DNA of 64,000 nt, taken from positions 620,001 through 684,000 of the forward strand of contig NZ_CP016776.1 of the NCBI RefSeq assembly GCF_002288185.1, read 5' to 3'. The translations under genes were made by a program, and so were the position numbers. The DNA comes from Candidatus Planktophila vernalis. GTDB lineage: Bacteria; Actinomycetota; Actinomycetes; Nanopelagicales; Nanopelagicaceae. Below, piece after piece: positions 1 to 64,000 of this stretch; position 1 is the first letter of the stretch, and each line of letters starts with the position of its first letter. The notes beneath the pieces are model-generated. The model saw only the letters and a list, made by a program, of their open reading frames with translations, made no database searches and was not told the DNA's origin.

Positions 1-602
1 CCGTCACATTTAATGATGAAAGCATTTTGATGGACGCTGTTGCTGCCGGAAATGGAGCAATTGTCACCTTGCCGCACTGTGGTAACTACGATCACGCAGC
101 AGCTTATTTCTGTGCTCGTGGAGCCAAGATTGTCACGGTTGCTGAGCATTTAAAGCCGGAGAAGTTGTTTAAGAAGTTCATGCAATATCGCTCAGATTTT
201 GGGATGGAATCACTGCCACTAGATGGTCGCGTGATTCCCACATTGATGCAGCGCATTAGAACAGGTTGCGTTATTGCATTAGCTGCCGATCGCGATCTCT
301 CCAAATCTGGAATAGATGTGAATTTCTTCGGTGGGCCAGCCAGAATGCCGGCAGGTCCTGCACTACTTGCAATTCGCACAGGTGCACCGTTAATTAGTGC
401 ATATGTTTCTTACACTCCAACTGGAATTCATATTGATTTCACTCGGATGCAAATACCAACCGAGGGAACAGAGACTCAGCGGGTTGCTGCACTCGTCCAG
501 AAAAGCGCCGATTTATTTGCAGAAGGTATTGCCAAGTACCCACAAGATTGGCACATGATGCAACGCATCTGGATTGATGGCGATTTCAAGGATCGTGACT
601 AA
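1..602 (+). CDS. patA: Phosphatidylinositol mannoside acyltransferase (PatA/LpxL-type), 5' end outside window
   Basis: The reading frame is open from base 3 back to the window edge, so only the C-terminal 199 residues are seen. The fragment carries the HX4D acyltransferase motif of the LpxL/HtrB family (H25 and D30 of the visible part, in HCGNYD), followed by a conserved FFGGPARMPAGPALLA-type segment. In Actinobacteria this family member acylates phosphatidylinositol mannosides at the inner face of the membrane, using acyl-CoA. The pimA gene follows with a 1-base TAATG overlap, which supports the PIM assignment over a lipid A role. An internal TTG/ATG near base 27-30 is not the true start because the frame continues upstream. 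Confidence 0.85.
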   Translation, partial: VTFNDESILMDAVAAGNGAIVTLPHCGNYDHAAAYFCARGAKIVTVAEHLKPEKLFKKFMQYRSDFGMESLPLDGRVIPTLMQRIRTGCVIALAADRDLSKSGIDVNFFGGPARMPAGPALLAIRTGAPLISAYVSYTPTGIHIDFTRMQIPTEGTETQRVAALVQKSADLFAEGIAKYPQDWHMMQRIWIDGDFKDRD

Positions 603-1786
603 TGCTTACTAAGAAACTCAAAATTGGAATTGTTTGCCCTTATGGTTGGGACACACCGGGCGGCGTGCAAAACCATGTGCGGGATTTAGCTGAGTTTCTC
701 ATCGCTGCTGGACATAAGGTTTCAGTCTTAGCACCAGCCATTGATGAGGAGCAATTACCTGACTATGTCGTAAGTGCAGGTAAGCCAATTTCTATTCCAT
801 ATAACGGCGCAGTTGCTCGTGTTCTATTCGGTCCAATTGCATATGCGCGTGTACGCCAATGGATTGGCAGCGGTGAGTTTGATCTATTGCATCTGCACGA
901 GCCAGCAATTCCATCAATCTCACTTCTTGCCTGCTGGGCAGCAGAAGGTCCAATGGTGGGAACTTTTCATGCTGCGGCAAAGCGACAGAAAGTAATTTTT
1001 GCTATCGGCCCGATTCTAGAACCTGCAATTGAGAAACTCTCAGCTCGTATCGCAGTATCAGAAGCTGCGCGCTTAACTCTTACCGATCACCTTGAAACTG
1101 ATGCAATAGTTGTTCCCAATGGAATTTATGCCAAGCGCTATTCGGCTGGTAATTTCCAGGAGAAATGGGCTGGAAACACCATTGGTTTTATTGGTCGCTT
1201 TGAGGAACCGCGTAAGGGTCTACAAGTACTTGTCGATGCACTTCCCATCATCGCTCGCTTTGCACCGGATGTGAAAGTGTTTGTTGCTGGCCCCGGAGAT
1301 CCAAAAGAGTTTGAAAAGGTAATTGACCCACAACTTCGTGATCGTTTCGAATTTCTAGGAAGAATTTCTGAACAGGAGAAAGCTGACTTTATGTCATCGG
1401 TCTCACTCTATGTTGCTCCCAACACGGGCGGTGAGTCATTTGGAATTATCTTGGCTGAGGCGTTAGCCGGTGGTGCATGCGTAGTTGCAAGTGATATTCC
1501 AGCATTTGATTCTCTGCTGGGAGGGGGAGAGTTTGGTGCTCTCTTTGAATCTGAGAATTCAACAGATTTAGCAAAGGTAATTATCGATCTATTGCGTGAT
1601 GAGAATAAGCGTAAAGAATTGGCTAGCGCCGGCAAAAAGCATGCACAAGTTTTTGATTGGGATGTAGTTGCTGAACAAATCTTTTCAATCTATGAAATGG
1701 CAATAGTCGGAGGCAAAGGGGTTTCTCTTAGCTCTGATGGACGTGCTTGGGGCCGATTCCTCTCAAGAGATGAGGAAAAGAAATGA
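602..1786 (+). CDS. pimA: Phosphatidylinositol alpha-mannosyltransferase PimA (GT4)
   Basis: This 394-residue GT-B glycosyltransferase should transfer mannose from GDP-mannose to phosphatidylinositol, the first step of PIM synthesis at the cytoplasmic membrane. The N-terminal Rossmann half has the PGGVQ loop (residues 19-23) that contacts the donor. The C-terminal half has GRFEEPRKGL near residue 198 and the EX7E element GESFGIILAE near 278-286. Length fits the PimA family. The start overlaps the stop of the acyltransferase (TAATG), and the next gene starts in an ATGA overlap, so the three genes are probably one transcript. The acyltransferase-PimA pairing is the usual actinobacterial order. 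Confidence 0.92.
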   Translation: MLTKKLKIGIVCPYGWDTPGGVQNHVRDLAEFLIAAGHKVSVLAPAIDEEQLPDYVVSAGKPISIPYNGAVARVLFGPIAYARVRQWIGSGEFDLLHLHEPAIPSISLLACWAAEGPMVGTFHAAAKRQKVIFAIGPILEPAIEKLSARIAVSEAARLTLTDHLETDAIVVPNGIYAKRYSAGNFQEKWAGNTIGFIGRFEEPRKGLQVLVDALPIIARFAPDVKVFVAGPGDPKEFEKVIDPQLRDRFEFLGRISEQEKADFMSSVSLYVAPNTGGESFGIILAEALAGGACVVASDIPAFDSLLGGGEFGALFESENSTDLAKVIIDLLRDENKRKELASAGKKHAQVFDWDVVAEQIFSIYEMAIVGGKGVSLSSDGRAWGRFLSRDEEKK

Positions 1787-2286
1787 AGGTTTTACTAGCC
1801 TCTGGATTTCTACTTTTAGTTGGTCTTTGGTACTTATCTTTCTCGGCTACCCGACTAGATCGCTTGCACCATAGAGTTGAAACTAGTTGGGCCAACCTTG
1901 ATGTCTTACTGCAAAAGAGAGCAGCAATAGCCCTTGAAATAGCACATAGTGATCTAGCCGATCCAGCATCATCAATGTTGTTAACTGGGGCTGCATATCA
2001 AGCACGAGATGCCAATGTTAAAAACAGATCTATGGCAGAGAGTGGTTTATCAGGAGCGCTAGGGTTGATTATTGCTGATGGATTGTCGCACGCCACAGAT
2101 TCAGAACAAGCCTTATTGCAAGAGCTATCTGCATTAACAGCCAAGATTCGTGTGGCCATTTCTATTCACACAGATGCAGTTTCATCGACCCAGATGGTGC
2201 GCAATAAGTTTGTCGTAAAGACGTTTCGATTGGCTGGTACCGCCCCGCTTCCCGTTACCTATGAGTTTGAATCAGATGTTCTTTAA
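1783..2286 (+). CDS. LemA-like membrane-anchored protein
   Basis: This 167-residue protein has one N-terminal hydrophobic segment (about residues 2-20) and a mostly helical body. The stretch around residues 26-46, with RLHHRVETSWANLDVLLQKR, resembles the LemA-family core in which an N-anchored helical bundle faces outwards. It starts in an ATGA overlap with pimA and ends inside the 5' part of the DUF3048 gene, so it is tightly co-transcribed. Similar short anchored proteins follow pimA in other actinobacteria. LemA proteins have no settled biochemical role, so none is assigned. The family call rests on recognition of the motif, not on a search. Confidence 0.6.
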   Translation: MKVLLASGFLLLVGLWYLSFSATRLDRLHHRVETSWANLDVLLQKRAAIALEIAHSDLADPASSMLLTGAAYQARDANVKNRSMAESGLSGALGLIIADGLSHATDSEQALLQELSALTAKIRVAISIHTDAVSSTQMVRNKFVVKTFRLAGTAPLPVTYEFESDVL

Positions 2287-3283
2287 GCGCTTAACACTTG
2301 TATGTGCAGCACTCCTCGCACTTCTGGCTGGGTGTTCAGCTATTTCAGATCTACTGCCGAAATCAGCCGAGCGCAATGTGCTCAGCGGAAGAGAGGGCAC
2401 GAACGGCCCAGTTCTTGCAGTCAAAATCGATGATACAAATGCTGCGCATCCACAAATTGGTTTAGAGGATGCAGATGTTGTCTACATCGAACAAGTTGAA
2501 GGTGGTCTAACTCGCCTTGCAGCAATCTTTTCATCTGTTATTCCAGAGCGCGTGGGACCTGTACGAAGTGCACGAATTTCTGACATAGATATTTTGAGTC
2601 AATATGGTCGTGTTGCATTTGCCTATAGCGGTGCACAGAAGAAGCTGTTGCCGGTTATAGATGCATCGAATCTGCAAAATCTTGGGGCACAAGCACAGCC
2701 TCCTTCTATCTACACAACTGATCCCAATCGAGTTGCACCTGTTGCGATGGTTTTACGGGCAGATCTATTGATGGCCAAGGTAATTGAGAAGAATTATCAA
2801 ATCACTTCAGCAAATAATGTTGGTTGGAGCTTTGGTGATGCACCCGAAGGTGGCAAGCCAACTCAATCTGTGATCATGTATTGGCCAGCGGCTCGATATA
2901 GCGCCGAATGGTCAGAAACTGAGTCTCGTTGGTTACTCTCACATAACTCAAAGAGTAATCTCGCAGAATCAGGAATAGTTCTTGGCCCAACAACTTTGGT
3001 CATTCAGATGGTTTCAATTACTGACTCTGAATACAAAGACAAAATCGGGGGAGTAACCCCGCTTTCACAAACAGTTGGTAGTGGCCGCGGATTTATTTTG
3101 CGTGATGGAAAAAGCTATGCGGCCCTATGGAATCGCGCATCTGAGGGCGTCGGAACTACGTGGACATTGCGTGATGCAAGCGAAATAAAGTTTGCCCCAG
3201 GCCAAATTTGGGTTGCTTTGACCGATAAGGAGCCTGATTTCACCTATTTATCTGCGAGCGCGAAGGCGACAAAGACAAAGTAG
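2276..3283 (+). CDS. DUF3048 domain lipoprotein
   Basis: With the start at 2276 the protein has 335 residues and begins with a lysine/arginine, a hydrophobic run and the lipobox LLAGC, so Cys20 would be lipidated and the protein exported and membrane-anchored. The body contains PVLAVKIDDTNAAHPQIGLEDADVVY and later ERVGPVRSARISDID, typical of DUF3048 (YerB-like) proteins. The function of the family is unknown. An in-frame ATG at 2261 would add five residues; 2276 gives the more canonical signal peptide and shorter overlap (11 bases) with the LemA-like gene. It is the last gene of the pimA-linked cluster before pdxS. Confidence 0.8.
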   Translation: MFFKRLTLVCAALLALLAGCSAISDLLPKSAERNVLSGREGTNGPVLAVKIDDTNAAHPQIGLEDADVVYIEQVEGGLTRLAAIFSSVIPERVGPVRSARISDIDILSQYGRVAFAYSGAQKKLLPVIDASNLQNLGAQAQPPSIYTTDPNRVAPVAMVLRADLLMAKVIEKNYQITSANNVGWSFGDAPEGGKPTQSVIMYWPAARYSAEWSETESRWLLSHNSKSNLAESGIVLGPTTLVIQMVSITDSEYKDKIGGVTPLSQTVGSGRGFILRDGKSYAALWNRASEGVGTTWTLRDASEIKFAPGQIWVALTDKEPDFTYLSASAKATKTK

Positions 3284-3321
3284 GATGTTCCCCTACACAG
3301 GCGAAGGTGAGTAAAGAGTAA

Positions 3322-4209
3322 ATGTCAGAAGTAAAAGGCACAGGTCGAGTTAAGCGCGGTATGGCAGAGATGCTCAAGGGCGGCGTCATTATGGATGTCG
3401 TTAACGCTGAGCAGGCAAAGATTGCCGAAGATGCTGGCGCAGTTGCAGTTATGGCGCTAGAGCGCGTACCTGCAGATATCCGTGCTCAAGGCGGAGTAGC
3501 TCGTATGTCTGATCCTGACATGATCGAAAAGATTCAAGCATCAGTCTCAATCCCTGTTATGGCTAAAGCACGTATTGGCCACTTTGTTGAAGCTAAAGTT
3601 TTGCAATCTCTGGGTGTGGATTACATCGATGAGTCAGAAGTTCTTACTCCTGCAGATTATGAAAACCACATCGATAAGTGGGACTTCACAGTTCCATTCG
3701 TGTGCGGTGCTACAAATCTAGGAGAAGCGCTTCGCCGCATTAATGAAGGCGCAGCAATGATTCGCTCTAAAGGTGAAGCTGGCACAGGCGATGTTTCAAA
3801 TGCAATGCAACATATGCGCAAGATTGGCGGAGAAATTCGTCGCCTATCTTCAATGCGCGAAGATGAACTCTATGTTGCAGCTAAAGAACTCCAAGCGCCT
3901 TATGAATTAGTTAAGGAAGTAGCACAAAGCGGCAAGCTTCCAGTTGTTCTCTTCACCGCTGGTGGCATTGCAACTCCAGCAGATGCTGCGTTAATGATGG
4001 CAATGGGCGCAGATGGCGTCTTTATTGGCTCAGGTATTTTCAAATCTGGAAATCCAGCACAGCGCGCAGCTGCATGTGTGAAGGCAACAACGTTTTGGCA
4101 AGATGCCAAGGTTGTCGCTGATGCATCACGTGGTCTTGGAGAGGCGATGGTTGGTATTAACGTTGCAGATCTTCCAGCCCCACACCGTCTTGCCGATCGC
4201 GGCTGGTAG
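3322..4209 (+). CDS. pdxS: Pyridoxal 5'-phosphate synthase, lyase subunit PdxS
   Basis: PdxS condenses ribose 5-phosphate, glyceraldehyde 3-phosphate and ammonia into pyridoxal 5'-phosphate. The 295-residue sequence is a standard (beta/alpha)8 barrel length and keeps the key residues: D25 in IMDVVN, the Schiff-base lysine K82 in VMAKARIGH and the second lysine K150 in [10 protein letters not shown]. The conserved phosphate-binding [13 protein letters not shown] is near residue 211. The glutaminase partner pdxT starts 12 bases downstream, so ammonia is supplied by the complex. A short purine-rich tract precedes the ATG. A TAGGAT hexamer at 3282-3287 could act as a -10 element for this pair. 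Confidence 0.96.
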
Positions 4210-4221
4210 TTCTCTTCGCTC

Positions 4222-4818
4222 ATGAAGGTCGGAGTTCTCTCACTCCAGGGTGATGTTCGCGAGCACGTGAGTGCATTGATCGCCTGCGGGATTAATCCCG
4301 TTGAAGTGCGCAGAGAGTCTGAGTTAGCAGAAGTTGATGCCCTTGTTTTGCCTGGGGGAGAGTCAACAACTATTGCTCAGCTCTCTGAAATCTTTGGCAT
4401 CTTTGAACCAATAAAGCAACGAATAGCTGCAGGTATGCCGGTCTATGGCTCGTGTGCGGGAATGATTTTGCTTGCAGATCAAATCTTGGATGCCAAGCAA
4501 GGACAAAAAACTTTTGGTGGATTAGATATCACTGTTCGCCGCAATGCTTTTGGTCGCCAAGTAGATTCATTTGAAACAGATATCTCTTTTGATGATGGCT
4601 CCAGTGAATTGATTAAGGCGGTATTTATCCGCGCTCCGTGGGTGGAAAAAGTAGGGGCTGGCATCACGGTTCTAGCCTCTGTGGATTCACACCCTGTGGC
4701 TGTGCGCTCTGCGACTCTTCTGGCCACATCTTTTCATCCAGAACTAACGGCAGATCATCGAATCCACCGTTACTTTATTGAGGAAGTGGCAAAGCCTGCA
4801 TTAGAGAAGGTAAAGTAA
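4222..4818 (+). CDS. pdxT: Pyridoxal 5'-phosphate synthase, glutaminase subunit PdxT
   Basis: PdxT is the class I glutamine amidotransferase that feeds ammonia to PdxS. The 198-residue sequence begins with the family N-terminus VGVLSLQGDVREH, has the oxyanion-region GGESTTI at 45-51, the nucleophile C78 in GSCAGM and the His-Glu pair H172/E174 in FHPEL, completing the catalytic triad. The gene follows pdxS by 12 bases and precedes yebC, the same order as in mycobacteria and streptomycetes. All catalytic residues are present, so the enzyme should be active. Confidence 0.96.
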   Translation: MKVGVLSLQGDVREHVSALIACGINPVEVRRESELAEVDALVLPGGESTTIAQLSEIFGIFEPIKQRIAAGMPVYGSCAGMILLADQILDAKQGQKTFGGLDITVRRNAFGRQVDSFETDISFDDGSSELIKAVFIRAPWVEKVGAGITVLASVDSHPVAVRSATLLATSFHPELTADHRIHRYFIEEVAKPALEKVK

Positions 4819-4857
4819 GTTTCATAATCAGCGTTAATGAGATTGAAGGTGTAAGCC

Positions 4858-5610
4858 ATGTCCGGCCATTCCAAGTGGGCGACGACCAAGCATAAGAAGG
4901 CGATTATCGATAGTCGCCGTGCAAAGGTTTTTGCAAAGCAGATTCGCGCAATTGAAGTTGCAGCACGCAATGGCGGCGCTGACATGGAAGGCAATCCAAC
5001 TTTATTCGACGCAGTTATAAAGGCTAAGAAATCTTCTATGCCAGCAGATAACATCGATCGCGCAATCAAACGTGGTGCGGGTTTAGAAGCTGGTGCCAAA
5101 GACTGGATCACGATTATGTATGAGGGCTATGGCCCAAGCGGTGTGGCAATCATGATTGAGTGTCTATCTGATAACCGCAACCGTTCTGCCTCTGAAATCA
5201 AAGTTGCAGTTACTCGCAACGGCGGATCTATGGCAGATCTTGGTTCAGTTTCATATCTTTTCAATCGCAAGGGTGTCATCATCGTTAACAAGGTCGATGG
5301 ATTAACTGAGGACCGAGTTCTTGAAGCAGTTCTAGATGCTGGCGCTGAACAAGTAAATGATTTAGGTGAATCTTTTGAAGTGGTGTGTGAGCCAGTTGAT
5401 TTGGTTCAAGTTCGTACTGCTTTGCAGAGCGCTGGAATTGACTATGAATCAGCTGACTCTTCATTTCTGCCATCAATGTCGATCCCACTAGATGCTGATG
5501 GGGCCAAGAAGGTATTTGAACTTATCGATGCGATTGAAGAGCTCGATGATGTGCAAAACGTCTATAGCAACTTCGATGTTTCAGATGAGGTTATGGCGAG
5601 CCTGGAATAA
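4858..5610 (+). CDS. YebC/PmpR family (TACO1) regulatory or translation-associated protein
   Basis: The 250-residue protein starts with [14 protein letters not shown], the signature N-terminus of the YebC/TACO1 family, and runs through the usual three domains, including [18 protein letters not shown] in the middle. The family has been described both as DNA-binding regulators and as factors that help ribosomes translate difficult sequences, so the exact role here is open. It lies between pdxT and ruvC, the widespread actinobacterial arrangement. AAGGTG about 10 bases before the ATG is a plausible ribosome-binding site. Confidence 0.92.
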
Positions 5611-5629
5611 GTTCGTCACAGGTAAGGCC

Positions 5630-5635
5630 TAGGCT
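5630..5635 (+). promoter_or_regulatory. Candidate -10 element (TAGGCT) for ruvCAB
   Basis: TAGGCT fits the actinobacterial TANNNT -10 pattern and is identical to the hexamer in front of rpe. It lies in the short gap after yebC. A start about 7 bases downstream would leave a leader of roughly 30 bases that includes AGAGGA at 5655-5660. No convincing -35 element is seen. Confidence 0.4.
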
Positions 5636-5673
5636 AGAAACCTTGAACTTCGTCAGAGGAAATGGTGGCCACA

Positions 5674-6210
5674 ATGCGCGTACTAGGAATTGATCCTGGT
5701 CTAACGCGCTGCGGTATTGGAATCGTTGAAGGTAGCCCTGGATCTCCACTCAAGATGGTCGGAGTGGGCGTTGTCATGACACCTGCGGATATGGCACTAG
5801 AAAATCGCCTCCTTGAAATTGATAAAGGTTTAAACGAATGGATTGCTCTCTGGAATCCAGATGTAATCGCCGTAGAGCGAGTCTTTGCACAACACAACGT
5901 GAGAACAGTTATGGGCACCGGACAAGCTGCAGGAATTGCATTACTCATTGCTGCTAAAGCTGGAATTCCAGTCATGATGCACACACCTAGTGAAGTAAAG
6001 GCGGCAGTCTCAGGTTCAGGCCGAGCAAATAAGGCACAAGTAGCGCAGATGGTTCAAAAGATTCTCAACTTGGATTCAATCCCAAAGCCAGTAGATGCAA
6101 CTGATGCACTCGCACTTGCCATTTGTAATATTTGGCGAGGTGGATCAACTGACAGAATTAATCAAGCAGTAGAGGCTGAGAAGTCCCGTCTTAGAAAACT
6201 GCGTGGCTAA
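5674..6210 (+). CDS. ruvC: Holliday junction endonuclease RuvC
   Basis: RuvC cuts Holliday junctions symmetrically within the RuvABC complex. From the ATG at 5674 the protein has 178 residues and starts MRVLGIDPGLTRCG, the usual family N-terminus with the first catalytic aspartate at D7. Other acidic active-site positions are seen in AVERVFAQHN and PVDATDALALA. Starts at 5662 (ATG) and 5665 (GTG) are also in frame and closer to the AGAGGA at 5655-5660, so the true start is uncertain by up to four residues. ruvA follows directly at the stop codon and ruvB overlaps ruvA, making a compact ruvCAB operon. Confidence 0.95.
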   Translation: MRVLGIDPGLTRCGIGIVEGSPGSPLKMVGVGVVMTPADMALENRLLEIDKGLNEWIALWNPDVIAVERVFAQHNVRTVMGTGQAAGIALLIAAKAGIPVMMHTPSEVKAAVSGSGRANKAQVAQMVQKILNLDSIPKPVDATDALALAICNIWRGGSTDRINQAVEAEKSRLRKLRG

Positions 6211-6825
6211 ATGATTTCAACAGTTACCGGAACTATTCGCTCTCTTTCAATGGATAAGTTAGTCATTGAAGTCGGGGGAGTGGGCTTGAGTGTTTTGATT
6301 AATCCACCAACAAGTGCAGGGCTAACTCTTGGTTCCCAGTCCACTCTCTATACATCCCTTGTTGTGCGCGAGGACTCACTGACTTTGTTTGGCTTTTTAA
6401 CTGAAGAGGTACGCAATCTTTTCGAACTTGTGCAAACGGTTTCTGGAGTGGGACCAAAAGTAGCTCTCTCAATCATGGGCGCATTAACCCCTGAAGATTT
6501 AGCTCGCGCAATTTCTCAAGAAGATACTTCTGCAATTGAGCGCGTTCCAGGTATTGGTAAAAAGGGTGCACAGCGCATGATTTTGGAGTTGAAGGGCAAA
6601 CTCAGCGATCTCTCATCGAGTGCAACATATAAAGGACATCAACCGCCATGGCGTGAGCAACTGCTCAGTGCCCTTGTTTCTCTTGGTTTTTCTCCCAAGG
6701 AATCAGATTCTGCAATTAGTTATGTGGTTAATGATTTACATGGCAACGACCAAGATCCAGCCAGCATGGAGTTAAGTGAGCTTTTGAAGTTAGCGCTAGC
6801 AAGTGGAAAGAGTTCACGTGGCTGA
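6211..6825 (+). CDS. ruvA: Holliday junction branch migration protein RuvA
   Basis: RuvA binds the four-way junction and loads the RuvB motors. The 204-residue protein has the N-terminal OB-fold ([12 protein letters not shown]), two helix-hairpin-helix elements ([12 protein letters not shown] and [15 protein letters not shown]) and the C-terminal helical domain that contacts RuvB. The start codon follows the ruvC stop with no gap, suggesting coupled translation, and the gene ends overlapping ruvB. Confidence 0.96.
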
Positions 6826-7864
6826 TAATCAAGAGCGTTTAGTGGGCTCAAACATCAAGGGAGAGGAGTCGGCGTTAGAACAAGCCCTTCGCCCCAAAAC
6901 ACTAAAAGATTTCATTGGGCAACACCGTGTGCGCGAGCAGATAGATGTTTTGTTAACTGCTGCGCGCCATCGAAACACGCCTGCAGATCACATCTTGCTT
7001 TCTGGGCCTCCGGGACTTGGGAAAACAACGTTGGCATTAATTCTGGCAAGTGAGATGCAAGCACCCATTCGCATAACTAGTGGTCCTGCAATTACACATG
7101 CCGGTGATTTAGCTGCAATTCTCTCTTCTTTAGTTGAAGGAGAGATTCTTTTCTTAGATGAAATTCACCGACTGCCACGACCTGCTGAAGAGCTTCTCTA
7201 TCTAGCGATGGAGGACTTTAGAGTCGATGTTGTAGTCGGCAAAGGTCCCGGGGCCACAGCTATTCCATTACAACTTCCACATTTCACGCTAGTAGGCGCA
7301 ACAACACGTGCTGGTCTATTGCCTGGTCCACTTCGTGATCGTTTCGGCTTCACCGCGCATTTAGATTTCTATGATGATAAAGAGTTAGCGCAAGTGATTT
7401 TAAGAAGTGCTGCATTGCTGGAGATAGATATTCATACCGATGCAATCACTGAAATCTCAGGCCGATCCCGCGGCACACCACGTATTGCCAATCGTTTGCT
7501 ACGTCGTGTTCGCGACTATGCCCAAGTTAAAGCCAGCCCTTCCATTTCATTAGCCGATGCAAAGGCTGCACTAGAGATGTATGAAGTAGATGAGATGGGC
7601 TTAGATCGACTCGATCGTGGGGTCTTGGTGGCATTGGTCGAGCGCTTTAATGGCGGGCCAGTGGGTCTATCAACCTTGGCTATTGCGGTGGGTGAAGAGA
7701 TAGAAACAGTTGAATCTGTTGCAGAGCCGTTCCTAGTTCGAAACGGCCTTATGGCCAGAACATCTAGGGGAAGAGTTGCAACAGCTGCTGGTTTTGCTCA
7801 TATAGGACGAACACCACCCGCTCAATTTGCCTCGCTTTTCGACACACCAGCACCTGACGCCTAG
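6818..7864 (+). CDS. ruvB: Holliday junction branch migration ATPase RuvB
   Basis: RuvB is the hexameric AAA+ motor that drives branch migration. It shows Walker [10 protein letters not shown], Walker B FLDEIH, sensor 1 GATTRAG, the arginine finger region LRDRFG and a C-terminal winged helix ending in [11 protein letters not shown] place the start at the GTG at 6818 (348 residues) because GGAAAG at 6805-6810 sits 7 bases before it and it overlaps the ruvA stop by 8 bases; an upstream GTG at 6803 would add five residues. The gene closes the ruvCAB operon. Confidence 0.96.
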
Positions 7865-7867
7865 ACT
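7862..7867 (+). promoter_or_regulatory. Candidate -10 element (TAGACT) for secDF
   Basis: TAGACT overlaps the ruvB stop codon and ends 8 bases before the secD ATG. A transcript from it would have at most a few leader bases. The hexamer is the same as those before def and the YczE-like gene. Confidence 0.45.
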
Positions 7868-7875
7868 CTGCACCT

Positions 7876-9387
7876 ATGTCTACAACTACTAAACCAGTAA
7901 AGACGACTGCCCGCCCAGCGCGTTCATTGGCAATCCTGGCCCTAGTGCTCATCGCACTTACCGGTCTTGTGTTTGTCCAAGGCGCTACGCAAGTACGTCT
8001 AGGTCTTGATCTTCGAGGTGGAACCTCTGTCACTCTTCAACCGCGTATTGCAGCGGGTGAAAGTGGAAAAGTTACGAATGAAGCAATCGACCAAGCAGTC
8101 TCCATCATCCGCCAACGCGTTAACTCACTCGGTGTTGCCGAGTCTGAAGTAGCTGCGCAAGGAAGTGGCACCAGTCGACAGATTGTTATCTCTGTTCCTG
8201 GAGATACTGGACGTCGCGTTGTTGAATTAGTTGGACAAACTGCAGAGCTGCGATTCCGTCAGGTATTGGCAACTGCAGGATCAACTGGTGCAGCAGATCC
8301 TGCTGCAACTCCAGCAACTGGTGTGAGCGAAGAGATTAATGCAAAGTTTGCAGCTCTCGATTGCACGAAGCCTGAAAATCTTCAAGGCTCCGGAGCCGAT
8401 GCAGAGGGTGACACCATCGTTGCCTGTGATCGCGCTGGCTTTACAAAATATATTTTGGCCCCAGCTGAAGTTCTAGGTCGTCAGATTTCAGAGGCTTCTG
8501 CAGGACTTGATGCTCAAAGCGGTAGTGCTTGGTATGTAAGCCTTACATTTAACGGAGAAGGCACAGCAGCATTTGGTGCAATCACTTCACGCGTTACTTC
8601 ATTAGCTGCGCCCCTTAACCAAGTAGCAATCGTGCTCGATGGTCTGGTTGTGTCTGCACCAAGAATTAATGAAGCGATTCCATCAGGTACTGCTCAAATT
8701 ACAGGCAGCTTTACACAGCTGGAAGCTCAAGATCTTGCCAACGTTCTTAAGTACGGTGCGCTACCTCTTGCTTTTGATCGTGGTGAAGTTCAGCAGGTTT
8801 CTCCGACTCTTGGTGCTGATCAGCTCAGCGCTGGTCTTCTTGCCGGAGGACTTGGTCTTGGACTTGTTCTTCTTTATTCACTTCTGTATTACCGAGGTCT
8901 TGGACTAGTAACTGTTGGCTCACTAGCAGTTGCAGCCTCTCTTGTTTATCTCATGTTCTTACTTCTTGGTGAGTGGATTGGATTCACGTTAACTCTGGCT
9001 GGTATCGCAGGTGCGATTGTGGCTATTGGTGTTACCGCTGACTCATTTATTATTTACTTCGAGCGTATTCGAGATGAAATTAGAGAAGGACGTTCACTTC
9101 GAACCGCTGTTGAGACCGGTTGGAGTAGAGCACGCCGAACAATTTTGGTAGCCGACTTTGTTTCAATTATCGCCGCTGTCTTACTGTATTTCTTTGCAGT
9201 AGGTGGTGTTCGAGGATTCGCATTTACTTTAGGTTTAACAACACTTGTTGACTTAATTGTCGTCTTTGTCTTCACAAAGCCAATGGTGACGATCCTTGCA
9301 AAGATGAATTTCTTTGCATCAGGTCATCCATTGTCCGGACTATCGGCCAAGAGCACTGGAACATTGCCAGTAGCAAAGGAGGCATAA
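7876..9387 (+). CDS. secD: Protein translocase subunit SecD
   Basis: SecD and SecF form the proton-driven accessory complex that helps release exported proteins from SecYEG. This 503-residue SecD has an N-terminal membrane helix (about residues 18-36), the conserved GLDLRGG just after it, a large extracytoplasmic domain and a C-terminal block of five predicted helices with GVTADSFIIYFERIRDE near the fourth. An Ala/Pro/Thr-rich loop near residues 135-150 looks like a lineage-specific insert. secF starts 3 bases after the stop. In many actinobacteria apt lies between secF and rel, but here apt is near 58.5 kb. Confidence 0.95.
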   Translation: MSTTTKPVKTTARPARSLAILALVLIALTGLVFVQGATQVRLGLDLRGGTSVTLQPRIAAGESGKVTNEAIDQAVSIIRQRVNSLGVAESEVAAQGSGTSRQIVISVPGDTGRRVVELVGQTAELRFRQVLATAGSTGAADPAATPATGVSEEINAKFAALDCTKPENLQGSGADAEGDTIVACDRAGFTKYILAPAEVLGRQISEASAGLDAQSGSAWYVSLTFNGEGTAAFGAITSRVTSLAAPLNQVAIVLDGLVVSAPRINEAIPSGTAQITGSFTQLEAQDLANVLKYGALPLAFDRGEVQQVSPTLGADQLSAGLLAGGLGLGLVLLYSLLYYRGLGLVTVGSLAVAASLVYLMFLLLGEWIGFTLTLAGIAGAIVAIGVTADSFIIYFERIRDEIREGRSLRTAVETGWSRARRTILVADFVSIIAAVLLYFFAVGGVRGFAFTLGLTTLVDLIVVFVFTKPMVTILAKMNFFASGHPLSGLSAKSTGTLPVAKEA

Positions 9388-9390
9388 GAA

Positions 9391-10440
9391 ATGTCAAAGT
9401 TTTCAGGATTAGGTGGTCGTCTCTATCGCGGTGAAACCTCTATTGAAATTATTGGTCACCGCCGACGTTGGTATGCAGTCTCTGCTGTTTTTGTCATGCT
9501 TTCTCTTGGAGCCCTAGGCGTACAGGGTCTGCACTTGGGAATTGAATTTAAGGGTGGCTCTTCTTTCACAGTTACTAAGGTGGGTGCATCCGTTGAGGAT
9601 GCTCGCGCTGCAGTATCAGCGACAGGAGTACCTGGAGAAGCAATTGTCCAAACAATCGGCACTGACAAGATTCGCGTACAGACAGGAGCGCTCGATACTG
9701 TACAAAACAACGCAGTACAAGATGCTCTTGCAGCAAAGTTCGCAGTTCCGGTCGAATCAATTGATACGCAAATAGTTGGACCATCCTGGGGTAAGGAAAT
9801 TACCCGTAAGGCCGTCTACGGTCTCCTTGGTTTCTTAGTGTTCGTCATGCTCTACCTTGCAATGGCATTTGAGCCAAAGATGGCTGTTGCAGCTATCGCT
9901 GCGGTGGTTCACGACGTATTTATAACTGTTGGTATTTACGCACTCGTTGGATTCGATGTTACTCCAGCAACAGTCATTGGCTTTTTAACCATTTTGGGTT
10001 ATTCGCTCTATGACACCGTTGTTGTATTCGACAAGATTCGAGAAAACACGCGCACGATTACCGCAACTTCAAAGAGCACGTACTCTCAAGCAACTAACTT
10101 GGCAGTTAATCAGACGATTGTTCGTTCGATTAACACATCTGTCATTGCGCTGTTGCCTGTAGGTTCAATCCTCTTTGTTGGTGCTGGATTACTTGGTGCC
10201 GGAACGCTCAAGGATCTTTCCCTCGCGTTGTTCATTGGTTTAGCAGTTGGTACATACTCTTCAATCTTTATTGCACCTCCTGTCTTAGCTCAGCTTCGCG
10301 AGAGAGAACCTGCGATGCAAGCACTTGCAAAGCGCGTTAACGGTCGTACAGCCCCTGTCGGAACTCCTACGCCAGCACCGGCGCATTCAGAAGAGCGCCG
10401 TGGACCACGCAACCAACCAAAGCGTAAACATCGCAAATAG
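9391..10440 (+). CDS. secF: Protein translocase subunit SecF
   Basis: SecF pairs with SecD in the membrane. The 349-residue protein has an N-terminal helix followed by the signature GIEFKGGSSF, an extracytoplasmic domain and a C-terminal set of helices containing YSLYDTVVVFDKIRENTR, the conserved RND-type motif. The tail after residue 315 is polar and basic and may extend into the cytoplasm. AGGAGG-like sequence at the end of secD (AAAGGAGGC) provides the ribosome-binding site for this gene. Confidence 0.95.
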   Translation: MSKFSGLGGRLYRGETSIEIIGHRRRWYAVSAVFVMLSLGALGVQGLHLGIEFKGGSSFTVTKVGASVEDARAAVSATGVPGEAIVQTIGTDKIRVQTGALDTVQNNAVQDALAAKFAVPVESIDTQIVGPSWGKEITRKAVYGLLGFLVFVMLYLAMAFEPKMAVAAIAAVVHDVFITVGIYALVGFDVTPATVIGFLTILGYSLYDTVVVFDKIRENTRTITATSKSTYSQATNLAVNQTIVRSINTSVIALLPVGSILFVGAGLLGAGTLKDLSLALFIGLAVGTYSSIFIAPPVLAQLREREPAMQALAKRVNGRTAPVGTPTPAPAHSEERRGPRNQPKRKHRK

Positions 10441-10450
10441 CGGTACCTAA

Positions 10451-12613
10451 ATGGATACTTTGATTGCACCGGTTATAAGTGCGCTCAAAGAGCACCATGC
10501 AACGAATAACTTTGCAGATGTTGAACGTGCTTTTGTAGTTGCTGAAAAAGCCCACGATGGACAGCTTCGCAAATCTGGCGATGCATACATAACGCACCCA
10601 GTTGCAGTCGCCAATATCTTGGCTGAGTTGGGTTTAACTTCAGAAGCAATCATTGCTGCGCTCTTGCATGACACAGTCGAAGACACGGCATATTCGCTTA
10701 AAGAGCTGCGTCATGATTTTGGTGATGAAATCGCTGGATTAGTTGATGGTGTGACAAAGCTAGACAAGCTGACATATGGACCAACGGCAGAGGCTGAGAC
10801 TGTTCGCAAGATGGTTGTTGCAATGTCGAGAGATATCCGGGTCCTAGTTATAAAGCTGGCAGATCGACTACATAATGCTCGCACGTGGAAATATGTTTCA
10901 GCCGAAAGTGCCCAGCGCAAAGCCCGTGAAACTTTAGATATCTACGCACCTCTTGCCCACCGCTTAGGTATGAATGCAATTAAATGGGAGTTAGAAGATC
11001 TTTCCTTTGAGGTGTTGGAGCCAAAGAAGTTTGAAGAGATTTCCCGTCTTGTTGCAGAGCGCTCACCATCTCGCGATAAGTTGACACATGATGTAATTGA
11101 GATTGTTACGCAAGATTTAGCTGCCGATGGAATCAAAGCAACAGTTACGGGTCGTCAAAAGCATTTCTTCTCGGTCTATCAAAAGATGGTCGTGCGTGGA
11201 CGAGAATTCAATGACATTTATGACTTAGTAGGTATTCGAGTTTTAGTTGAGGATGTTCGTGATTGCTACGGAGTGCTCGGCGCAATCCACGCAAGATGGA
11301 GTCCAGTTCCAGGTCGCTTCAAGGATTACATTGCAATGCCTAAGTTCAACTTGTATCAATCACTGCACACCACCGTGATTGGACCAACAGGCAAAGCTAT
11401 TGAGATCCAAATTAGAACATTTGATATGCACTCACGCGCCGAATTCGGTATTGCAGCACATTGGAAATATAAGCAAGGACATGAAAATAATGAGACATCT
11501 CCTGAGATGCTCTGGCTTCGCCAACTGCACGAGTGGCAAAAGGAGACAGAGGATCCTTCAGAGTTCCTTGAAGCTCTGCGCTTTGATTTAGGCACACCAG
11601 AAGTTTTTGTCTTCACACCTAAGGGCAGCGTCGTTGCCCTTCCTGGTGGATCAACCCCGGTCGACTTTGCCTTCTCCGTTCATACTGATGTTGGATTTCG
11701 TTGCGCAGGAGCAAAGGTAAACGGGCGTCTTGTTCCGTTGGAATCTCGATTAAACAACGGTGATGTCGTTGAGATTGTTACCAATAAGGGTGAACACGCT
11801 GGTCCAAGTAGAGATTGGCTTAACTTTGTAAAGAGTCCTCGAGCTCGTTCAAAGATTAAAGGTTGGTTTAGCAAGGAACGACGCGAAGAAGCAATTGATG
11901 CCGGACGTGAATCAATTGCGCGACAAATGCGTAAAGCTGGTTTGCCTCTACAAAAGATTTTTGCAGGTCACTCACTTCTTGAGTTAGCCCATGAACTTCG
12001 CTACCCAGATATCGACGCCCTGTATTCAGCAGTTGGTGATGGTCATATCTCTGCTGCCTCTGTCATCGACAAACTTGTTATATCAATGGGCGCCGAAGAT
12101 TCTCATCCAGAACCAACTATGGATACCTTCACCCCACGCACCCCAACGGCAAGACGTTCGAGTAATGCCATTGATGTTGAAGGTGCTGAGGATGTCTTAG
12201 TTAAGTTAGCGCGCTGCTGCACGCCAGTTCCTGGCGATGCCATCATTGGTTTCATCACTAAGGGCAGCGGCGTTTCAATTCATAGAAACGACTGTGTCAA
12301 CGCAGGTGATTTGGTTCTAAATCAGAACGATCGCATTGTTAATGTCTCTTGGCGTTTGGGTGCGGCAAGTGTTTTCTTGGTCAATATTCAAGTTGAAGCT
12401 CTAGATCGCGAGTCACTGTTGGCAGATGTGACTCGCACACTTTCTGATCAGCACGTCAATATTCTGAGCGCTGCAGTGAGTACTTCAAAGGATCGCACGG
12501 CAATTTCACGCTTTACTTTTGAAATGGCAGATGCCACGCATTTAGATGCGGTTATTGCAGCTGTCAGACATATTGAGGGTGTGTACGACGTTTATCGCAC
12601 TACCAACAATTAA
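10451..12613 (+). CDS. rel: Bifunctional (p)ppGpp synthetase/hydrolase Rel
   Basis: This 720-residue Rel protein makes and degrades the stringent-response alarmone. The N-terminal hydrolase domain has H73-D74 and E77-D78 in LLHDTVEDT. The synthetase domain shows GRFKDYIAMPK, YQSLHTTVIGP and AIEIQIRT. A TGS domain starts near residue 392 (VFVFTPKGSVVALPGG), followed by a cysteine-containing helical region (ARCCTPVPGD) and a C-terminal ACT domain. Both activities look intact, as in mycobacterial Rel. The stop codon shares a TTAA palindrome with the stop of the convergent DUF349 gene, so no terminator separates them. Confidence 0.95.
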   Translation: MDTLIAPVISALKEHHATNNFADVERAFVVAEKAHDGQLRKSGDAYITHPVAVANILAELGLTSEAIIAALLHDTVEDTAYSLKELRHDFGDEIAGLVDGVTKLDKLTYGPTAEAETVRKMVVAMSRDIRVLVIKLADRLHNARTWKYVSAESAQRKARETLDIYAPLAHRLGMNAIKWELEDLSFEVLEPKKFEEISRLVAERSPSRDKLTHDVIEIVTQDLAADGIKATVTGRQKHFFSVYQKMVVRGREFNDIYDLVGIRVLVEDVRDCYGVLGAIHARWSPVPGRFKDYIAMPKFNLYQSLHTTVIGPTGKAIEIQIRTFDMHSRAEFGIAAHWKYKQGHENNETSPEMLWLRQLHEWQKETEDPSEFLEALRFDLGTPEVFVFTPKGSVVALPGGSTPVDFAFSVHTDVGFRCAGAKVNGRLVPLESRLNNGDVVEIVTNKGEHAGPSRDWLNFVKSPRARSKIKGWFSKERREEAIDAGRESIARQMRKAGLPLQKIFAGHSLLELAHELRYPDIDALYSAVGDGHISAASVIDKLVISMGAEDSHPEPTMDTFTPRTPTARRSSNAIDVEGAEDVLVKLARCCTPVPGDAIIGFITKGSGVSIHRNDCVNAGDLVLNQNDRIVNVSWRLGAASVFLVNIQVEALDRESLLADVTRTLSDQHVNILSAAVSTSKDRTAISRFTFEMADATHLDAVIAAVRHIEGVYDVYRTTNN

Positions 12614-13908
12614 CTAAATTCAGCTAAGCCCTTTTCAGCTTCAGCTAGCCACACCTTACGAGCTGCAGCAGACTCGCGAGCCTCAGATGCTTTCTTGGCA
12701 TTTCCAGCAGCCTCTGACTTAGCAGCAATCTTTTCGTAGCTCTCGATTGAGTCAGTAAGTTGCTTAACAACTTCGGCAGCACGTGCCTTTGCCGCTGGAT
12801 CTGTCTTGCGCCAGATTTCGGCTTCAGCTTCCTTAATAACGCTCTCCACAGCGTGAACTCGTGCATCAAGGGATGCGCGCTTATCGCGGTGAGTCATGCC
12901 AATTTTGCTCCATGCGTTCAAGTGATCGCGCAGCGCTTTCTTTGCCTGATCAAGATTAGTGATTGGTAGCAGCGCTTCAATCTGGACAACTAGCTCTTCA
13001 CGCTTAATAAGGTTCGTGGCCATTGTTGTGTCGCGCTTTTCTAGATCAGCGTTTTTAGCGCTAAAGAACTGATCTTGTGCGGCCTTAAATCTTGCCCACA
13101 TCTTTGCATCATCACTTGGCTTTCCACGTCCAGCAGCTTTCCAAGCATCCATGAGAGCCTTGAAGCGCTTAGCAGTTGGAACCCACTCAGTTGAGGTTGC
13201 AAGCTTTTCTGCTTCTTCAATGATTGCCTTCTTTGCATCAACTACAACCTTTTGAACTGATTCAAGGGCTGCAAAGTGGGTGCGGCGACGCTTATCAAAT
13301 TTGTTGCGAGATGATGAGAAACGCTTCCAGAGATCTGCATCTGCTTTCTTATCCAAACGAGGTGCAGATTTCCATTCATCAAGGAGCACCTTGAGACGAT
13401 CGCCAGTGACTTTCCAGCTCTCAGAGAGTGCAAGGCTTTCAGCTTCTGCAACAATCTTTTCCTTCTCAACAAGGATTTGTTCCCGTCGAGCAGACTTAGC
13501 AGCAGTCTCTGCTGCCTTCTTAGCCTCATAGGCCTCGCGATGTCCCTCAATGAGAGGTTCGATTTGTTCTACTGATGCTGAAAGAGCATCAAGATCGCCA
13601 ACACCATTCAATTCTTTTACTTGCTCGCGCAGTTTCTTAACCGCTGCATATGCATCAGATGGGACAAGTGCGCCACTTTTGATTCGGGCTGCAAGGAGTG
13701 CAACTTCAGCTGCAAGGAGTTCAAATTTGCGAACGAAGTAAGCCAGAGCTTCTTCGGCTGTTTTACCAGGATACGAACCAACTGCTTTTTCACCGGAGGA
13801 GGTGCGAACAAAAACTGTTCCATCTTCGGCTACGCGACCAAAGGCCGATGGATCTCCGATTAAGGCTGATGCTGCACTTGCTTGTGGTGTTGGATTGAAA
13901 TCGCTCAT
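12610..13908 (-). CDS. DUF349 domain protein
   Basis: The 432-residue protein is rich in alanine, lysine and glutamate and predicted almost entirely helical. Repeated blocks with W-K-x-A/S and F-x-x-x-R-x-x-F patterns (for example LWKRFSSSRNKFDKRRRTHF and MWARFKAAQDQFFSAKN) are the DUF349 repeats, of which about three are visible. The family is common next to rel in actinobacteria and has no established biochemical function. GAAAGGGAA shortly before the ATG on the minus strand is a good ribosome-binding site, so this gene has a real leader. The 3' end overlaps rel by four bases. Confidence 0.85.
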   Translation of the reverse strand: MSDFNPTPQASAASALIGDPSAFGRVAEDGTVFVRTSSGEKAVGSYPGKTAEEALAYFVRKFELLAAEVALLAARIKSGALVPSDAYAAVKKLREQVKELNGVGDLDALSASVEQIEPLIEGHREAYEAKKAAETAAKSARREQILVEKEKIVAEAESLALSESWKVTGDRLKVLLDEWKSAPRLDKKADADLWKRFSSSRNKFDKRRRTHFAALESVQKVVVDAKKAIIEEAEKLATSTEWVPTAKRFKALMDAWKAAGRGKPSDDAKMWARFKAAQDQFFSAKNADLEKRDTTMATNLIKREELVVQIEALLPITNLDQAKKALRDHLNAWSKIGMTHRDKRASLDARVHAVESVIKEAEAEIWRKTDPAAKARAAEVVKQLTDSIESYEKIAAKSEAAGNAKKASEARESAAARKVWLAEAEKGLAEFS

Positions 13909-14080
13909 GGTGTGTTCCCTTTCAGCGCGTTGTTCTGATCTAGAACGTCGCTATCAGTGTGCGTGCTCACTCAAGGCGCACCTTGGATGAGCGTGAATCG
14001 TGCGGAGGTAAAAGGTACCCTGTCTAGGTGAGTGAGCGTCAATCGCTCCTATTTTGAGCGTGGGCGAAAGGGTGAAATCG
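13909..14080. other. Divergent intergenic region with short repeated motifs
   Basis: This is the longest gap in the window. It separates the DUF349 gene (leftward) from the metallo-hydrolase gene (rightward). TGAGCGTGAATCG at 13988-14000 and TGAGCGTCAATCG at 14033-14045 are near-identical direct repeats 45 bases apart, and TGAGCGTGGGCG at 14055-14066 is a weaker third copy. The second copy is also part of an inverted repeat, GAGCG-TCAAT-CGCTC (14034-14048). GTTCT-N5-AGAAC at about 13936-13950 is another short inverted repeat. They may be regulator sites; no RNA gene or open reading frame was recognised. Confidence 0.4.
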
Positions 14081-14743
14081 GTGCTAGTCGACTCTTTTGC
14101 TGCCCCTATGTATGCCACTAACTGCTGGGTGATTGCTCCCAAGGCTGGAAGCGAATGCGTTGTGATCGATCCCGGAATGCCCGATGTTTCACAGCAGTTG
14201 GATGAGATTCTAAAGAAGCACTCACTTAAGCCTGTTGCAGTCATTGCTACACATGGACATCTTGATCACACCTTTTCTATTCAGCCTATTGCCGATGGTT
14301 ATTCAATTCCTGCCTACATTCACTCACTCGATCGAGTGGCTCTGGCTCATCCTGAGCGTATTCATGGTCCAGAATTCGTAGCGACATTATCGGCTATGGA
14401 CTTTGTCGAACCGAAGGATGTAAGAGAATTGCGCAATGAAGAAGTGGTGGAGCTTGTGGGTATGAAATTCAAAGCCATCCACGCACCCGGCCACACCGCC
14501 GGTTCCCTCGTTTTTGTAGTTGACGATGAATTATTAGTCAGCGGCGATGTTCTCTTTGCTGGTTCTATTGGGCGCACAGATCTGCCAAGTGGATCAGCAG
14601 AGGCGATGGAGACTACATTGCGCAAAAAGATTTTGCCGCTCGGCGATCATTTACGGGTTCTGCCTGGACACTATGCAGAGACCACCATGGCCGCTGAGAA
14701 GAAGAACAATCCATATTTAACTGCCCTGAAAGGTCGCTACTAA
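14081..14743 (+). CDS. MBL-fold metallo-hydrolase (glyoxalase II-like)
   Basis: This beta-lactamase-fold hydrolase has the zinc-binding signature THGHLDH (residues 57-63 from this start), the downstream [10 protein letters not shown] and the [16 protein letters not shown] segment that supplies the bridging aspartate. The pattern is that of the glyoxalase II-like group, but the substrate cannot be told. Starts at 14054 (TTG) and 14072 (GTG) are possible; the GTG at 14081 is preferred because GAAAGG at 14066-14071 lies 9 bases upstream, giving 220 residues. The stop overlaps the hisS start (TAATG). A similar hydrolase precedes hisS in other actinobacteria. Confidence 0.85.
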
Positions 14744-15993
14744 TGGCCGGGCAAAAGATTCAAGCTCCTAAAGGTGTCAGTGAATATGTTCCACCGCGCT
14801 CTGAAGCATTTGAGTTTGTTCGCGAATCCTTAATTGAGCCAGCTCGCAAAGCGGGTTATCAATTAATCGAACTTCCAGTATTTGAAGATACCGAGCTATT
14901 TACACGCGGTGTTGGTGAATCAACTGATGTTGTCTCAAAAGAGATGTACACATTTCAAGACCGTGGCGATCGTTCGATTACATTGCGCCCAGAAGGAACT
15001 GCCGGAGTAATGCGAGCAGTTATCGAACATGGTCTAGATCGTGGTCAACTACCAGCCAAGCTTTGGTATTCGGGTCAGTTCTTTCGTGCCGAACGTCCAC
15101 AAGCAGGTCGCTACCGCCAGTTCTACCAAGTCGGTATTGAAGCCATTGGTTTAGATGATGCGGCAATTGATGCTGAAGTAATTGCTATTGCAGATGCAGG
15201 GTTTAAGGCGATAGGTCTAAGTAAGTACCGTTTAGAAATAACCAGCTTGGGTGACGCGGATTCTCGTGCAGCCCATCGTGTTGATTTAGTGAAATTTATT
15301 GCGGGGATGAAATTGGATGAGGCAACAACTGCGCGTGCAGCACTTAATCCATTACGCCTTTTTGATGATAAACGCCCTGAAATTAAAGATGCAATGGCGA
15401 AAGCTCCATTGCTAGTTGATTACTTGAGTGAGAGTTCACGTGCTCATTTTGAACAAGTGAAAAAGTATCTTGATGTGTTAGGCATTTCCTATGTTCTTAA
15501 TCCACGGATGGTTCGTGGTTTGGATTACTACACAGGCACTACATTTGAATTTGTGCATGAACTTCTCGGTGCTCAGTCTGGAATTGGTGGGGGAGGCCGC
15601 TATGACGGACTTATGGCCGAACTCGGAGGCCAGTCTTTATCTGGAATTGGTTTTGGTTTAGGTGTTGATAGAGCGCTTTTGGCAGCAGAGGCTGAAGGAG
15701 TAATTAACGAGAACTCCTTTGTCTCAGATTTGTTCATCATTCCACTGGGGGATGCGGCAAAAGAAATGGCGATGAAGATTGCTAGCCAACTACGCAACGC
15801 TGGAAAGAGTATTGAAATTGCTTTTGGAGATCGAGCGCTCAAGGGTGCTATGAAAGGCGCGGACAAGAGCGGTGCGCGCTATGTCATCGTTTTAGGCGAA
15901 TCAGAGATTTCTAGCGCAACGGTGGAGCTAAAAGAGATGAAAACTGGTGCCACTTCATCGGTTAAGATTGACTCATTAATCAGCGCAATTTAG
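14743..15993 (+). CDS. hisS: Histidyl-tRNA synthetase
   Basis: This class II synthetase charges tRNA-His. The 416-residue sequence is of the usual bacterial length and shows motif 1-2 elements ([13 protein letters not shown] and [18 protein letters not shown]), the two histidine-specific segments ([12 protein letters not shown] and GGGGRYDGL), motif 3 (GFGLGVDRA) and a C-terminal anticodon-binding domain from about residue 325. It starts in a 1-base TAATG overlap with the metallo-hydrolase and is followed 23 bases later by aspS. Confidence 0.96.
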
Positions 15994-16016
15994 TTATAGG
16001 GATGTAGAACGCACAT

Positions 16017-17768
16017 ATGTTAAGAACTCATGACGCAGGCTCATTGCGCAAATCCCATGCCGGTACGACCGTTACTTTGGCAGGGTGGGTCTCACGTCGC
16101 CGTGATCATGGTGGTGTTGCATTTATTGATCTACGCGATGCTTCAGGTTCTGTTCAAGTAGTTATTCGCGATGAAAAGATGGCGGGTTCTCTTCGCGCCG
16201 AGTGGTGTCTGATGATTACGGGAGAAGTTTTAGCAAGACCTGCAGGAAATGAGAATACAAACATTCCAACAGGTGAAATTGAAGTTATGGGTGACACAGT
16301 CGTTGTTTTGAGTGAATCAGCACCGCTGCCTTTCCCAGTTGATTCAGGAAATGATTCAGAGATCAGCGAAGAAGTGCGCTTGAAGTATCGCTACCTAGAT
16401 CTACGCCGTGAGAAGCCAGCGGCAAATCTTCGTTTGCGCTCAAAGGTGACTTCGGTTATTCGTCGCGTGATGGAGGATGAAGCGTTTCTTGAGATCGAAA
16501 CCCCATATCTCACACGTTCAACTCCTGAAGGTGCTCGCGACTTTTTAGTCCCAGTTCGTCTGCAGCCAGGTAGTTGGTATGCCTTGCCGCAATCACCACA
16601 GCTCTTTAAGCAGTTGTTGATGGTTGCTGGAATGGAAAAGTATTACCAAATCGCCAGATGTTTTCGCGATGAGGATTTCCGAGCCGACCGCCAACCAGAA
16701 TTTACGCAATTAGATATCGAGATGTCTTTTATTGATCAAGAAGACATCTTGGCCGTTGCCGAAAAGATTGTTTCAAAGATATGGAAGGAAGCTGTTGGGT
16801 ACACCATCCCACTTCCTCTCCAGCGCATGACTTATGCCGATGCGATGACTCGCTATGGTTCAGATAAACCTGATCTTCGCTTTGGTTATGAACTAACTGA
16901 GCAGACTCAGTATTTTGCGCAAACAACTTTCAGAGTTTTCCAAGCACCTTACGTTGGAAGCGTTGTTATGCCTGGGGGAGCAACCTCTCCTCGTCGTGAG
17001 TTAGATGCATGGCAAGACTGGGCTAAAGCCCGTGGAGCTAAGGGCCTTGCATACATCTTGGTCAATGAAGATGGAACTTTAGGCGGACCAGTTGCTAAGA
17101 ATCTTTCAGAGTCTGAATCTTCAGGAATTGCTGCAGCAGCAGGTGCAAAAGCTGGAGATGCGATTTTCTTTGCAGCTGGTGAACGCATGGCATCATTGAA
17201 TTTGTTAGGTGCGGTTCGTTTAGAAATAGGTAAGCGTTGCAACTTGATTCCTGCAGATAAGTGGGAGTTCCTATGGGTTGTCGATGCGCCAATGTTTGAA
17301 CCAACAGATAGCGGCGGTTGGACAGCTGTTCACCATCCATTTACTGGACCTAAGCCAGAGTTTGCAAAGACATTTGCAAAGGATCCTGCCTCAGCACTTG
17401 CCTATGCATATGACATTGTTTTGAATGGAACTGAACTTGGCGGTGGATCAATTCGTATTCATGATCGCCAAATTCAAAAAGATGTTTTTAGCGTTATTGG
17501 TTTGAGCGATGAAGAAGCCCAGAGCAAGTTTGGCTTCCTCTTAGAGGCCTTCAATTACGGACCACCTCCACATGGTGGAATTGCACTTGGTCTTGATCGA
17601 GTGTGCGCACTGCTTACTGGTTCAGATTCAATCCGCGAAGTTATTGCATTCCCTAAGACTGCAAGCGGTGGAGACCCGTTAACTGGTGCTCCAACTCCTA
17701 TTACTACGGCGCAACGCAAAGAGAGCGGTATTGATGGCGCTCCTAAAGCAGCGCCTCAGGTAGGCTAA
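16017..17768 (+). CDS. aspS: Aspartyl-tRNA synthetase, probably non-discriminating type
   Basis: The 583-residue class IIb enzyme has an N-terminal OB-fold anticodon-binding domain, motif 2 ([20 protein letters not shown]), the bacterial GAD insertion and motif 3 ([10 protein letters not shown]). The anticodon-domain loop reads RRDHGGVAF; histidine at this position is the form I associate with non-discriminating AspRS that also makes Asp-tRNA-Asn for GatCAB, whereas E. coli has leucine. TAGAAC ends exactly 6 bases before the ATG, which is close to but not a full match of the TANNNT pattern seen elsewhere. The DUF948 gene and alaS follow. Confidence 0.95.
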
Positions 17769-17772
17769 CAAC

Positions 17773-18132
17773 ATGGGTCCAGGTGGAATTGCAACAATAA
17801 TCGCAAGTTGTGCGCTGATGGTTATCGCCATTGCAGTTGCCTACGTGATTATTCGTCTCGGTCGCTTTATAGATGAGGCTAAGGCATCCCTCAAAACCAT
17901 CACAGATGAAACTGCACCTCTTATCGATGAAGTTCACACAACTGTGACTTTAGTAAATGGACCTCTCAAGAGTATAAACAGAATTACTAAAAATGCTGAA
18001 GATCTCTCAGATAAAGTAAATGAAGCAACAACAGCTTTCATTAGCAAAAACGGTTCTGCGGTCAAGGTTGCCGGTGCTCTTATCTCTGCAGCGTCAAAGA
18101 AGAAATCTCGATCTAAGAAGAAGGCTGAGTGA
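17773..18132 (+). CDS. DUF948 small membrane protein
   Basis: This 119-residue protein has one N-terminal membrane helix (about residues 6-28), then an amphipathic helical region with VNGPLKSINRITKNAEDLSDKVNEAT, and ends in a lysine/serine-rich tail. These are features of the DUF948 family, short anchored proteins found between aspS and alaS in actinobacteria. The function is unknown; the methyl-accepting-protein-like heptad pattern suggests coiled-coil self-association. It lies 4 bases after aspS and 9 bases before alaS, so it is in the same transcript. Confidence 0.75.
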   Translation: MGPGGIATIIASCALMVIAIAVAYVIIRLGRFIDEAKASLKTITDETAPLIDEVHTTVTLVNGPLKSINRITKNAEDLSDKVNEATTAFISKNGSAVKVAGALISAASKKKSRSKKKAE

Positions 18133-18141
18133 TCCTCACAA

Positions 18142-20814
18142 GTGGAATCCGCCGAGATCCGTTCGCGCTGGCTGCGCTTCTTTGAATCAGATAACCGTCA
18201 AGGATTAACCCACACCGTTGTTCCATCGGCATCTCTTATCGCTGATGACCCAAACCTCTTACTCGTTAACGCAGGAATGGTTCCGTTCAAACCCTACTTT
18301 TTAGGCGAGATTACCCCGCCTTACAAGCGCGCAACATCAGTACAAAAGTGTGTAAGAACATTAGATATCGATGAAGTTGGAAAAACTACACGCCATGCAT
18401 CATTTTTCCAGATGTGTGGAAACTTCTCTTTCGGTGATTACTTCAAGGAGGGTGCTATTGCACTTGCTTGGGAGTTGTTAACTCGTCCGATTAATGATGG
18501 TGGTTATGGTTTTCCAGAAGATCGTTTATGGGTAACTGTTTATTTGGATGATGATGAGGCTGCAGATATTTGGCACACCAAGATGGGTGTTCCAAAAGAG
18601 CGCATCCAACGCCGCGATATGGAAGATAACTTCTGGTCAATGGGTGTTCCTGGACCATGTGGTCCTTGTTCTGAGATTTATTACGATCGTGGTCCTGCAT
18701 ATGGCGCAGAAGGTGGACCAATTGCAGATGAAAACCGCTACATGGAAGTCTGGAACTTGGTGTTCATGCAAAATGAGCGCGGAGTTGGCTCTGGTAAGAA
18801 TGATTATCCAATTCTTGGTGAGCTGCCAGCAAAGAGTATCGATACTGGTTTAGGTCTAGAGCGTATGGCAGCTCTATTGCAGGGCGTTGAAAACATTTAT
18901 GAAATTGATACGACGATGCAGATTTTAACCAAGGCATCTGAGTTAACAGGTGTTAATTACGGTTCATCTGAGAAATCAGATGTTTCACTTCGCATTATTG
19001 CCGACCATGCTCGTACTTCAGCGATGCTCATTGGTGATGGTGTAACACCCGGAAATGAAGGCCGAGGCTACGTTCTACGCCGCATGATGCGCCGCACAAT
19101 TCGTAATATGCGACTGCTCGGTTCAATGGATCCAATCATGTCCGAGCTCACTGTGGCGGCAATCGGTGCGATGGGACCTCAGTATCCAGAGTTAGTAAGT
19201 GATTCAAAGCGAATTCTCTCTGTCAGCGTTTCTGAGGAAGAGAGTTTCTTGCAAACACTTAAGAGCGGCACACAGATTTTTGATGTTGCAAGTGCAGCCC
19301 TGAAGAAGAGCAAGAGTTCTGTTCTACCTGGCGAGGATGCCTTTAAACTCCATGACACTTACGGTTTCCCTTTCGACTTAACTCTTGAGATGGCCCGTGA
19401 AGAAGGATTAGAAGTTGATGAAGACGGATTCCGCCGTCTGATGAAAGAACAAAAGGATCGCGCTAAGGCAGATTCAAAGGCTAAGAAGAGTGGCCACACA
19501 GATCTATCCGTCTATCGCCAAGTGGCAGATAAGAATGGAAAGTCAGAGTTTATTGGGTACGCCCATCTGACAAGTGAAGCGAAAGTAACTGCAGTTCTAG
19601 TTGATGGCAATCTAGTTGGCTCTGCTGGAGCAGAGGAAGAAGTTGAAATTGTTTTGGATCGCACGCCGTTCTATGCAGAAGGTGGTGGTCAGTTAGCTGA
19701 TGGTGGAACGATCACTTTGGCTAATGGCGCTGTTGTGGAAATTGATGATGTGCAAACTCCTGTCCCAGGTGTATTTGTTCACCGTGGTCGTGTTCTCTCT
19801 GGATCACTTGAGAGCGGATCACAAGGACAAGCTGCAATCGATGTAGAACGTCGTGATGCTATTTCTCGTGCACACACCGCAACTCACATGGTGCATAAAG
19901 CCTTCCGTGAACTTTTGGGGGAGACTGCCACACAAGCTGGTTCAGAAAACTCACCTGGAAGATTCCGTTTTGATTTCCCGGCAACAGGAGCCGTACCTTC
20001 ATCAGTACTCAATGATGTTGAATCACGTGTTAACACGCTGCTTCTAGATAACCTGGAAGTAAGCGCTGAAGTGATGTCACAAGATGCCGCCAAGAAACTT
20101 GGCGCAATGGCACTTTTTGGTGAGAAGTATGGAGACCAAGTTCGTGTTGTCAGTGTTGGTGATTGGGCACGCGAGCTTTGCGGAGGAACACACGTTTCTC
20201 GATCAGGTCAACTCGGTGTTGTAAAACTTTTGAGCGAATCATCTATTGGTGCAGGAGTTCGACGTGTTGAGGCTCTTGTGGGTGTCGATGCTTATCGTTT
20301 CTTAGCTCGCGAACACATCTTGCTTAACTCTCTTACAGACATCATCAAGGGAGCTCGGGTAGAAGAACTCCCAGAGCGCATCAACGGCCTCATCAATGCA
20401 ATGAAAGAGATTGAAAAAGAGCTAAGTGTGTTGCGCTCTGCGCAAGCACTATCTCAAGTTGGCGAGATTGCTAAGGGCGCAAAGGTTGTGAATGGAACAA
20501 CAGTTATCACAGCACTCTTGGGTGATGGCATCTCTGGTGATGATTTGCGCAAGATTGCACTTGAACTTCGCTCAAAGGCTGCTAACAGTGTCGTTGCACT
20601 GATCAGTGTCAATGATTCCAAGCCAGTACTAGTTGTTGCGGCAAGTGATGCAGCCCGAGCTGGCGGAGTAAAAGCAGGTGCGCTGGTGAAGATTGGTTCG
20701 ACGGTATTAGGAGGCGGCGGAGGCGGTAAGGATGACTTCGCTCAAGGCGGAGGAACCGATGCGGCTAAATCAGTTGATGCATTAGCGGCAATTTCACACG
20801 CTCTCGTTGGATAA
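18142..20814 (+). CDS. alaS: Alanyl-tRNA synthetase
   Basis: This 890-residue enzyme charges tRNA-Ala and edits mischarged serine and glycine. It has the class II aminoacylation domain at the N-terminus ([19 protein letters not shown], then [17 protein letters not shown]), the editing-domain zinc motif HTATH plus CGGTH, and a C-terminal DHHA1-type domain ending in the glycine-rich [15 protein letters not shown]. The start is a GTG at 18142. The downstream ruvX gene begins 7 bases after the stop. Confidence 0.96.
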
Positions 20815-20821
20815 TCACTCC

Positions 20822-21247
20822 ATGCAGAGAGGTCGCCGAATCGCTTTTGATTATGGCGATGTGCGAATCGGAGTTGCTGTGTGTGATCCCGATGGAATTC
20901 TGGCTACACCACTGACAACATTGAAAACCTCTGATAGCAAACTTAAATTCCAACTGGCTCAGATTTTCACTGAATACGAACCAATTCATATCTACGTCGG
21001 TAAACCCTCACACATGGATGGACGCGAAAGTGAGTCAGCCGTCAAGGCGGCAAACTTTGCAAAAGAGTTGGGCGAGATGGCATCTTGTCCCGTGACACTC
21101 ATTGATGAGCGTTTAAGTACGGTTACCGCCACTCGCGGCATGCGCGATTCAGGTGTCAACAGCAAGGATGCACGCGCTTCAATAGATCAAGCAGCAGCAG
21201 TTGAGATTCTTAATTTTGCTCTAGAAATTGAAAAGAACAAAGGATGA
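20822..21247 (+). CDS. ruvX: Putative pre-16S rRNA nuclease/Holliday-junction resolvase-like protein RuvX (YqgF)
   Basis: The 141-residue protein has the RNase H-like YqgF fold with AFDYGDVRIGVAV at the N-terminus (first acidic residue), VTLIDERLSTVTA in the middle and a C-terminal SIDQAAAVEIL with the final aspartate. The family processes the 5' end of 16S rRNA in E. coli. A TTG at 20807, inside alaS, is in frame but the ATG at 20822 gives the normal family N-terminus. The alaS-ruvX-mltG-aroE order is conserved across actinobacteria. The stop overlaps mltG by ATGA. Confidence 0.93.
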   Translation: MQRGRRIAFDYGDVRIGVAVCDPDGILATPLTTLKTSDSKLKFQLAQIFTEYEPIHIYVGKPSHMDGRESESAVKAANFAKELGEMASCPVTLIDERLSTVTATRGMRDSGVNSKDARASIDQAAAVEILNFALEIEKNKG

Positions 21248-22275
21248 AGATATTCAACAACCCCCTCATCCGTGTGGTTTCAGCCTTTCTCTTCGTTGCC
21301 CTTCTTAGCCTTTCAATTCACACAGTGAGATCCAATATCTCCTCAGCCCCTGATTTCCCAACAGCGAAAATAGAGGCCAATTCACCGGTAGTAGTTGTTG
21401 AAATTCCAGCTGGTGCTAGCGGTTCTGAAGTGGGACAAATACTTTACGAGAACAAAGTAACCAAATCTGCACTGGCTTACTTTAGAGCAGCAGTTGCAGA
21501 TCCTCGTTCTGCCCAAGTTGCACCCGGTGCACATGAACTAAATCTCGGAATCTCAGCACGTCAGGCTTTGGCCCAACTACTCGACCCCGCACGCATTCCG
21601 AATTTGATTAAGGTATTTGAAGGTGGTTGGAAGAGTGAAGTCATCGACTCTCTACTTAAGTATGGTTTCACAAAGAAGGATATAGATACTGCCTTCAAGA
21701 AAATTGTGTTGCCTTCAGGATTTTCAAATGCTGAAGGTCTACTTTTCCCAGCGCAATATTCATTTCCTGTCGGAACAAGTGCATTAGAGGCTGTGCAAGC
21801 GATGGTTAATCGCTTTTCAGATGAAGCTATGGGACAAGAACTCTTAGCTGCGAAAGGAAAATACTCTCCAGCACAGCTGTTGACCATCGCATCTTTGATC
21901 CAAGCCGAGGGGGGCGCAGGGGATTTCTATAAGGTTTCTCGAGTAATCAGAAATCGCCTGGAAATCTCTATGCCACTGCAGTTAGATGCCACGGTTCACT
22001 ATGTGAAGAAACTTCGTGGAGAAATTTTCTTGAGCACTAATTCCACGCTGATTAAGTCTCCCTACAACACCTATAGAAATTATGGTCTTCCACCATCACC
22101 GATCGGAAACCCAGGAAGTGAGGCAATTGCTGCGGCGTTGAAACCTGCCGACGGGGATTGGCTGTATTTCATTACAGTTGCACCAGGGGACACACGGTTC
22201 ACTCGTTCTCATGATGAATTTCTGACTTGGAAAGCGCTCTTTGTTAAGAACAGAAAGGCAGGGGTATTTAAATGA
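21244..22275 (+). CDS. mltG: Endolytic murein transglycosylase MltG (YceG-like)
   Basis: MltG cuts nascent glycan strands at the outer face of the membrane and so sets their length. The 343-residue protein has one N-terminal membrane helix (about residues 9-27), a LysM-like region around EIPAGASGSEVGQIL, and the catalytic YceG domain with IASLIQAEGGAGDFYKVSRVIRNRL near residues 217-240 and a C-terminal SPYNTYRNYGLPPSPIGNPG. The usual E-x-E at the active site is Q-A-E here, so the second glutamate would be catalytic; this looks like an actinobacterial variation. Overlaps of 4 bases with ruvX and aroE suggest one operon. Confidence 0.93.
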   Translation: MKIFNNPLIRVVSAFLFVALLSLSIHTVRSNISSAPDFPTAKIEANSPVVVVEIPAGASGSEVGQILYENKVTKSALAYFRAAVADPRSAQVAPGAHELNLGISARQALAQLLDPARIPNLIKVFEGGWKSEVIDSLLKYGFTKKDIDTAFKKIVLPSGFSNAEGLLFPAQYSFPVGTSALEAVQAMVNRFSDEAMGQELLAAKGKYSPAQLLTIASLIQAEGGAGDFYKVSRVIRNRLEISMPLQLDATVHYVKKLRGEIFLSTNSTLIKSPYNTYRNYGLPPSPIGNPGSEAIAAALKPADGDWLYFITVAPGDTRFTRSHDEFLTWKALFVKNRKAGVFK

Positions 22276-23075
22276 TAAAAGCCGCTGTCCTAGGATCTCC
22301 CATTTCACACTCCCTAAGCCCACTGTTGCACAGCGCCGCCTATGCACAAATGGGTCTGAAGGCAAGCTATGAAGCGATAGAAGTGAAGGCAGATACTTTG
22401 GCTCAGTTTATGGGTGAAAGAGATGAAACATGGACGGGCTTTTCACTGACTATGCCGTTGAAGGAAGAAGCGATTGCTTATGCAGATCATGTTGATGATT
22501 TAGCAAAGCGAATCAATAGTGCAAATACTTTGTATAGAAAAGCAGGGCAGTGGCACGCTACTTCAACAGATGTTATTGGATTTACAAACGCTCTCAAGAT
22601 GCACAACGTTGATGTGAAGGGCCATGTAGTTATTCTGGGAGCAGGAGCCACTGCGCGTGCTGCAGCTGCTGCATGTGATAATTCAAGTACGCAAATCACC
22701 GTTATCAATCGTTCACTGGCAAGAGTGCAGGCCATGTCAGATGCGGTGATCGAGTCAGAATTAAGTTTTCTCAACTGGGATGATTTGAGTGTTCTCGCCG
22801 ATGCTGATTTGGTGATTAGCACAGCACCAGCCGGCGTGACAGATTCAATTGATCTACCAGACAAAACATCGGTTCCATATTTCGAAGCACTCTATAAGCC
22901 CTGGCCAACACCTGCATCATCTTTGTGGGCCTTGCGTGGGGGAAGTGTTATCGATGGTTTAGATCTCTTAATCCACCAAGCCTTGGCTCAGATTGCTATT
23001 TTTTCAAGCACGGCCTTTGATTCTGCGCTCATGTATAACAAATTACGTGAAGTTGGGTTAGCAGCCCTTAAGTAA
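22272..23075 (+). CDS. aroE: Shikimate dehydrogenase
   Basis: AroE reduces 3-dehydroshikimate to shikimate with NADPH. The 267-residue sequence has the substrate-binding SPISHSLSPLLHSAAY at the N-terminus, the catalytic lysine in MPLKEEA, NSANTLY, the nucleotide-binding GAGATARAAAAA near residue 118 and the C-terminal GLDLLIHQALAQ. The catalytic lysine and substrate serines are present. It overlaps mltG by ATGA and is the first of six genes of the aromatic pathway, with a prepilin peptidase gene inserted as second. Confidence 0.95.
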   Translation: MIKAAVLGSPISHSLSPLLHSAAYAQMGLKASYEAIEVKADTLAQFMGERDETWTGFSLTMPLKEEAIAYADHVDDLAKRINSANTLYRKAGQWHATSTDVIGFTNALKMHNVDVKGHVVILGAGATARAAAAACDNSSTQITVINRSLARVQAMSDAVIESELSFLNWDDLSVLADADLVISTAPAGVTDSIDLPDKTSVPYFEALYKPWPTPASSLWALRGGSVIDGLDLLIHQALAQIAIFSSTAFDSALMYNKLREVGLAALK

Positions 23076-23121
23076 TCCACACACGACTTTGGCAGGCGCG
23101 TGAAAGTCATACTCTTAAGAA

Positions 23122-23523
23122 GTGCTGTATCTCCTCTTCGCATTACCGATATCCATCGCAGACATTGCCTCACGCAAAATTCCTAACATCTATCTGCAGC
23201 TCTATGCCTACGCGGTCGCGGTTCTAGTGGTTTTTCGGGGTGTTCCAGATGCCATTTTCATACTGGTGGTTCTCGTTACTTTATTTCTCATGTCGGCTAT
23301 CGGCGTTGGTATGGGGGATTGCAAGTTGCTGGGCCTAATTGTTCTGATGCTGCAACTATCCAGATTTCAAGAATTTGAACTTCTTCTGCTGGCAATCTTT
23401 ATGATCGCGCTGATTCAAATTGTGCTTATATGGCTCTATTCCAAGGTGATTCCACGAACAATTGCTATGGCTCCAGCGATATTTATCGGAACAACCCTTT
23501 ATTTGGCAACGAGCCAGAGCTAA
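23122..23523 (+). CDS. Small prepilin peptidase (A24 family)
   Basis: This 133-residue, very hydrophobic protein with about four membrane helices has the two aspartates of the A24 aspartic peptidases: D14 in [12 protein letters not shown] and D66 in the GMGDCKLL (GxGD) motif. It lacks the N-terminal methyltransferase half of larger PilD enzymes, so it is of the short TadV/CpaA-like kind that cleaves prepilin leader peptides. Start is the GTG at 23122; the end lies 19 bases before aroC. Its place inside the aro cluster is shared by many actinobacteria. No pilin gene is visible in the window. Confidence 0.75.
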
Positions 23524-23542
23524 CTTCTGCAAGAATAGGCTC

Positions 23543-24724
23543 ATGCGTTGGTTAACTGCTGGTGAGTCTCATGGTCAGGCACTCAGTGCGATCATTGAGG
23601 GAATCCCTGCCTCGGTAGAAATTACGACGGCAGATATTGATCGTCACTTAGAGCGCAGACGCCTTGGTTATGGCCGAGGAGCCAGACAAAACTTTGAAGC
23701 TGACAAGGTAACAATTCTTGGAGGAATTCGACTAGGTCTGACACAAGGTGGACCAATTGCTATTCAAGTTGGAAATTCCGAGTGGCCTAAATGGGAAAAA
23801 GTGATGTCTGCAGATCCTGTTCCTGAAGATGAAATTAAGGACTTGGCCCGTAATGCACCTTTGACTAGACCACGTCCTGGTCATGCCGATCTAGTTGGAA
23901 TGCAGAAGTATGATTTAGATGACGCACGACCAATCTTAGAGCGAGCAAGTGCTCGTGAAACAGCATCCCGAGTTGCACTTGGTGCAGTTGCAAGAAGTTT
24001 CCTTGAGCAAAGCGTTGGTATAACAATCTTGTCTCACGTTTTATCTATTGGAAAAGCCCGCGTTCCTAATGATTATGCGTTGCCTGATCCAAAGGACATG
24101 GCACGAATTGATAAAGATCCCGTTCGTTGCGCCGATAAAACAACGAGTGCGTTGATGATCAAAGAGATTGAAGCAGCCCACTCAGATGGAGACACCTTGG
24201 GTGGAGTAGTTGAGGTTTTAGCTTTCAATATGCCACCAGGATTAGGTTCACACGTTCATTGGGATCGCAGACTCGATGCTCGTTTAGCTGGAGCGTTGAT
24301 GGGCATTCAAGCCATTAAGGGTGTTGAAGTTGGCGATGGCTTTGAAACTGCAACGCGCCGAGGCTCTGTTGCACATGATGAAATTGAAAAGAATGCCAAA
24401 GGAAAGATTGTTCGCCGCACTGACCGCGCGGGTGGAACCGAAGGCGGCATGTCTAATGGTGAAGTTCTCCGAGTTCGAGCAGCGATGAAACCAATCTCTA
24501 CAGTTCCTAAAGCGCTAGACACAATCGATGTTGCTACGGGGGAGAGTGCCAAGGCGATTAACCAACGCTCTGATGTCTGCGCAGTTCCAGCCGCTGGTGT
24601 CGTAGCTGAAGCAATGGTGGCATTAGTTCTAGCAGAGGCAGTACTAGAAAAATTCGGTGGTGATTCAGTAACCGAAACACGCCGTAATTTCAACAGCTAC
24701 ATGCAGAACCTGAACTTTTCATAA
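23543..24724 (+). CDS. aroC: Chorismate synthase
   Basis: AroC makes chorismate from EPSP using reduced FMN. From the ATG at 23543 the protein has 393 residues and starts [14 protein letters not shown], the family signature. Further signatures are [31 protein letters not shown] and, near the C-terminus, [20 protein letters not shown]. The frame is open 81 bases upstream, into the prepilin peptidase gene, but that extension has no family support. aroK follows 2 bases after the stop. Confidence 0.96.
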
Positions 24725-24726
24725 AA

Positions 24727-25227
24727 ATGCCACGTCTTGTTTTGATTGGGCCTCCAGGTTGCGGTAAATCAACAGTTGGCGGTGCCCTAGCCAGCAAACT
24801 TTCAATCGATTTCGTTGATACGGATACTCAAATTGAAACTTCATTTGGCCATAAAATCTCAGATATTTTTGTTGACAAAGGTGAAGCGTTCTTTCGAGAC
24901 TTAGAGTTCGCAGCACTAGCTGAGTCTTTGCAGGTTAGTGATTGTGTCTTATCTCTTGGTGGCGGTGCACCTATTGCATCCAGAGCCCAAGAGCTTCTTA
25001 AGTCCTGCGCTTCTCCTATTTTCTTTTTGGATGTCTCATTAGCAGTTGCAGCTCCTCGTGTTGGCTTTAATCGTGACAGACCACTCTTGCTCTCAAATCC
25101 TCGAGCGCAATGGCAGTCACTTGCAGAGACACGAAGACCTATCTATGAATCTTTAGCAACCTTTGTCATTAAAGTTGATTCCATGTCCGTGGAAGAAGTA
25201 GTTAACGAGATTGCAGCAAAATTATGA
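24727..25227 (+). CDS. aroK: Shikimate kinase
   Basis: AroK phosphorylates shikimate at the 3-OH. The 166-residue protein has the P-loop GPPGCGKSTVG (residues 7-17), the DTDTQIE segment carrying the substrate-binding aspartate, FRDLEF with the conserved arginine, LGGGAP and the lid RDRPLL. All catalytic residues are present. The stop overlaps the aroB start by four bases. Confidence 0.95.
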   Translation: MPRLVLIGPPGCGKSTVGGALASKLSIDFVDTDTQIETSFGHKISDIFVDKGEAFFRDLEFAALAESLQVSDCVLSLGGGAPIASRAQELLKSCASPIFFLDVSLAVAAPRVGFNRDRPLLLSNPRAQWQSLAETRRPIYESLATFVIKVDSMSVEEVVNEIAAKL

Positions 25228-26282
25228 TTCACACTATCCGAGTTCATGCAGAGCATGAATATGATGTAGTTGTCGGTTGTGATTGGCAATCAATCCTCAA
25301 AGACTCAATTGATTCTTACACTCGCGTAGCACTTGTGTATTCATCGGCAATGCGTGATCACATTAAAGGATTCAAGCCAGATAACACTGAGATTCATTAT
25401 TTTGAAGTTGCTGATGGGGAAGGTGCTAAAACTTCTCAGTCCCTGCAATCATTATGGAATTGGTTAGGAGCTGCTGGCTTTACGCGCTCTGATGCAGTTG
25501 TGGGTATTGGTGGCGGGACTATTACAGATCTTGCTGGTTTTGCCGCAGCATCGTGGTTACGAGGCATTGATTGGATAGCTGTTCCAACCACTGTTGCCGG
25601 AATGGTTGATGCAGCAATTGGTGGAAAAACTGGAATTAATAGCGATTATGGCAAGAACTTAATCGGTGCATTTCATTCTCCTCAAAAGGTTTTGATCGAC
25701 ACCTCGTGGCTCACCACGTTAAGTGATAGAGACTTTGCGGCAGGGTTAGCTGAGGTCGTTAAGTGCGGATTCATTATGGATGGCAAGATTCTTGACTTAG
25801 TAAACGGTAAGGGCGTAGCAGAGATTCGCGGGGACGCCTCTCTGGTTCAAGATCTCATTACGCGCTCTGTGGCGGTTAAAGCCCATGTTGTTGGAAGTGA
25901 TTTCAAAGAATCTTTTGGTAGGGAGGTTCTCAATTACGGACATACTCTGGGGCATGCAATAGAAATTCATAGCAAGTATTCACTTCGTCACGGGGAAGCT
26001 GTCTCGATAGGCCTTATTTTTGCCGCCGAACTTGCTGGAGTTAAAGGATTGCTGGATTCAAAGAGCATTCAACTGCACAAACAAATTCTTACTAGCTTGG
26101 GATTGCCCACCACATATCCGCGCGATTCTTGGCAACATCTCTATCCGCTTCTGGCTTTGGACAAGAAGTCACGAGGCCACCAACTTCGATTCGTGGGACT
26201 GAGTGCGATCGGTGAGACCTTGCGCATTGAGGATGCAAATGAAAGCGAACTAGCAGCTGCTTATGAGAGAATTAGCTCATGA
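25224..26282 (+). CDS. aroB: 3-Dehydroquinate synthase
   Basis: AroB converts DAHP to 3-dehydroquinate using NAD and zinc. The 352-residue sequence has GIGGGTITDLAGFAAASWLRGI with the NAD-binding glycines, the active-site block GKTGINSDYGKNLIGAFHSPQ, AEVVKCGFI, and the zinc-ligand region LNYGHTLGHAIE followed by RHGEAVSIG. It overlaps both aroK and aroQ by four bases, so the cluster is translationally coupled. Confidence 0.96.
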   Translation: MIHTIRVHAEHEYDVVVGCDWQSILKDSIDSYTRVALVYSSAMRDHIKGFKPDNTEIHYFEVADGEGAKTSQSLQSLWNWLGAAGFTRSDAVVGIGGGTITDLAGFAAASWLRGIDWIAVPTTVAGMVDAAIGGKTGINSDYGKNLIGAFHSPQKVLIDTSWLTTLSDRDFAAGLAEVVKCGFIMDGKILDLVNGKGVAEIRGDASLVQDLITRSVAVKAHVVGSDFKESFGREVLNYGHTLGHAIEIHSKYSLRHGEAVSIGLIFAAELAGVKGLLDSKSIQLHKQILTSLGLPTTYPRDSWQHLYPLLALDKKSRGHQLRFVGLSAIGETLRIEDANESELAAAYERISS

Positions 26283-26710
26283 AGATCATGGTTATCAATG
26301 GCCCGAATCTGGCTCGCTTAGATATTCGTGATTCCTCTATTTATGGAGATCTTAATTACGCAGAACTTAAATCTTTGATTGAGACAAGTGCATCCTCAGC
26401 AGGGATGCAGGCAGATGTGCGACAGAGCAATGATGAGGCAACGATTATCGGTTGGCTCCATGAAGCAGCAGATGCAAAGTTGCCAGTGATTATTAACCCG
26501 GCAGCATTTACTCATTATTCATATGCAATTCGCGATGCAGCAGAACTATTGAAGGCACCACTTATCGAGGTTCATTTATCTAATCCAATGGCACGTGAGG
26601 AATTTCGTCACACATCAGTTATCTCTGGTGTGGCATCAGGGACAATCGCAGGTTTTGGTCCCAATTCCTATGTTTTAGCGATTAATGCCCTTAAATCCCT
26701 GCTTGGCTAA
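26279..26710 (+). CDS. aroQ: 3-Dehydroquinate dehydratase, type II
   Basis: This 143-residue type II dehydroquinase removes water from 3-dehydroquinate. It keeps NGPNL at the N-terminus, the catalytic tyrosine Y22 and the preceding arginine, EVHLSN and the EEFRHTS element with the catalytic arginine/histidine region. Between NGPNL and the tyrosine the sequence is ARLDIRDSS instead of the usual LGxREP, and the INPGAYTHTS block reads INPAAFTHYS, so the active-site lid has drifted while the core residues remain. It is the last aro gene; about 100 bases separate it from efp. Confidence 0.93.
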   Translation: MKIMVINGPNLARLDIRDSSIYGDLNYAELKSLIETSASSAGMQADVRQSNDEATIIGWLHEAADAKLPVIINPAAFTHYSYAIRDAAELLKAPLIEVHLSNPMAREEFRHTSVISGVASGTIAGFGPNSYVLAINALKSLLG

Positions 26711-26810
26711 GTTGAAAAATCGCCCGGCAAATACGGGTATCCTTAGCCTCTTGTCATTGACAATCAATGGCCGTAAATAATCACCTACAGACATGAGTGG
26801 AGCTTGAACC
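26711..26810. promoter_or_regulatory. efp upstream region with a perfect 13-bp palindrome and a TTGACA box
   Basis: The gap between aroQ and efp holds TTGTCA-T-TGACAA at 26751-26763, a perfect 6-1-6 palindrome that overlaps a consensus -35 hexamer TTGACA (26757-26762). The -10 is unclear; TAATCA at 26778-26783 is 15 bases on. CCCG-N7-CGGG at 26723-26737 could form a weak hairpin but has no following T run. The palindrome looks like an operator over the -35 box. Confidence 0.35.
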
Positions 26811-27371
26811 GTGGCAACTACAGCTGATCTAAAAAATGGAATTACTCTAGAGATTGAGACACAGTTGTGGACAGTCGTTGAGTTTCAGCATGTGAAGCCA
26901 GGTAAGGGCCCAGCATTTGTTCGTACAAAGCTCAAGTCAGTACTTACTGGAAAGGTTATTGATCGCACATTCAACTCAGGTGTAAAGATTGATATCGCTA
27001 TTCTAGAAAAGCGTGACATGCAGTATTTGTATAAAGAAGGCGACGACTTCGTATTCATGGATAGCAAGACTTACGACCAGATGACTATCTCAGCAGCTGT
27101 GGTGGGCGATATGGCTAACTACATGCTCGAAAACACAGATGCAGTGGTTGCTGTTAATGAAGGAAATCCTCTTTATATCGAATTAGCTGCATCAGTACCT
27201 TTGCGTATTACATACACAGAGCCAGGAATCCAGGGAGATCGCTCTTCTGGTGGAACTAAGCCAGCAACAGTTGAAACTGGAATTGAAATTCAAGTACCAC
27301 TCTTTATCAAGCAGGATGAAATTGTCATGGTTGATACACGTGATGGTTCATACCAGGGCCGCGCTAACTAG
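26811..27371 (+). CDS. efp: Translation elongation factor P
   Basis: EF-P helps ribosomes through polyproline stretches. The 186-residue protein has the N-terminal KOW-like domain with ADLKNG and the [10 protein letters not shown] loop, whose tip lysine K32 is the position modified or used directly in bacterial EF-P, and two following OB domains ending in GSYQGRAN. The start is a GTG at 26811, giving [10 protein letters not shown]. nusB starts on the last base of the stop codon. Confidence 0.96.
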
Positions 27372-27793
27372 TGTCTGCCCGCAGTAAAGCAAGAAAGCAA
27401 GCTTTAGACCTACTCTTCGAAGCTGATATTCGGGGAACTAATGCTTTGGAAACTCTCAACCTCAGAGACATCGTTGAAGAGGGACCAGATGCAAGGCCTA
27501 TTCGAGAATACACACGCTCTCTTGTTACTGGCGTGAGTGAAAATACTCGAAAGATTGATGAACTCATCACGACTTATGCCCAAGGCTGGGATATGGATCG
27601 ACTTCCTAATGTGGATCGCAATATCTTGCGGCTAGGTATCTATGAGATTTTATGGGCAGCTGATATTCCAGACAGCGTTGCAATTGATGAAGCATTGAGT
27701 TTGGCTAAAGAGCTCTCAACCGATGAGTCATCTGGCTTTATCCATGGCGTTTTAGGTCGAATCTCATCACTCAAAGAGAACCTGTCCCTTTAG
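27371..27793 (+). CDS. nusB: Transcription antitermination protein NusB
   Basis: NusB binds boxA RNA with NusE during rRNA transcription. The 140-residue all-helical protein begins ARSKARKQALDLLFEADIRG and contains LPNVDRNILRLGIYEIL and SVAIDEALSLAKELS, typical of the family. The start is a GTG overlapping the efp stop by one base. Its 3' end overlaps the convergent bldD-like gene by 23 bases. efp-nusB-bldD-pyrR is the same neighbourhood as in Streptomyces. Confidence 0.95.
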   Translation: MSARSKARKQALDLLFEADIRGTNALETLNLRDIVEEGPDARPIREYTRSLVTGVSENTRKIDELITTYAQGWDMDRLPNVDRNILRLGIYEILWAADIPDSVAIDEALSLAKELSTDESSGFIHGVLGRISSLKENLSL

Positions 27794-28268
27794 TTTCAAA
27801 AAGCAGTTTGTTGTGTGATAGATACATGGTGAACTCTTCATGTGTGCAGCCTATGGTGATAGTCAGAAATGCGATATCACTCTTGCGCAGGGACAAAATT
27901 TCCCCGTTGAAATCCTGGCGCTCTTTGATAATCCCAAAGATAAATGAGAAGAGAATCTGTGCAGTTGGCGAGCTCTTCTCCTCTGTGATGGAAAGTGCTT
28001 TGATTCGGCGCAAATCGATCACAATCTCATCTTCAGCCTTCTGGGTGGGAGAACGTCCCGTTAAGAGATATGAGAGTGGTACGTCATAGAACTCTGATAG
28101 TTGAGCCGCTTTCTTCACACTCAACGTTCTATCGCCACGTTCATAGGAGCCAAGAGCGACTGCTCGTAATTGCTTATGACTCTTAGTTTCAACGTCAGCC
28201 AAGGTCAGATTTCGTGAAAGGCGTATTGATCGAAGGCGTGCGGCTATTTCTTCCATTTCTATGTTCAT
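27771..28268 (-). CDS. bldD: BldD-like transcriptional regulator (XRE HTH, c-di-GMP signature)
   Basis: The 165-residue protein has an N-terminal XRE helix-turn-helix (about residues 6-68, with ALGSYERGDRTLSV as recognition region) and a C-terminal domain with the BldD c-di-GMP signature R-x-D-x8-R-x-x-D: R117-D119 and R128-D131, with exactly eight residues between. In Streptomyces, BldD bound to c-di-GMP dimers represses sporulation genes. The location between nusB and pyrR matches Streptomyces bldD. Function here is inferred; the lineage is not expected to sporulate. TAGCCT ends 6 bases before the ATG and no ribosome-binding site is seen, which suggests a leaderless mRNA. Confidence 0.85.
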   Translation of the reverse strand: MNIEMEEIAARLRSIRLSRNLTLADVETKSHKQLRAVALGSYERGDRTLSVKKAAQLSEFYDVPLSYLLTGRSPTQKAEDEIVIDLRRIKALSITEEKSSPTAQILFSFIFGIIKERQDFNGEILSLRKSDIAFLTITIGCTHEEFTMYLSHNKLLFETKGTGSL

Positions 28269-28274
28269 GGGTCA

Positions 28275-28280
28275 AGGCTA
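28275..28280 (-). promoter_or_regulatory. Candidate -10 element (TAGCCT) for bldD, leaderless
   Basis: On the minus strand TAGCCT is followed by TGACCC and then the bldD ATG, so transcription would start at or next to the A of the start codon. There is no purine-rich ribosome-binding site before the ATG. Confidence 0.5.
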
Positions 28281-28334
28281 GACATGTGATGCCACACGCA
28301 TTTTTGGATATCCACAGAGGACAGATTCTGCTGA

Positions 28335-28340
28335 TATAGT
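28335..28340 (+). promoter_or_regulatory. Candidate -10 element (TATAGT) for the pyr operon
   Basis: TATAGT lies 22 bases before the PyrR-loop hairpin. A start about 7 bases downstream would place the whole hairpin in the leader. No good -35 is seen at the normal distance, so the call is tentative. Confidence 0.35.
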
Positions 28341-28361
28341 CGCCCACGCATCCTTTAACGA

Positions 28362-28386
28362 CCCATCCTGCGAGGTGGGGAAGGAG
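28362..28386 (+). promoter_or_regulatory. Candidate PyrR-binding RNA hairpin next to the pyrR ribosome-binding site
   Basis: CCCATCC (28362-28368), loop TGCGA (28369-28373) and GGTGGG (28374-28379) form a hairpin with a single bulged base. Its core ATCCTGCGAGGT agrees with the known PyrR-binding-loop consensus (ARUCCNGNGAGGYU) at nearly all fixed positions. AAGGAG at 28381-28386, the ribosome-binding site of pyrR, follows immediately. This matches the arrangement reported for mycobacteria, in which PyrR bound to the loop blocks translation; no terminator hairpin follows, so translational repression is the likely mode. Confidence 0.75.
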
Positions 28387-28392
28387 ATTTAT

Positions 28393-28926
28393 ATGAGCGT
28401 AGCCCTGTCCGCACAGGATATTTCACGTGCGTTGACCCGCATTTCCCATGAGATTTTAGAAAAGAATCATGGTTCTTCAGAGATCACCGTCCTAGGCATT
28501 CCAACTCGTGGTGCTCACTTAGCTGCTCGTATCGCAGCGATTATGAGTTCGATTGAGGGTAAAGAGATTGCCCACGGAACTCTAGATATCACCTTGTATC
28601 GAGATGATCTTCGCCTGCGCGCACCCCGCGCAATCATGCCTACATCAATCCCACCAATAGGAATTCAAGGACGAGATGTCATCTTGATTGATGATGTCTT
28701 GTACTCAGGTCGCACGATACGAGCAGCGCTAGATGCACTCGGAGAAGTAGGACGCCCGCGCACTGTGCAGCTGGCAGTCCTTGTCGATAGAGGCCATCGT
28801 CAATTACCTATCAGAGCAGATTTTGTTGGTAAAAACTTACCGACATCAGAGAAGCAATCAGTCAGGGTCTCACTGACTGAAACAGATGGTGTCGATGAAG
28901 TTGTAATTGAAGGGGAGGCAAACTAA
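28393..28926 (+). CDS. pyrR: Pyrimidine operon regulatory protein / uracil phosphoribosyltransferase PyrR
   Basis: PyrR binds pyr mRNA when UMP is high and often has uracil phosphoribosyltransferase activity. The 177-residue protein has [13 protein letters not shown] and the PRPP-binding motif [21 protein letters not shown]. The ATG at 28393 is chosen because AAGGAG at 28381-28386 lies 6 bases upstream; a GTG at 28375 is in frame but falls inside the regulatory hairpin. pyrB starts on the last base of the stop (TAATG), so repression of pyrR translation could spread to the operon. Confidence 0.94.
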
Positions 28927-29873
28927 TGCGCCACCTTCTTTCGATCAATGATCTGAGCGCATCTGATGCAATCGGAATCCTTGATACAGCAACAGAGTTA
29001 GCACGCATTAATGACGGGCAAGTTAAAAAGCTCCCAACATTGCGTGGGCGAACAATCGTCAACCTATTTGCTGAAGACTCCACACGAACAAGAATCTCTT
29101 TTGAGGCTGCGGCAAAACGCCTTTCAGCCGATGTCATTAACTTCTCGGCCAAGGGTTCGAGTCTTAGTAAAGGTGAATCTCTTAAAGACACGGCTCAAAC
29201 TTTGCAAGCTATGGGCGCAGATGCGGTGGTCATTCGTCACTCGGCATCTGGTGCAGCCCAGCGTTTAGCAGATCTTGAATGGATGTCGGGGAGTGTTATC
29301 AACGCAGGAGATGGAACGCATGAGCATCCAAGTCAAGCGTTACTTGATGCTTTCACTATTCGTAAACATCTTGGTAAGGGAGCAAGTGATCTGAAGGGAT
29401 TACGAGTTGCAATTGTGGGAGATGTTCTGCACTCTCGCGTAGCGCGTTCAAACGTATTGTTGCTTTCAATGCTCGGTGCTGATGTTGTGTTAGTAGCACC
29501 GCCCACGTTGCTTCCTGTTGGTGTTGAGAGCTGGCCAGCAACAATCTCATATGATTTTGATTCGGTAATTCCAAACGTGGATGCAATCATGATGCTGCGT
29601 GTGCAACAAGAGCGGATGAGTGATCTCTTCTTTCCTAATTCACGTGAGTATTCACGCTACTTTGGTCTCAATTCCGAACGAATGTCAGCTATGGCTAAAC
29701 ATGCAATCGTGATGCACCCAGGACCTATGAATCGCGGACTAGAGATCGCAGCTGATGTTGCAGATAGTGCTCGATCCGTAATCGTTGAACAAGTAACTAA
29801 CGGAGTAAATGTGCGTATGGCTATCTTGTATGTCTTACTTGCCGGCGGACCTTTAGAAGTAGGGAGCAACTAA
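28926..29873 (+). CDS. pyrB: Aspartate carbamoyltransferase, catalytic subunit
   Basis: PyrB joins carbamoyl phosphate and aspartate, the committed step of pyrimidine synthesis. The 315-residue sequence has the carbamoyl-phosphate motif [13 protein letters not shown], then [29 protein letters not shown] and, near the C-terminus, [11 protein letters not shown]. No pyrI regulatory subunit gene is present. It is linked by TAATG overlaps to pyrR and pyrC. Confidence 0.96.
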
Positions 29874-31180
29874 TGACTATCCAACGTTTCTTACTAAAAG
29901 GTGGCAAAGTACTAGGAGCGACAAGCTCTGATCTCTTGATTAGCAATGGTCGAATTGAAGCTATTTCTAAATCAATTTCAGATGAAACAGCAACTGTCAT
30001 TGATCTCAAGGGCAGCGTAGTTTTGCCGGGCTTAGTAGATCTTCATACTCACTTGCGTGAGCCTGGACGCGAAGATAGTGAAACTGTCGCAAGTGCTAGC
30101 AGAGCAGGTGCAAAGGGTGGCTTCACAGCACTCTCTGCAATGGCTAACACTTCACCCGTCGCCGATACAGCCGGTGTAGTTGAGCAGGTTTATCGTTTGG
30201 GACAAGAAGCGGGATTGGTAGATGTATTTCCAATTGGCGCTGTCACACAGGGGCTCAAGGGCGAACAACTCTCTGAAATAGGAGCCATGGCTGATTCAGT
30301 TGCCCGTGTTCGGGTCTTTAGTGATGACGGAAACTGTGTCTTTGATCCTTTAGTTATGCGAAGAGCTTTGGAATACATCAAGAAGTTTGATGGTGTAATC
30401 GCCCAACATGCACAAGAGCCGAGATTAACTGTTGGTTCCCAGATGAATGAGGGAATTATCAGTTCGAAGTTGGGATTGAAAGGTTGGCCAGCCATTGCTG
30501 AGGAAGCAATTATTGCAAGAGATGTTTTGTTGGCAGATCATGTTCAGTCACGTTTACATATCTGTCACGTTACAACTGCTGGGGGAGTAGAGATTATTCG
30601 TTGGGCAAAGGCTAGAGGAATTCAGGTAACTGCTGAAGTAACACCTCATCACCTGCTGCTAACAGATGATTTAGCGAGCTCATATGATCCAATATTTAAG
30701 GTCAATCCACCGCTTCGCACAGAACATGATGTGATGGCATTGCGTGAGGCATTAGCCGATGGAACAATCGATATTGTTGCAACGGATCATGCACCACATA
30801 CCAGTGAGACGAAAGATTGTGAATGGGCTGAAGCATCATTTGGAATGATCGGCTTAGAAACTGCACTCTCAATTGTGACAAAAACTATGGTCGAAAGCGG
30901 ACTTCTAGATTGGGCCGGAGTTGCCCAGCGTATGTCCATTGCTCCTGCAGCAATCGGTCGATACTCAAATCACGGTCAAGAACTTGTTGTCGGATCTTCC
31001 GCACACATAACTGTGATTAATCCAACCAAGAGCTGGGTCGTAGATCGCGATTTGGTTCTCTCAAAGAGTCGCAATACTCCATACCATGGCTATGAATTGC
31101 CAGGATTAGTAACACATACTTTCTTTGGTGGTCGAGCAACAATGATTGATTCAAAAGTTATAGACAAGGTGGTGCAGTAA
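29873..31180 (+). CDS. pyrC: Dihydroorotase
   Basis: Dihydroorotase cyclises carbamoyl aspartate to dihydroorotate. The 435-residue amidohydrolase has the metal-binding motif VDLHTHLREPGRED, the carbamylated-lysine region, HICHVTTAGGVEII, the HHLLLTDD segment and ATDHAPHTSETK near residue 304. Length and motifs fit the type I enzymes of actinobacteria. It overlaps pyrB and carA by single bases. The integral membrane protein gene that sits between pyrC and carA in some relatives is absent. Confidence 0.96.
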   Translation: MTIQRFLLKGGKVLGATSSDLLISNGRIEAISKSISDETATVIDLKGSVVLPGLVDLHTHLREPGREDSETVASASRAGAKGGFTALSAMANTSPVADTAGVVEQVYRLGQEAGLVDVFPIGAVTQGLKGEQLSEIGAMADSVARVRVFSDDGNCVFDPLVMRRALEYIKKFDGVIAQHAQEPRLTVGSQMNEGIISSKLGLKGWPAIAEEAIIARDVLLADHVQSRLHICHVTTAGGVEIIRWAKARGIQVTAEVTPHHLLLTDDLASSYDPIFKVNPPLRTEHDVMALREALADGTIDIVATDHAPHTSETKDCEWAEASFGMIGLETALSIVTKTMVESGLLDWAGVAQRMSIAPAAIGRYSNHGQELVVGSSAHITVINPTKSWVVDRDLVLSKSRNTPYHGYELPGLVTHTFFGGRATMIDSKVIDKVVQ

Positions 31181-32295
31181 TGGCGCAGGCCTTCCTTGTT
31201 CTAGATGACGGTCGAATCTTTGAGGGCCGCTCATGGGGAGCTACTGGACGCACTTTTGGTGAAGCTGTATTTCAAACAGGTATGACTGGATATCAAGAAA
31301 CTTTGACAGATCCTTCTTATCACAAGCAAGTAGTTGTTATGACTGCCCCTCATATTGGAAATACCGGTATAAATACACAAGATAATGAATCATCAAAGAT
31401 TTGGGTCGCCGGTTTCGTTGCTCGAAACCCATCCTCATTAACATCTAATTGGCGCTCTGAAAATGATTTAGAAGCAGAGTTGATCTCCCAGAATGTTGTG
31501 GGAATTCAAGGGGTAGATACTCGTGCAATCACACGTCACTTACGTGATCGCGGTGCCATGCGCGTTGGAATTTTCTCTAACCTCGAACTGACTCGCGAAG
31601 AGATGGTTGTTGAAGTTCGCAAATCTCCTCAAATGGCAGGTGCCTTTCTTGTCAAAGATGTCTCAACTCCCAAGACCTATGTGGTCCCATCAGTTGGTAA
31701 GAGAAAGTTCGTAGTAGCGGCGTTAGATCTTGGAATCAAAGCTGCAACACCAAGAATGTTGGCGCAGCGCGGCGTTGAGGTGCATGTCATGCCCCATGAT
31801 TCAACTTTTGAAGACATCCAGGCAGTTCATCCAGATGGCGTTTTCTTATCTAATGGCCCCGGAGATCCTGCGACTATGACGGAAACAATCGAGCTTGTTC
31901 GACAAGTTCTTGGCGCACAGATCCCTATCTTTGGAATTTGTTTCGGTCATCAAATTCTTGGTCGAGCACTTGGCTTTGAGACGTATAAGTTGCAGTTTGG
32001 CCACCGTGGTATTAATCAACCAGTAATCGATAAGAACACTCAAAAAGTTGAAATCACTGCGCATAACCATGGTTTTGCACTCAAAGCTCCCACAGATGCT
32101 CAGTTCACAACGGTTTATGGTCCTGGTGAAGTAACGCATGTGTGTTTGAACGATGGAGTAGTTGAAGGTTTGCAATTGCTAGAAGGTGCAGCGTTCTCAG
32201 TTCAGTATCACCCTGAAGCTGCAGCTGGTCCACACGATGCTGCATATCTCTTTGATCGCTTCATTGATTTGATGGGAAAGAAGGTGAAGGCCTAA
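31180..32295 (+). CDS. carA: Carbamoyl phosphate synthase small subunit
   Basis: CarA is the glutaminase subunit that supplies ammonia to CarB for pyrimidine and arginine synthesis. The 371-residue protein has the N-terminal dimerisation domain ([16 protein letters not shown]) and a class I amidotransferase domain with LSNGPGDP, the nucleophile cysteine in [14 protein letters not shown] and the His-Glu pair in YHPEAAAGP. It is joined to pyrC and carB by TAATG overlaps. Confidence 0.96.
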
Positions 32296-35200
32296 TGCCT
32301 CTAGATCCTTCGATTAAAAGTGTTCTAGTAATAGGAAGTGGTCCAATTGTTATTGGACAGGCATGTGAGTTTGATTATTCAGGAACTCAAGCTTGTCGTG
32401 TGCTTCGAGCTGAAGGCATTCGAGTTATTTTGGTCAACTCAAACCCAGCCACAATTATGACTGATCCAGAGTTTGCAGATGCAACATATATCGAACCGAT
32501 TACTTCAGAGATTATCGAAAAGATTATTTCGCTAGAAAAGCCAGATGCAGTTCTGGCAACATTAGGTGGCCAAACCGCCCTTAATGCTGCGATTGGTCTT
32601 TTTGAGGGTGGGATATTGGAAAAGTACGGCGTGAAACTCATTGGCGCCGATATTCCCGCAATTCAACGTGGCGAGAATCGTGAATTGTTTAGAGGTATTG
32701 TTGAGAAAGTTGGTGGAGAGTCAGCTAAGTCGGTTATTTGTCACACCATGGATGAGATTTTCGCAGCTGTAGTTCAGCTTAACTATCCGGTTGTTGTTCG
32801 CCCGTCTTTTACTATGGGTGGCCTTGGCTCTGGAATAGCCTTTAATGAAGAAGAGCTAAATCAAATTGCTGGGGCTGGTTTGCGTCATAGCCCAACATCT
32901 GAAGTTCTTCTAGAGGAATCAATCTTGGGTTGGAAAGAGTACGAGCTTGAGGTTATGCGCGATCACAAGGATAACGTGGTCATTGTTTGTACTATCGAAA
33001 ACCTTGATCCCATGGGCACACATACGGGAGATTCCATCACCGTTGCACCTGCCATGACGTTAACTGATGTTGAATATCAAAAGCTTCGAGACCTATCAAT
33101 CGATATCATTCGTGAAGTCGGCGTTGCAACCGGTGGCTGCAATATTCAGTTCGCAGTAAATCCTGTAAATGGCCGAATTATCGTTATTGAGATGAACCCT
33201 AGAGTGTCACGATCTAGTGCTTTGGCATCAAAGGCAACTGGTTTTCCAATTGCAAAGATAGCAACGAAGTTGGCTATCGGCTACACCCTGGATGAGATCC
33301 AAAACGACATCACTAAGACAACGCCAGCCTCATTTGAACCAACTCTTGATTATGTAGTTGTTAAGGTGCCACGTTTTGCTTTCGAGAAATTCGCAGATGC
33401 CGACCCTCGCCTGACAACAACGATGAAGAGTGTTGGTGAGGCAATGGCTATTGGTCGTTCGTTTTCTGAGGCGCTCATGAAAGCCCTACGCTCACTTGAG
33501 CGCAAGGAAGCAATCTTTAGCTGGCCGCAGATCAGTGAACAAGAAAAGGCGAATCTCTTAGTATCGATGAAGATTCCAACCGAATATCGTCTGCAGCAAG
33601 TTCAGAAGGCGATGTGGGCAGGTGCTTCTATTGAGGATGTCTTTGCAGCAACCAAGATTGATCCTTGGTATTTGCGACAGATTCAAATCATTAACGAGCA
33701 GGCATTTGCACTCACACAGTTGGGGGAGTTAACAGCTGAAAAGCTACGTGAGGCAAAGGGAAATGGTTTTTCAGATAATCAGATAGCAACTCTGCGCGGC
33801 CTGCAAGAAGAAGATATCCGTCGAGAGCGTCATCATTTAGGAATTCGTCCGGTCTATAAGACTGTTGACACATGCGCTGCAGAGTTTGAGGCATTCACGC
33901 CTTACCACTATTCCTCTTATGAAGAAGAAAGTGAAGTTAAGCCTCGCACGACACCTGCTGTGATCATTTTAGGCAGTGGACCAAATCGAATCGGGCAGGG
34001 AATTGAGTTTGATTATTCATGTGTTCACGCATCCTTTGTCTTGCGTGAAGCAGGTTTTGAAACAATTATGGTGAACTGCAATCCAGAGACTGTTTCAACT
34101 GATTATGACACTAGTAATCGTCTCTACTTCGAACCATTAACACTAGAAGATGTCATTGAAGTTGTTCATGCAGAATCACTTGCTGGTCCAGTACTTGGAG
34201 TTATTACACAGCTAGGTGGACAAACACCTCTTGGACTTGCTGCAGGATTGAAAGCTTCCGGAATTACGATTCTTGGAACTTCTCCGGATTCCATCAATTT
34301 GGCTGAAGAACGCGGCGCTTTTGGAAATATTCTCAAAGAGCAGGGATTAACTGCACCAGAATTTGGGATGGCAGCTTCGCAATTAGAGGCACTGACAATC
34401 GCTCAAAGGATCGGATATCCAGTTCTCGTTCGTCCTTCCTTTGTTCTGGGTGGTCGCGGTATGGAGATTGTTTATGACGATGCCGCGCTAGGTGGTTTCA
34501 TCACACGTGCCACCGACATAACCCCGGATCATCCAGTTTTAGTCGATAGATTTTTGGATAGCGCAATTGAAATAGATGTAGATGCTCTCTTTGATGGCGA
34601 TGAGTTGTTCCTAGGTGGCGTGATGGAGCACATAGAAGAAGCAGGAATTCACAGTGGAGATAGTGCCTGCGTTCTACCGTCGATGACTGTTACACCAGCT
34701 CAGCTCATTGAAATTCGACAGGCAACTGAAAAGATCGCACAAGGCGTCGACGTTCGGGGTTTGATAAACATTCAGTTCGCAATAGCTGAAAATGTTTTGT
34801 ATGTACTCGAAGCTAATCCTCGCGCTTCCAGAACAGTCCCTTTTGTTAGTAAAGCAACAGGAGTTGCGTTAGCAAAGGCTGCTGCCAGAATTGCAGTTGG
34901 TTCAACCATTGCCGAACTGCGTGCCGAATCACTTCTTCCAGCTAGTGGGGATGGAGTTGCAAAGGGCATTTCAGTCAAGGAAGCAGTTCTTCCTTGGAAT
35001 AGGTTCCGTCGAAGTGATGGTCGCGGTGTTGATGCAGTTCTTGGACCAGAGATGAGATCAACTGGAGAAGTGATGGGTATTTCTCCCACTTTCGGTGAGA
35101 GCTATGCAAAAAGTCAGATTGCAGCCTTTGGTCCACTGCCTAAGTCTGGAACCGTCTTTATCTCATTGGCAGATAAAGACAAGGAATCTGGGATCCAAGC

Positions 35201-35555
35201 AGCCCTTGGTTTGCAGGAATGCGGATTTAGAATCTTAGCCACGGAGGGAACTGCCGGCTTTTTAAATAAGCATGGCGTAACGTGCGTGACTGTGCGAAAG
35301 AATTCTGAGGGAACCGGGCCTATGGGCGAGAGAACCATCGTCGAAATCATCAACTCTGGAGATATTGATTTAGTAATCAACACTCCTGTAGGTAGAGGAA
35401 CGCGTCAAGATGGTTGGGCTATTCGCACTGCATCGCTCCAGCGCTCCATTCCAATTATTACAACGACTGCCGGCTTTAGCGCAGCGGTTGAAGGGATTAG
35501 ATTCTTGCAAAGCAATAGCTTGTCGATTAAGTCTCTTCAGAAGTGGTTGGGATAA
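32295..35555 (+). CDS. carB: Carbamoyl phosphate synthase large subunit
   Basis: CarB makes carbamoyl phosphate from bicarbonate, ammonia and two ATP. The 1086-residue protein contains two homologous ATP-grasp halves, the first with [18 protein letters not shown] and [12 protein letters not shown], the second with [17 protein letters not shown] and [15 protein letters not shown], followed by a C-terminal MGS-like allosteric domain ([14 protein letters not shown]). Length is normal and no break is visible. pyrK begins directly after the stop. Confidence 0.97.
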
Positions 35556-36392
35556 ATGGCTGGCATTAATAAGAATGCAGCACAGATTCGGGCAAATGTT
35601 GTTAGCAACAAGCGCGTGGGTCAGTATCACCAACTCATTATTAACATAGGCGATCTTGCCCAAACTTGTCGGCCAGGAAACTTTGTAGCAATAAATGTGG
35701 GTGGCGAGAATTCACGAATGGTGTTGCGCAGAGCTTTTGCTATATCTCGGGTCTCGGCTAACTCAGTCTCTGGCGGAACAATGGAGTTAATAGTTGCACC
35801 ACACGGGCAAGGTAGTAAGTGGTTATGCGCCCAGGGCGAAGGAGCAATTCTAGATATCGTCGTTCCACTTGGAACTGCTTTTGGAATTCCAACAGAGCCA
35901 GTTCAAGTACTACTTGTTGGTGGCGGCTATGGATCAGCTCCGCTTTTTGGATTGGCTGAAGTACTCAACGCTAAGGGTTGTCGTGTGGACATGCTCCTTG
36001 GTGCAAGTACTGCCTCAAAGATTTATGCACCTATGGAAGGAAAGCGAGCAGTTAATTCACTTCGCATCTACACCGAAGATGGCTCAATGGGTCAGACTGG
36101 CCGTGTTACTGAGCCAATTGCAGGATTAATTCAAGATCTCAATATTGCAGTTATTTATTCATGTGGACCAATGGCGATGCTTTCGGCTATCGATGAAATT
36201 ACACGAGGCACCGATGTTGTTCACCAATGCGCAGTTGAAGAATCAATGGCGTGCGGCATTGGAATATGTATGACTTGTGTATTGCCTGTTGCAGATGCTG
36301 ATGGAAACATCTCAATGCTGCGCTCATGTATTGATGGCCCTGTTATGGATGGATCTTTCGTTCAGTGGGACAAGGTCGGAAAAGTGCTATGA
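35556..36392 (+). CDS. pyrK: Dihydroorotate dehydrogenase B, electron transfer subunit PyrK
   Basis: PyrK carries FAD and a 2Fe-2S cluster and passes electrons from dihydroorotate to NAD in class 1B dihydroorotate dehydrogenase. The 278-residue protein has an N-terminal ferredoxin-reductase-like FAD domain (CRPGNFVAINVGG, LRRAFAIS), a nucleotide-binding GGGYGSAPLF and a C-terminal cysteine cluster: C in HQCAVEES, then MACGIGICMTCVLP and MLRSCIDGP. It overlaps pyrD by an ATGA. Confidence 0.94.
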   Translation: MAGINKNAAQIRANVVSNKRVGQYHQLIINIGDLAQTCRPGNFVAINVGGENSRMVLRRAFAISRVSANSVSGGTMELIVAPHGQGSKWLCAQGEGAILDIVVPLGTAFGIPTEPVQVLLVGGGYGSAPLFGLAEVLNAKGCRVDMLLGASTASKIYAPMEGKRAVNSLRIYTEDGSMGQTGRVTEPIAGLIQDLNIAVIYSCGPMAMLSAIDEITRGTDVVHQCAVEESMACGIGICMTCVLPVADADGNISMLRSCIDGPVMDGSFVQWDKVGKVL

Positions 36393-37327
36393 CCGCATTA
36401 GATTTCTCAACAACATTAGGTAATGCCTGGTTCCCTGCGCCAACTTTCACCGCAAGTGGTTGCGCGAGCTCTGGCCGAGAGTTATCTCAGTTCTTTGATA
36501 TCAAAACAATGGGTGGTGTTGTAACAAAGTCAGTCATGCTCAAAGCTCGCAATGGCCGCGCAACACCGCGCATGGCAGAAACACCAAGCGGAATGCTCAA
36601 TTCCATCGGTTTACAGGGCCCAGGTATTGATGCATTTTTAGCTAAGGATGTTCCGTTTTTAGTCGAACAAAAAGCTCGAATCATTATTTCAATTGCTGGT
36701 GAGACAGTTGAAGAGTATTCAACTCTGGCGCGTAAATTGCGATCAGTCTCTGGCATTAGCGCAATTGAGGTCAATATTTCCTGTCCAAACGTTGAAAATA
36801 GAGGCTTAGTTTTTGCTTGTGATCCAGAAGCTTCCAGACGCGTTATTGATGGCGTGCGCAGAACTATCGGTGGGGAACTTCCTATTATTGCCAAGCTCTC
36901 ACCCGATGTAACAGATCTTGTCGCTATTGCTAAAGGTGTAGTTGATGCTGGAGCCGATGGTCTGGCATTGATTAACACTGTTTTAGGTATGGTTATTAAC
37001 CTAGACACTATGCGACCACACCTTGGTGGAAAAACGGGCGGTCTATCAGGTCCTGCAATCAAACCAATTGCAGTAAGAGCGGTCTATCAAGTTCACGCTG
37101 AAATGCCACAAGTTCCTATTCTTGGAATGGGTGGAATCTCAAGCGGGCGAGATGCACTAGAGATGATTGCAGCAGGTGCAAGTGGTGTTTCCATTGGTAC
37201 TGCCAGCTTTGGCAACCCAACAGCGATCATGTCAATTCAAAACGAGCTCAAAGATTTGTTGATTGCTAAGGGTTTCACCTCACTTCGCCAAGCAATCGGC
37301 TTTGCACATAGACCAGAGAGTGAGTAG
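36389..37327 (+). CDS. pyrD: Dihydroorotate dehydrogenase, class 1B catalytic subunit
   Basis: PyrD oxidises dihydroorotate to orotate. The 312-residue protein has the FMN barrel with the class 1 catalytic cysteine in NISCPNVENRG, LSPDVTDLVAIA, and the NTVLGM...GGLSGPAIKPIA phosphate-binding region. The absence of an N-terminal membrane anchor and the adjacent pyrK indicate the NAD-linked class 1B enzyme, not the quinone-linked class 2 enzyme common in mycobacteria. The ATG at 36389 in an ATGA overlap is preferred to a GTG at 36365. Confidence 0.95.
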   Translation: MTALDFSTTLGNAWFPAPTFTASGCASSGRELSQFFDIKTMGGVVTKSVMLKARNGRATPRMAETPSGMLNSIGLQGPGIDAFLAKDVPFLVEQKARIIISIAGETVEEYSTLARKLRSVSGISAIEVNISCPNVENRGLVFACDPEASRRVIDGVRRTIGGELPIIAKLSPDVTDLVAIAKGVVDAGADGLALINTVLGMVINLDTMRPHLGGKTGGLSGPAIKPIAVRAVYQVHAEMPQVPILGMGGISSGRDALEMIAAGASGVSIGTASFGNPTAIMSIQNELKDLLIAKGFTSLRQAIGFAHRPESE

Positions 37328-37330
37328 GCG

Positions 37331-38038
37331 ATGAATAAACCAGCTCCCATAGTTCTAGCCGTTGACACGAATGATTTAGAGGTTGCTAAGGCTTGGGTTG
37401 GTGCAACTGATGGTGTTATCTCAGTAGTTAAGTTAGGTCTTGAGTTCTACACAACATTTGGAAATGAAGGCATCAAGGCCATTGCAGATAGTTGTAATAC
37501 CGATATTTTCTTAGATTTAAAGCTCCACGATATTCCACACACAGTTGCAGGTGCAGCAAGGGCTGTTTCAACTTTACGTCCTAGGTTTCTAACCGTGCAT
37601 GCAGCCGGTGGCAGTGCGATGGTGCAGGCAGCTACAGATGCCATGCCTTCAACTCACATAACGGGTGTAACAATCTTGACTTCTCTGTCGGAGAAAGACG
37701 TAGCTGATATCGGCTTTAAGTCTCATGCACTTGATTCTGCCGTTGGCTTAGCAAAGATTGCGGTGGCTGGTGGCGCCCGAGCGATTGTGTGTTCACCTCT
37801 TGAAATCCTGGCTATTCGTCAGAATGTGGGACAAGAGATAACAATCATCACTCCGGGAGTTAGACCGGCAGATTCTTCGGGCGCTGATGATCAAGCACGA
37901 ACTATGACGCCACGCGAAGCTATCGATCGAGGCGCAAATTACGTTGTCATTGGCCGCCCAATCACGCAGAGTTTTGCAAATGGAGCCCAAGCCATGCGTG
38001 AGCGAGCAATTGAGCTGGCTGAGCAGATTCTCAATTAA
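37331..38038 (+). CDS. pyrF: Orotidine 5'-phosphate decarboxylase
   Basis: PyrF decarboxylates OMP to UMP. The 235-residue sequence is the short type with LAVDTNDLEVAKAW, VKLGLEFY, the catalytic DLKLHDIPHTV (K-D-x-x-x-D type), TVHAAGG, and the phosphate-binding GVRP and YVVIGRPIT. It is the last gene of the pyr operon, starting 3 bases after pyrD. The next gene has its own candidate promoter. Confidence 0.96.
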   Translation: MNKPAPIVLAVDTNDLEVAKAWVGATDGVISVVKLGLEFYTTFGNEGIKAIADSCNTDIFLDLKLHDIPHTVAGAARAVSTLRPRFLTVHAAGGSAMVQAATDAMPSTHITGVTILTSLSEKDVADIGFKSHALDSAVGLAKIAVAGGARAIVCSPLEILAIRQNVGQEITIITPGVRPADSSGADDQARTMTPREAIDRGANYVVIGRPITQSFANGAQAMRERAIELAEQILN

Positions 38039-38051
38039 CTTCACATGCAGT

Positions 38052-38057
38052 TAGGGT
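38052..38057 (+). promoter_or_regulatory. Candidate -10 element (TAGGGT) for the ihf-gmk fusion gene, leaderless
   Basis: TAGGGT is followed by six bases (TAGCGC) and the ATG at 38064. There is no ribosome-binding site between the hexamer and the start codon. Confidence 0.55.
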
Positions 38058-38063
38058 TAGCGC

Positions 38064-38936
38064 ATGGGAGCACCTCCAGTACTTACGCCGCAGCAGCGCG
38101 CTGATGCATTAGCCAAGGCTGCAGTTTCTAGAAAGCGACGAGCAGAGGTTAAATCCAAGATCAAATCTGGTGACTACACAATCGATACCGTTTTGGAGTT
38201 GGCGAACACCGATGATGCGGTCGCAAAAATGCGCGTGAGAGAACTATTGGAGGCTCTTTCTGGTGTTGGAAAGGTTCGAGCACAGAGCCTTATGGAGAGA
38301 TTAAACATCTCGCCAACGCGTAGAATTGCAGGACTTGGTCGCCATCAAATTAAGGAACTGCGTAGCGAATTTATGAAAAATACTCACGCAGTTCGACCTG
38401 GAAAACTCATTGTGCTCTCGGGTCCAGGGGGAGTGGGCAAAAGTACGATTGCAGCGCTGTTGCGCAAATCAGGTGATTTTTGGGTCAGTGTTTCTGCAAC
38501 AACTAGACAACCAAGAAACAATGAACTCAATGGAATTGATTACTTCTTTATTTCTAACGATGAATTTGATCGCAAAATCAAAGAAGATGAATTTTTGGAA
38601 TGGGCAGAGTTTGCTGGAAATCGATATGGCACACCGAGTGTTGAAGTACAGGATGCGCTCTTACGCGGTGAAAACGTTTTGTTAGAGATCGAAATTGATG
38701 GAGCTAAGCAAGTCAAAGCTCATCTACCTCAAGCAATTCTTGTATTCCTAGAACCACCCTCATGGGAAGAGTTGGTGGCTCGTCTTGAAGGTCGTGGAAC
38801 AGATGATCCTGAGAGAAGGGCTCACAGGTTGCAATTGGCCCAAGAAGAGCTTGCAGCAGCCTCATTTTTCGACCATGTCATCGTAAATGATGCCGTCGAG
38901 CGGGTGGTTGCCCAACTGGTAGCATTGGCCTCTTGA
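38064..38936 (+). CDS. gmk: Fusion of actinobacterial integration host factor (mIHF) and guanylate kinase
   Basis: One frame of 290 residues joins two proteins that are neighbours in other actinobacteria. Residues 1-106 match mIHF ([17 protein letters not shown], then [19 protein letters not shown] and [18 protein letters not shown]), a small nucleoid protein with a helix-two-turns-helix DNA-binding fold. Residues 112-290 are guanylate kinase, which phosphorylates GMP, with P-loop [13 protein letters not shown] (118-130), [17 protein letters not shown] and the lid region [13 protein letters not shown]. Both domains look intact. Whether the fusion binds DNA is unproven. Confidence 0.93.
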
Positions 38937-38985
38937 GTCCGCAAACGGATTCTCACAGCACACTAGATCTGAGCGGGGTATAAAC

Positions 38986-39234
38986 ATGGATGGCATTACA
39001 AATCCACCTATCGATGAACTTCTAGATAAGAGCGGTTCTAAGTACAGTTTAGTTTTGTATGCAGCTAAGCGCGCTCGTCAGATCAATGCTTATTACTCAC
39101 AACTAGGTGAGGGTCTTCTTGAGTACGTCGGACCACTAGTTGAGACACATGTTCATGAGAAGCCATTATCAATCGCACTTCGCGAGATCAATGAAGGCTT
39201 GCTCACGATTGAAAATCTAGAACCAACAGCTTAA
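38986..39234 (+). CDS. rpoZ: RNA polymerase omega subunit
   Basis: Omega stabilises the beta' subunit. The 82-residue protein has [32 protein letters not shown], the conserved core, and ends with [24 protein letters not shown] about 7 bases before the ATG may serve as ribosome-binding site. The gmk-rpoZ-coaBC-metK-priA order is standard for actinobacteria. Confidence 0.94.
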
Positions 39235-39245
39235 GCACTAACTCT

Positions 39246-40430
39246 ATGAGCGCCACTAACCGCGAGGTTATCCTCGGTATCGGTGGTGGAATTGCTGCAT
39301 ATAAATCTGCTGATCTTTTGCGCCGCCTTCAAGATAACGGCTTTGCAATTACTGTAGTTCCAACTCCCAATTCACTCAATTTTGTTGGCGCTGCCACGTG
39401 GCAGGCGCTTTCTGGCCGTCCTGTTACAACTCAAGTATGGGAAGACGTAGATCAAGTGCGTCATATTTCACTAGCCAAGTTAGCTGACTTCTTCATTATT
39501 GCTCCAGCAACGGCAGATCTGATTGCACGCTTAGCGATGGGCAGAGCCGATGATTTACTCACTAATCTTGTTCTGGCAAGTGCGGTTCCAAAATTAGTTG
39601 TACCTGCCATGCACCCATCAATGTGGCTAGATCCAGCTACGGTTGCAAATGTTTCAACGCTGCGCGCTCGTGGCTTTGTAGTGATGGAGCCAGAAGTTGG
39701 TCGACTCACTGGTTCTGACTCTGGTCAAGGCCGCTTCCCTCAAACACAAAAGATCATCGATGAGTTTTTTGCCATGAGCGGAATAAAGCGAGATCTTGTT
39801 GGCAAGAAAGTATTAGTTACAGCTGGTGGAACTCGCGAGGCAATTGATCCAGTGCGATTTATTGGAAACAGATCATCTGGCAAACAGGGTGTGGCAATAG
39901 CCAAAGCAGCTGCTGCTCGCGGAGCAAGCGTTCACCTGATTGCGGCAAATGTTGATATGCCTGATTGTGATGGCGTAGTAACTACACATATTGAAAGTGC
40001 GCAGCAAATGCTCGCTGAGTTAGAGAAAAACTTCTCTGACACAGATATCTTGGTGATGAGTGCAGCCGTTGCAGATGCTAGGCCGATGAATAGTTCAAGT
40101 GAGAAGATAAATAAGAGTGATTTCACCTCTATAGATTTGCAAGTTAACCCTGATCTCTTGGCCACCTTGTCAGCTAAGAAGACAAAGCAAGTGATGGTTG
40201 GATTTGCTGCCCAAACAAGCGAACTCATTGCATCTGCACAATCTAAACTCGTCTCCAAGGGTTTGGACCTGATTTACGTTAACGATGTCACTGGGGGAGC
40301 CATTTTTGGTCAGGATGAAACAGAAGGTACTATTGTGCTTCGTAACGGGGATTTAGTCCCTATTGCACGACAATCTAAAGACACGCTTGCCCATCATCTA
40401 CTTGATTACGCCCTTGAGCAGTTAGGTTAG
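39246..40430 (+). CDS. coaBC: Bifunctional phosphopantothenoylcysteine decarboxylase / phosphopantothenate-cysteine ligase
   Basis: CoaBC makes 4'-phosphopantetheine for coenzyme A. The 394-residue protein has the N-terminal flavoprotein decarboxylase domain ([26 protein letters not shown] as the PXMNXXMW motif variant with H for N, and ADDLLTNLV) and the C-terminal ligase domain ([27 protein letters not shown]). The H in place of N in PXMNXXMW is also seen in other actinobacteria to my knowledge. It lies 11 bases after rpoZ. Confidence 0.94.
40423..40428 (+). promoter_or_regulatory. Candidate -10 element (TAGGTT) for metK, leaderless
   Basis: TAGGTT, inside the last codons of coaBC, is followed by six bases and the metK ATG at 40435. 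Only four bases separate the two genes, so there is no room for a SAM riboswitch. Confidence 0.5.
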
Positions 40431-40434
40431 GACA

Positions 40435-41625
40435 ATGTCACAACGTCTATTTACATCTGAATCAGTAACAGAAGGCCACCCAGACAAGATTGCCGATGCA
40501 ATCTCTGATGCGGTATTGGACTCGTTACTCTCACAAGACAAAAAGTCCCGTGTAGCAGTTGAAACGCTCATCACTACTGGACAGGTCCACGTCGCTGGTG
40601 AAGTTACAACTGATGGTTACGCCGATGTTATGGGCATTGTTCGCGATACTGTTTTAAATATTGGCTATGACTCATCTGATAAGGGCTTTGATGGAAATAG
40701 CTGCGGTGTTTCAATCTCAATCGGCCAGCAGTCTCAAGACATCGCACAAGGCATTGATGATGCCTATGAACATCGCGTTGGCTCACAAGTTGATCCTCTA
40801 GACCTACAAGGCGCAGGAGATCAAGGTTTGATGTTTGGCTATGCCTGCGATGACACAAAAGAGTTAATGCCACTTCCCATTTGGTTGGCTCATGCACTAG
40901 CGCAGCAGTTAACTAAGGTTCGCAAATCTGGATTGCTTCCATATCTTCGCCCTGATGGAAAGACTCAAGTCACCATTGAATATGACGGGGACCGCGCAGT
41001 TGCACTCAATACAGTGGTTATCTCAAGTCAGCACGCTGAAGAAGTAGATGTGCCAAAGAAGCTCACTCCTGAAATTATTGAGCATGTAATCGACCCAATT
41101 CTTGCAACGATAGATCTACCTCGCAAAGATTTGCGCACATTGATTAACCCAACAGGACGCTTTGTAATCGGTGGTCCAATGGGAGATGCCGGATTAACTG
41201 GGCGCAAAATTATCGTTGATACATACGGTGGAATGGCCCGTCACGGCGGAGGCGCATTTAGTGGAAAAGACCCATCAAAGGTGGATCGCTCTGCAGCTTA
41301 TGCAATGCGCTGGGTTGCAAAGAACGTTGTTGCAGCCGGCCTGGCTCGTCGTTGTGAAGTACAGGTTGCCTATGCAATTGGTAAGGCACAGCCTGTGGGA
41401 GTCTTTGTTGAAACTTTTGGAACAGAGACAGTTCCAGTTGCAAAGATTCAAAGCGCGGTAACGACTGTCTTTGATCTTCGACCAGCAGCGATTATTCGCG
41501 ATCTAGATCTGCTTCGTCCTATCTATTCTCTCACCAGTGCCTATGGTCACTTTGGCCGTGAACTTCCAGAGTTTGCTTGGGAACGCACTAATCGCGTTTC
41601 AGAGCTACAAAACGCAATTAAGTAA
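40435..41625 (+). CDS. metK: S-adenosylmethionine synthetase
   Basis: MetK makes SAM from methionine and ATP. The 396-residue protein starts with the family N-terminus [21 protein letters not shown] and contains [12 protein letters not shown] and [19 protein letters not shown], both signature motifs. Length is typical. It sits 4 bases after coaBC and 5 bases before priA. Confidence 0.97.
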
Positions 41626-41630
41626 TCACT

Positions 41631-43514
41631 GTGGCAACGCCACGGCTGTTTAGACTCAAGTCTCAGCTAGCACCTGCACCAGAGGGACCTGTCGCAACGG
41701 AATTACCCTATGCCCGCATCTATGTTGATACAGGTGTGTTTCATTTAGATACACCTTATGACTATGAGGTCCCGGAGAAATTCTCTGAAATAGTGAAAAC
41801 TGGTGTGCGCGTACAAGTTCCATTTGGAAACCGTGAAGTAGAGGGCCTTGTCATCGAACGTGTCGTTGCGCCTAGCGTTATCAGCGGGCTTAAATCGATA
41901 ACTAGAGTTCTTTCTCATCATCTAGTTGCCACACCGAAATCCCTCGAACTGATAGCTCAAACTGCCCAAAGGTGGGCCACAAATCCTTGGGATGTGATTA
42001 GAAGTGCTATCCCACCTAGAGTCGCAGCCGTCGATAAAGCTTTTGCACCAACTGCATTAAGGAGTGCTATATCTAGCAACCAATCTGATGTTTGTTTTCG
42101 GGCTTTCGAGCCGCATATTTCAGCACATGGACAAGTTGCATCCATAGCACTTGATTCGATCCGCAAGGGATCAGTGTTAATTGTTGCGCCGGATGAGCGT
42201 GACATCATAGCCATCTGCGCCCATCTTCAAGCTTCAACTGCACCCGTTGTGCGTATTGATAGTGGACTTTCACGCAATGAGAGATATGCGAATTTCTTGC
42301 AATCTATGCAGGAACAACATCAGATCGTTATTGGTTCAAGGAGCGCTGTCTTCGCCCCGTTACCGTCAGCATCCACCATCATAGTTTTTAAGGAATCTTC
42401 ACCGGATCTATATGAGGTTCGCTCACCTGCATGGAATGCGCGCGATGTCGCAATCATGCGAAAGTCAATAGATTCTGCTCGAGTGATTCTGTGTGGATTT
42501 GTCCCGTCTCTAGATGTAGCTGCACTCATAGATACGAAGAGAATTTCCTACTTCAATTCAAGTGCAAAGGTTTCGGTGAAGGCCTTCACACCAGTTGATT
42601 CTTCGCTCTTGCCTGGACGAATCTTTTCAGACATTCGCTCGAACATCTCGCAAGGCCCAGTTTTATTCTTATTACCTCGCAAGGGCTACGCCAATGGGAT
42701 TCTGTGTGCGCATTGCAAAAATGTTGCCCTATGTGCCTGTGGTGGTCGACTACATCTCACCAGCAAGAACGCCGATCCAGCTTGTCGTATCTGTGGAACC
42801 CTGACTAAGCATTGGAAATGCAGTTTCTGTGCGCGAGATAAGAAGTTCGTTGTCTCTCGAGGAATTGAAAGAGCCCAAGAAGAGATTGCACGCGCTTTTC
42901 CAAATACAGCCATAGTTTTATCCTTTGGCGATGTCATTAAGGACCATGTTGAGAGCAAACCATGCATAGTTCTGGCAACTCCTGGTGCGATACCGCAAGT
43001 AAACGGTGGCTACAGCGCAGTTATAGTTCTGGAAGGTCTTTCCTATTTTAGCCACGATGATTTACGAGCAAATGAGCGAGCAAATGAACTCTTCTTTGAA
43101 GTAGCAGGATCAGTAAAGAAAGGGGGAGTAGTTCTTCTAGCAATTGATGATTCTCACCCGATAGTTTCTAGTCTGATTCGTTGGAATCCATCTGCAATTT
43201 TGAAGCGAGAATTAGCCCAGCGAGCTGAGATTTCTTTTCCACCATCTGTTAATAGTGCTGTGATGATTCTTCCAACGGCGCAAGCAAGCCCGCTCGTCAG
43301 TGGAATAAACAAAGCCATTTCGGATGCACGCTTGGCCAGTGATACTCGTGTATTGGGTCCAACCAAGATTGATAGCCAATCAAGCAAGATAGTGGTTCTT
43401 TCTTCATCGGACTCTAGGACTGCTCTGACAGCATTTCTACATGAGTTAATGCGACGCAGAAGTATCGCTAAGAAGAGTGATTCCAGCCTTCGAATAGATC
43501 CATATTCACTTTAG
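41631..43514 (+). CDS. priA: PriA-like primosomal protein N' with degenerate helicase motifs
   Basis: This 627-residue protein aligns with PriA at the N-terminal 3' DNA-binding domain (ARIYVDTGVFHLDTPYDYEVP) and at a central cysteine cluster (CAHCKNVALCACGG, then CRICG and CSFC) that binds zinc. The helicase core is degenerate: I see no GxTGSGKT Walker A loop, and the DEEH region reads IIVFKESSPDLY. Actinobacterial PriA proteins are known to have lost ATPase motifs, so it is probably a structural replication-restart factor and not an active helicase. Start is a GTG at 41631. Confidence 0.88.
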   Translation: MATPRLFRLKSQLAPAPEGPVATELPYARIYVDTGVFHLDTPYDYEVPEKFSEIVKTGVRVQVPFGNREVEGLVIERVVAPSVISGLKSITRVLSHHLVATPKSLELIAQTAQRWATNPWDVIRSAIPPRVAAVDKAFAPTALRSAISSNQSDVCFRAFEPHISAHGQVASIALDSIRKGSVLIVAPDERDIIAICAHLQASTAPVVRIDSGLSRNERYANFLQSMQEQHQIVIGSRSAVFAPLPSASTIIVFKESSPDLYEVRSPAWNARDVAIMRKSIDSARVILCGFVPSLDVAALIDTKRISYFNSSAKVSVKAFTPVDSSLLPGRIFSDIRSNISQGPVLFLLPRKGYANGILCAHCKNVALCACGGRLHLTSKNADPACRICGTLTKHWKCSFCARDKKFVVSRGIERAQEEIARAFPNTAIVLSFGDVIKDHVESKPCIVLATPGAIPQVNGGYSAVIVLEGLSYFSHDDLRANERANELFFEVAGSVKKGGVVLLAIDDSHPIVSSLIRWNPSAILKRELAQRAEISFPPSVNSAVMILPTAQASPLVSGINKAISDARLASDTRVLGPTKIDSQSSKIVVLSSSDSRTALTAFLHELMRRRSIAKKSDSSLRIDPYSL

Positions 43515-43523
43515 TATTTTTGA

Positions 43524-43529
43524 TAGACT
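43524..43529 (+). promoter_or_regulatory. Candidate -10 element (TAGACT) for def-fmt-rsmB, leaderless
   Basis: TAGACT is followed by TCATCC and the def ATG at 43536. No ribosome-binding site is present. Confidence 0.55.
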
Positions 43530-43535
43530 TCATCC

Positions 43536-44096
43536 ATGTCGATTCAAGAGATTCGTTTATTCGGTGATCCGGTGTTGTTAACTCCGGCATCACCTGTAGT
43601 CGACTTTGATAAAGAGCTGCGAAAGCTAGTTGCAGATTTGACTGACACAATGCTTGAAGCTCCTGGAGCAGGCCTTGCTGCCCCACAAATTGGCGTTCCG
43701 TTGAGAGTCTTTACGTGGCATGTTGACGACGTTTTAGGTCATTTGATCAATCCAACACTCACTCTTGGTGAAGAAATCCAAGATGGAGAAGAGGGTTGCC
43801 TGTCATTTCCTGAACTTCGCTATGACGCGAAGCGAGCTATGAACGCAGTTGCCAGAGGCTTTAATATGTTTGGAGAACCAGTTGTCATCGAGGGGACTGA
43901 ATTTCTAGCACGGGCGCTGCAGCATGAGACCGATCATCTTGATGGAATTCTCTTCATTGATCGTCTTTCACCGGAGGATCGCAAGCTAGCCATGCGAGAG
44001 ATTCGCGAATCCGAATGGTTCAATGCGCAGAGCGAATCTGGAAACACACCAACTATTAAAACATCACCGCACTCTGTTTTCGGACGGAACACTTAA
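43536..44096 (+). CDS. def: Peptide deformylase
   Basis: Def removes the formyl group from nascent proteins. The 186-residue metallo-enzyme has the three family motifs: GAGLAAPQIGV (residues 46-56), EEGCLSFPE with the metal-binding cysteine, and QHETDHLDG with the two histidines and catalytic glutamate. The C-terminal 25 residues are an extra polar tail. The stop overlaps the fmt ATG by one base (TAATG). Confidence 0.96.
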   Translation: MSIQEIRLFGDPVLLTPASPVVDFDKELRKLVADLTDTMLEAPGAGLAAPQIGVPLRVFTWHVDDVLGHLINPTLTLGEEIQDGEEGCLSFPELRYDAKRAMNAVARGFNMFGEPVVIEGTEFLARALQHETDHLDGILFIDRLSPEDRKLAMREIRESEWFNAQSESGNTPTIKTSPHSVFGRNT

Positions 44097-45004
44097 TGCG
44101 TCTAGCGGTAGCCGCTACGCCCGAAGTTGCACTGCCAACTCTTCATTGGTTACAAACAAGCGAACACGATTTAGTAAGAGTCATTAGCCAACCTGATAAG
44201 CCCTCAGGACGTGGGCAGGAACTGCACGCTTCTTCAGTTAGTCAGTGGGCAATAGCCAAATCAATCGATTTGGTGAGACCAGCAAATATTGAAGAAATTG
44301 AATCAGCGATTGCCGATGTAGATTTGTTGATCACTATCGGTTACGGACGCATTCTGCCTTCTGCAACCATATCCATACCAAAGTTTGGTTGCATCAATCT
44401 ACATTTCTCACTTTTACCCAAGTATCGAGGAGCAGCACCAGTTCAAAGAGCTATTGAGGCTGGTGAAACACAAAGCGGAGTCACTGTATTTGCACTTGAT
44501 CCTGGAATGGACACCGGCCCTATCTACACGTCAATCACAACACCCATCGACCCCACAATGCGCAGCTTTGAATTGTTGGACAAGCTCTCACATGTTGGAG
44601 TTGATGCACTCAAACAAGCTTTGGTAGCAATTGAAAAAGGTACGAGACCTACTCCACAAACTGGATTGTCGAGCCTTGCTGCAAAAATATCTCGTAATGA
44701 AGCACAGTTAAACTGGAGTTCACCGGCGCATTCTTTAGTCAATAAAATTCGCGCTTTCTATCCGCAACCTCAAGCATGGACAGTGTTTCGTGGGCAGCCA
44801 CTCAAGATTTCTTCGGCAAGAGTTTCGAATGTAGTGCCAGATTTACAGCCAGGAGAGCTGCGAATTGTTGGGAGTGATTGTGTTATTGGAACTCTTGATA
44901 CAGCGATTGTTTTGGAGAGAGTAACTCCGGCAGGTAAGAAAGAGATGTCAGCGTTAGATTGGTCGCGCGGAGCTCGCTTTGAGGACGCAGAACGCTGTGG
45001 TTGA
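44096..45004 (+). CDS. fmt: Methionyl-tRNA formyltransferase
   Basis: Fmt formylates initiator Met-tRNA. The 302-residue protein has the formyl-THF-binding hydrolase fold with INLHFSLLPKYRGAAPVQRAI (catalytic asparagine/histidine region), GVTVFALDPGMDTGPI and a C-terminal OB domain from about residue 205. It pairs with def, its functional counterpart, by a TAATG overlap and overlaps rsmB downstream. Confidence 0.96.
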   Translation: MRLAVAATPEVALPTLHWLQTSEHDLVRVISQPDKPSGRGQELHASSVSQWAIAKSIDLVRPANIEEIESAIADVDLLITIGYGRILPSATISIPKFGCINLHFSLLPKYRGAAPVQRAIEAGETQSGVTVFALDPGMDTGPIYTSITTPIDPTMRSFELLDKLSHVGVDALKQALVAIEKGTRPTPQTGLSSLAAKISRNEAQLNWSSPAHSLVNKIRAFYPQPQAWTVFRGQPLKISSARVSNVVPDLQPGELRIVGSDCVIGTLDTAIVLERVTPAGKKEMSALDWSRGARFEDAERCG

Positions 45005-46346
45005 GGCTAGACGCAACACATTCAAGGCTCCTAAACCAGACGCAGTTCGTCTGTTGGCATTTGATCTCATCACCGAAGTTAATCGCAATGATGGTTACTC
45101 AAATCTCTTGCTTCCGGCAGCTCTTAACGCTTCATCATTGGAAGATCGAGATCGCAATCTAGTTACCGAACTTGTGTATGGAACATTGCGCATGCAGGGA
45201 AAGCATGACTGGATACTGGCCCAAATATCAGATCGACCTTGGATAGAAGTAGATCCAGGAATTGTGGATGTTGCACGCATGGGTGTTCATCAGATTCATG
45301 AGCTTCGTATTCCAGATCATGCTGCAGTTTCTGCAACAGTTGAAGTAGCACGTAAACGTCTGGGGGAGTCAAAAGCCAGTTTTGTCAATGCACTCCTTCG
45401 CTCAGTGACTCGCAAGAGCTATGAAGAATGGTTTGCACCTCTTGGACAGATTAATGACACAGTAGAACGATTATCAATCCAATACTCACATCCGCACTGG
45501 ATTATTTCTGCCTACTTTGATTTATTGAAGGATTGGCAAGCAGTTGAGGCAGAGCTTGCAACAAATAATGTCCCTGCACTTCCAACGTTAGTTTCCTGGC
45601 CTGGCTATTCGACTCAAGAAGAGTTAGTGGCACTTGGCGCAGAACCTACGTTTTACTCCCAGCTAGGCGCTCGACTTAAGGGTAATCCAGGAAATCTAGA
45701 TTTGATCAAGCATCGTTTGGCTGGTGTGCAGGATGAAGGTTCGCAATTAGTTGCCACTGTTTTTGCCGCGGCAGCAACTGGTAAGGCGTGGCTAGATCTG
45801 TGTGCTGGACCTGGAGGAAAAGCGGCACTTCTTTCAAGTATTGCTAAAGAGCGAGGAATCGATTTCACTGCAAATGAAGTTTCAGAGCCTCGTGCAGATC
45901 TTGTGAGGAAAGTCGTGCATGGAGCAACTGTTTGGTGTGGTGATGGCCGCGAGATCGCTACTCACGATCAGAGATTTGATGCGGTGATTATTGATGCTCC
46001 CTGCACGGGTTTGGGAGCCTTGCGCCGTCGCCCTGAAGTCAGATGGCGAAGAACTCTCAGTGATCTTCGTGAACTCACCTCGTTGCAGAGAGAACTGATA
46101 GATGCAGCGGTAGCTGTTTTAAATCCTGGGGCGATCTTGGGCTATGCAACATGTTCACCCCACTTGGCCGAAACAACGGTGCAGGTTTTAGACATTTTGA
46201 AGAAGCATCCAGAGTTAGAGCAGTTAGATATTGGTGAGTTTCTGCCGGCTAACTTGCAGGACGCCGTTCGTGGCAAATCAATGTCTCTCTGGACCCATAA
46301 ACACGGCACGGATGCGATGTTTCTGGCTTTGCTACGTAAGAAGTAG
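44997..46346 (+). CDS. rsmB: 16S rRNA (cytosine-967-C5)-methyltransferase RsmB
   Basis: RsmB methylates C967 of 16S rRNA. The 449-residue protein has an N-terminal NusB-like RNA-binding domain (about residues 15-150) and a C-terminal Rossmann methyltransferase with LDLCAGPGGKAALLSS (SAM binding), IIDAPCTGLGALRRRPEVRW with the PC motif, and YATCSPHLAET carrying the catalytic TC motif cysteine. I prefer the GTG at 44997, with GAGGA 11 bases upstream, to a TTG at 44979. It overlaps fmt by 8 bases. Confidence 0.93.
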   Translation: MVEARRNTFKAPKPDAVRLLAFDLITEVNRNDGYSNLLLPAALNASSLEDRDRNLVTELVYGTLRMQGKHDWILAQISDRPWIEVDPGIVDVARMGVHQIHELRIPDHAAVSATVEVARKRLGESKASFVNALLRSVTRKSYEEWFAPLGQINDTVERLSIQYSHPHWIISAYFDLLKDWQAVEAELATNNVPALPTLVSWPGYSTQEELVALGAEPTFYSQLGARLKGNPGNLDLIKHRLAGVQDEGSQLVATVFAAAATGKAWLDLCAGPGGKAALLSSIAKERGIDFTANEVSEPRADLVRKVVHGATVWCGDGREIATHDQRFDAVIIDAPCTGLGALRRRPEVRWRRTLSDLRELTSLQRELIDAAVAVLNPGAILGYATCSPHLAETTVQVLDILKKHPELEQLDIGEFLPANLQDAVRGKSMSLWTHKHGTDAMFLALLRKK

Positions 46347-46358
46347 CACCATGGCAGT

Positions 46359-46364
46359 TAGGCT
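46359..46364 (+). promoter_or_regulatory. Candidate -10 element (TAGGCT) for rpe copy 1, leaderless
   Basis: TAGGCT is followed by AGAGAT and the ATG at 46371. Only its last two bases (CT) belong to the duplicated unit, so the second rpe copy does not inherit this element; its upstream hexamer reads AGGTCT. Confidence 0.55.
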
Positions 46365-46370
46365 AGAGAT

Positions 46371-47036
46371 ATGACTCGTGAGATTCGGATTACGCCAAGC
46401 ATTCTCAACGCTGATTTTGATCACTTAGATCAAGAGATAGCAAAGATTGCAAGTGTCTCAGATCTTATACATCTAGATGTGATGGACAATATTTTCGTCC
46501 CAAACTTCACTTTTGATTTTGAAAACGCCAGCGAAATCATTAAGGGTTGTCCTATTGGGGTTGATGCCCATCTTATGGTTTCTAATGTTGATGAAATCGG
46601 CCCTCGTTATGCCGAAATTGGTTGCGCAAGTGTGACTATTCATGCTGAAGCCAGTGAGAATATTGCCAAGACTCTGCGTGCTATCCGAAGTCAAGGAGCT
46701 CGCTCTGGTTTGGCAATTAAGCCAAACACTTCGATAGATGAGTACGAACAATTCAGCGATCTAGTAGATATGTTTCTAATAATGACCGTCGAACCCGGTT
46801 TTGGCGGTCAGAAGTTTATGAGTCAGATGATGGAGAAAGTCCGAGCAGTTCGCCGAGTTATTGGTGATCGCCCTATATGGCTGCAAGTTGATGGTGGAAT
46901 ATCCCTTGAAACTATCGAAATTGCAGTCGAGGCTGGAGCTGACACCTTTGTCGCAGGAAGCGCGGTCTTTAACTCAGATGACCCAGCCAACATGGTTAAT
47001 GCCTTACGTTCACTTGCACAGAAGGCTAGTTCGTAA
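46371..47036 (+). CDS. rpe: Ribulose-phosphate 3-epimerase, copy 1
   Basis: Rpe interconverts ribulose 5-phosphate and xylulose 5-phosphate in the pentose phosphate pathway. The 221-residue (beta/alpha)8 barrel has PSILNADF, the metal-binding HLDVMDN and DAHLMV segments, [12 protein letters not shown] with the catalytic aspartate-region loop, and the phosphate-binding VDGGIS and GSAVF. This copy has the original upstream flank, with TAGGCT 6 bases before the ATG and rsmB just upstream. It is identical to the copy at 47675. Confidence 0.95.
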   Translation: MTREIRITPSILNADFDHLDQEIAKIASVSDLIHLDVMDNIFVPNFTFDFENASEIIKGCPIGVDAHLMVSNVDEIGPRYAEIGCASVTIHAEASENIAKTLRAIRSQGARSGLAIKPNTSIDEYEQFSDLVDMFLIMTVEPGFGGQKFMSQMMEKVRAVRRVIGDRPIWLQVDGGISLETIEIAVEAGADTFVAGSAVFNSDDPANMVNALRSLAQKASS

Positions 47037-47085
47037 GCGTTATTGGTGGGAGAAAAATTGGCAACGCTGGCACGAGGCCCTCTAG

Positions 47086-47091
47086 TAAACT
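47086..47091 (+). promoter_or_regulatory. Candidate -10 element (TAAACT) for hisE copy 1, leaderless
   Basis: TAAACT is followed by AAGGCC and the ATG at 47098. AAGG is too close to the ATG to be a ribosome-binding site. The element is repeated in the second copy. Confidence 0.5.
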
Positions 47092-47097
47092 AAGGCC

Positions 47098-47361
47098 ATG
47101 AAAACCTTTGAATCTTTATGGGCTGAGTTAAGTGAGAAAGCCCTCCAACGCCCTGGTGGTTCAGGAACTGTTGCAGCATTAGATGCTGGAGTTCACGCAA
47201 TCGGTAAGAAGATTTTGGAAGAAGCAGGGGAAGTGTGGTTGGCAGCTGAGCACGAGAGTGATGAAGCTTTAGCCGAAGAGATTAGTCAGCTGATTTATCA
47301 CGTGCAAACATTGATGTTAGCGCGCGGTCTGACTCTTGATGATGTCTATACCTACCTTTAA
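47098..47361 (+). CDS. hisE: Phosphoribosyl-ATP pyrophosphatase, copy 1
   Basis: HisE hydrolyses phosphoribosyl-ATP to phosphoribosyl-AMP, the second step of histidine synthesis. The 87-residue all-helical protein has [18 protein letters not shown], the metal-binding EExxE core of the MazG-like fold, and [17 protein letters not shown]. It is identical to the copy at 48402. In this copy the following hisG is broken. Confidence 0.94.
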
Positions 47362-47378
47362 GCGAATCGAGTTCACAC

Positions 47379-47678
47379 ATGTTGCGCATAGCCGTCCCAA
47401 ATAAAGGTTCACTAGCTGAAGAATCTATTGCGATTCTAAAAGAGGCTGGATATCGCCAGCGCACTGATAGTCGCGATTTAGTTCTTATTGATAACGACAA
47501 CAGCGTTGAGTTTTACTACCTTCGCCCCCGAGATATTGCAATCTACGTCGGCTCTGGAGAATTGGAAGCTGGCATCACTGGTCGTGATCTCTTGATTGAT
47601 TCAGCGGCAAGTGCCGAGGAACGTCTCTCGCTTAATTTCGGTGCATCGACATTTAGGTTCGCAGGTCTAGAGATATGA
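47379..47678 (+). pseudogene. hisG: hisG 5' fragment created by the tandem duplication
   Basis: The first 96 codons are identical to those of the intact hisG at 48683; then the sequence crosses the duplication junction and ends after three more codons (LEI and TGA). The truncated product would have most of the N-terminal part of domain I of ATP phosphoribosyltransferase but not the PRPP-binding region or the C-terminal regulatory domain, so it should be inactive. Its TGA overlaps the ATG of the second rpe copy (ATGA), which by chance recreates a coupled junction. Confidence 0.93.
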
Positions 47679-48340
47679 CTCGTGAGATTCGGATTACGCC
47701 AAGCATTCTCAACGCTGATTTTGATCACTTAGATCAAGAGATAGCAAAGATTGCAAGTGTCTCAGATCTTATACATCTAGATGTGATGGACAATATTTTC
47801 GTCCCAAACTTCACTTTTGATTTTGAAAACGCCAGCGAAATCATTAAGGGTTGTCCTATTGGGGTTGATGCCCATCTTATGGTTTCTAATGTTGATGAAA
47901 TCGGCCCTCGTTATGCCGAAATTGGTTGCGCAAGTGTGACTATTCATGCTGAAGCCAGTGAGAATATTGCCAAGACTCTGCGTGCTATCCGAAGTCAAGG
48001 AGCTCGCTCTGGTTTGGCAATTAAGCCAAACACTTCGATAGATGAGTACGAACAATTCAGCGATCTAGTAGATATGTTTCTAATAATGACCGTCGAACCC
48101 GGTTTTGGCGGTCAGAAGTTTATGAGTCAGATGATGGAGAAAGTCCGAGCAGTTCGCCGAGTTATTGGTGATCGCCCTATATGGCTGCAAGTTGATGGTG
48201 GAATATCCCTTGAAACTATCGAAATTGCAGTCGAGGCTGGAGCTGACACCTTTGTCGCAGGAAGCGCGGTCTTTAACTCAGATGACCCAGCCAACATGGT
48301 TAATGCCTTACGTTCACTTGCACAGAAGGCTAGTTCGTAA
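47675..48340 (+). CDS. rpe: Ribulose-phosphate 3-epimerase, copy 2
   Basis: This 221-residue protein is identical to the product at 46371 and has all catalytic motifs ([22 protein letters not shown]). The difference is upstream: the duplication junction replaces the TAGGCT hexamer with AGGTCT, so the candidate leaderless promoter is lost. Expression would depend on read-through from hisE/hisG fragment transcription, with the ATGA overlap offering translational coupling. Confidence 0.94.
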
Positions 48341-48389
48341 GCGTTATTGGTGGGAGAAAAATTGGCAACGCTGGCACGAGGCCCTCTAG

Positions 48390-48395
48390 TAAACT
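48390..48395 (+). promoter_or_regulatory. Candidate -10 element (TAAACT) for hisE copy 2, leaderless
   Basis: Exact repeat of the element at 47086-47091, 6 bases before the ATG at 48402. It would serve the intact hisE-hisG pair. Confidence 0.5.
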
Positions 48396-48401
48396 AAGGC
48401 C

Positions 48402-48665
48402 ATGAAAACCTTTGAATCTTTATGGGCTGAGTTAAGTGAGAAAGCCCTCCAACGCCCTGGTGGTTCAGGAACTGTTGCAGCATTAGATGCTGGAGTTCAC
48501 GCAATCGGTAAGAAGATTTTGGAAGAAGCAGGGGAAGTGTGGTTGGCAGCTGAGCACGAGAGTGATGAAGCTTTAGCCGAAGAGATTAGTCAGCTGATTT
48601 ATCACGTGCAAACATTGATGTTAGCGCGCGGTCTGACTCTTGATGATGTCTATACCTACCTTTAA
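48402..48665 (+). CDS. hisE: Phosphoribosyl-ATP pyrophosphatase, copy 2
   Basis: Identical to the 87-residue product at 47098, with the same MazG-like EExxE core. This copy is followed 17 bases later by the intact hisG, so it belongs to the functional hisE-hisG pair. The other histidine genes are not in the window. Confidence 0.94.
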
Positions 48666-48682
48666 GCGAATCGAGTTCACAC

Positions 48683-49528
48683 ATGTTGCGCATAGCCGTC
48701 CCAAATAAAGGTTCACTAGCTGAAGAATCTATTGCGATTCTAAAAGAGGCTGGATATCGCCAGCGCACTGATAGTCGCGATTTAGTTCTTATTGATAACG
48801 ACAACAGCGTTGAGTTTTACTACCTTCGCCCCCGAGATATTGCAATCTACGTCGGCTCTGGAGAATTGGAAGCTGGCATCACTGGTCGTGATCTCTTGAT
48901 TGATTCAGCGGCAAGTGCCGAGGAACGTCTCTCGCTTAATTTCGGTGCATCGACATTTAGGTTCGCAGGTCCAGCAGATCGCGAATGGAAGATTTCCGAT
49001 ATTGCAGGAAAACGCGTTGCAACTGCATATCCAGGTCTGGTCAATCACCACTTGGCCCAGTTGAACATCAAAGCAGATGTGGTGAGATTAGATGGTGCTG
49101 TTGAAAGCAGTGTTCGCTTAGGCGTTGCAGATTTGATCGCAGATGTTGTGAGCACCGGTAACACACTTCGTCAGGCGGGGTTAAAGATATTTGGTGATGC
49201 CATTCTTACGAGTGAGGCTGTTGTTATCTCCAGAAAAGATGCCGCAATCCCAGCAGAGTTAGAGATTTTGATTCGACGTCTGCAAGGTGTTGTCACTGCG
49301 CGGATGTATGTTCTTTTGGACTATGACATCCCAAAAACTTTAGTTGATAGAGCTTGCGCTATTACGCCTGGCCTAGAGTCACCAACCATTTCTCCACTGC
49401 AAAATGCTGATTGGGTCGCAGTGCGCGCCATGGTCAAGCGCAAGGAAACTAATGATGTTATGGATGAACTGTGGGCACTTGGTGCTCATGGAATCCTAGT
49501 TACTGACATCCACGCTTGTCGTCTATAG
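48683..49528 (+). CDS. hisG: ATP phosphoribosyltransferase, long form
   Basis: HisG condenses ATP and PRPP in the first step of histidine synthesis. The 281-residue protein is the long form with its own C-terminal regulatory domain (from about residue 205, [21 protein letters not shown]), so it does not need His[19 protein letters not shown] is the PRPP-binding motif. The N-terminal 96 residues are repeated in the fragment at 47379. The stop lies 4 bases from the stop of the convergent ACT-domain gene. Confidence 0.96.
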
Positions 49529-49532
49529 AAGC

Positions 49533-50054
49533 TTATTGAACAGTTATCTCTGCGCCATTACTAGATGCAATTGGGGAGAGAGATTGGTTGAGAGCCTCTT
49601 TCTTAGCCCCAGAGATTACAAACTCAATGGTTGTTACAGGATTTGAGGCCAGACGCGTAACACTTTCAATATTTGCACCGTTCTGATGAATCACCTCTGC
49701 AAGCTCTTCAATAGCCTTAGGAAGAAGCTTCACGGAGGAAAGTGAAATGCGCACAAGGTTTGTTTTGATATTCAACATTGATTTATCTGCGTAAGAGAAG
49801 AGAGAGGCTATGTCCACATCTAAACTCGCTGAGCAGGTTTCTAAATCAGCAGCTATTGCATCTTCATGTGCCGGATTAAGGGTGATCAATACTGTGAGGA
49901 TGAGTCGATCTTTGATAACCACTTGTTCGATATCCACAATTGTTATGGAAAAGGGTGAAAGTACCTCAAAGAGGGATGCGGTGATACCAGGCTTGTCTAC
50001 GCCACTAAGAAGGATGAGACCGGTGTATTGCTCTGCATCTGCGCTAGTACTCAT
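49533..50054 (-). CDS. Tandem ACT-domain protein resembling the N-terminal part of SerB
   Basis: The 173-residue protein has two ACT domains (about residues 10-80 and 92-172). They resemble the regulatory half of actinobacterial phosphoserine phosphatase SerB2, with GLILLSGVDKPGITASLFEVLS at the front. The protein ends at GAEITVQ, just where SerB2 proteins enter the HAD phosphatase domain; no DxDST motif exists, and hisG occupies the DNA beyond. The neighbouring ABC ATPase gene is also next to serB2 in mycobacteria, which supports a SerB origin. It cannot be a phosphatase; it may be a serine-sensing regulator or a remnant. TAATCT lies 10 bases before the ATG. Confidence 0.7.
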   Translation of the reverse strand: MSTSADAEQYTGLILLSGVDKPGITASLFEVLSPFSITIVDIEQVVIKDRLILTVLITLNPAHEDAIAADLETCSASLDVDIASLFSYADKSMLNIKTNLVRISLSSVKLLPKAIEELAEVIHQNGANIESVTRLASNPVTTIEFVISGAKKEALNQSLSPIASSNGAEITVQ

Positions 50055-50127
50055 GATGAGGCCAAGATTATCTTAAAATCACATCGCGTAATCGCCATTA
50101 TTTAGGCCATTGGTGCTCTCTAACCAG

Positions 50128-50133
50128 TATCTT
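50128..50133 (+). promoter_or_regulatory. Candidate -10 element (TATCTT) for the ABC ATPase gene
   Basis: TATCTT ends 8 bases before the ATG at 50142, close to leaderless geometry. No ribosome-binding site is seen. Confidence 0.4.
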
Positions 50134-50141
50134 CTTGCTCT

Positions 50142-50933
50142 ATGACCACTTCACCGGTTCTTGAATTAAGCGATGTTTCGGTACGTCGTGGTGAAAAGCT
50201 CATTCTGGGACCTTTGAATTTCCAAATTACGCAGGGGGAGCGTTGGGTCATTTTGGGACCTAATGGTGCGGGTAAATCTACTTTATTGCAGATTCTTGCA
50301 ACGAAGATTTTCCCAACACAAGGAAGCGTAAGTGTTTTGGGAAAGCAAATGGGTCGTGTAGATCTTTTTGAATTGCGCACTCGTATTGGCATTTGCGGAG
50401 CACCTATTGCCGAAGATATTCCAGGTGATGAGAAGGTAAAAGATGTTGTCCTCACTGCTGCTTATGCGATTTTAGGTCGTTGGAATGAAGATTACGATTT
50501 ATGGGATGAGTCTCGAGCTATAGCTTTGCTAACAACTTTTGGTGTCCGTGAGTTGGGCGATCGTCTCTATGGATCACTGAGTGAAGGTGAGAAGAAGCGG
50601 ACCCAAATTGCAAGGGCTCTGATGGCCGATCCTGAACTTCTACTTCTAGATGAACCCGCTGGGGGGTTAGATGTTGGAGGGCGAGAAGATTTGCTTCGTC
50701 GCTTCGCAAATTTTGCAGCAGATCCAACTGCGCCAGCAACGATTTTAGTTACGCATCATATTGAGGAGATTCCTATAGGAACCACACATGCTTTGTTGCT
50801 CAAGGATGGTCAGATAGCCGTCTCTGGTCCGGTGGAAGCGGTAATCACCTCAGAACATATCTCTGCAATCTTTAATGAAAAGATCTCGGTAACTCAAGAC
50901 GCGGGACGATTCTTCGCGCGTTCATATCAATAA
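50142..50933 (+). CDS. Stand-alone ABC transporter ATP-binding protein
   Basis: The 263-residue ATPase has Walker A LGPNGAGKSTLL, a Q-loop, the signature motif SLSEGEKKRTQIARAL, Walker B LLLLDEPAGGLD and the switch histidine in VTHHIEEI. No membrane permease gene lies beside it, so its partner and substrate are unknown. It resembles the soluble ATPase encoded beside serB2 in mycobacteria (YlmA-like). It is followed 3 bases later by ung. Confidence 0.85.
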   Translation: MTTSPVLELSDVSVRRGEKLILGPLNFQITQGERWVILGPNGAGKSTLLQILATKIFPTQGSVSVLGKQMGRVDLFELRTRIGICGAPIAEDIPGDEKVKDVVLTAAYAILGRWNEDYDLWDESRAIALLTTFGVRELGDRLYGSLSEGEKKRTQIARALMADPELLLLDEPAGGLDVGGREDLLRRFANFAADPTAPATILVTHHIEEIPIGTTHALLLKDGQIAVSGPVEAVITSEHISAIFNEKISVTQDAGRFFARSYQ

Positions 50934-50936
50934 ACC

Positions 50937-51575
50937 ATGGGGATTTTTGACCAGCTTCATCCAGAGTGGCAAAAGCGTTTAGCTGATTACAAACCATTAG
51001 TAACAAGGATTGATTCACTGATTGACAAAAACGATGTTGCTCCGGCTTATGAAAACATTTTTGCCGCCTATCAACTGCCACCGGATGACATTAGGGTCGC
51101 AATATTCGGACAAGATCCATACCCAACACCTGGTTATGCGCACGGTTTAGCTTTTTCAGTCTCATCACACACGCAACCTCTTCCCGCGTCATTGAGAAAT
51201 ATCTATAAAGAGCTTGAGAATGATTGCGGCGTGACGCCAGCTACTAATGGAGATCTCCATCGCTGGGCTGATCAGGGCGTTTTGTTGCTCAATCAGATCC
51301 TTACGACCCGTCCGACTCAATCTCTTGCCCATGAGAATTATGGTTGGCAAGAGTTCACGGAGGCCACGGCCAAAATAGTTGGTGAATCTGGAGCTATCGG
51401 AATATTTTGGGGATCAAAGGCGCAACATTTTGCCAAGTACTTTGATCCCAAACTCTCTATATCTTCGGCGCATCCAAGTCCGTTATCGGCATACAGAGGA
51501 TTCTTTGGGTCAGCGCCTTTTTCAAAGACCAACGAACTACTTCGTCAGAGCGGCAAGAGAGAAGTTATCTGGTAA
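50937..51575 (+). CDS. ung: Uracil-DNA glycosylase, family 1
   Basis: Ung removes uracil from DNA. The 212-residue protein has the catalytic motif GQDPYPTPGYAHGLAFSV with the active aspartate, GVLLLNQILT, and the DNA-intercalation motif HPSPLSAYRGFFG with the conserved histidine. The start is the ATG at 50937, just after the ABC ATPase. The convergent permease gene is separated by a hairpin terminator. Confidence 0.95.
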   Translation: MGIFDQLHPEWQKRLADYKPLVTRIDSLIDKNDVAPAYENIFAAYQLPPDDIRVAIFGQDPYPTPGYAHGLAFSVSSHTQPLPASLRNIYKELENDCGVTPATNGDLHRWADQGVLLLNQILTTRPTQSLAHENYGWQEFTEATAKIVGESGAIGIFWGSKAQHFAKYFDPKLSISSAHPSPLSAYRGFFGSAPFSKTNELLRQSGKREVIW

Positions 51576-51610
51576 GAAAAACTAAAGCCCCGCAGATTTC
51601 TCTACGGGGC
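51576..51610 (-). terminator. Rho-independent terminator of the permease gene
   Basis: GCCCCG (51587-51592) and CGGGGC (51605-51610) form a 6-bp GC stem, with an inner AG/CT pairing in the loop. On the minus strand the stem is followed by TTTAGTTTTTC, a U-rich tract. It lies 25 bases beyond the permease stop. On the plus strand no T run follows, so it should act mainly leftwards. Confidence 0.8.
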
Positions 51611-51634
51611 CTTAGTGGCAAACTTACTGTGGTT

Positions 51635-53128
51635 TTATCCGATCCAAGAATTAATTGGTGAGGATAGGAAATAAACCATGAATAATCCGGATACAAGTAG
51701 TAGCAGAGGATGCACTTCTTTTGCACGACCCTGAACTACGCGGATTACAACGTGAGTAACAAACCCTGCGCCGATACCTACAGAGATGTTGTAGGAGAAT
51801 GGCATCAAGATGATTGTTAGGAATGCTGGGATACCAATGCCCAAATCATCCCAGTCAATGTTCTTTACTTGACTCATCATCAGGAATCCAACTACGAGCA
51901 AAGCTGGGGTAGCTGCTTCGTAAGGGATTATCGCGACAAGTGGCGCAAGGAAAGTTGTGAGCAGGAATGCTATTCCAGTCACAATGGATGCAAGGCCTGT
52001 ACGTGCACCTTCACCCACACCTGTCGCTGATTCGATGTAACTAGTGTTTGAAGAAACACCAGCGGCACCACCAGCAGCAGCGGCTATTGAATCCACAATA
52101 AGGATCTTGTTAGCGCCTTCAATATTGCCCTCACGATCAACTAGTCCAGCCTGATTTCCAATGGCGGTCATCGTTCCCATCGTGTCGAAGAAGTCGGCGA
52201 GTAGCAATGTGAATACAAGAAGTAGCGCAGCTAGGAAACCAGTTTTCGGATTTGTGAACGCACCGAAAATATCGTTGAAACCTATACCGAGAGTGTCAAA
52301 GCGTGGGGAGTCAGTCAGATTAAGGTTGCCATCTGCGTCTTTAGGAAGGACTGGATTATTCAATGCCCATCCACGAGCGTTGGATTCTGTCGGACTGAGG
52401 AAGCTGTTACCGACCTTGAACTGTGCTTCAACCACAATTGCTACCAGGGTTGAAGTCACGATTCCAATAAGAATAGATCCCTTGATCTTCTTAATCATGA
52501 GAATAATTGTGAGGAACAAGCCAAAGGCGAAGACTACAATCGGCCATCCAACAAGTTGTCCGCCATCACCAAGTTCTAGTGGAACAGCTGATGGCTTTGA
52601 GTTGGTGCTACCCCAGACAACGTTTGGTGTTCTACGCACGAAACCGGCATCGACTAGACCGATTAATGCGATGAAAAGACCGATACCAACAGAGATTGCA
52701 ACTTTAAGCGATGTTGGAATTGCCTTGAAGACAGCTACTCGGAAGCCTGTGAGCACGAGTATGAGAATCAAAACTCCCTCGATTAACACCAATCCCATCG
52801 CTTGTTCCCACGTTGAGTTTTTGGCTATTGAAACCGCTACGAAAGTGTTGAGACCTAAACCAGTAGCTAAAGCTAACGGGAAGTTAGCGATGGCTCCCAT
52901 AAGCATGGTAAGAATTCCAGCAACAAGTGCCGTGCCTGCAGCGACAATGATGATTGCATTAGTTCTGTCGCCGCCACCAATGAACTGCCCAGCGCCATCT
53001 GTTGTCGCAAGGATCAATGGGTTAAGAGCCACGATGTAGGCCATCGTGAAGAAAGTTACGAGTCCGCCTCGAACCTCCTGGGCTACAGATGAGCCGCGTT
53101 CTGAGATTTTAAAATAGGAATCCAGCAT
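51635..53128 (-). CDS. NCS2-family permease, AzgA-like (adenine/guanine/hypoxanthine type)
   Basis: This 497-residue protein is highly hydrophobic with about 12-13 membrane helices. The N-terminal EVRGGLVTFFTMAYIVALNP and the later FFDTMGTMTAIGNQAG and GVSSNTSYIESATGVGEGARTG are signatures of the AzgA branch of NCS2 transporters, which import purine bases with protons. The exact base cannot be told. The ATG at 53128 is supported by AGAAAGG 8 bases upstream; the frame is open 69 bases further but without family support. It is preceded by a 96-base structured leader. Confidence 0.88.
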   Translation of the reverse strand: MLDSYFKISERGSSVAQEVRGGLVTFFTMAYIVALNPLILATTDGAGQFIGGGDRTNAIIIVAAGTALVAGILTMLMGAIANFPLALATGLGLNTFVAVSIAKNSTWEQAMGLVLIEGVLILILVLTGFRVAVFKAIPTSLKVAISVGIGLFIALIGLVDAGFVRRTPNVVWGSTNSKPSAVPLELGDGGQLVGWPIVVFAFGLFLTIILMIKKIKGSILIGIVTSTLVAIVVEAQFKVGNSFLSPTESNARGWALNNPVLPKDADGNLNLTDSPRFDTLGIGFNDIFGAFTNPKTGFLAALLLVFTLLLADFFDTMGTMTAIGNQAGLVDREGNIEGANKILIVDSIAAAAGGAAGVSSNTSYIESATGVGEGARTGLASIVTGIAFLLTTFLAPLVAIIPYEAATPALLVVGFLMMSQVKNIDWDDLGIGIPAFLTIILMPFSYNISVGIGAGFVTHVVIRVVQGRAKEVHPLLLLVSGLFMVYFLSSPINSWIG

Positions 53129-53224
53129 TAGTAACGCCTTTCTAATTTTGTTAACGGGGGTGTTTGCGACCCCGTGCGAAGTAAACGGCCAACGCACGCC
53201 GAGGGAATACTTTGAGGGTAGTAG
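53129..53224 (-). promoter_or_regulatory. Structured 5' leader of the purine-type permease gene
   Basis: The 96 bases between the YczE-like gene and the permease can form competing stems: ACGGGG/CCCCGT (53154-53159 with 53170-53175) and GTGCG/CGCAC (53174-53178 with 53193-53197), which share bases 53174-53175, plus CGGC/GCCG (53186-53189 with 53198-53201). Mutually exclusive hairpins before a transporter gene suggest attenuation or ligand control. I did not recognise a known purine riboswitch core, and no U run follows the hairpins. Confidence 0.35.
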
Positions 53225-53893
53225 TTACTTGCTCGTAAGTCGGGAAACAACACCCAGGGCAACGGCAATTGATTGCCCGATTAAGCCTGCAAAGAGGAGT
53301 GTTCCGAGCCCAACGGTGCCACCAAGCAGCCATCCAAGGGCAAAGACCGTACTTTCAATAGCCAAGCGCACGCGACCCACTCGGATCCCGGTCTTGAAGT
53401 GGATTCCAGTCATTAGGCCATCTCGTGGGCCAGGGCCTAGGCCGCATGTGATGTAGATGGCCGAAGCTGCTCCGACCATCGCAATTCCTAGCAATGTGTA
53501 GAGGATTCCAATTAAGTAATTTTCCTGGAGTGGAATATATGTAACACCAATTTCAATAGCCAGGGCGATGATTACTATGTTTGAAATTGTTCCAAAGCCT
53601 GGTCTTTCTCGAAGAGGAATCCAAGCGAGTAAAACAAGTGCGCTGATTCCAAAAGTCGACCAGCCCATAGTGATATCTAGATTTTTAGAAATTCCCTGTG
53701 CTAATACCGACCAAGGACCATTTCCAATATTGCTTTGAATAACAAATGCATCACCAAGACCGAAGATGAAAAGACCAACCCAGAGGATTAAGACACGACT
53801 AACACCTAGATCCCATTTTGACTGCGCTGTCCATGGAGTAATAGGCACAGTTCGGTGAGGGCGAAGAAACTCCATGAATGCATTTGATGACAT
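53225..53893 (-). CDS. YczE/YyaS/YitT-type integral membrane protein
   Basis: The 222-residue protein has about five membrane helices and the family elements LFIFGLGDAFVIQSNIGNGPWSVLAQG and CGLGPGPRDGLMTGI. These proteins are widespread, and their function is not settled. It is upstream of the permease gene on the same strand. TAGACT ends 6 bases before the ATG, so the transcript may be leaderless. Confidence 0.8.
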   Translation of the reverse strand: MSSNAFMEFLRPHRTVPITPWTAQSKWDLGVSRVLILWVGLFIFGLGDAFVIQSNIGNGPWSVLAQGISKNLDITMGWSTFGISALVLLAWIPLRERPGFGTISNIVIIALAIEIGVTYIPLQENYLIGILYTLLGIAMVGAASAIYITCGLGPGPRDGLMTGIHFKTGIRVGRVRLAIESTVFALGWLLGGTVGLGTLLFAGLIGQSIAVALGVVSRLTSK

Positions 53894-53899
53894 TGGGGG

Positions 53900-53905
53900 A
53901 GTCTA
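53900..53905 (-). promoter_or_regulatory. Candidate -10 element (TAGACT) for the YczE-like gene, leaderless
   Basis: On the minus strand TAGACT is followed by CCCCCA and the ATG at 53893. It faces the -10 of the DUF554 gene with 26 bases between the hexamers. Confidence 0.55.
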
Positions 53906-53931
53906 GTGCAATCAGTTGCGGCGCATCAGGC

Positions 53932-53937
53932 TATTCT
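53932..53937 (+). promoter_or_regulatory. Candidate -10 element (TATTCT) for the DUF554 gene, leaderless
   Basis: TATTCT is followed by TCAACA and the ATG at 53944. No ribosome-binding site is present. Confidence 0.5.
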
Positions 53938-53943
53938 TCAACA

Positions 53944-54678
53944 ATGTTTCCAGGAATCGGCACGCTCATCAATGTTCTCGCAATCATTGGTGGAGCAGGT
54001 CTTGGAATATTTGTCGGACATCGACTCAGTCGCAAAACAAGAACTCTCCTCACCGATGTCCTAGGCCTAGCAACACTTCTAGGTGCAGCTTCAGCGCTCA
54101 TTCCACTGTGGTCTGCGCGTTATGTCGAATCACTACCAACTGGTTGGCCATTGCTCGTTGTGCTTGGTTCACTCATCTTTGGTGGGTTAATCGGTTCTGC
54201 ACTTGGTTTAGAGGATCGATTAGATCACTTAGGGGAGAACTTGCGCAGAAAGTTCAAAGCCTCCAAAGAGAGTCCTTTCGTTGAGGGCTTTGTTACTGCA
54301 TCCTTACTCTTCGCAATTGGTCCACTGGCCATTCTTGGAAGTATTAGTGATGGAATGTCTAACGGAATTGATCAACTTTTGCTAAAAAGCACACTCGACT
54401 TCTTTGCTGCGATGGCTTTTGCATCATCACTTGGTTGGGGAGTAGCGGTAGCTGCTATCCCTGTTGCTTTGTATCAAGGATTCTGGACAATTATCGGTTT
54501 GGCTCTTGGGGAAATCCTTTCGGGATACCAAGTTGATGCGATGACAATCGTTGGAGGAGTGCTGCTTATCGGTATTGGTCTGCGACTTCTTAACATCAAA
54601 CAAGTGGCAGTCGGCAACCTGTTACCGGCGCTGGCCATAGCACCGCTACTAGCAATGCTGGTGCATTCTTTTATCTAG
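53944..54678 (+). CDS. DUF554 integral membrane protein
   Basis: The 244-residue protein starts MFPGIGTLINVLAIIGGAGLG and has about seven membrane helices with the DUF554 elements IFGGLIGSALGLEDRLDHLGE and SDGMSNGIDQLLLKSTLDFFAAMAFAS. The family (YdfK/YqgA) is thought to be transporters or channels but is not characterised. An upstream extension to 53878 is in frame but crosses the promoter region. The stop shares a CTAG palindrome with the stop of the convergent alcohol dehydrogenase gene. Confidence 0.85.
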   Translation: MFPGIGTLINVLAIIGGAGLGIFVGHRLSRKTRTLLTDVLGLATLLGAASALIPLWSARYVESLPTGWPLLVVLGSLIFGGLIGSALGLEDRLDHLGENLRRKFKASKESPFVEGFVTASLLFAIGPLAILGSISDGMSNGIDQLLLKSTLDFFAAMAFASSLGWGVAVAAIPVALYQGFWTIIGLALGEILSGYQVDAMTIVGGVLLIGIGLRLLNIKQVAVGNLLPALAIAPLLAMLVHSFI

Positions 54679-55715
54679 AAAGTTGATGCATCAATAACAA
54701 AGCGGTATTTAACATCGCTAGCAATGGTGCGCTCATAGGCTTTGTCTGCATACGAAGCATCAATGACTTCGATATCACTGACTATCGAATGCTTTCCACA
54801 AAAATCCAACATTTCTTGCATCTCTGGAATGCCACCAATCATTGATCCGGCAATACGCCTACGACCATTGAGCAAGGAGCCGGCATTAACCTCGTAAGGC
54901 TTTCCTGGCAGTCCAATGACAACCAGAGTCGCATCCAGTTTTAGAAGATCTAGGTATTCATTAATATCTAAAAAGGCACTAACGGTGTTGAGAACTAGAT
55001 CAAAGGATTTATATAGGGGCTTGAGTGCTCCGGGGACACTTGTGTCGATGAAGTGCTTTGCACCCATCGCTAACGCATCAGCTTTCTTTGAAGGTGAATG
55101 CGAGAGAACAGTGACTTCAGCACCCATCGCAACGGCAAATTTAACGCCCATGTGACCAAGACCGCCCAGACCCATAACAGCTACTTTGCTGCCTGCACCT
55201 GTATTCCATTTGCGAAGCGGGGAATACAAAGTGATTCCAGCACACAGCAATGGGGCGACACCGTCGAGTGAAAGATTGCTAGGAATATGAACTGCATAAT
55301 CCTCATTAATAACGAAGAGATTTGAATACCCACCTAGTGCAACTGTCTTTCCGTCGCGCTCCATAGTGTTATATGTTCCAGTCATTCCTTCTTCGCAATA
55401 CTGTTGAAGTCCTTCTAAGCAGCTTGCACACTTGCGGCAAGAATCAATGAAAACTCCAACGCCTATTGGATCTCCAACTTTAAACTTTGTTACCGCGCTA
55501 CCAATGGCACTTACTGTTCCGGCAATTTCATGCCCGGGCACCATCGGAAATATTGCAGGACCCCACTCTTCTCGGACCTGGTGAATATCTGAGTGGCAAA
55601 TGCCCGCATAGGCGATGTCTAGAGCTACATCATGGGCACCCAACTCACGGCGTTCAAACTCATATGGTGTGAGAGCTGCTTTGGGGGTTAACGCTGCTAA
55701 TCCGCGTACTTTCAT
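54675..55715 (-). CDS. Zinc-dependent alcohol dehydrogenase, YahK/cinnamyl-alcohol type
   Basis: The 346-residue MDR-family enzyme oxidises alcohols or reduces aldehydes with NAD(P). Catalytic zinc ligands are C40 in GICHSD and H62-E63 in GHEIAG; structural zinc ligands are C93, C96, C99 and C107. The nucleotide-binding GLGGLGHMG is near residue 176. The pattern is that of the YahK/CAD group, which prefers NADPH and aldehydes. AAGGAG precedes the ATG by 6 bases. It is the last of four leftward genes (apt, acyltransferase, tdk, this gene). Confidence 0.88.
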   Translation of the reverse strand: MKVRGLAALTPKAALTPYEFERRELGAHDVALDIAYAGICHSDIHQVREEWGPAIFPMVPGHEIAGTVSAIGSAVTKFKVGDPIGVGVFIDSCRKCASCLEGLQQYCEEGMTGTYNTMERDGKTVALGGYSNLFVINEDYAVHIPSNLSLDGVAPLLCAGITLYSPLRKWNTGAGSKVAVMGLGGLGHMGVKFAVAMGAEVTVLSHSPSKKADALAMGAKHFIDTSVPGALKPLYKSFDLVLNTVSAFLDINEYLDLLKLDATLVVIGLPGKPYEVNAGSLLNGRRRIAGSMIGGIPEMQEMLDFCGKHSIVSDIEVIDASYADKAYERTIASDVKYRFVIDASTF

Positions 55716-55733
55716 GATTACTCCTTGAACGAA

Positions 55734-56378
55734 TTATTGATTAAAAGGTAGAGGCTGCGAAGATGCATGACCGGCGCGAGATGCGCGCGCTGTAACTTGG
55801 CGCATGTGGTGGCGGCGACATAAAACTTCATACCCAACTTCACTGCCTGGTGAAACATCTCCAACAACAACTTGTTCACCCTCAACAACCATTACGCCTC
55901 CAACGGTTCGAGCATTGTGGGTTGCACGAGAGCCACACCAACACAACGCCTCAACCTGCAATGTGTTAACGCGATCTGCAAGCTCAACCAAACGTGCAGA
56001 TCCAGGAAAGAGCATGGTGCGAAAATCACTCAAGATTCCAAAAGCATAAACATCAATCCCAAGACCATCGACAATGCGTGCGAGTTGCTCGATTTGAACT
56101 GGTTCATAAAATTGCGCCTCATCACAGATGATGTAATCAATACGATCTCCAGCAGATAGTGCATCAACAACAAATTTGTGGATATCTAGCGCAGGGATTA
56201 CTTCAATTGCAGGAGAAGAAAGACCTAAACGAGAGGAAATAATGCCGCTGCCGGCGCGATCCTTGTTAGTGAAAATCAGACCGGTTCGACCGCGACTCTG
56301 ATGATTGTGTGCAGTCTGCAATGCAAGGGTGGATTTTCCACTGTCCATTGTTCCGCAGTAATAGGTCAGCTCAGCCAT
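55734..56378 (-). CDS. tdk: Thymidine kinase
   Basis: Tdk phosphorylates thymidine in the salvage pathway. From the ATG at 56378 the 214-residue protein starts MAELTYYCGTMDSGKSTLAL with the P-loop, then has IICDEAQFYEPVQIEQL (Walker B and catalytic glutamate), the lasso region and four zinc-binding residues in CWCG and CRRHH. An ATG three codons upstream is possible. The 30-residue C-terminal tail is longer than in E. coli. It lies between the acyltransferase and the dehydrogenase genes. Confidence 0.93.
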   Translation of the reverse strand: MAELTYYCGTMDSGKSTLALQTAHNHQSRGRTGLIFTNKDRAGSGIISSRLGLSSPAIEVIPALDIHKFVVDALSAGDRIDYIICDEAQFYEPVQIEQLARIVDGLGIDVYAFGILSDFRTMLFPGSARLVELADRVNTLQVEALCWCGSRATHNARTVGGVMVVEGEQVVVGDVSPGSEVGYEVLCRRHHMRQVTARASRAGHASSQPLPFNQ

Positions 56379-56399
56379 GGAATGCATCTTGCCACAGAG

Positions 56400-58250
56400 T
56401 TAGGCAAAGAGCCCCTTTGCAATCAGGGCTGCTTCAAGTTTAGGTAAAAGTTTCAATGCCATATCGACCGAAATGTGAGATGCATCGCGATAAGAGACGG
56501 TGCCTTCAACTATTGCGGGGCAATATGACGAACACAACCAAGGGTTCGGATTGATTACGTCAAAACCACGTATGACTGAGACCTTAGATCGCTCCGTTGA
56601 GTCGCAGACTTTTGAATCGCGCGAAGCTAAACAGTTGGGGATATCTCGCAGCGGTCGGGGAGTGTCACTGATGTAGATCAGGTTATTAGTCGAACCCCTT
56701 AGGCCCTTGAGTAGTTTTCTTTGTCCATCGTTCCACCATTGGGCCCGAGTAATTTTGTTGTTAGAAGGCGTAAAGTATTGGAAGCTGCTTGTGATGACTG
56801 CTAAAGGTTGTATCTCTGCGATTCTTTTGATGGAGTTCTCACGCCACTTTGTGCAATGCACCTGCTTAAACGCACCTTGATCTGGACGCTTAGCATCAAC
56901 TGCAGGGCAAGCAGATTTTGTGAGAGAGACTAGTTTAAATCCGCGTTCTGTGGCCATCTTTTCTAGCGTTGGAAACCACTGCGCTGCGTGTGAATCACCA
57001 TAGAGAACGATCGTCTTAGAGGATTCTTTATCACCGTAAGTGCAATAGCCAGACTTTGTTTCACCGTAATTCACATGACAGCCATCTCCATAAACACCAG
57101 GTCTTTCCATAACTTGAACTAAATCAAATTGGTAGGAAACCTCACCCTTAGTAGTAATGATGGAGGAGGAAGTAAATGAAATAAGCACGCCGGCCACAAG
57201 AGATACCGCAGTCGTGTAAGCGGCCCCTTTATAGATTGTCCGTGGGGATAAGTTCTTATGACGTAAAGGTTCTTCCACATATTTGCTGGTGTAGTGAGCT
57301 AGGACGATAGTTAGAAGAATGCATAAGAACCGTTCGTAGAAACGCAAAGGCCGTCCCAAAGCACTGCTGGGTAGAACTAATGCAGGCCAATGCCAGAGAT
57401 AGAGCGGATAAGAGATTGCGCCTAACCATTGGCTCAACCTGGAATTAGCTAGATCGTTGAACATTGGAGGCCAGTATTTGATCGACGCCATAAGAAAAAC
57501 AGTTGCAAGAACTGGCACCAAAGCGTTCTTTCCAGGGAAAGCCGTGTTCTCATTGAAGTTAAATGAAGATATTGCGATTCCAAAAAATCCAAGCCACGGA
57601 AGGATGCGAATCTTCTTCTTCGTTTCCGGCAAGAAGAGAAGTAGCGCTCCAAAACCTAACTCCCAAGCACGAGTCGGTAATGAGTAAAACGCCCAGATAG
57701 GTGCAACCTGAGTGAGATAAATGGAAAAGAGGAGTGAGAGGAGAGTTGTGATTGCAATTCCAGCAAAGACTATTTTCTTTCCATAACGGGCTAGAAAGAG
57801 GATGAAAAGTGGCCAAACAAGATAGAACTGTTCTTCAACTGCCAAAGACCAATAGTGAATAAATGGTGAAGGTGTGGCATTGAGATTCTGATAATCATTT
57901 TGCCACCAGGCGAAAAGATAGTTAGAGATATATGCAGCCGCAGCAAAGAGATCTCTGCCGAGTGCATCACGAGTGATAGGTGGAAAGAGAATCCAAGCAA
58001 ATATCGCGGTCACAAACAGAACGAAAACCGAGGTTGGGAGAAGACGCTTAATGCGGCGCTGGTAGAAACTTCTAAGGTCTAATGTTCCCGTCTTTTCGAT
58101 CTCTCGTAGGATCAGGCCTGTGATGAGGTAGCCAGAAATAACATAGAAGATATCTACGCCAATGAATCCACCTGGAACAAGACGTGCATGAAAAACAGTT
58201 ACTAATATCGCTGCTACGGCGCGCAGGCCTTGTATTTGGGTGATGCGCAC
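56400..58250 (-). CDS. Membrane acyltransferase with C-terminal SGNH domain (OafA/YrhL type)
   Basis: The 616-residue protein has an N-terminal acyltransferase-3 domain with about ten membrane helices (MRITQIQGLRAVAAILVTVFHA, FIGVDIFYVISGYLI, IHYWSLAVEEQFYLVWPLF) and, after about residue 390, a soluble SGNH hydrolase-like domain with the nucleophile block VLYGDSHAAQW and the catalytic pair in RDASHIS. Such proteins O-acylate cell-surface glycans or other polymers outside the membrane; the substrate here is unknown. The start is a GTG at 58250, two bases after the apt stop. Confidence 0.9.
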   Translation of the reverse strand: MRITQIQGLRAVAAILVTVFHARLVPGGFIGVDIFYVISGYLITGLILREIEKTGTLDLRSFYQRRIKRLLPTSVFVLFVTAIFAWILFPPITRDALGRDLFAAAAYISNYLFAWWQNDYQNLNATPSPFIHYWSLAVEEQFYLVWPLFILFLARYGKKIVFAGIAITTLLSLLFSIYLTQVAPIWAFYSLPTRAWELGFGALLLFLPETKKKIRILPWLGFFGIAISSFNFNENTAFPGKNALVPVLATVFLMASIKYWPPMFNDLANSRLSQWLGAISYPLYLWHWPALVLPSSALGRPLRFYERFLCILLTIVLAHYTSKYVEEPLRHKNLSPRTIYKGAAYTTAVSLVAGVLISFTSSSIITTKGEVSYQFDLVQVMERPGVYGDGCHVNYGETKSGYCTYGDKESSKTIVLYGDSHAAQWFPTLEKMATERGFKLVSLTKSACPAVDAKRPDQGAFKQVHCTKWRENSIKRIAEIQPLAVITSSFQYFTPSNNKITRAQWWNDGQRKLLKGLRGSTNNLIYISDTPRPLRDIPNCLASRDSKVCDSTERSKVSVIRGFDVINPNPWLCSSYCPAIVEGTVSYRDASHISVDMALKLLPKLEAALIAKGLFA

Positions 58251-58252
58251 AG

Positions 58253-58780
58253 TTATGAAACTACCAGTGAGTGAACTGGAATCTGTGGATACTTCACTGC
58301 TAGTCGAGCTCGACCTTCAAGGGCTTGGATTTCTAGTAGAGCCAGAATTTGATAAACGCTCCCGCCGGCTCGATTGACTAGTTGAATGGCTGCATCGAGA
58401 GTTCCACCAGTGGCCAAGACATCATCAATGAGTAGAACTTCGCCAGCAAATGGAATTGCATCGACATGAATTTCTAAGATATCTGTTCCATATTCAAGGC
58501 CATAGCTCTGTGAGAAAACAGCGTGTGGAAGTTTTCCCGCTTTTCTAATTGGCACGAATCCAGTTTTCATTGAGTTGGCTAATGCAGAGGCGAAGATGAA
58601 TCCGCGAGCTTCAATGCCTGCAATAGAAGTTGAAGCTCTAGCAAATTGGGCAAAGTGATCTGTTACTGCCGTGAAAGCTTCACCGTTGCCCAAAAGTGGG
58701 GTGATGTCTTGGAAGAGAATTCCCGGCTTTGGATAATCAGGGATTGCTCTGATGAGTGAGACAGCCTCATCAATGTTCAT
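58253..58780 (-). CDS. apt: Adenine phosphoribosyltransferase
   Basis: Apt converts adenine and PRPP to AMP. The 175-residue protein has FQDITPLL, IEARGFIFASALA, RKAGKLP and the PRPP motif VLLIDDVLATGGTLDAA. In many actinobacteria apt lies between secF and rel; here it heads a leftward cluster with an acyltransferase, tdk and a dehydrogenase. TAGGAT ends 6 bases before the ATG, and the tRNA-Leu gene lies just upstream. Confidence 0.95.
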   Translation of the reverse strand: MNIDEAVSLIRAIPDYPKPGILFQDITPLLGNGEAFTAVTDHFAQFARASTSIAGIEARGFIFASALANSMKTGFVPIRKAGKLPHAVFSQSYGLEYGTDILEIHVDAIPFAGEVLLIDDVLATGGTLDAAIQLVNRAGGSVYQILALLEIQALEGRARLAVKYPQIPVHSLVVS

Positions 58781-58786
58781 GTTCTC

Positions 58787-58792
58787 ATCCTA
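58787..58792 (-). promoter_or_regulatory. Candidate -10 element (TAGGAT) for apt, leaderless
   Basis: On the minus strand TAGGAT is followed by GAGAAC and the apt ATG at 58780. It sits in the 19-base gap between tRNA-Leu and apt, so the apt message may start independently of the tRNA. Confidence 0.55.
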
Positions 58793-58799
58793 ACGAATG

Positions 58800-58883
58800 T
58801 GTCCGAGAGGGGACTTGAACCCCTAATCCCTTACGGGAACTAACACCTCAAGCTAGCGCGTCTGCCAATTCCGCCACCCGGAC
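58800..58883 (-). tRNA. tRNA-Leu (anticodon GAG)
   Basis: The minus strand folds into a class II tRNA. The acceptor stem GTCCGGG pairs with CTCGGAC (one G-U), the anticodon stem is CTAGC/GTTAG with loop TTGAGGT (anticodon GAG), there is a long variable arm (TCCCGTAAGGGA region) and the T arm carries GGTTCAAGTCC. The discriminator base is A, as required for leucine tRNA. The CCA end is not encoded. It reads CUC and CUU codons. Confidence 0.93.
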
Positions 58884-58896
58884 TAAGTGCTGGGAA

Positions 58897-58902
58897 AGGA
58901 TA
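58897..58902 (-). promoter_or_regulatory. Candidate -10 element (TATCCT) for tRNA-Leu
   Basis: TATCCT on the minus strand ends 13 bases before the mature 5' end of tRNA-Leu, leaving a leader of about 6 bases for RNase P to remove. No clear -35 is seen. Confidence 0.45.
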
Positions 58903-58926
58903 GCAATTGGGTGAGAGAATGGCGAA

Positions 58927-60240
58927 ATGACTACAACATCACGCACCGAACTTGAAAATGAAGCCATCCGCATTTGCCAGGAATTGATCAGAATTCCCTC
59001 AGTCAATTACGGAGATGGAAAAGGTGATGAAAAAGCAGTAGCTGAACATGTGATGAAACTGCTCACCGAAGTTGGTATCGAAGCAAAGATGTATGAAGCA
59101 GCACCTGGTCGTTGCAACGTCATTGCACGCATCAAGGGAACAGATGCCACGCGTCCTGGATTAGTTCTCCACGGTCACATCGATGTTGTTCCAGCCAATG
59201 CAGCTGATTGGTCAGTCGATCCTTTCAGCGGAGAAATACGTGATGGAATGATCTGGGGCCGCGGGGCAGTGGATATGAAAAACATGGATGCCATGATTTT
59301 GGCAACTGTCCGTGACTGGGCAAGAACTGGTTACAAACCAAAGCGCGACATTGTTTTAGCCTTCTTTGCTGATGAAGAAGCGGGCAGTATCTATGGTTCG
59401 CATTGGATGGTTGACAAGCACCCAGAAGTTTTCGCTGGATGTACTGAAGCGGTATCAGAAGTTGGTGGGTTTTCAGTAACTGTTGCAGGTGGCAAACGTC
59501 TCTATTTGATTGAGACAGCAGAAAAGGGTATTCACTGGATGCGCTTGACGGCTCATGGACGAGCTGGACATGGATCGGTGACGAATAATGAGAATGCACT
59601 TACCCGTTTAAGTGAAGCGGTGGCAAAAATTGGTAATCACCAATGGCCACAGCGTTATAGCCAAACTGTTAAGGCGTTCTTTAAAAAGGTTGCAGCAGAA
59701 ACTGGCAAGGAGTACAACGAAAAGGATTTGACGCCGTTGCTCAGTGAGTTGGGATTTGCTGCTCGCATGGTTGGCGCAACTTTGCAAAACACAGCTAACC
59801 CGACAATGCTAGAAGCTGGTTATAAGGCAAATGTGATTCCTGGTTCGGCTAGTGCAGTTGTTGATGGTCGTTTTATTCCAGGTTTTGAGGATGAACTCAA
59901 TGACACCATCAAATCTCTCATTGGCCCTGACATTACAATTGAAACAATTACGACCGATAAAGCCTTGGAAGTTCCCTTTGAAGGCGACTTGGTAGATGCG
60001 ATGTGTGCGGCGATCATGGTCGAAGATCCTGAAGGGGTTCCAGTTCCATATGTGATGAGTGGTGGAACTGATAACAAGGCTTTGGCTGAACTAGGAATTA
60101 TTGGTTACGGTTTCTCACCGCTCAAACTAGATGCAGACTTTGACTTCATGGCGCTATTTCATGGTGTTGATGAGCGAGTACCGGTTGAAGGACTCACTTT
60201 TGGTGTCAGAGTATTGAAGGATTTCCTAGAGCACGCTTAA
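58927..60240 (+). CDS. M20/M25/M40 family metallopeptidase or amidohydrolase
   Basis: The 437-residue protein belongs to the dinuclear zinc peptidases. It has LVLHGHIDVVPAN (first metal histidine and catalytic aspartate), WGRGAVDMKNMDAMI (bridging aspartate), AFFADEEAGS (catalytic glutamate pair), SEVGGFS and the C-terminal SGGTDNKA. A dimerisation insert with GRAGHGSVTNNENA lies mid-protein. Many actinobacteria have such genes annotated as dipeptidases; the substrate is not known. GGTGAGAG upstream could serve as a ribosome-binding site. The stop shares a TTAA palindrome with the convergent gene. Confidence 0.88.
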   Translation: MTTTSRTELENEAIRICQELIRIPSVNYGDGKGDEKAVAEHVMKLLTEVGIEAKMYEAAPGRCNVIARIKGTDATRPGLVLHGHIDVVPANAADWSVDPFSGEIRDGMIWGRGAVDMKNMDAMILATVRDWARTGYKPKRDIVLAFFADEEAGSIYGSHWMVDKHPEVFAGCTEAVSEVGGFSVTVAGGKRLYLIETAEKGIHWMRLTAHGRAGHGSVTNNENALTRLSEAVAKIGNHQWPQRYSQTVKAFFKKVAAETGKEYNEKDLTPLLSELGFAARMVGATLQNTANPTMLEAGYKANVIPGSASAVVDGRFIPGFEDELNDTIKSLIGPDITIETITTDKALEVPFEGDLVDAMCAAIMVEDPEGVPVPYVMSGGTDNKALAELGIIGYGFSPLKLDADFDFMALFHGVDERVPVEGLTFGVRVLKDFLEHA

Positions 60241-61181
60241 AGGCTTACATCATCTAACGCGCTGCGAACGATGTCAGGAAGAGAAATCTCTTCACTCTTT
60301 AAGACACCGCGTAGTTGTGCGCCAGTTCGTGCTCCAATAATTGTGCTGGTAACTCCAGGTGCATCTCGCACCCACGCAAGTGCAATTTCAAGTGGGGAAT
60401 AACCCAATCCACTGGCGGCAACACAGACTGCTTCAACAATGCTGCTACTTCGCGAATCTAGATACATAGCAATGTCTTTGGCAAAGTGCGGAGCAGCTCC
60501 GCGAGAATCACTTGGAATCCCATTGCGATATTTTCCAGTCAATACTCCGCGGCCAAGTGGGGCCCAGGCAAGGAAGCCAACACCACAGGCTTGGGCGCTA
60601 TCGAGTACTTCAATTTCAACATCGCGATTAAGTAATGAGTATTCACTTTGAATCGTAGTGATAGGTGCCTTGGCTGAATTGCTGATTTGTTTTGTTGCAG
60701 ATTGTGCAAGTTGCCAGCCAGTAAAGTTTGAGAGTCCAACGTATCGAGCTCGTCCGGAACTATATGCATAGTCGAGCGCCGACAACGTGTCATCAATGGG
60801 TGAAAAAGGATCCCAGGTGTGAACCTGCCAGATATCTACAAAGTCAGTACCAAGTCTGGCTAAGGAACGGTCTAGGTCAGCGATGAGTGCGTGACGAGAA
60901 TTATCAACTGTTCTTACTCCGTCGGGAAAAGTCAGACCAGCTTTAGTGGCAATAACAACGTCATCGCGCTGAAAAAGAGTTCCAATGAGACCACCAATTA
61001 CTCGCTCACTATCTCCGTCGCCATATGTTGCAGCCGTATCAATGAAGTTTCCACCAGCATCTATGAAAGCGCGACATTGATCGGCAGCCTCATGTTCGTC
61101 GGTGTCTCGACCCCATGTCATCGTTCCCAGCGCTAAACGCGAGAGCATGAGCCCGCTATTTCCCGCTTTGCGCATTTGCAT
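60237..61181 (-). CDS. Aldo/keto reductase
   Basis: The 314-residue (beta/alpha)8 enzyme reduces carbonyls with NADPH. The catalytic tetrad is visible: D48 and Y53 in FIDTAATYGDG, K80 in VIATKAG and H121 in WQVHTWD. The C-terminal ITSTIIGARTGAQL-type cofactor-binding segment is present (VTSTIIGARTGAQLRG). The substrate cannot be inferred. TAGGGT ends 6 bases before the ATG at 61181, which supports that start over the in-frame ATG two codons later. Confidence 0.9.
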   Translation of the reverse strand: MQMRKAGNSGLMLSRLALGTMTWGRDTDEHEAADQCRAFIDAGGNFIDTAATYGDGDSERVIGGLIGTLFQRDDVVIATKAGLTFPDGVRTVDNSRHALIADLDRSLARLGTDFVDIWQVHTWDPFSPIDDTLSALDYAYSSGRARYVGLSNFTGWQLAQSATKQISNSAKAPITTIQSEYSLLNRDVEIEVLDSAQACGVGFLAWAPLGRGVLTGKYRNGIPSDSRGAAPHFAKDIAMYLDSRSSSIVEAVCVAASGLGYSPLEIALAWVRDAPGVTSTIIGARTGAQLRGVLKSEEISLPDIVRSALDDVSL

Positions 61182-61187
61182 GGAGTG

Positions 61188-61193
61188 ACCCTA
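61188..61193 (-). promoter_or_regulatory. Candidate -10 element (TAGGGT) for the aldo/keto reductase gene, leaderless
   Basis: On the minus strand TAGGGT is followed by CACTCC and the ATG at 61181. It faces the -10 of the phosphomutase gene with 26 bases between the hexamers. Confidence 0.55.
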
Positions 61194-61219
61194 GCAAGTC
61201 ATGAGAGTAAAACCTGCGA

Positions 61220-61225
61220 TAGCCT
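61220..61225 (+). promoter_or_regulatory. Candidate -10 element (TAGCCT) for the phosphomutase gene, leaderless
   Basis: TAGCCT is followed by seven bases and the ATG at 61233. No ribosome-binding site is present. Confidence 0.5.
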
Positions 61226-61232
61226 TTGCGTT

Positions 61233-61904
61233 ATGCAGATAGTTTTGATTCGACATGCCCATTCTCAGGCAAATGCTAAAGGGGTCTTATCTGGTCGACT
61301 GCCCAATATCTCACTCTCAGAAAAGGGTGTGAAGCAATCTCAAGATCTCGCAGCACGATTAGGTGTTTTCCCAGTTGCCGAAATTCGCATAAGCCCCATG
61401 CAACGATGCCACGAAACAATTGCGCCGTGGGTGGCAGCTTTGCCTAAAGCTGCTCAAAAGCTTCTAGTCACTGAGCAAAACCTGACAGAGGTTGATTATG
61501 GAAGTTGGAGTGGAAAGAAACTCTCCGTTCTCTCTCGCCATAAATTATGGAAGACCGTTCAAGCAAATCCTTCAGCGATGTATTTTCCAGAGGGTGAAGG
61601 CTTAGCCCACATGCAACAAAGGGCTATGCATGCAGTTCACGAGACATTGAATTCAAAAAGATCAGGTGCGGGCGTTCTTGTTAGTCATGGCGATGTCATT
61701 AAGGCCATTGTTGCCGGAGCATTGGGAATGCACCTCGATGATTTTCAACGCATTGTCATCGATCCAGCCTCAGTAACCATCTTGGATTACTCACATGGCA
61801 AAGCTCGTTTAACTTTGCTCAACGACGTTCGCTCAAATCTCAACGAAGCGCTATCTGGACCTAAGCGAGCCAAGAATCTACTCGGTGGTGGAGCAGGAAA
61901 ATGA
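61233..61904 (+). CDS. Histidine phosphatase family protein (MSMEG_4193-type putative phosphomutase)
   Basis: The 223-residue protein starts MQIVLIRHAHSQANAKG with the catalytic RH motif (R7-H8), has SPMQRCHET with the second arginine, a glutamate in EVDYGSW and the second histidine in VLVSHGDVIKAI. This is the phosphoglycerate mutase-like fold. Followed by DUF3090, a SCO1664-type gene and mshC, it matches the MSMEG_4193 group, whose substrate is unknown. The frame extends upstream to 61176, but the ATG at 61233 gives the family start. It overlaps the DUF3090 gene by four bases. Confidence 0.88.
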   Translation: MQIVLIRHAHSQANAKGVLSGRLPNISLSEKGVKQSQDLAARLGVFPVAEIRISPMQRCHETIAPWVAALPKAAQKLLVTEQNLTEVDYGSWSGKKLSVLSRHKLWKTVQANPSAMYFPEGEGLAHMQQRAMHAVHETLNSKRSGAGVLVSHGDVIKAIVAGALGMHLDDFQRIVIDPASVTILDYSHGKARLTLLNDVRSNLNEALSGPKRAKNLLGGGAGK

Positions 61905-62410
61905 GCCATGAGTTTGAAAACGTGGACCGCTTTATCTGCGGGACTATTGGTGAACCAGGTGAGCGTGAGTTCTATCTACAAGTGCGCTCTGGGAGTTCGC
62001 TAGTAAGTGCGGCCTTAGAAAAATCTCAAGCATCCACTTTTGCCCAAAGGTTGGAGATTCTCTGCAAACAGGTCACAAAGGAAGATGTAACGATAATTGT
62101 TGATCGTATTGAACGAGATGATGCTTCCTTAGAGTCACCCGTGGAAAGAGATTTCATCATTGGGGCGGTATCGATAGCTTGGGATGATGAATCAAAGAAA
62201 GTATGTGTTGAACTTTTCTCCATTAAGGAAGTCGAAGTTGAGGATGAGCTCCCAGAGATAACCTTAAACATCACACTGGGTCAAGCCAAAGCCTTCATCT
62301 CAAGAACAAACGCAGTTGTGAATGCTGGACGTATCCCATGTCCTTTCTGCGCAATTCCAATTGATCCACGTGGTCACCTATGTCCTAGGGCAAATGGCTA
62401 CAGACGATAA
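61901..62410 (+). CDS. DUF3090 family protein
   Basis: The 169-residue protein matches DUF3090: FENVDRFICGTIGEPGEREFYLQVR at the N-terminus and a C-terminal zinc-ribbon-like end PCPFCAIPIDPRGHLCPRANG, with C-x2-C and H-x-C as possible metal ligands. The family is restricted to actinobacteria and related groups and has no known function. It starts in an ATGA overlap with the phosphomutase and overlaps the next gene by 17 bases, so the three are co-translated. Confidence 0.88.
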   Translation: MSHEFENVDRFICGTIGEPGEREFYLQVRSGSSLVSAALEKSQASTFAQRLEILCKQVTKEDVTIIVDRIERDDASLESPVERDFIIGAVSIAWDDESKKVCVELFSIKEVEVEDELPEITLNITLGQAKAFISRTNAVVNAGRIPCPFCAIPIDPRGHLCPRANGYRR

Positions 62411-63098
62411 CCGTCCAATTCTGACGTTAGGCGAAATGTCAGTTACGGGACGATTGGTTGATGCATCTAATGCAACGCTTTTTGCAACAGTTAATTATGA
62501 GTCCACAGAAATTGCCTGCATATATAAACCTGTCGCAGGGGAGCGGCCATTATGGGATTTCCCCGATGGCACCTTGGCCGATCGTGAATATGCTGCATTT
62601 CTTGTCAGTGATTTCCTAGGTTTGGATTTAGTACCCCTCACAATTTTGCGAGAGGGTCCTTATGGAATGGGAATGGTTCAGGAGTGGATTGATATCGATG
62701 AATCAATTGATTTAGCCGCTTACTTCTCCCAAGATCTACCACAGCTTCGTTCTATGGCTTTCTTCGATGCAATTATTAATAATACAGACCGCAAGATTGG
62801 TCATCTATTGCCAGATGAGAAAGGTCATCTCTATGGCTGCGATCATGGAGTCACATTTCATGAAGAGGACAAACTACGAACCGTTCTTTGGCAGTGGGCT
62901 GGCGGTGAGTTAAGTAGCGAGGAATTAAACTCTTTGAACATTCTCAAAGATGCTTTAGGCAAAGAGTTCAACTTATCGCAGCACCTAACAGATATTGAGA
63001 TCGAGGCATTGCGTGCCCGTGTAACGAGATTGTTAGAAAACGGGGTTATGCCGCTACCAAACCCGGAGTGGCCAGCTATTCCTTGGCCTGCGTTCTAG
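62394..63098 (+). CDS. SCO1664 family protein, PI-kinase/HipA-like fold
   Basis: The 234-residue protein belongs to the actinobacterial SCO1664 group. It has kinase-like elements: YKPVAGERPLWDFPDG with an ATP-site lysine, REYAAFLVSDFLGLDLVP, GMVQEWID (hinge-like), FDAIINNTDRKIGH (catalytic-loop-like, N-x-D-R) and GCDHGVTFH (metal-binding D). This resembles phosphatidylinositol-kinase and HipA-like folds, so it may phosphorylate a small molecule or protein; no substrate is known. The ATG at 62394 is chosen because the conserved part begins there. mshC follows 24 bases after the stop. Confidence 0.82.
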   Translation: MATDDNRPILTLGEMSVTGRLVDASNATLFATVNYESTEIACIYKPVAGERPLWDFPDGTLADREYAAFLVSDFLGLDLVPLTILREGPYGMGMVQEWIDIDESIDLAAYFSQDLPQLRSMAFFDAIINNTDRKIGHLLPDEKGHLYGCDHGVTFHEEDKLRTVLWQWAGGELSSEELNSLNILKDALGKEFNLSQHLTDIEIEALRARVTRLLENGVMPLPNPEWPAIPWPAF

Positions 63099-63110
63099 CG
63101 GCAAAGTTAC

Positions 63111-63116
63111 TAGAAT
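63111..63116 (+). promoter_or_regulatory. Candidate -10 element (TAGAAT) for mshC, leaderless
   Basis: TAGAAT is followed by CCACTC and the mshC ATG at 63123. No ribosome-binding site lies between, so mshC may be transcribed separately as well as from the upstream genes. Confidence 0.55.
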
Positions 63117-63122
63117 CCACTC

Positions 63123-64000
63123 ATGAAATCTTGGTCGTCAGTTGTCATCCCACAACTGAATAGTTCAATCAAGTTTCCTCAAATATCTCTGACTAACTCG
63201 AAAACTCTCAAGAAAGAGTTGGTTGCTAAAAAAGACACCTATCGCATGTATGTCTGTGGAATCACTCCATATGATGCAACGCATCTTGGTCATGCCGCGA
63301 CTTACTTAACATTTGACCTCATCAACCGATATCTACGAGCTACTGGCTCCGATGTTTTCTACGTTCAAAACATCACAGACATTGATGATCCACTTCTTGA
63401 GCGAGCAACAAGAGATAATCTGAATTGGGAAGACTTAGCTCACTCTCAAATCGACCTCTTTAGAGGTGATATGCAGAAACTGCGCGTTATTCCACCAGCT
63501 CACTACATCGGGGCTGTTGAGGCTATAGACCTAGTAAGTCAGGCAGTCACTGCCCTTCAAGCAGCTGGCACCATCTATTCCATCGATCAGGATCTTTTCT
63601 TCAAGAATTATTCCTCACCAGATTTCGGTTCTCTTTCACATCTTGATAAAGAAAGTATGAAAGAGATTTTCTCTCAGCGTGGAGGCAATCCAACACTTGC
63701 CGGAAAGACTGACCCACTGGATTGTTTGGTGTGGATGGCAAAGCGTGAGAACGAACCGGGCTGGGAATCTATCCACGGAGTTGGTCGACCAGGTTGGCAT
63801 ATCGAATGCACTGCAATAGCCCTGAAGTACTTAGAGCCACTTGATTCGGATGCGACATGTATCGACATTCAAGGTGGTGGAAGTGATTTGATTTTCCCTC
63901 ATCATGAAATGTGCGCATCTCAGGCACAAGTTCTTACCGGTAAAGATCTTGCAGCGACATATGTTCACGCGGCCATGATTGGTTTGGATGGTGAAAAGAT
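63123..64000 (+). CDS. mshC: Mycothiol ligase MshC, 3' end outside window
   Basis: MshC joins cysteine to glucosaminyl-inositol in mycothiol synthesis, the step before acetylation. The 292 visible residues form a cysteinyl-tRNA-synthetase-like fold with MYVCGITPYDATHLGHAATYLTFD, where the zinc-binding cysteine and the HIGH-like HLGHA lie close together and the CGITPYDAT block distinguishes MshC from CysRS. GWHIECTA and GGSDLIFPHHEM supply further zinc ligands. The sequence stops at GLDGEK, which should be the first lysine of the KMSKS loop. The frame is open at the window edge. Confidence 0.94.
   Translation, partial: MKSWSSVVIPQLNSSIKFPQISLTNSKTLKKELVAKKDTYRMYVCGITPYDATHLGHAATYLTFDLINRYLRATGSDVFYVQNITDIDDPLLERATRDNLNWEDLAHSQIDLFRGDMQKLRVIPPAHYIGAVEAIDLVSQAVTALQAAGTIYSIDQDLFFKNYSSPDFGSLSHLDKESMKEIFSQRGGNPTLAGKTDPLDCLVWMAKRENEPGWESIHGVGRPGWHIECTAIALKYLEPLDSDATCIDIQGGGSDLIFPHHEMCASQAQVLTGKDLAATYVHAAMIGLDGEK

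Follow-up and report, generated by a model that had tools for sequence, protein, structure and literature searches.

Does the exact tandem repeat between rsmB and hisG of Candidatus Planktophila vernalis come from a genuine duplication in the sequenced clone, or was it made on the way from DNA to assembly? The genome, reportedly described by Neuenschwander et al. in ISME J, is one contig of 1,364,004 bp. The window analysed here is a stretch of 64,000 nucleotides at genome positions 620001–684000, and window coordinates are used unless genome positions are indicated. Table 1 of PMC11283720 gives 1 364 004 bp as the reference size of GCF_002288185.1, the assembly of the Lake Zurich strain Ca. 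Planktophila vernalis MMS-IIA-15.

Structure and gene content of the repeat

The first copy of the unit (46363–47666, plus strand) is followed directly, head to tail, by the second (47667–48970, plus strand). When the copies were compared in the window, 0 of 1,304 positions were mismatched, intergenic bases and unit edges included. The maximal match at an offset of 1,304 is 1,305 bp long (46363–47667 versus 47667–48971), and one base, C, is common to both unit ends. A whole-genome search with the unit found two places (genome positions 666363–667666 and 667667–668970), both at 100% identity, and no third at the search threshold. The array is the sole exact direct repeat of at least 30 bp within the 64-kb window, and the sole one of at least 40 bp in the 488,000 bases examined (36% of 1,364,004). 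Chance is ruled out for an exact match of 1.3 kb.

The unit starts 8 bases 5′ of the rpe ATG, behind rsmB (44979–46346, plus strand; PF01189 and PF01029), which flanks the array on the left as a single copy. It contains these last 8 bp, rpe, hisE, and the first 96 codons of hisG. In copy 1, rpe (46371–47036, plus strand) encodes a ribulose-phosphate 3-epimerase of 221 aa (TIGR01163 at 228.5 bits with a cut-off of 212.6; PF00834), and hisE (47098–47361, plus strand) a phosphoribosyl-ATP diphosphatase of 87 aa (NF001610 at 149.5 bits with a cut-off of 104). In copy 2, the reading frames of rpe (47675–48340, plus strand) and hisE (48402–48665, plus strand) lie in the identical unit.

The two hisG frames differ. 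The broken hisG at the junction (47379–47678, plus strand) encodes 99 aa, of which 96 are HisG residues and 3 are read from the second unit before a TGA, and TIGR00070 matches it over positions 1–95 of 183. Copy 2, on the other hand, continues into an intact, two-domain hisG (48683–49528, plus strand), an ATP phosphoribosyltransferase of 281 aa with TIGR00070 and TIGR03455 over cut-off as well as PF01634 and PF08029. The event thus costs no gene, and the intact hisG at the far end still has its own upstream sequence, which lies in copy 2. The stop of the broken hisG overlaps the ATG of rpe copy 2 as ATGA. An AGG precedes this ATG by about 11 bases; in rpe copy 1 the distance is about 10 bases. 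Because the upstream AGG is kept and the start lies inside the stop of the fragment, rpe copy 2 is probably still translatable.

The initial annotation had described a 1,304-bp tandem copy without differences, intergenic bases included, whose ends have one base in common and which yields two full rpe and hisE genes and a broken hisG ahead of the intact one. The sequence comparison, gene calls and profiles agree with this description throughout. An Rfam scan of the 64-kb window returned a tRNA only. The junction creates a TCTAGA (XbaI) site at 47665–47670 that neither native breakpoint has, usable as a diagnostic for PCR products.

Comparison with relatives

The initial annotation had suggested a comparison with sister genomes. 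The closest relative found, L023, is single-copy. Its nucleotide identity to this genome is 91% over 8.3 kb leftward of and through copy 1 and 88% over the 4.4 kb that extend to the right from copy 2, and its stretch 6982–8281 aligns to both copies. Because this single stretch matches both, the outer flanks are ancestral and the inner junction alone is new.

A wider set of 102 loci was gathered, three of which belong to the genome under study and were excluded from the counts. Among the remaining 99 loci from other genomes, some of which are represented twice, none has a second hisE or hisG, and rsmB, rpe, hisE and hisG are all present in 82. The close loci found are all from freshwater acI actinobacteria or unlabelled actinobacterial bins. 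At the genome level, an rpe match is present in 124 of the 134 other genomes of the genus and absent from ten, and a second full-length rpe occurs in none of the 134. The novel junction was searched as a 25-mer (47658–47682, plus strand) allowing up to 2 mismatches, and only this genome among 135 of the genus has it. A search of viral contigs for the junction gave 0 matches, as expected for a chromosomal locus.

Short-read assemblies often collapse exact tandem repeats, so the absence among the 134 counts most where the genome is a single contig, as in 12 of the others. In all 12 the order rsmB-rpe-hisE-hisG occurs once, and the weight of these genomes as controls depends on their assembly method. 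On the sequences compared, the duplication is derived and so far private to this genome. Our literature search found no report of a tandem duplication in Nanopelagicales.

Some other features of the relatives were seen on the way. In several, rpe and hisE are separated by an additional gene that this genome and L023 lack; in L026 (6806–7719) it encodes a membrane protein that resembles PnuC by eye. In two genomes (G031 and G150) rpe was found only as two partial pieces. Those of G031, at L010 1501–2162, overlap and are read in different frames; they belong to a single rpe with a frameshift or a sequencing error, and L010 is the one locus among the 99 with two rpe hits. Four loci with an acI-like rsmB-rpe-hisE-hisG arrangement are titled Streptomyces griseus (L042), Bifidobacterium breve (L059 and L064) and Candidatus Fonsibacter lacus (L093), and these titles are probably wrong.

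Age of the event

Between one copy and L023, about 8.4% of positions differ (identity 0.916; about 110 of 1,304), while the copies do not differ from each other at all. By the rule of three, fewer than about 3 differences between the copies are expected. By this arithmetic, the event, if real, would have less than about 3% of the age of the L023 split, given equal rates and no gene conversion.

Gene conversion would allow the duplication to be old, with its copies held identical. Tandem copies can convert each other, and a recA gene is present in the genome. However, neither the sister species nor any other relative examined has the duplication, and the copies show 0 of 1,304 differences against 8.4% between one copy and the sister. 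The hisG fragment, the intergenic bases and the unit edges are identical too. We regard an old, converted duplication as having next to no chance of being correct.

Junction and possible mechanism

The one shared base is unremarkable, as 43% of random pairs have at least one in common. The 30-bp surrounds of the two breakpoints are alike to a degree equalled by 54% of 4,164 random pairs. The junction thus has little or no homology and is unexplained by flanking repeats, as in short-junction tandem duplications. A gapped likeness of the breakpoints had been seen by eye (AGG.CTAG.AGAT versus AGGTCCAGCAGAT), and was dropped with the same 54% of random pairs scoring as high. DNA hairpins were also considered; compared with shuffles, folding is worse at the left breakpoint and at the junction (z of 1.47 and 1.84) and slightly better at the right breakpoint (z of −1.02).

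The initial annotation had seen no mobile-element signature, and none emerged when six proteins encoded in or next to the array were scanned, as no mobile-element family matched. Within 100 bp of the borders, there is one 8-bp inverted pair at the left and none at the right. With this one inverted pair, one shared base and no mobile-element family in the six proteins, the borders show no sign of the transposase, IS ends or target-site duplication that a transposon or IS would leave. Nor did Ku-dependent end joining find support, as a search for the Ku gene (PF02735, E of 0.01 or better) gave 0 matches in the genome; as a control, the search matched 1 of 14 genomes, that of Bacillus subtilis. 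Because the breakpoints are random-like and neither a mobile-element family nor Ku was found, neither homologous recombination nor a transposon or Ku-dependent route is likely. The biological route that remains would be template switching or some other join with little homology.

By this route, an end near 48970, inside hisG, would have been joined shortly before rpe, near 46363. The join could have occurred during replication or break repair, essentially without homology, with only one base shared, and would have left head-to-tail copies. Its effect would be near neutral, as the intact hisG is kept and the broken one adds only a fragment of 99 residues. RecA recombination between the copies could remove the duplication again.

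The array resembles the short-junction tandem duplications of bacteria in its head-to-tail copies, its near-blunt junction, and the lack of long repeats or IS found at its ends. It also has complete internal genes and one truncated gene at the junction. Bacterial duplications as usually described span many kilobases, and the array unit is short by comparison. The array also differs in being known from an assembly alone and in its one-base homology. PMC5053440 states that duplication junctions tend to have more microhomology in bacteria than in eukaryotes, and by that measure one base is little.

Genuine duplication or assembly artefact

We lean towards a genuine short-junction tandem duplication that the sequenced clone acquired very recently, and give it slightly better than even chances. 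The near-blunt junction and exact identity are features of the assembled sequence; that the array exists in cells is what we infer. The other serious candidate is an artefact of assembly or amplification at a former contig end, which we consider a little short of an even bet. A recent event and an assembly error had both been named in the initial annotation. The two remain close, and these weights are judgements.

The behavior of assemblers favors the genuine duplication. Faced with an exact tandem repeat of 1.3 kb, de Bruijn assemblers of short reads are more prone to merge the copies than to create a second one. From a real junction, a contig with the unit at both of its ends would be expected, and without reads in support of the junction such ends do not arise. 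For a plain circle, the ends of a SPAdes contig should have about one k-mer in common rather than 1,304 bp, which counts against an artefact. No exact repeat of at least 40 bp was found in the 17–20 kb around the locus in the 12 other single-contig relatives, a test that left their own contig ends outside, and this also speaks against an artefact. Against a genuine event stand the one-base junction, which is low for bacteria, and the fact that the array is alone among such repeats in the 488 kb examined.

How the reads were obtained and handled bears on both sides. In related work of the group behind this strain's genome, reads of 2 x 250 bp from 550-bp libraries were used, according to PMC6794327. 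The unit (1,304 bp) exceeds such reads and libraries, so the array would be beyond the span of a single read if the same method was applied here, which counts against a genuine event. PMC6794327 also describes that the group mapped reads back for assembly errors in later genomes, and such mapping should reveal a junction without reads, contrary to an artefact. In favor of an artefact, it describes that contigs with overlapping ends were circularised in silico; closure of short-read assemblies through overlapping ends is described in PMC12381374 as well, and the group also extended ends by repeated read mapping.

An untrimmed overlap of contig ends would leave what is found here: perfectly identical copies with arbitrary breakpoints, in one instance, in a contig starting at dnaA. 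The contig starts just before dnaA (ORF 95–1492; dnaA, dnaN, recF, gyrB and gyrA were recognised by eye), so it was probably rotated and its original ends could be anywhere. Near-identical overlaps of contig ends are a known error in circular assemblies, but PMC4699355 describes them for long-read assemblies, from which this error is best known.

Arbitrary breakpoints and absence from all relatives also fit an artefact. Chimeras formed in multiple displacement amplification can join nearby sequences with little homology. The sole lead to amplified DNA for this strain is a citation in PMC12381374, where an amplification protocol is given 'as described previously' with reference 24, the acI strains paper.

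If the array is real, a gene duplication has been caught at its start in a type of genome known for DNA loss, and it offers a handle to measure rates of duplication and loss in such cells. If it is an artefact, a reference genome used to map lake metagenomes (PMC11283720) contains a 1,304-bp error, and metagenome reads within the unit map ambiguously. The general view is unchanged in either case.

Chromosomal position and gene dosage

A dif-like sequence occurs some 27 kb beyond the array and 12 kb beyond the window end, at genome position 696034. It has 5 mismatches of 28 to an actinobacterial dif, where 0.0003 such sites are expected in the 488 kb examined. Apart from exceptions at 330001, 1080001 and 1352005, GC skew in the sampled stretches is mostly positive up to this site and mostly negative beyond it. 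Because the dif-like site is close by and the skew changes sign there, the array lies near the replication terminus. The locus is near mid-chromosome in several other single-contig relatives.

The initial annotation had raised dosage selection. On this reading a genuine duplication would be kept, in the lake or in culture, since extra Rpe and/or HisE is useful. Both genes are complete in both copies, and with the AGG kept upstream of rpe copy 2 and its start overlapping the preceding stop, extra product would be possible. Yet no other genome of the genus has a second full-length rpe (0 of 134), with the reservation that short-read assemblies could hide exact duplicates. Moreover, the copies are undiverged, and promoter-like sites in 46000–49700 number 0 against 4.6 expected in shuffles. 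The suggestion thus found no comparative, regulatory or sequence evidence in its favor, and we hold selection for dosage to be very improbable. Equally small is the chance we give to its more specific form, in which a selected rpe-hisE duplication about 27 kb from the dif-like site, in a bacterium that is among the most streamlined of the free-living ones, marks adaptation to culture or a local demand for flux through the pentose-phosphate or histidine pathway. With borders that disregard gene function and a hisG broken by one of them, the duplication looks accidental.

A SerB remnant beside the array

To the right of the array, a SerB remnant with ACT domains only (49533–50054, minus strand) was recognised by domain profiles, ending 4 bases from the hisG stop. 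The corresponding gene of a relative (L025) continues into the phosphatase part. The serB model TIGR00338 scored over cut-off in 6 of the 7 relatives tested, close to the rsmB-hisG locus where comparable. It had no match over cut-off in this genome or in G096, which was taken as the genome of L023, judged by gene positions. When the phosphatase part of L025 was used as a query, one weak match was found in this genome (23% identity, E of 0.001). Judged by these profile and similarity searches, this species and its sister L023 retain only the ACT domains of SerB.

The dN/dS of the ACT remnant between this genome and L023 is 0.126, compared with 0.025–0.10 for four neighbouring genes. With this value, the remnant looks maintained under purifying selection. 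It may be a regulatory remnant, or the reduction of SerB may reflect serine auxotrophy.
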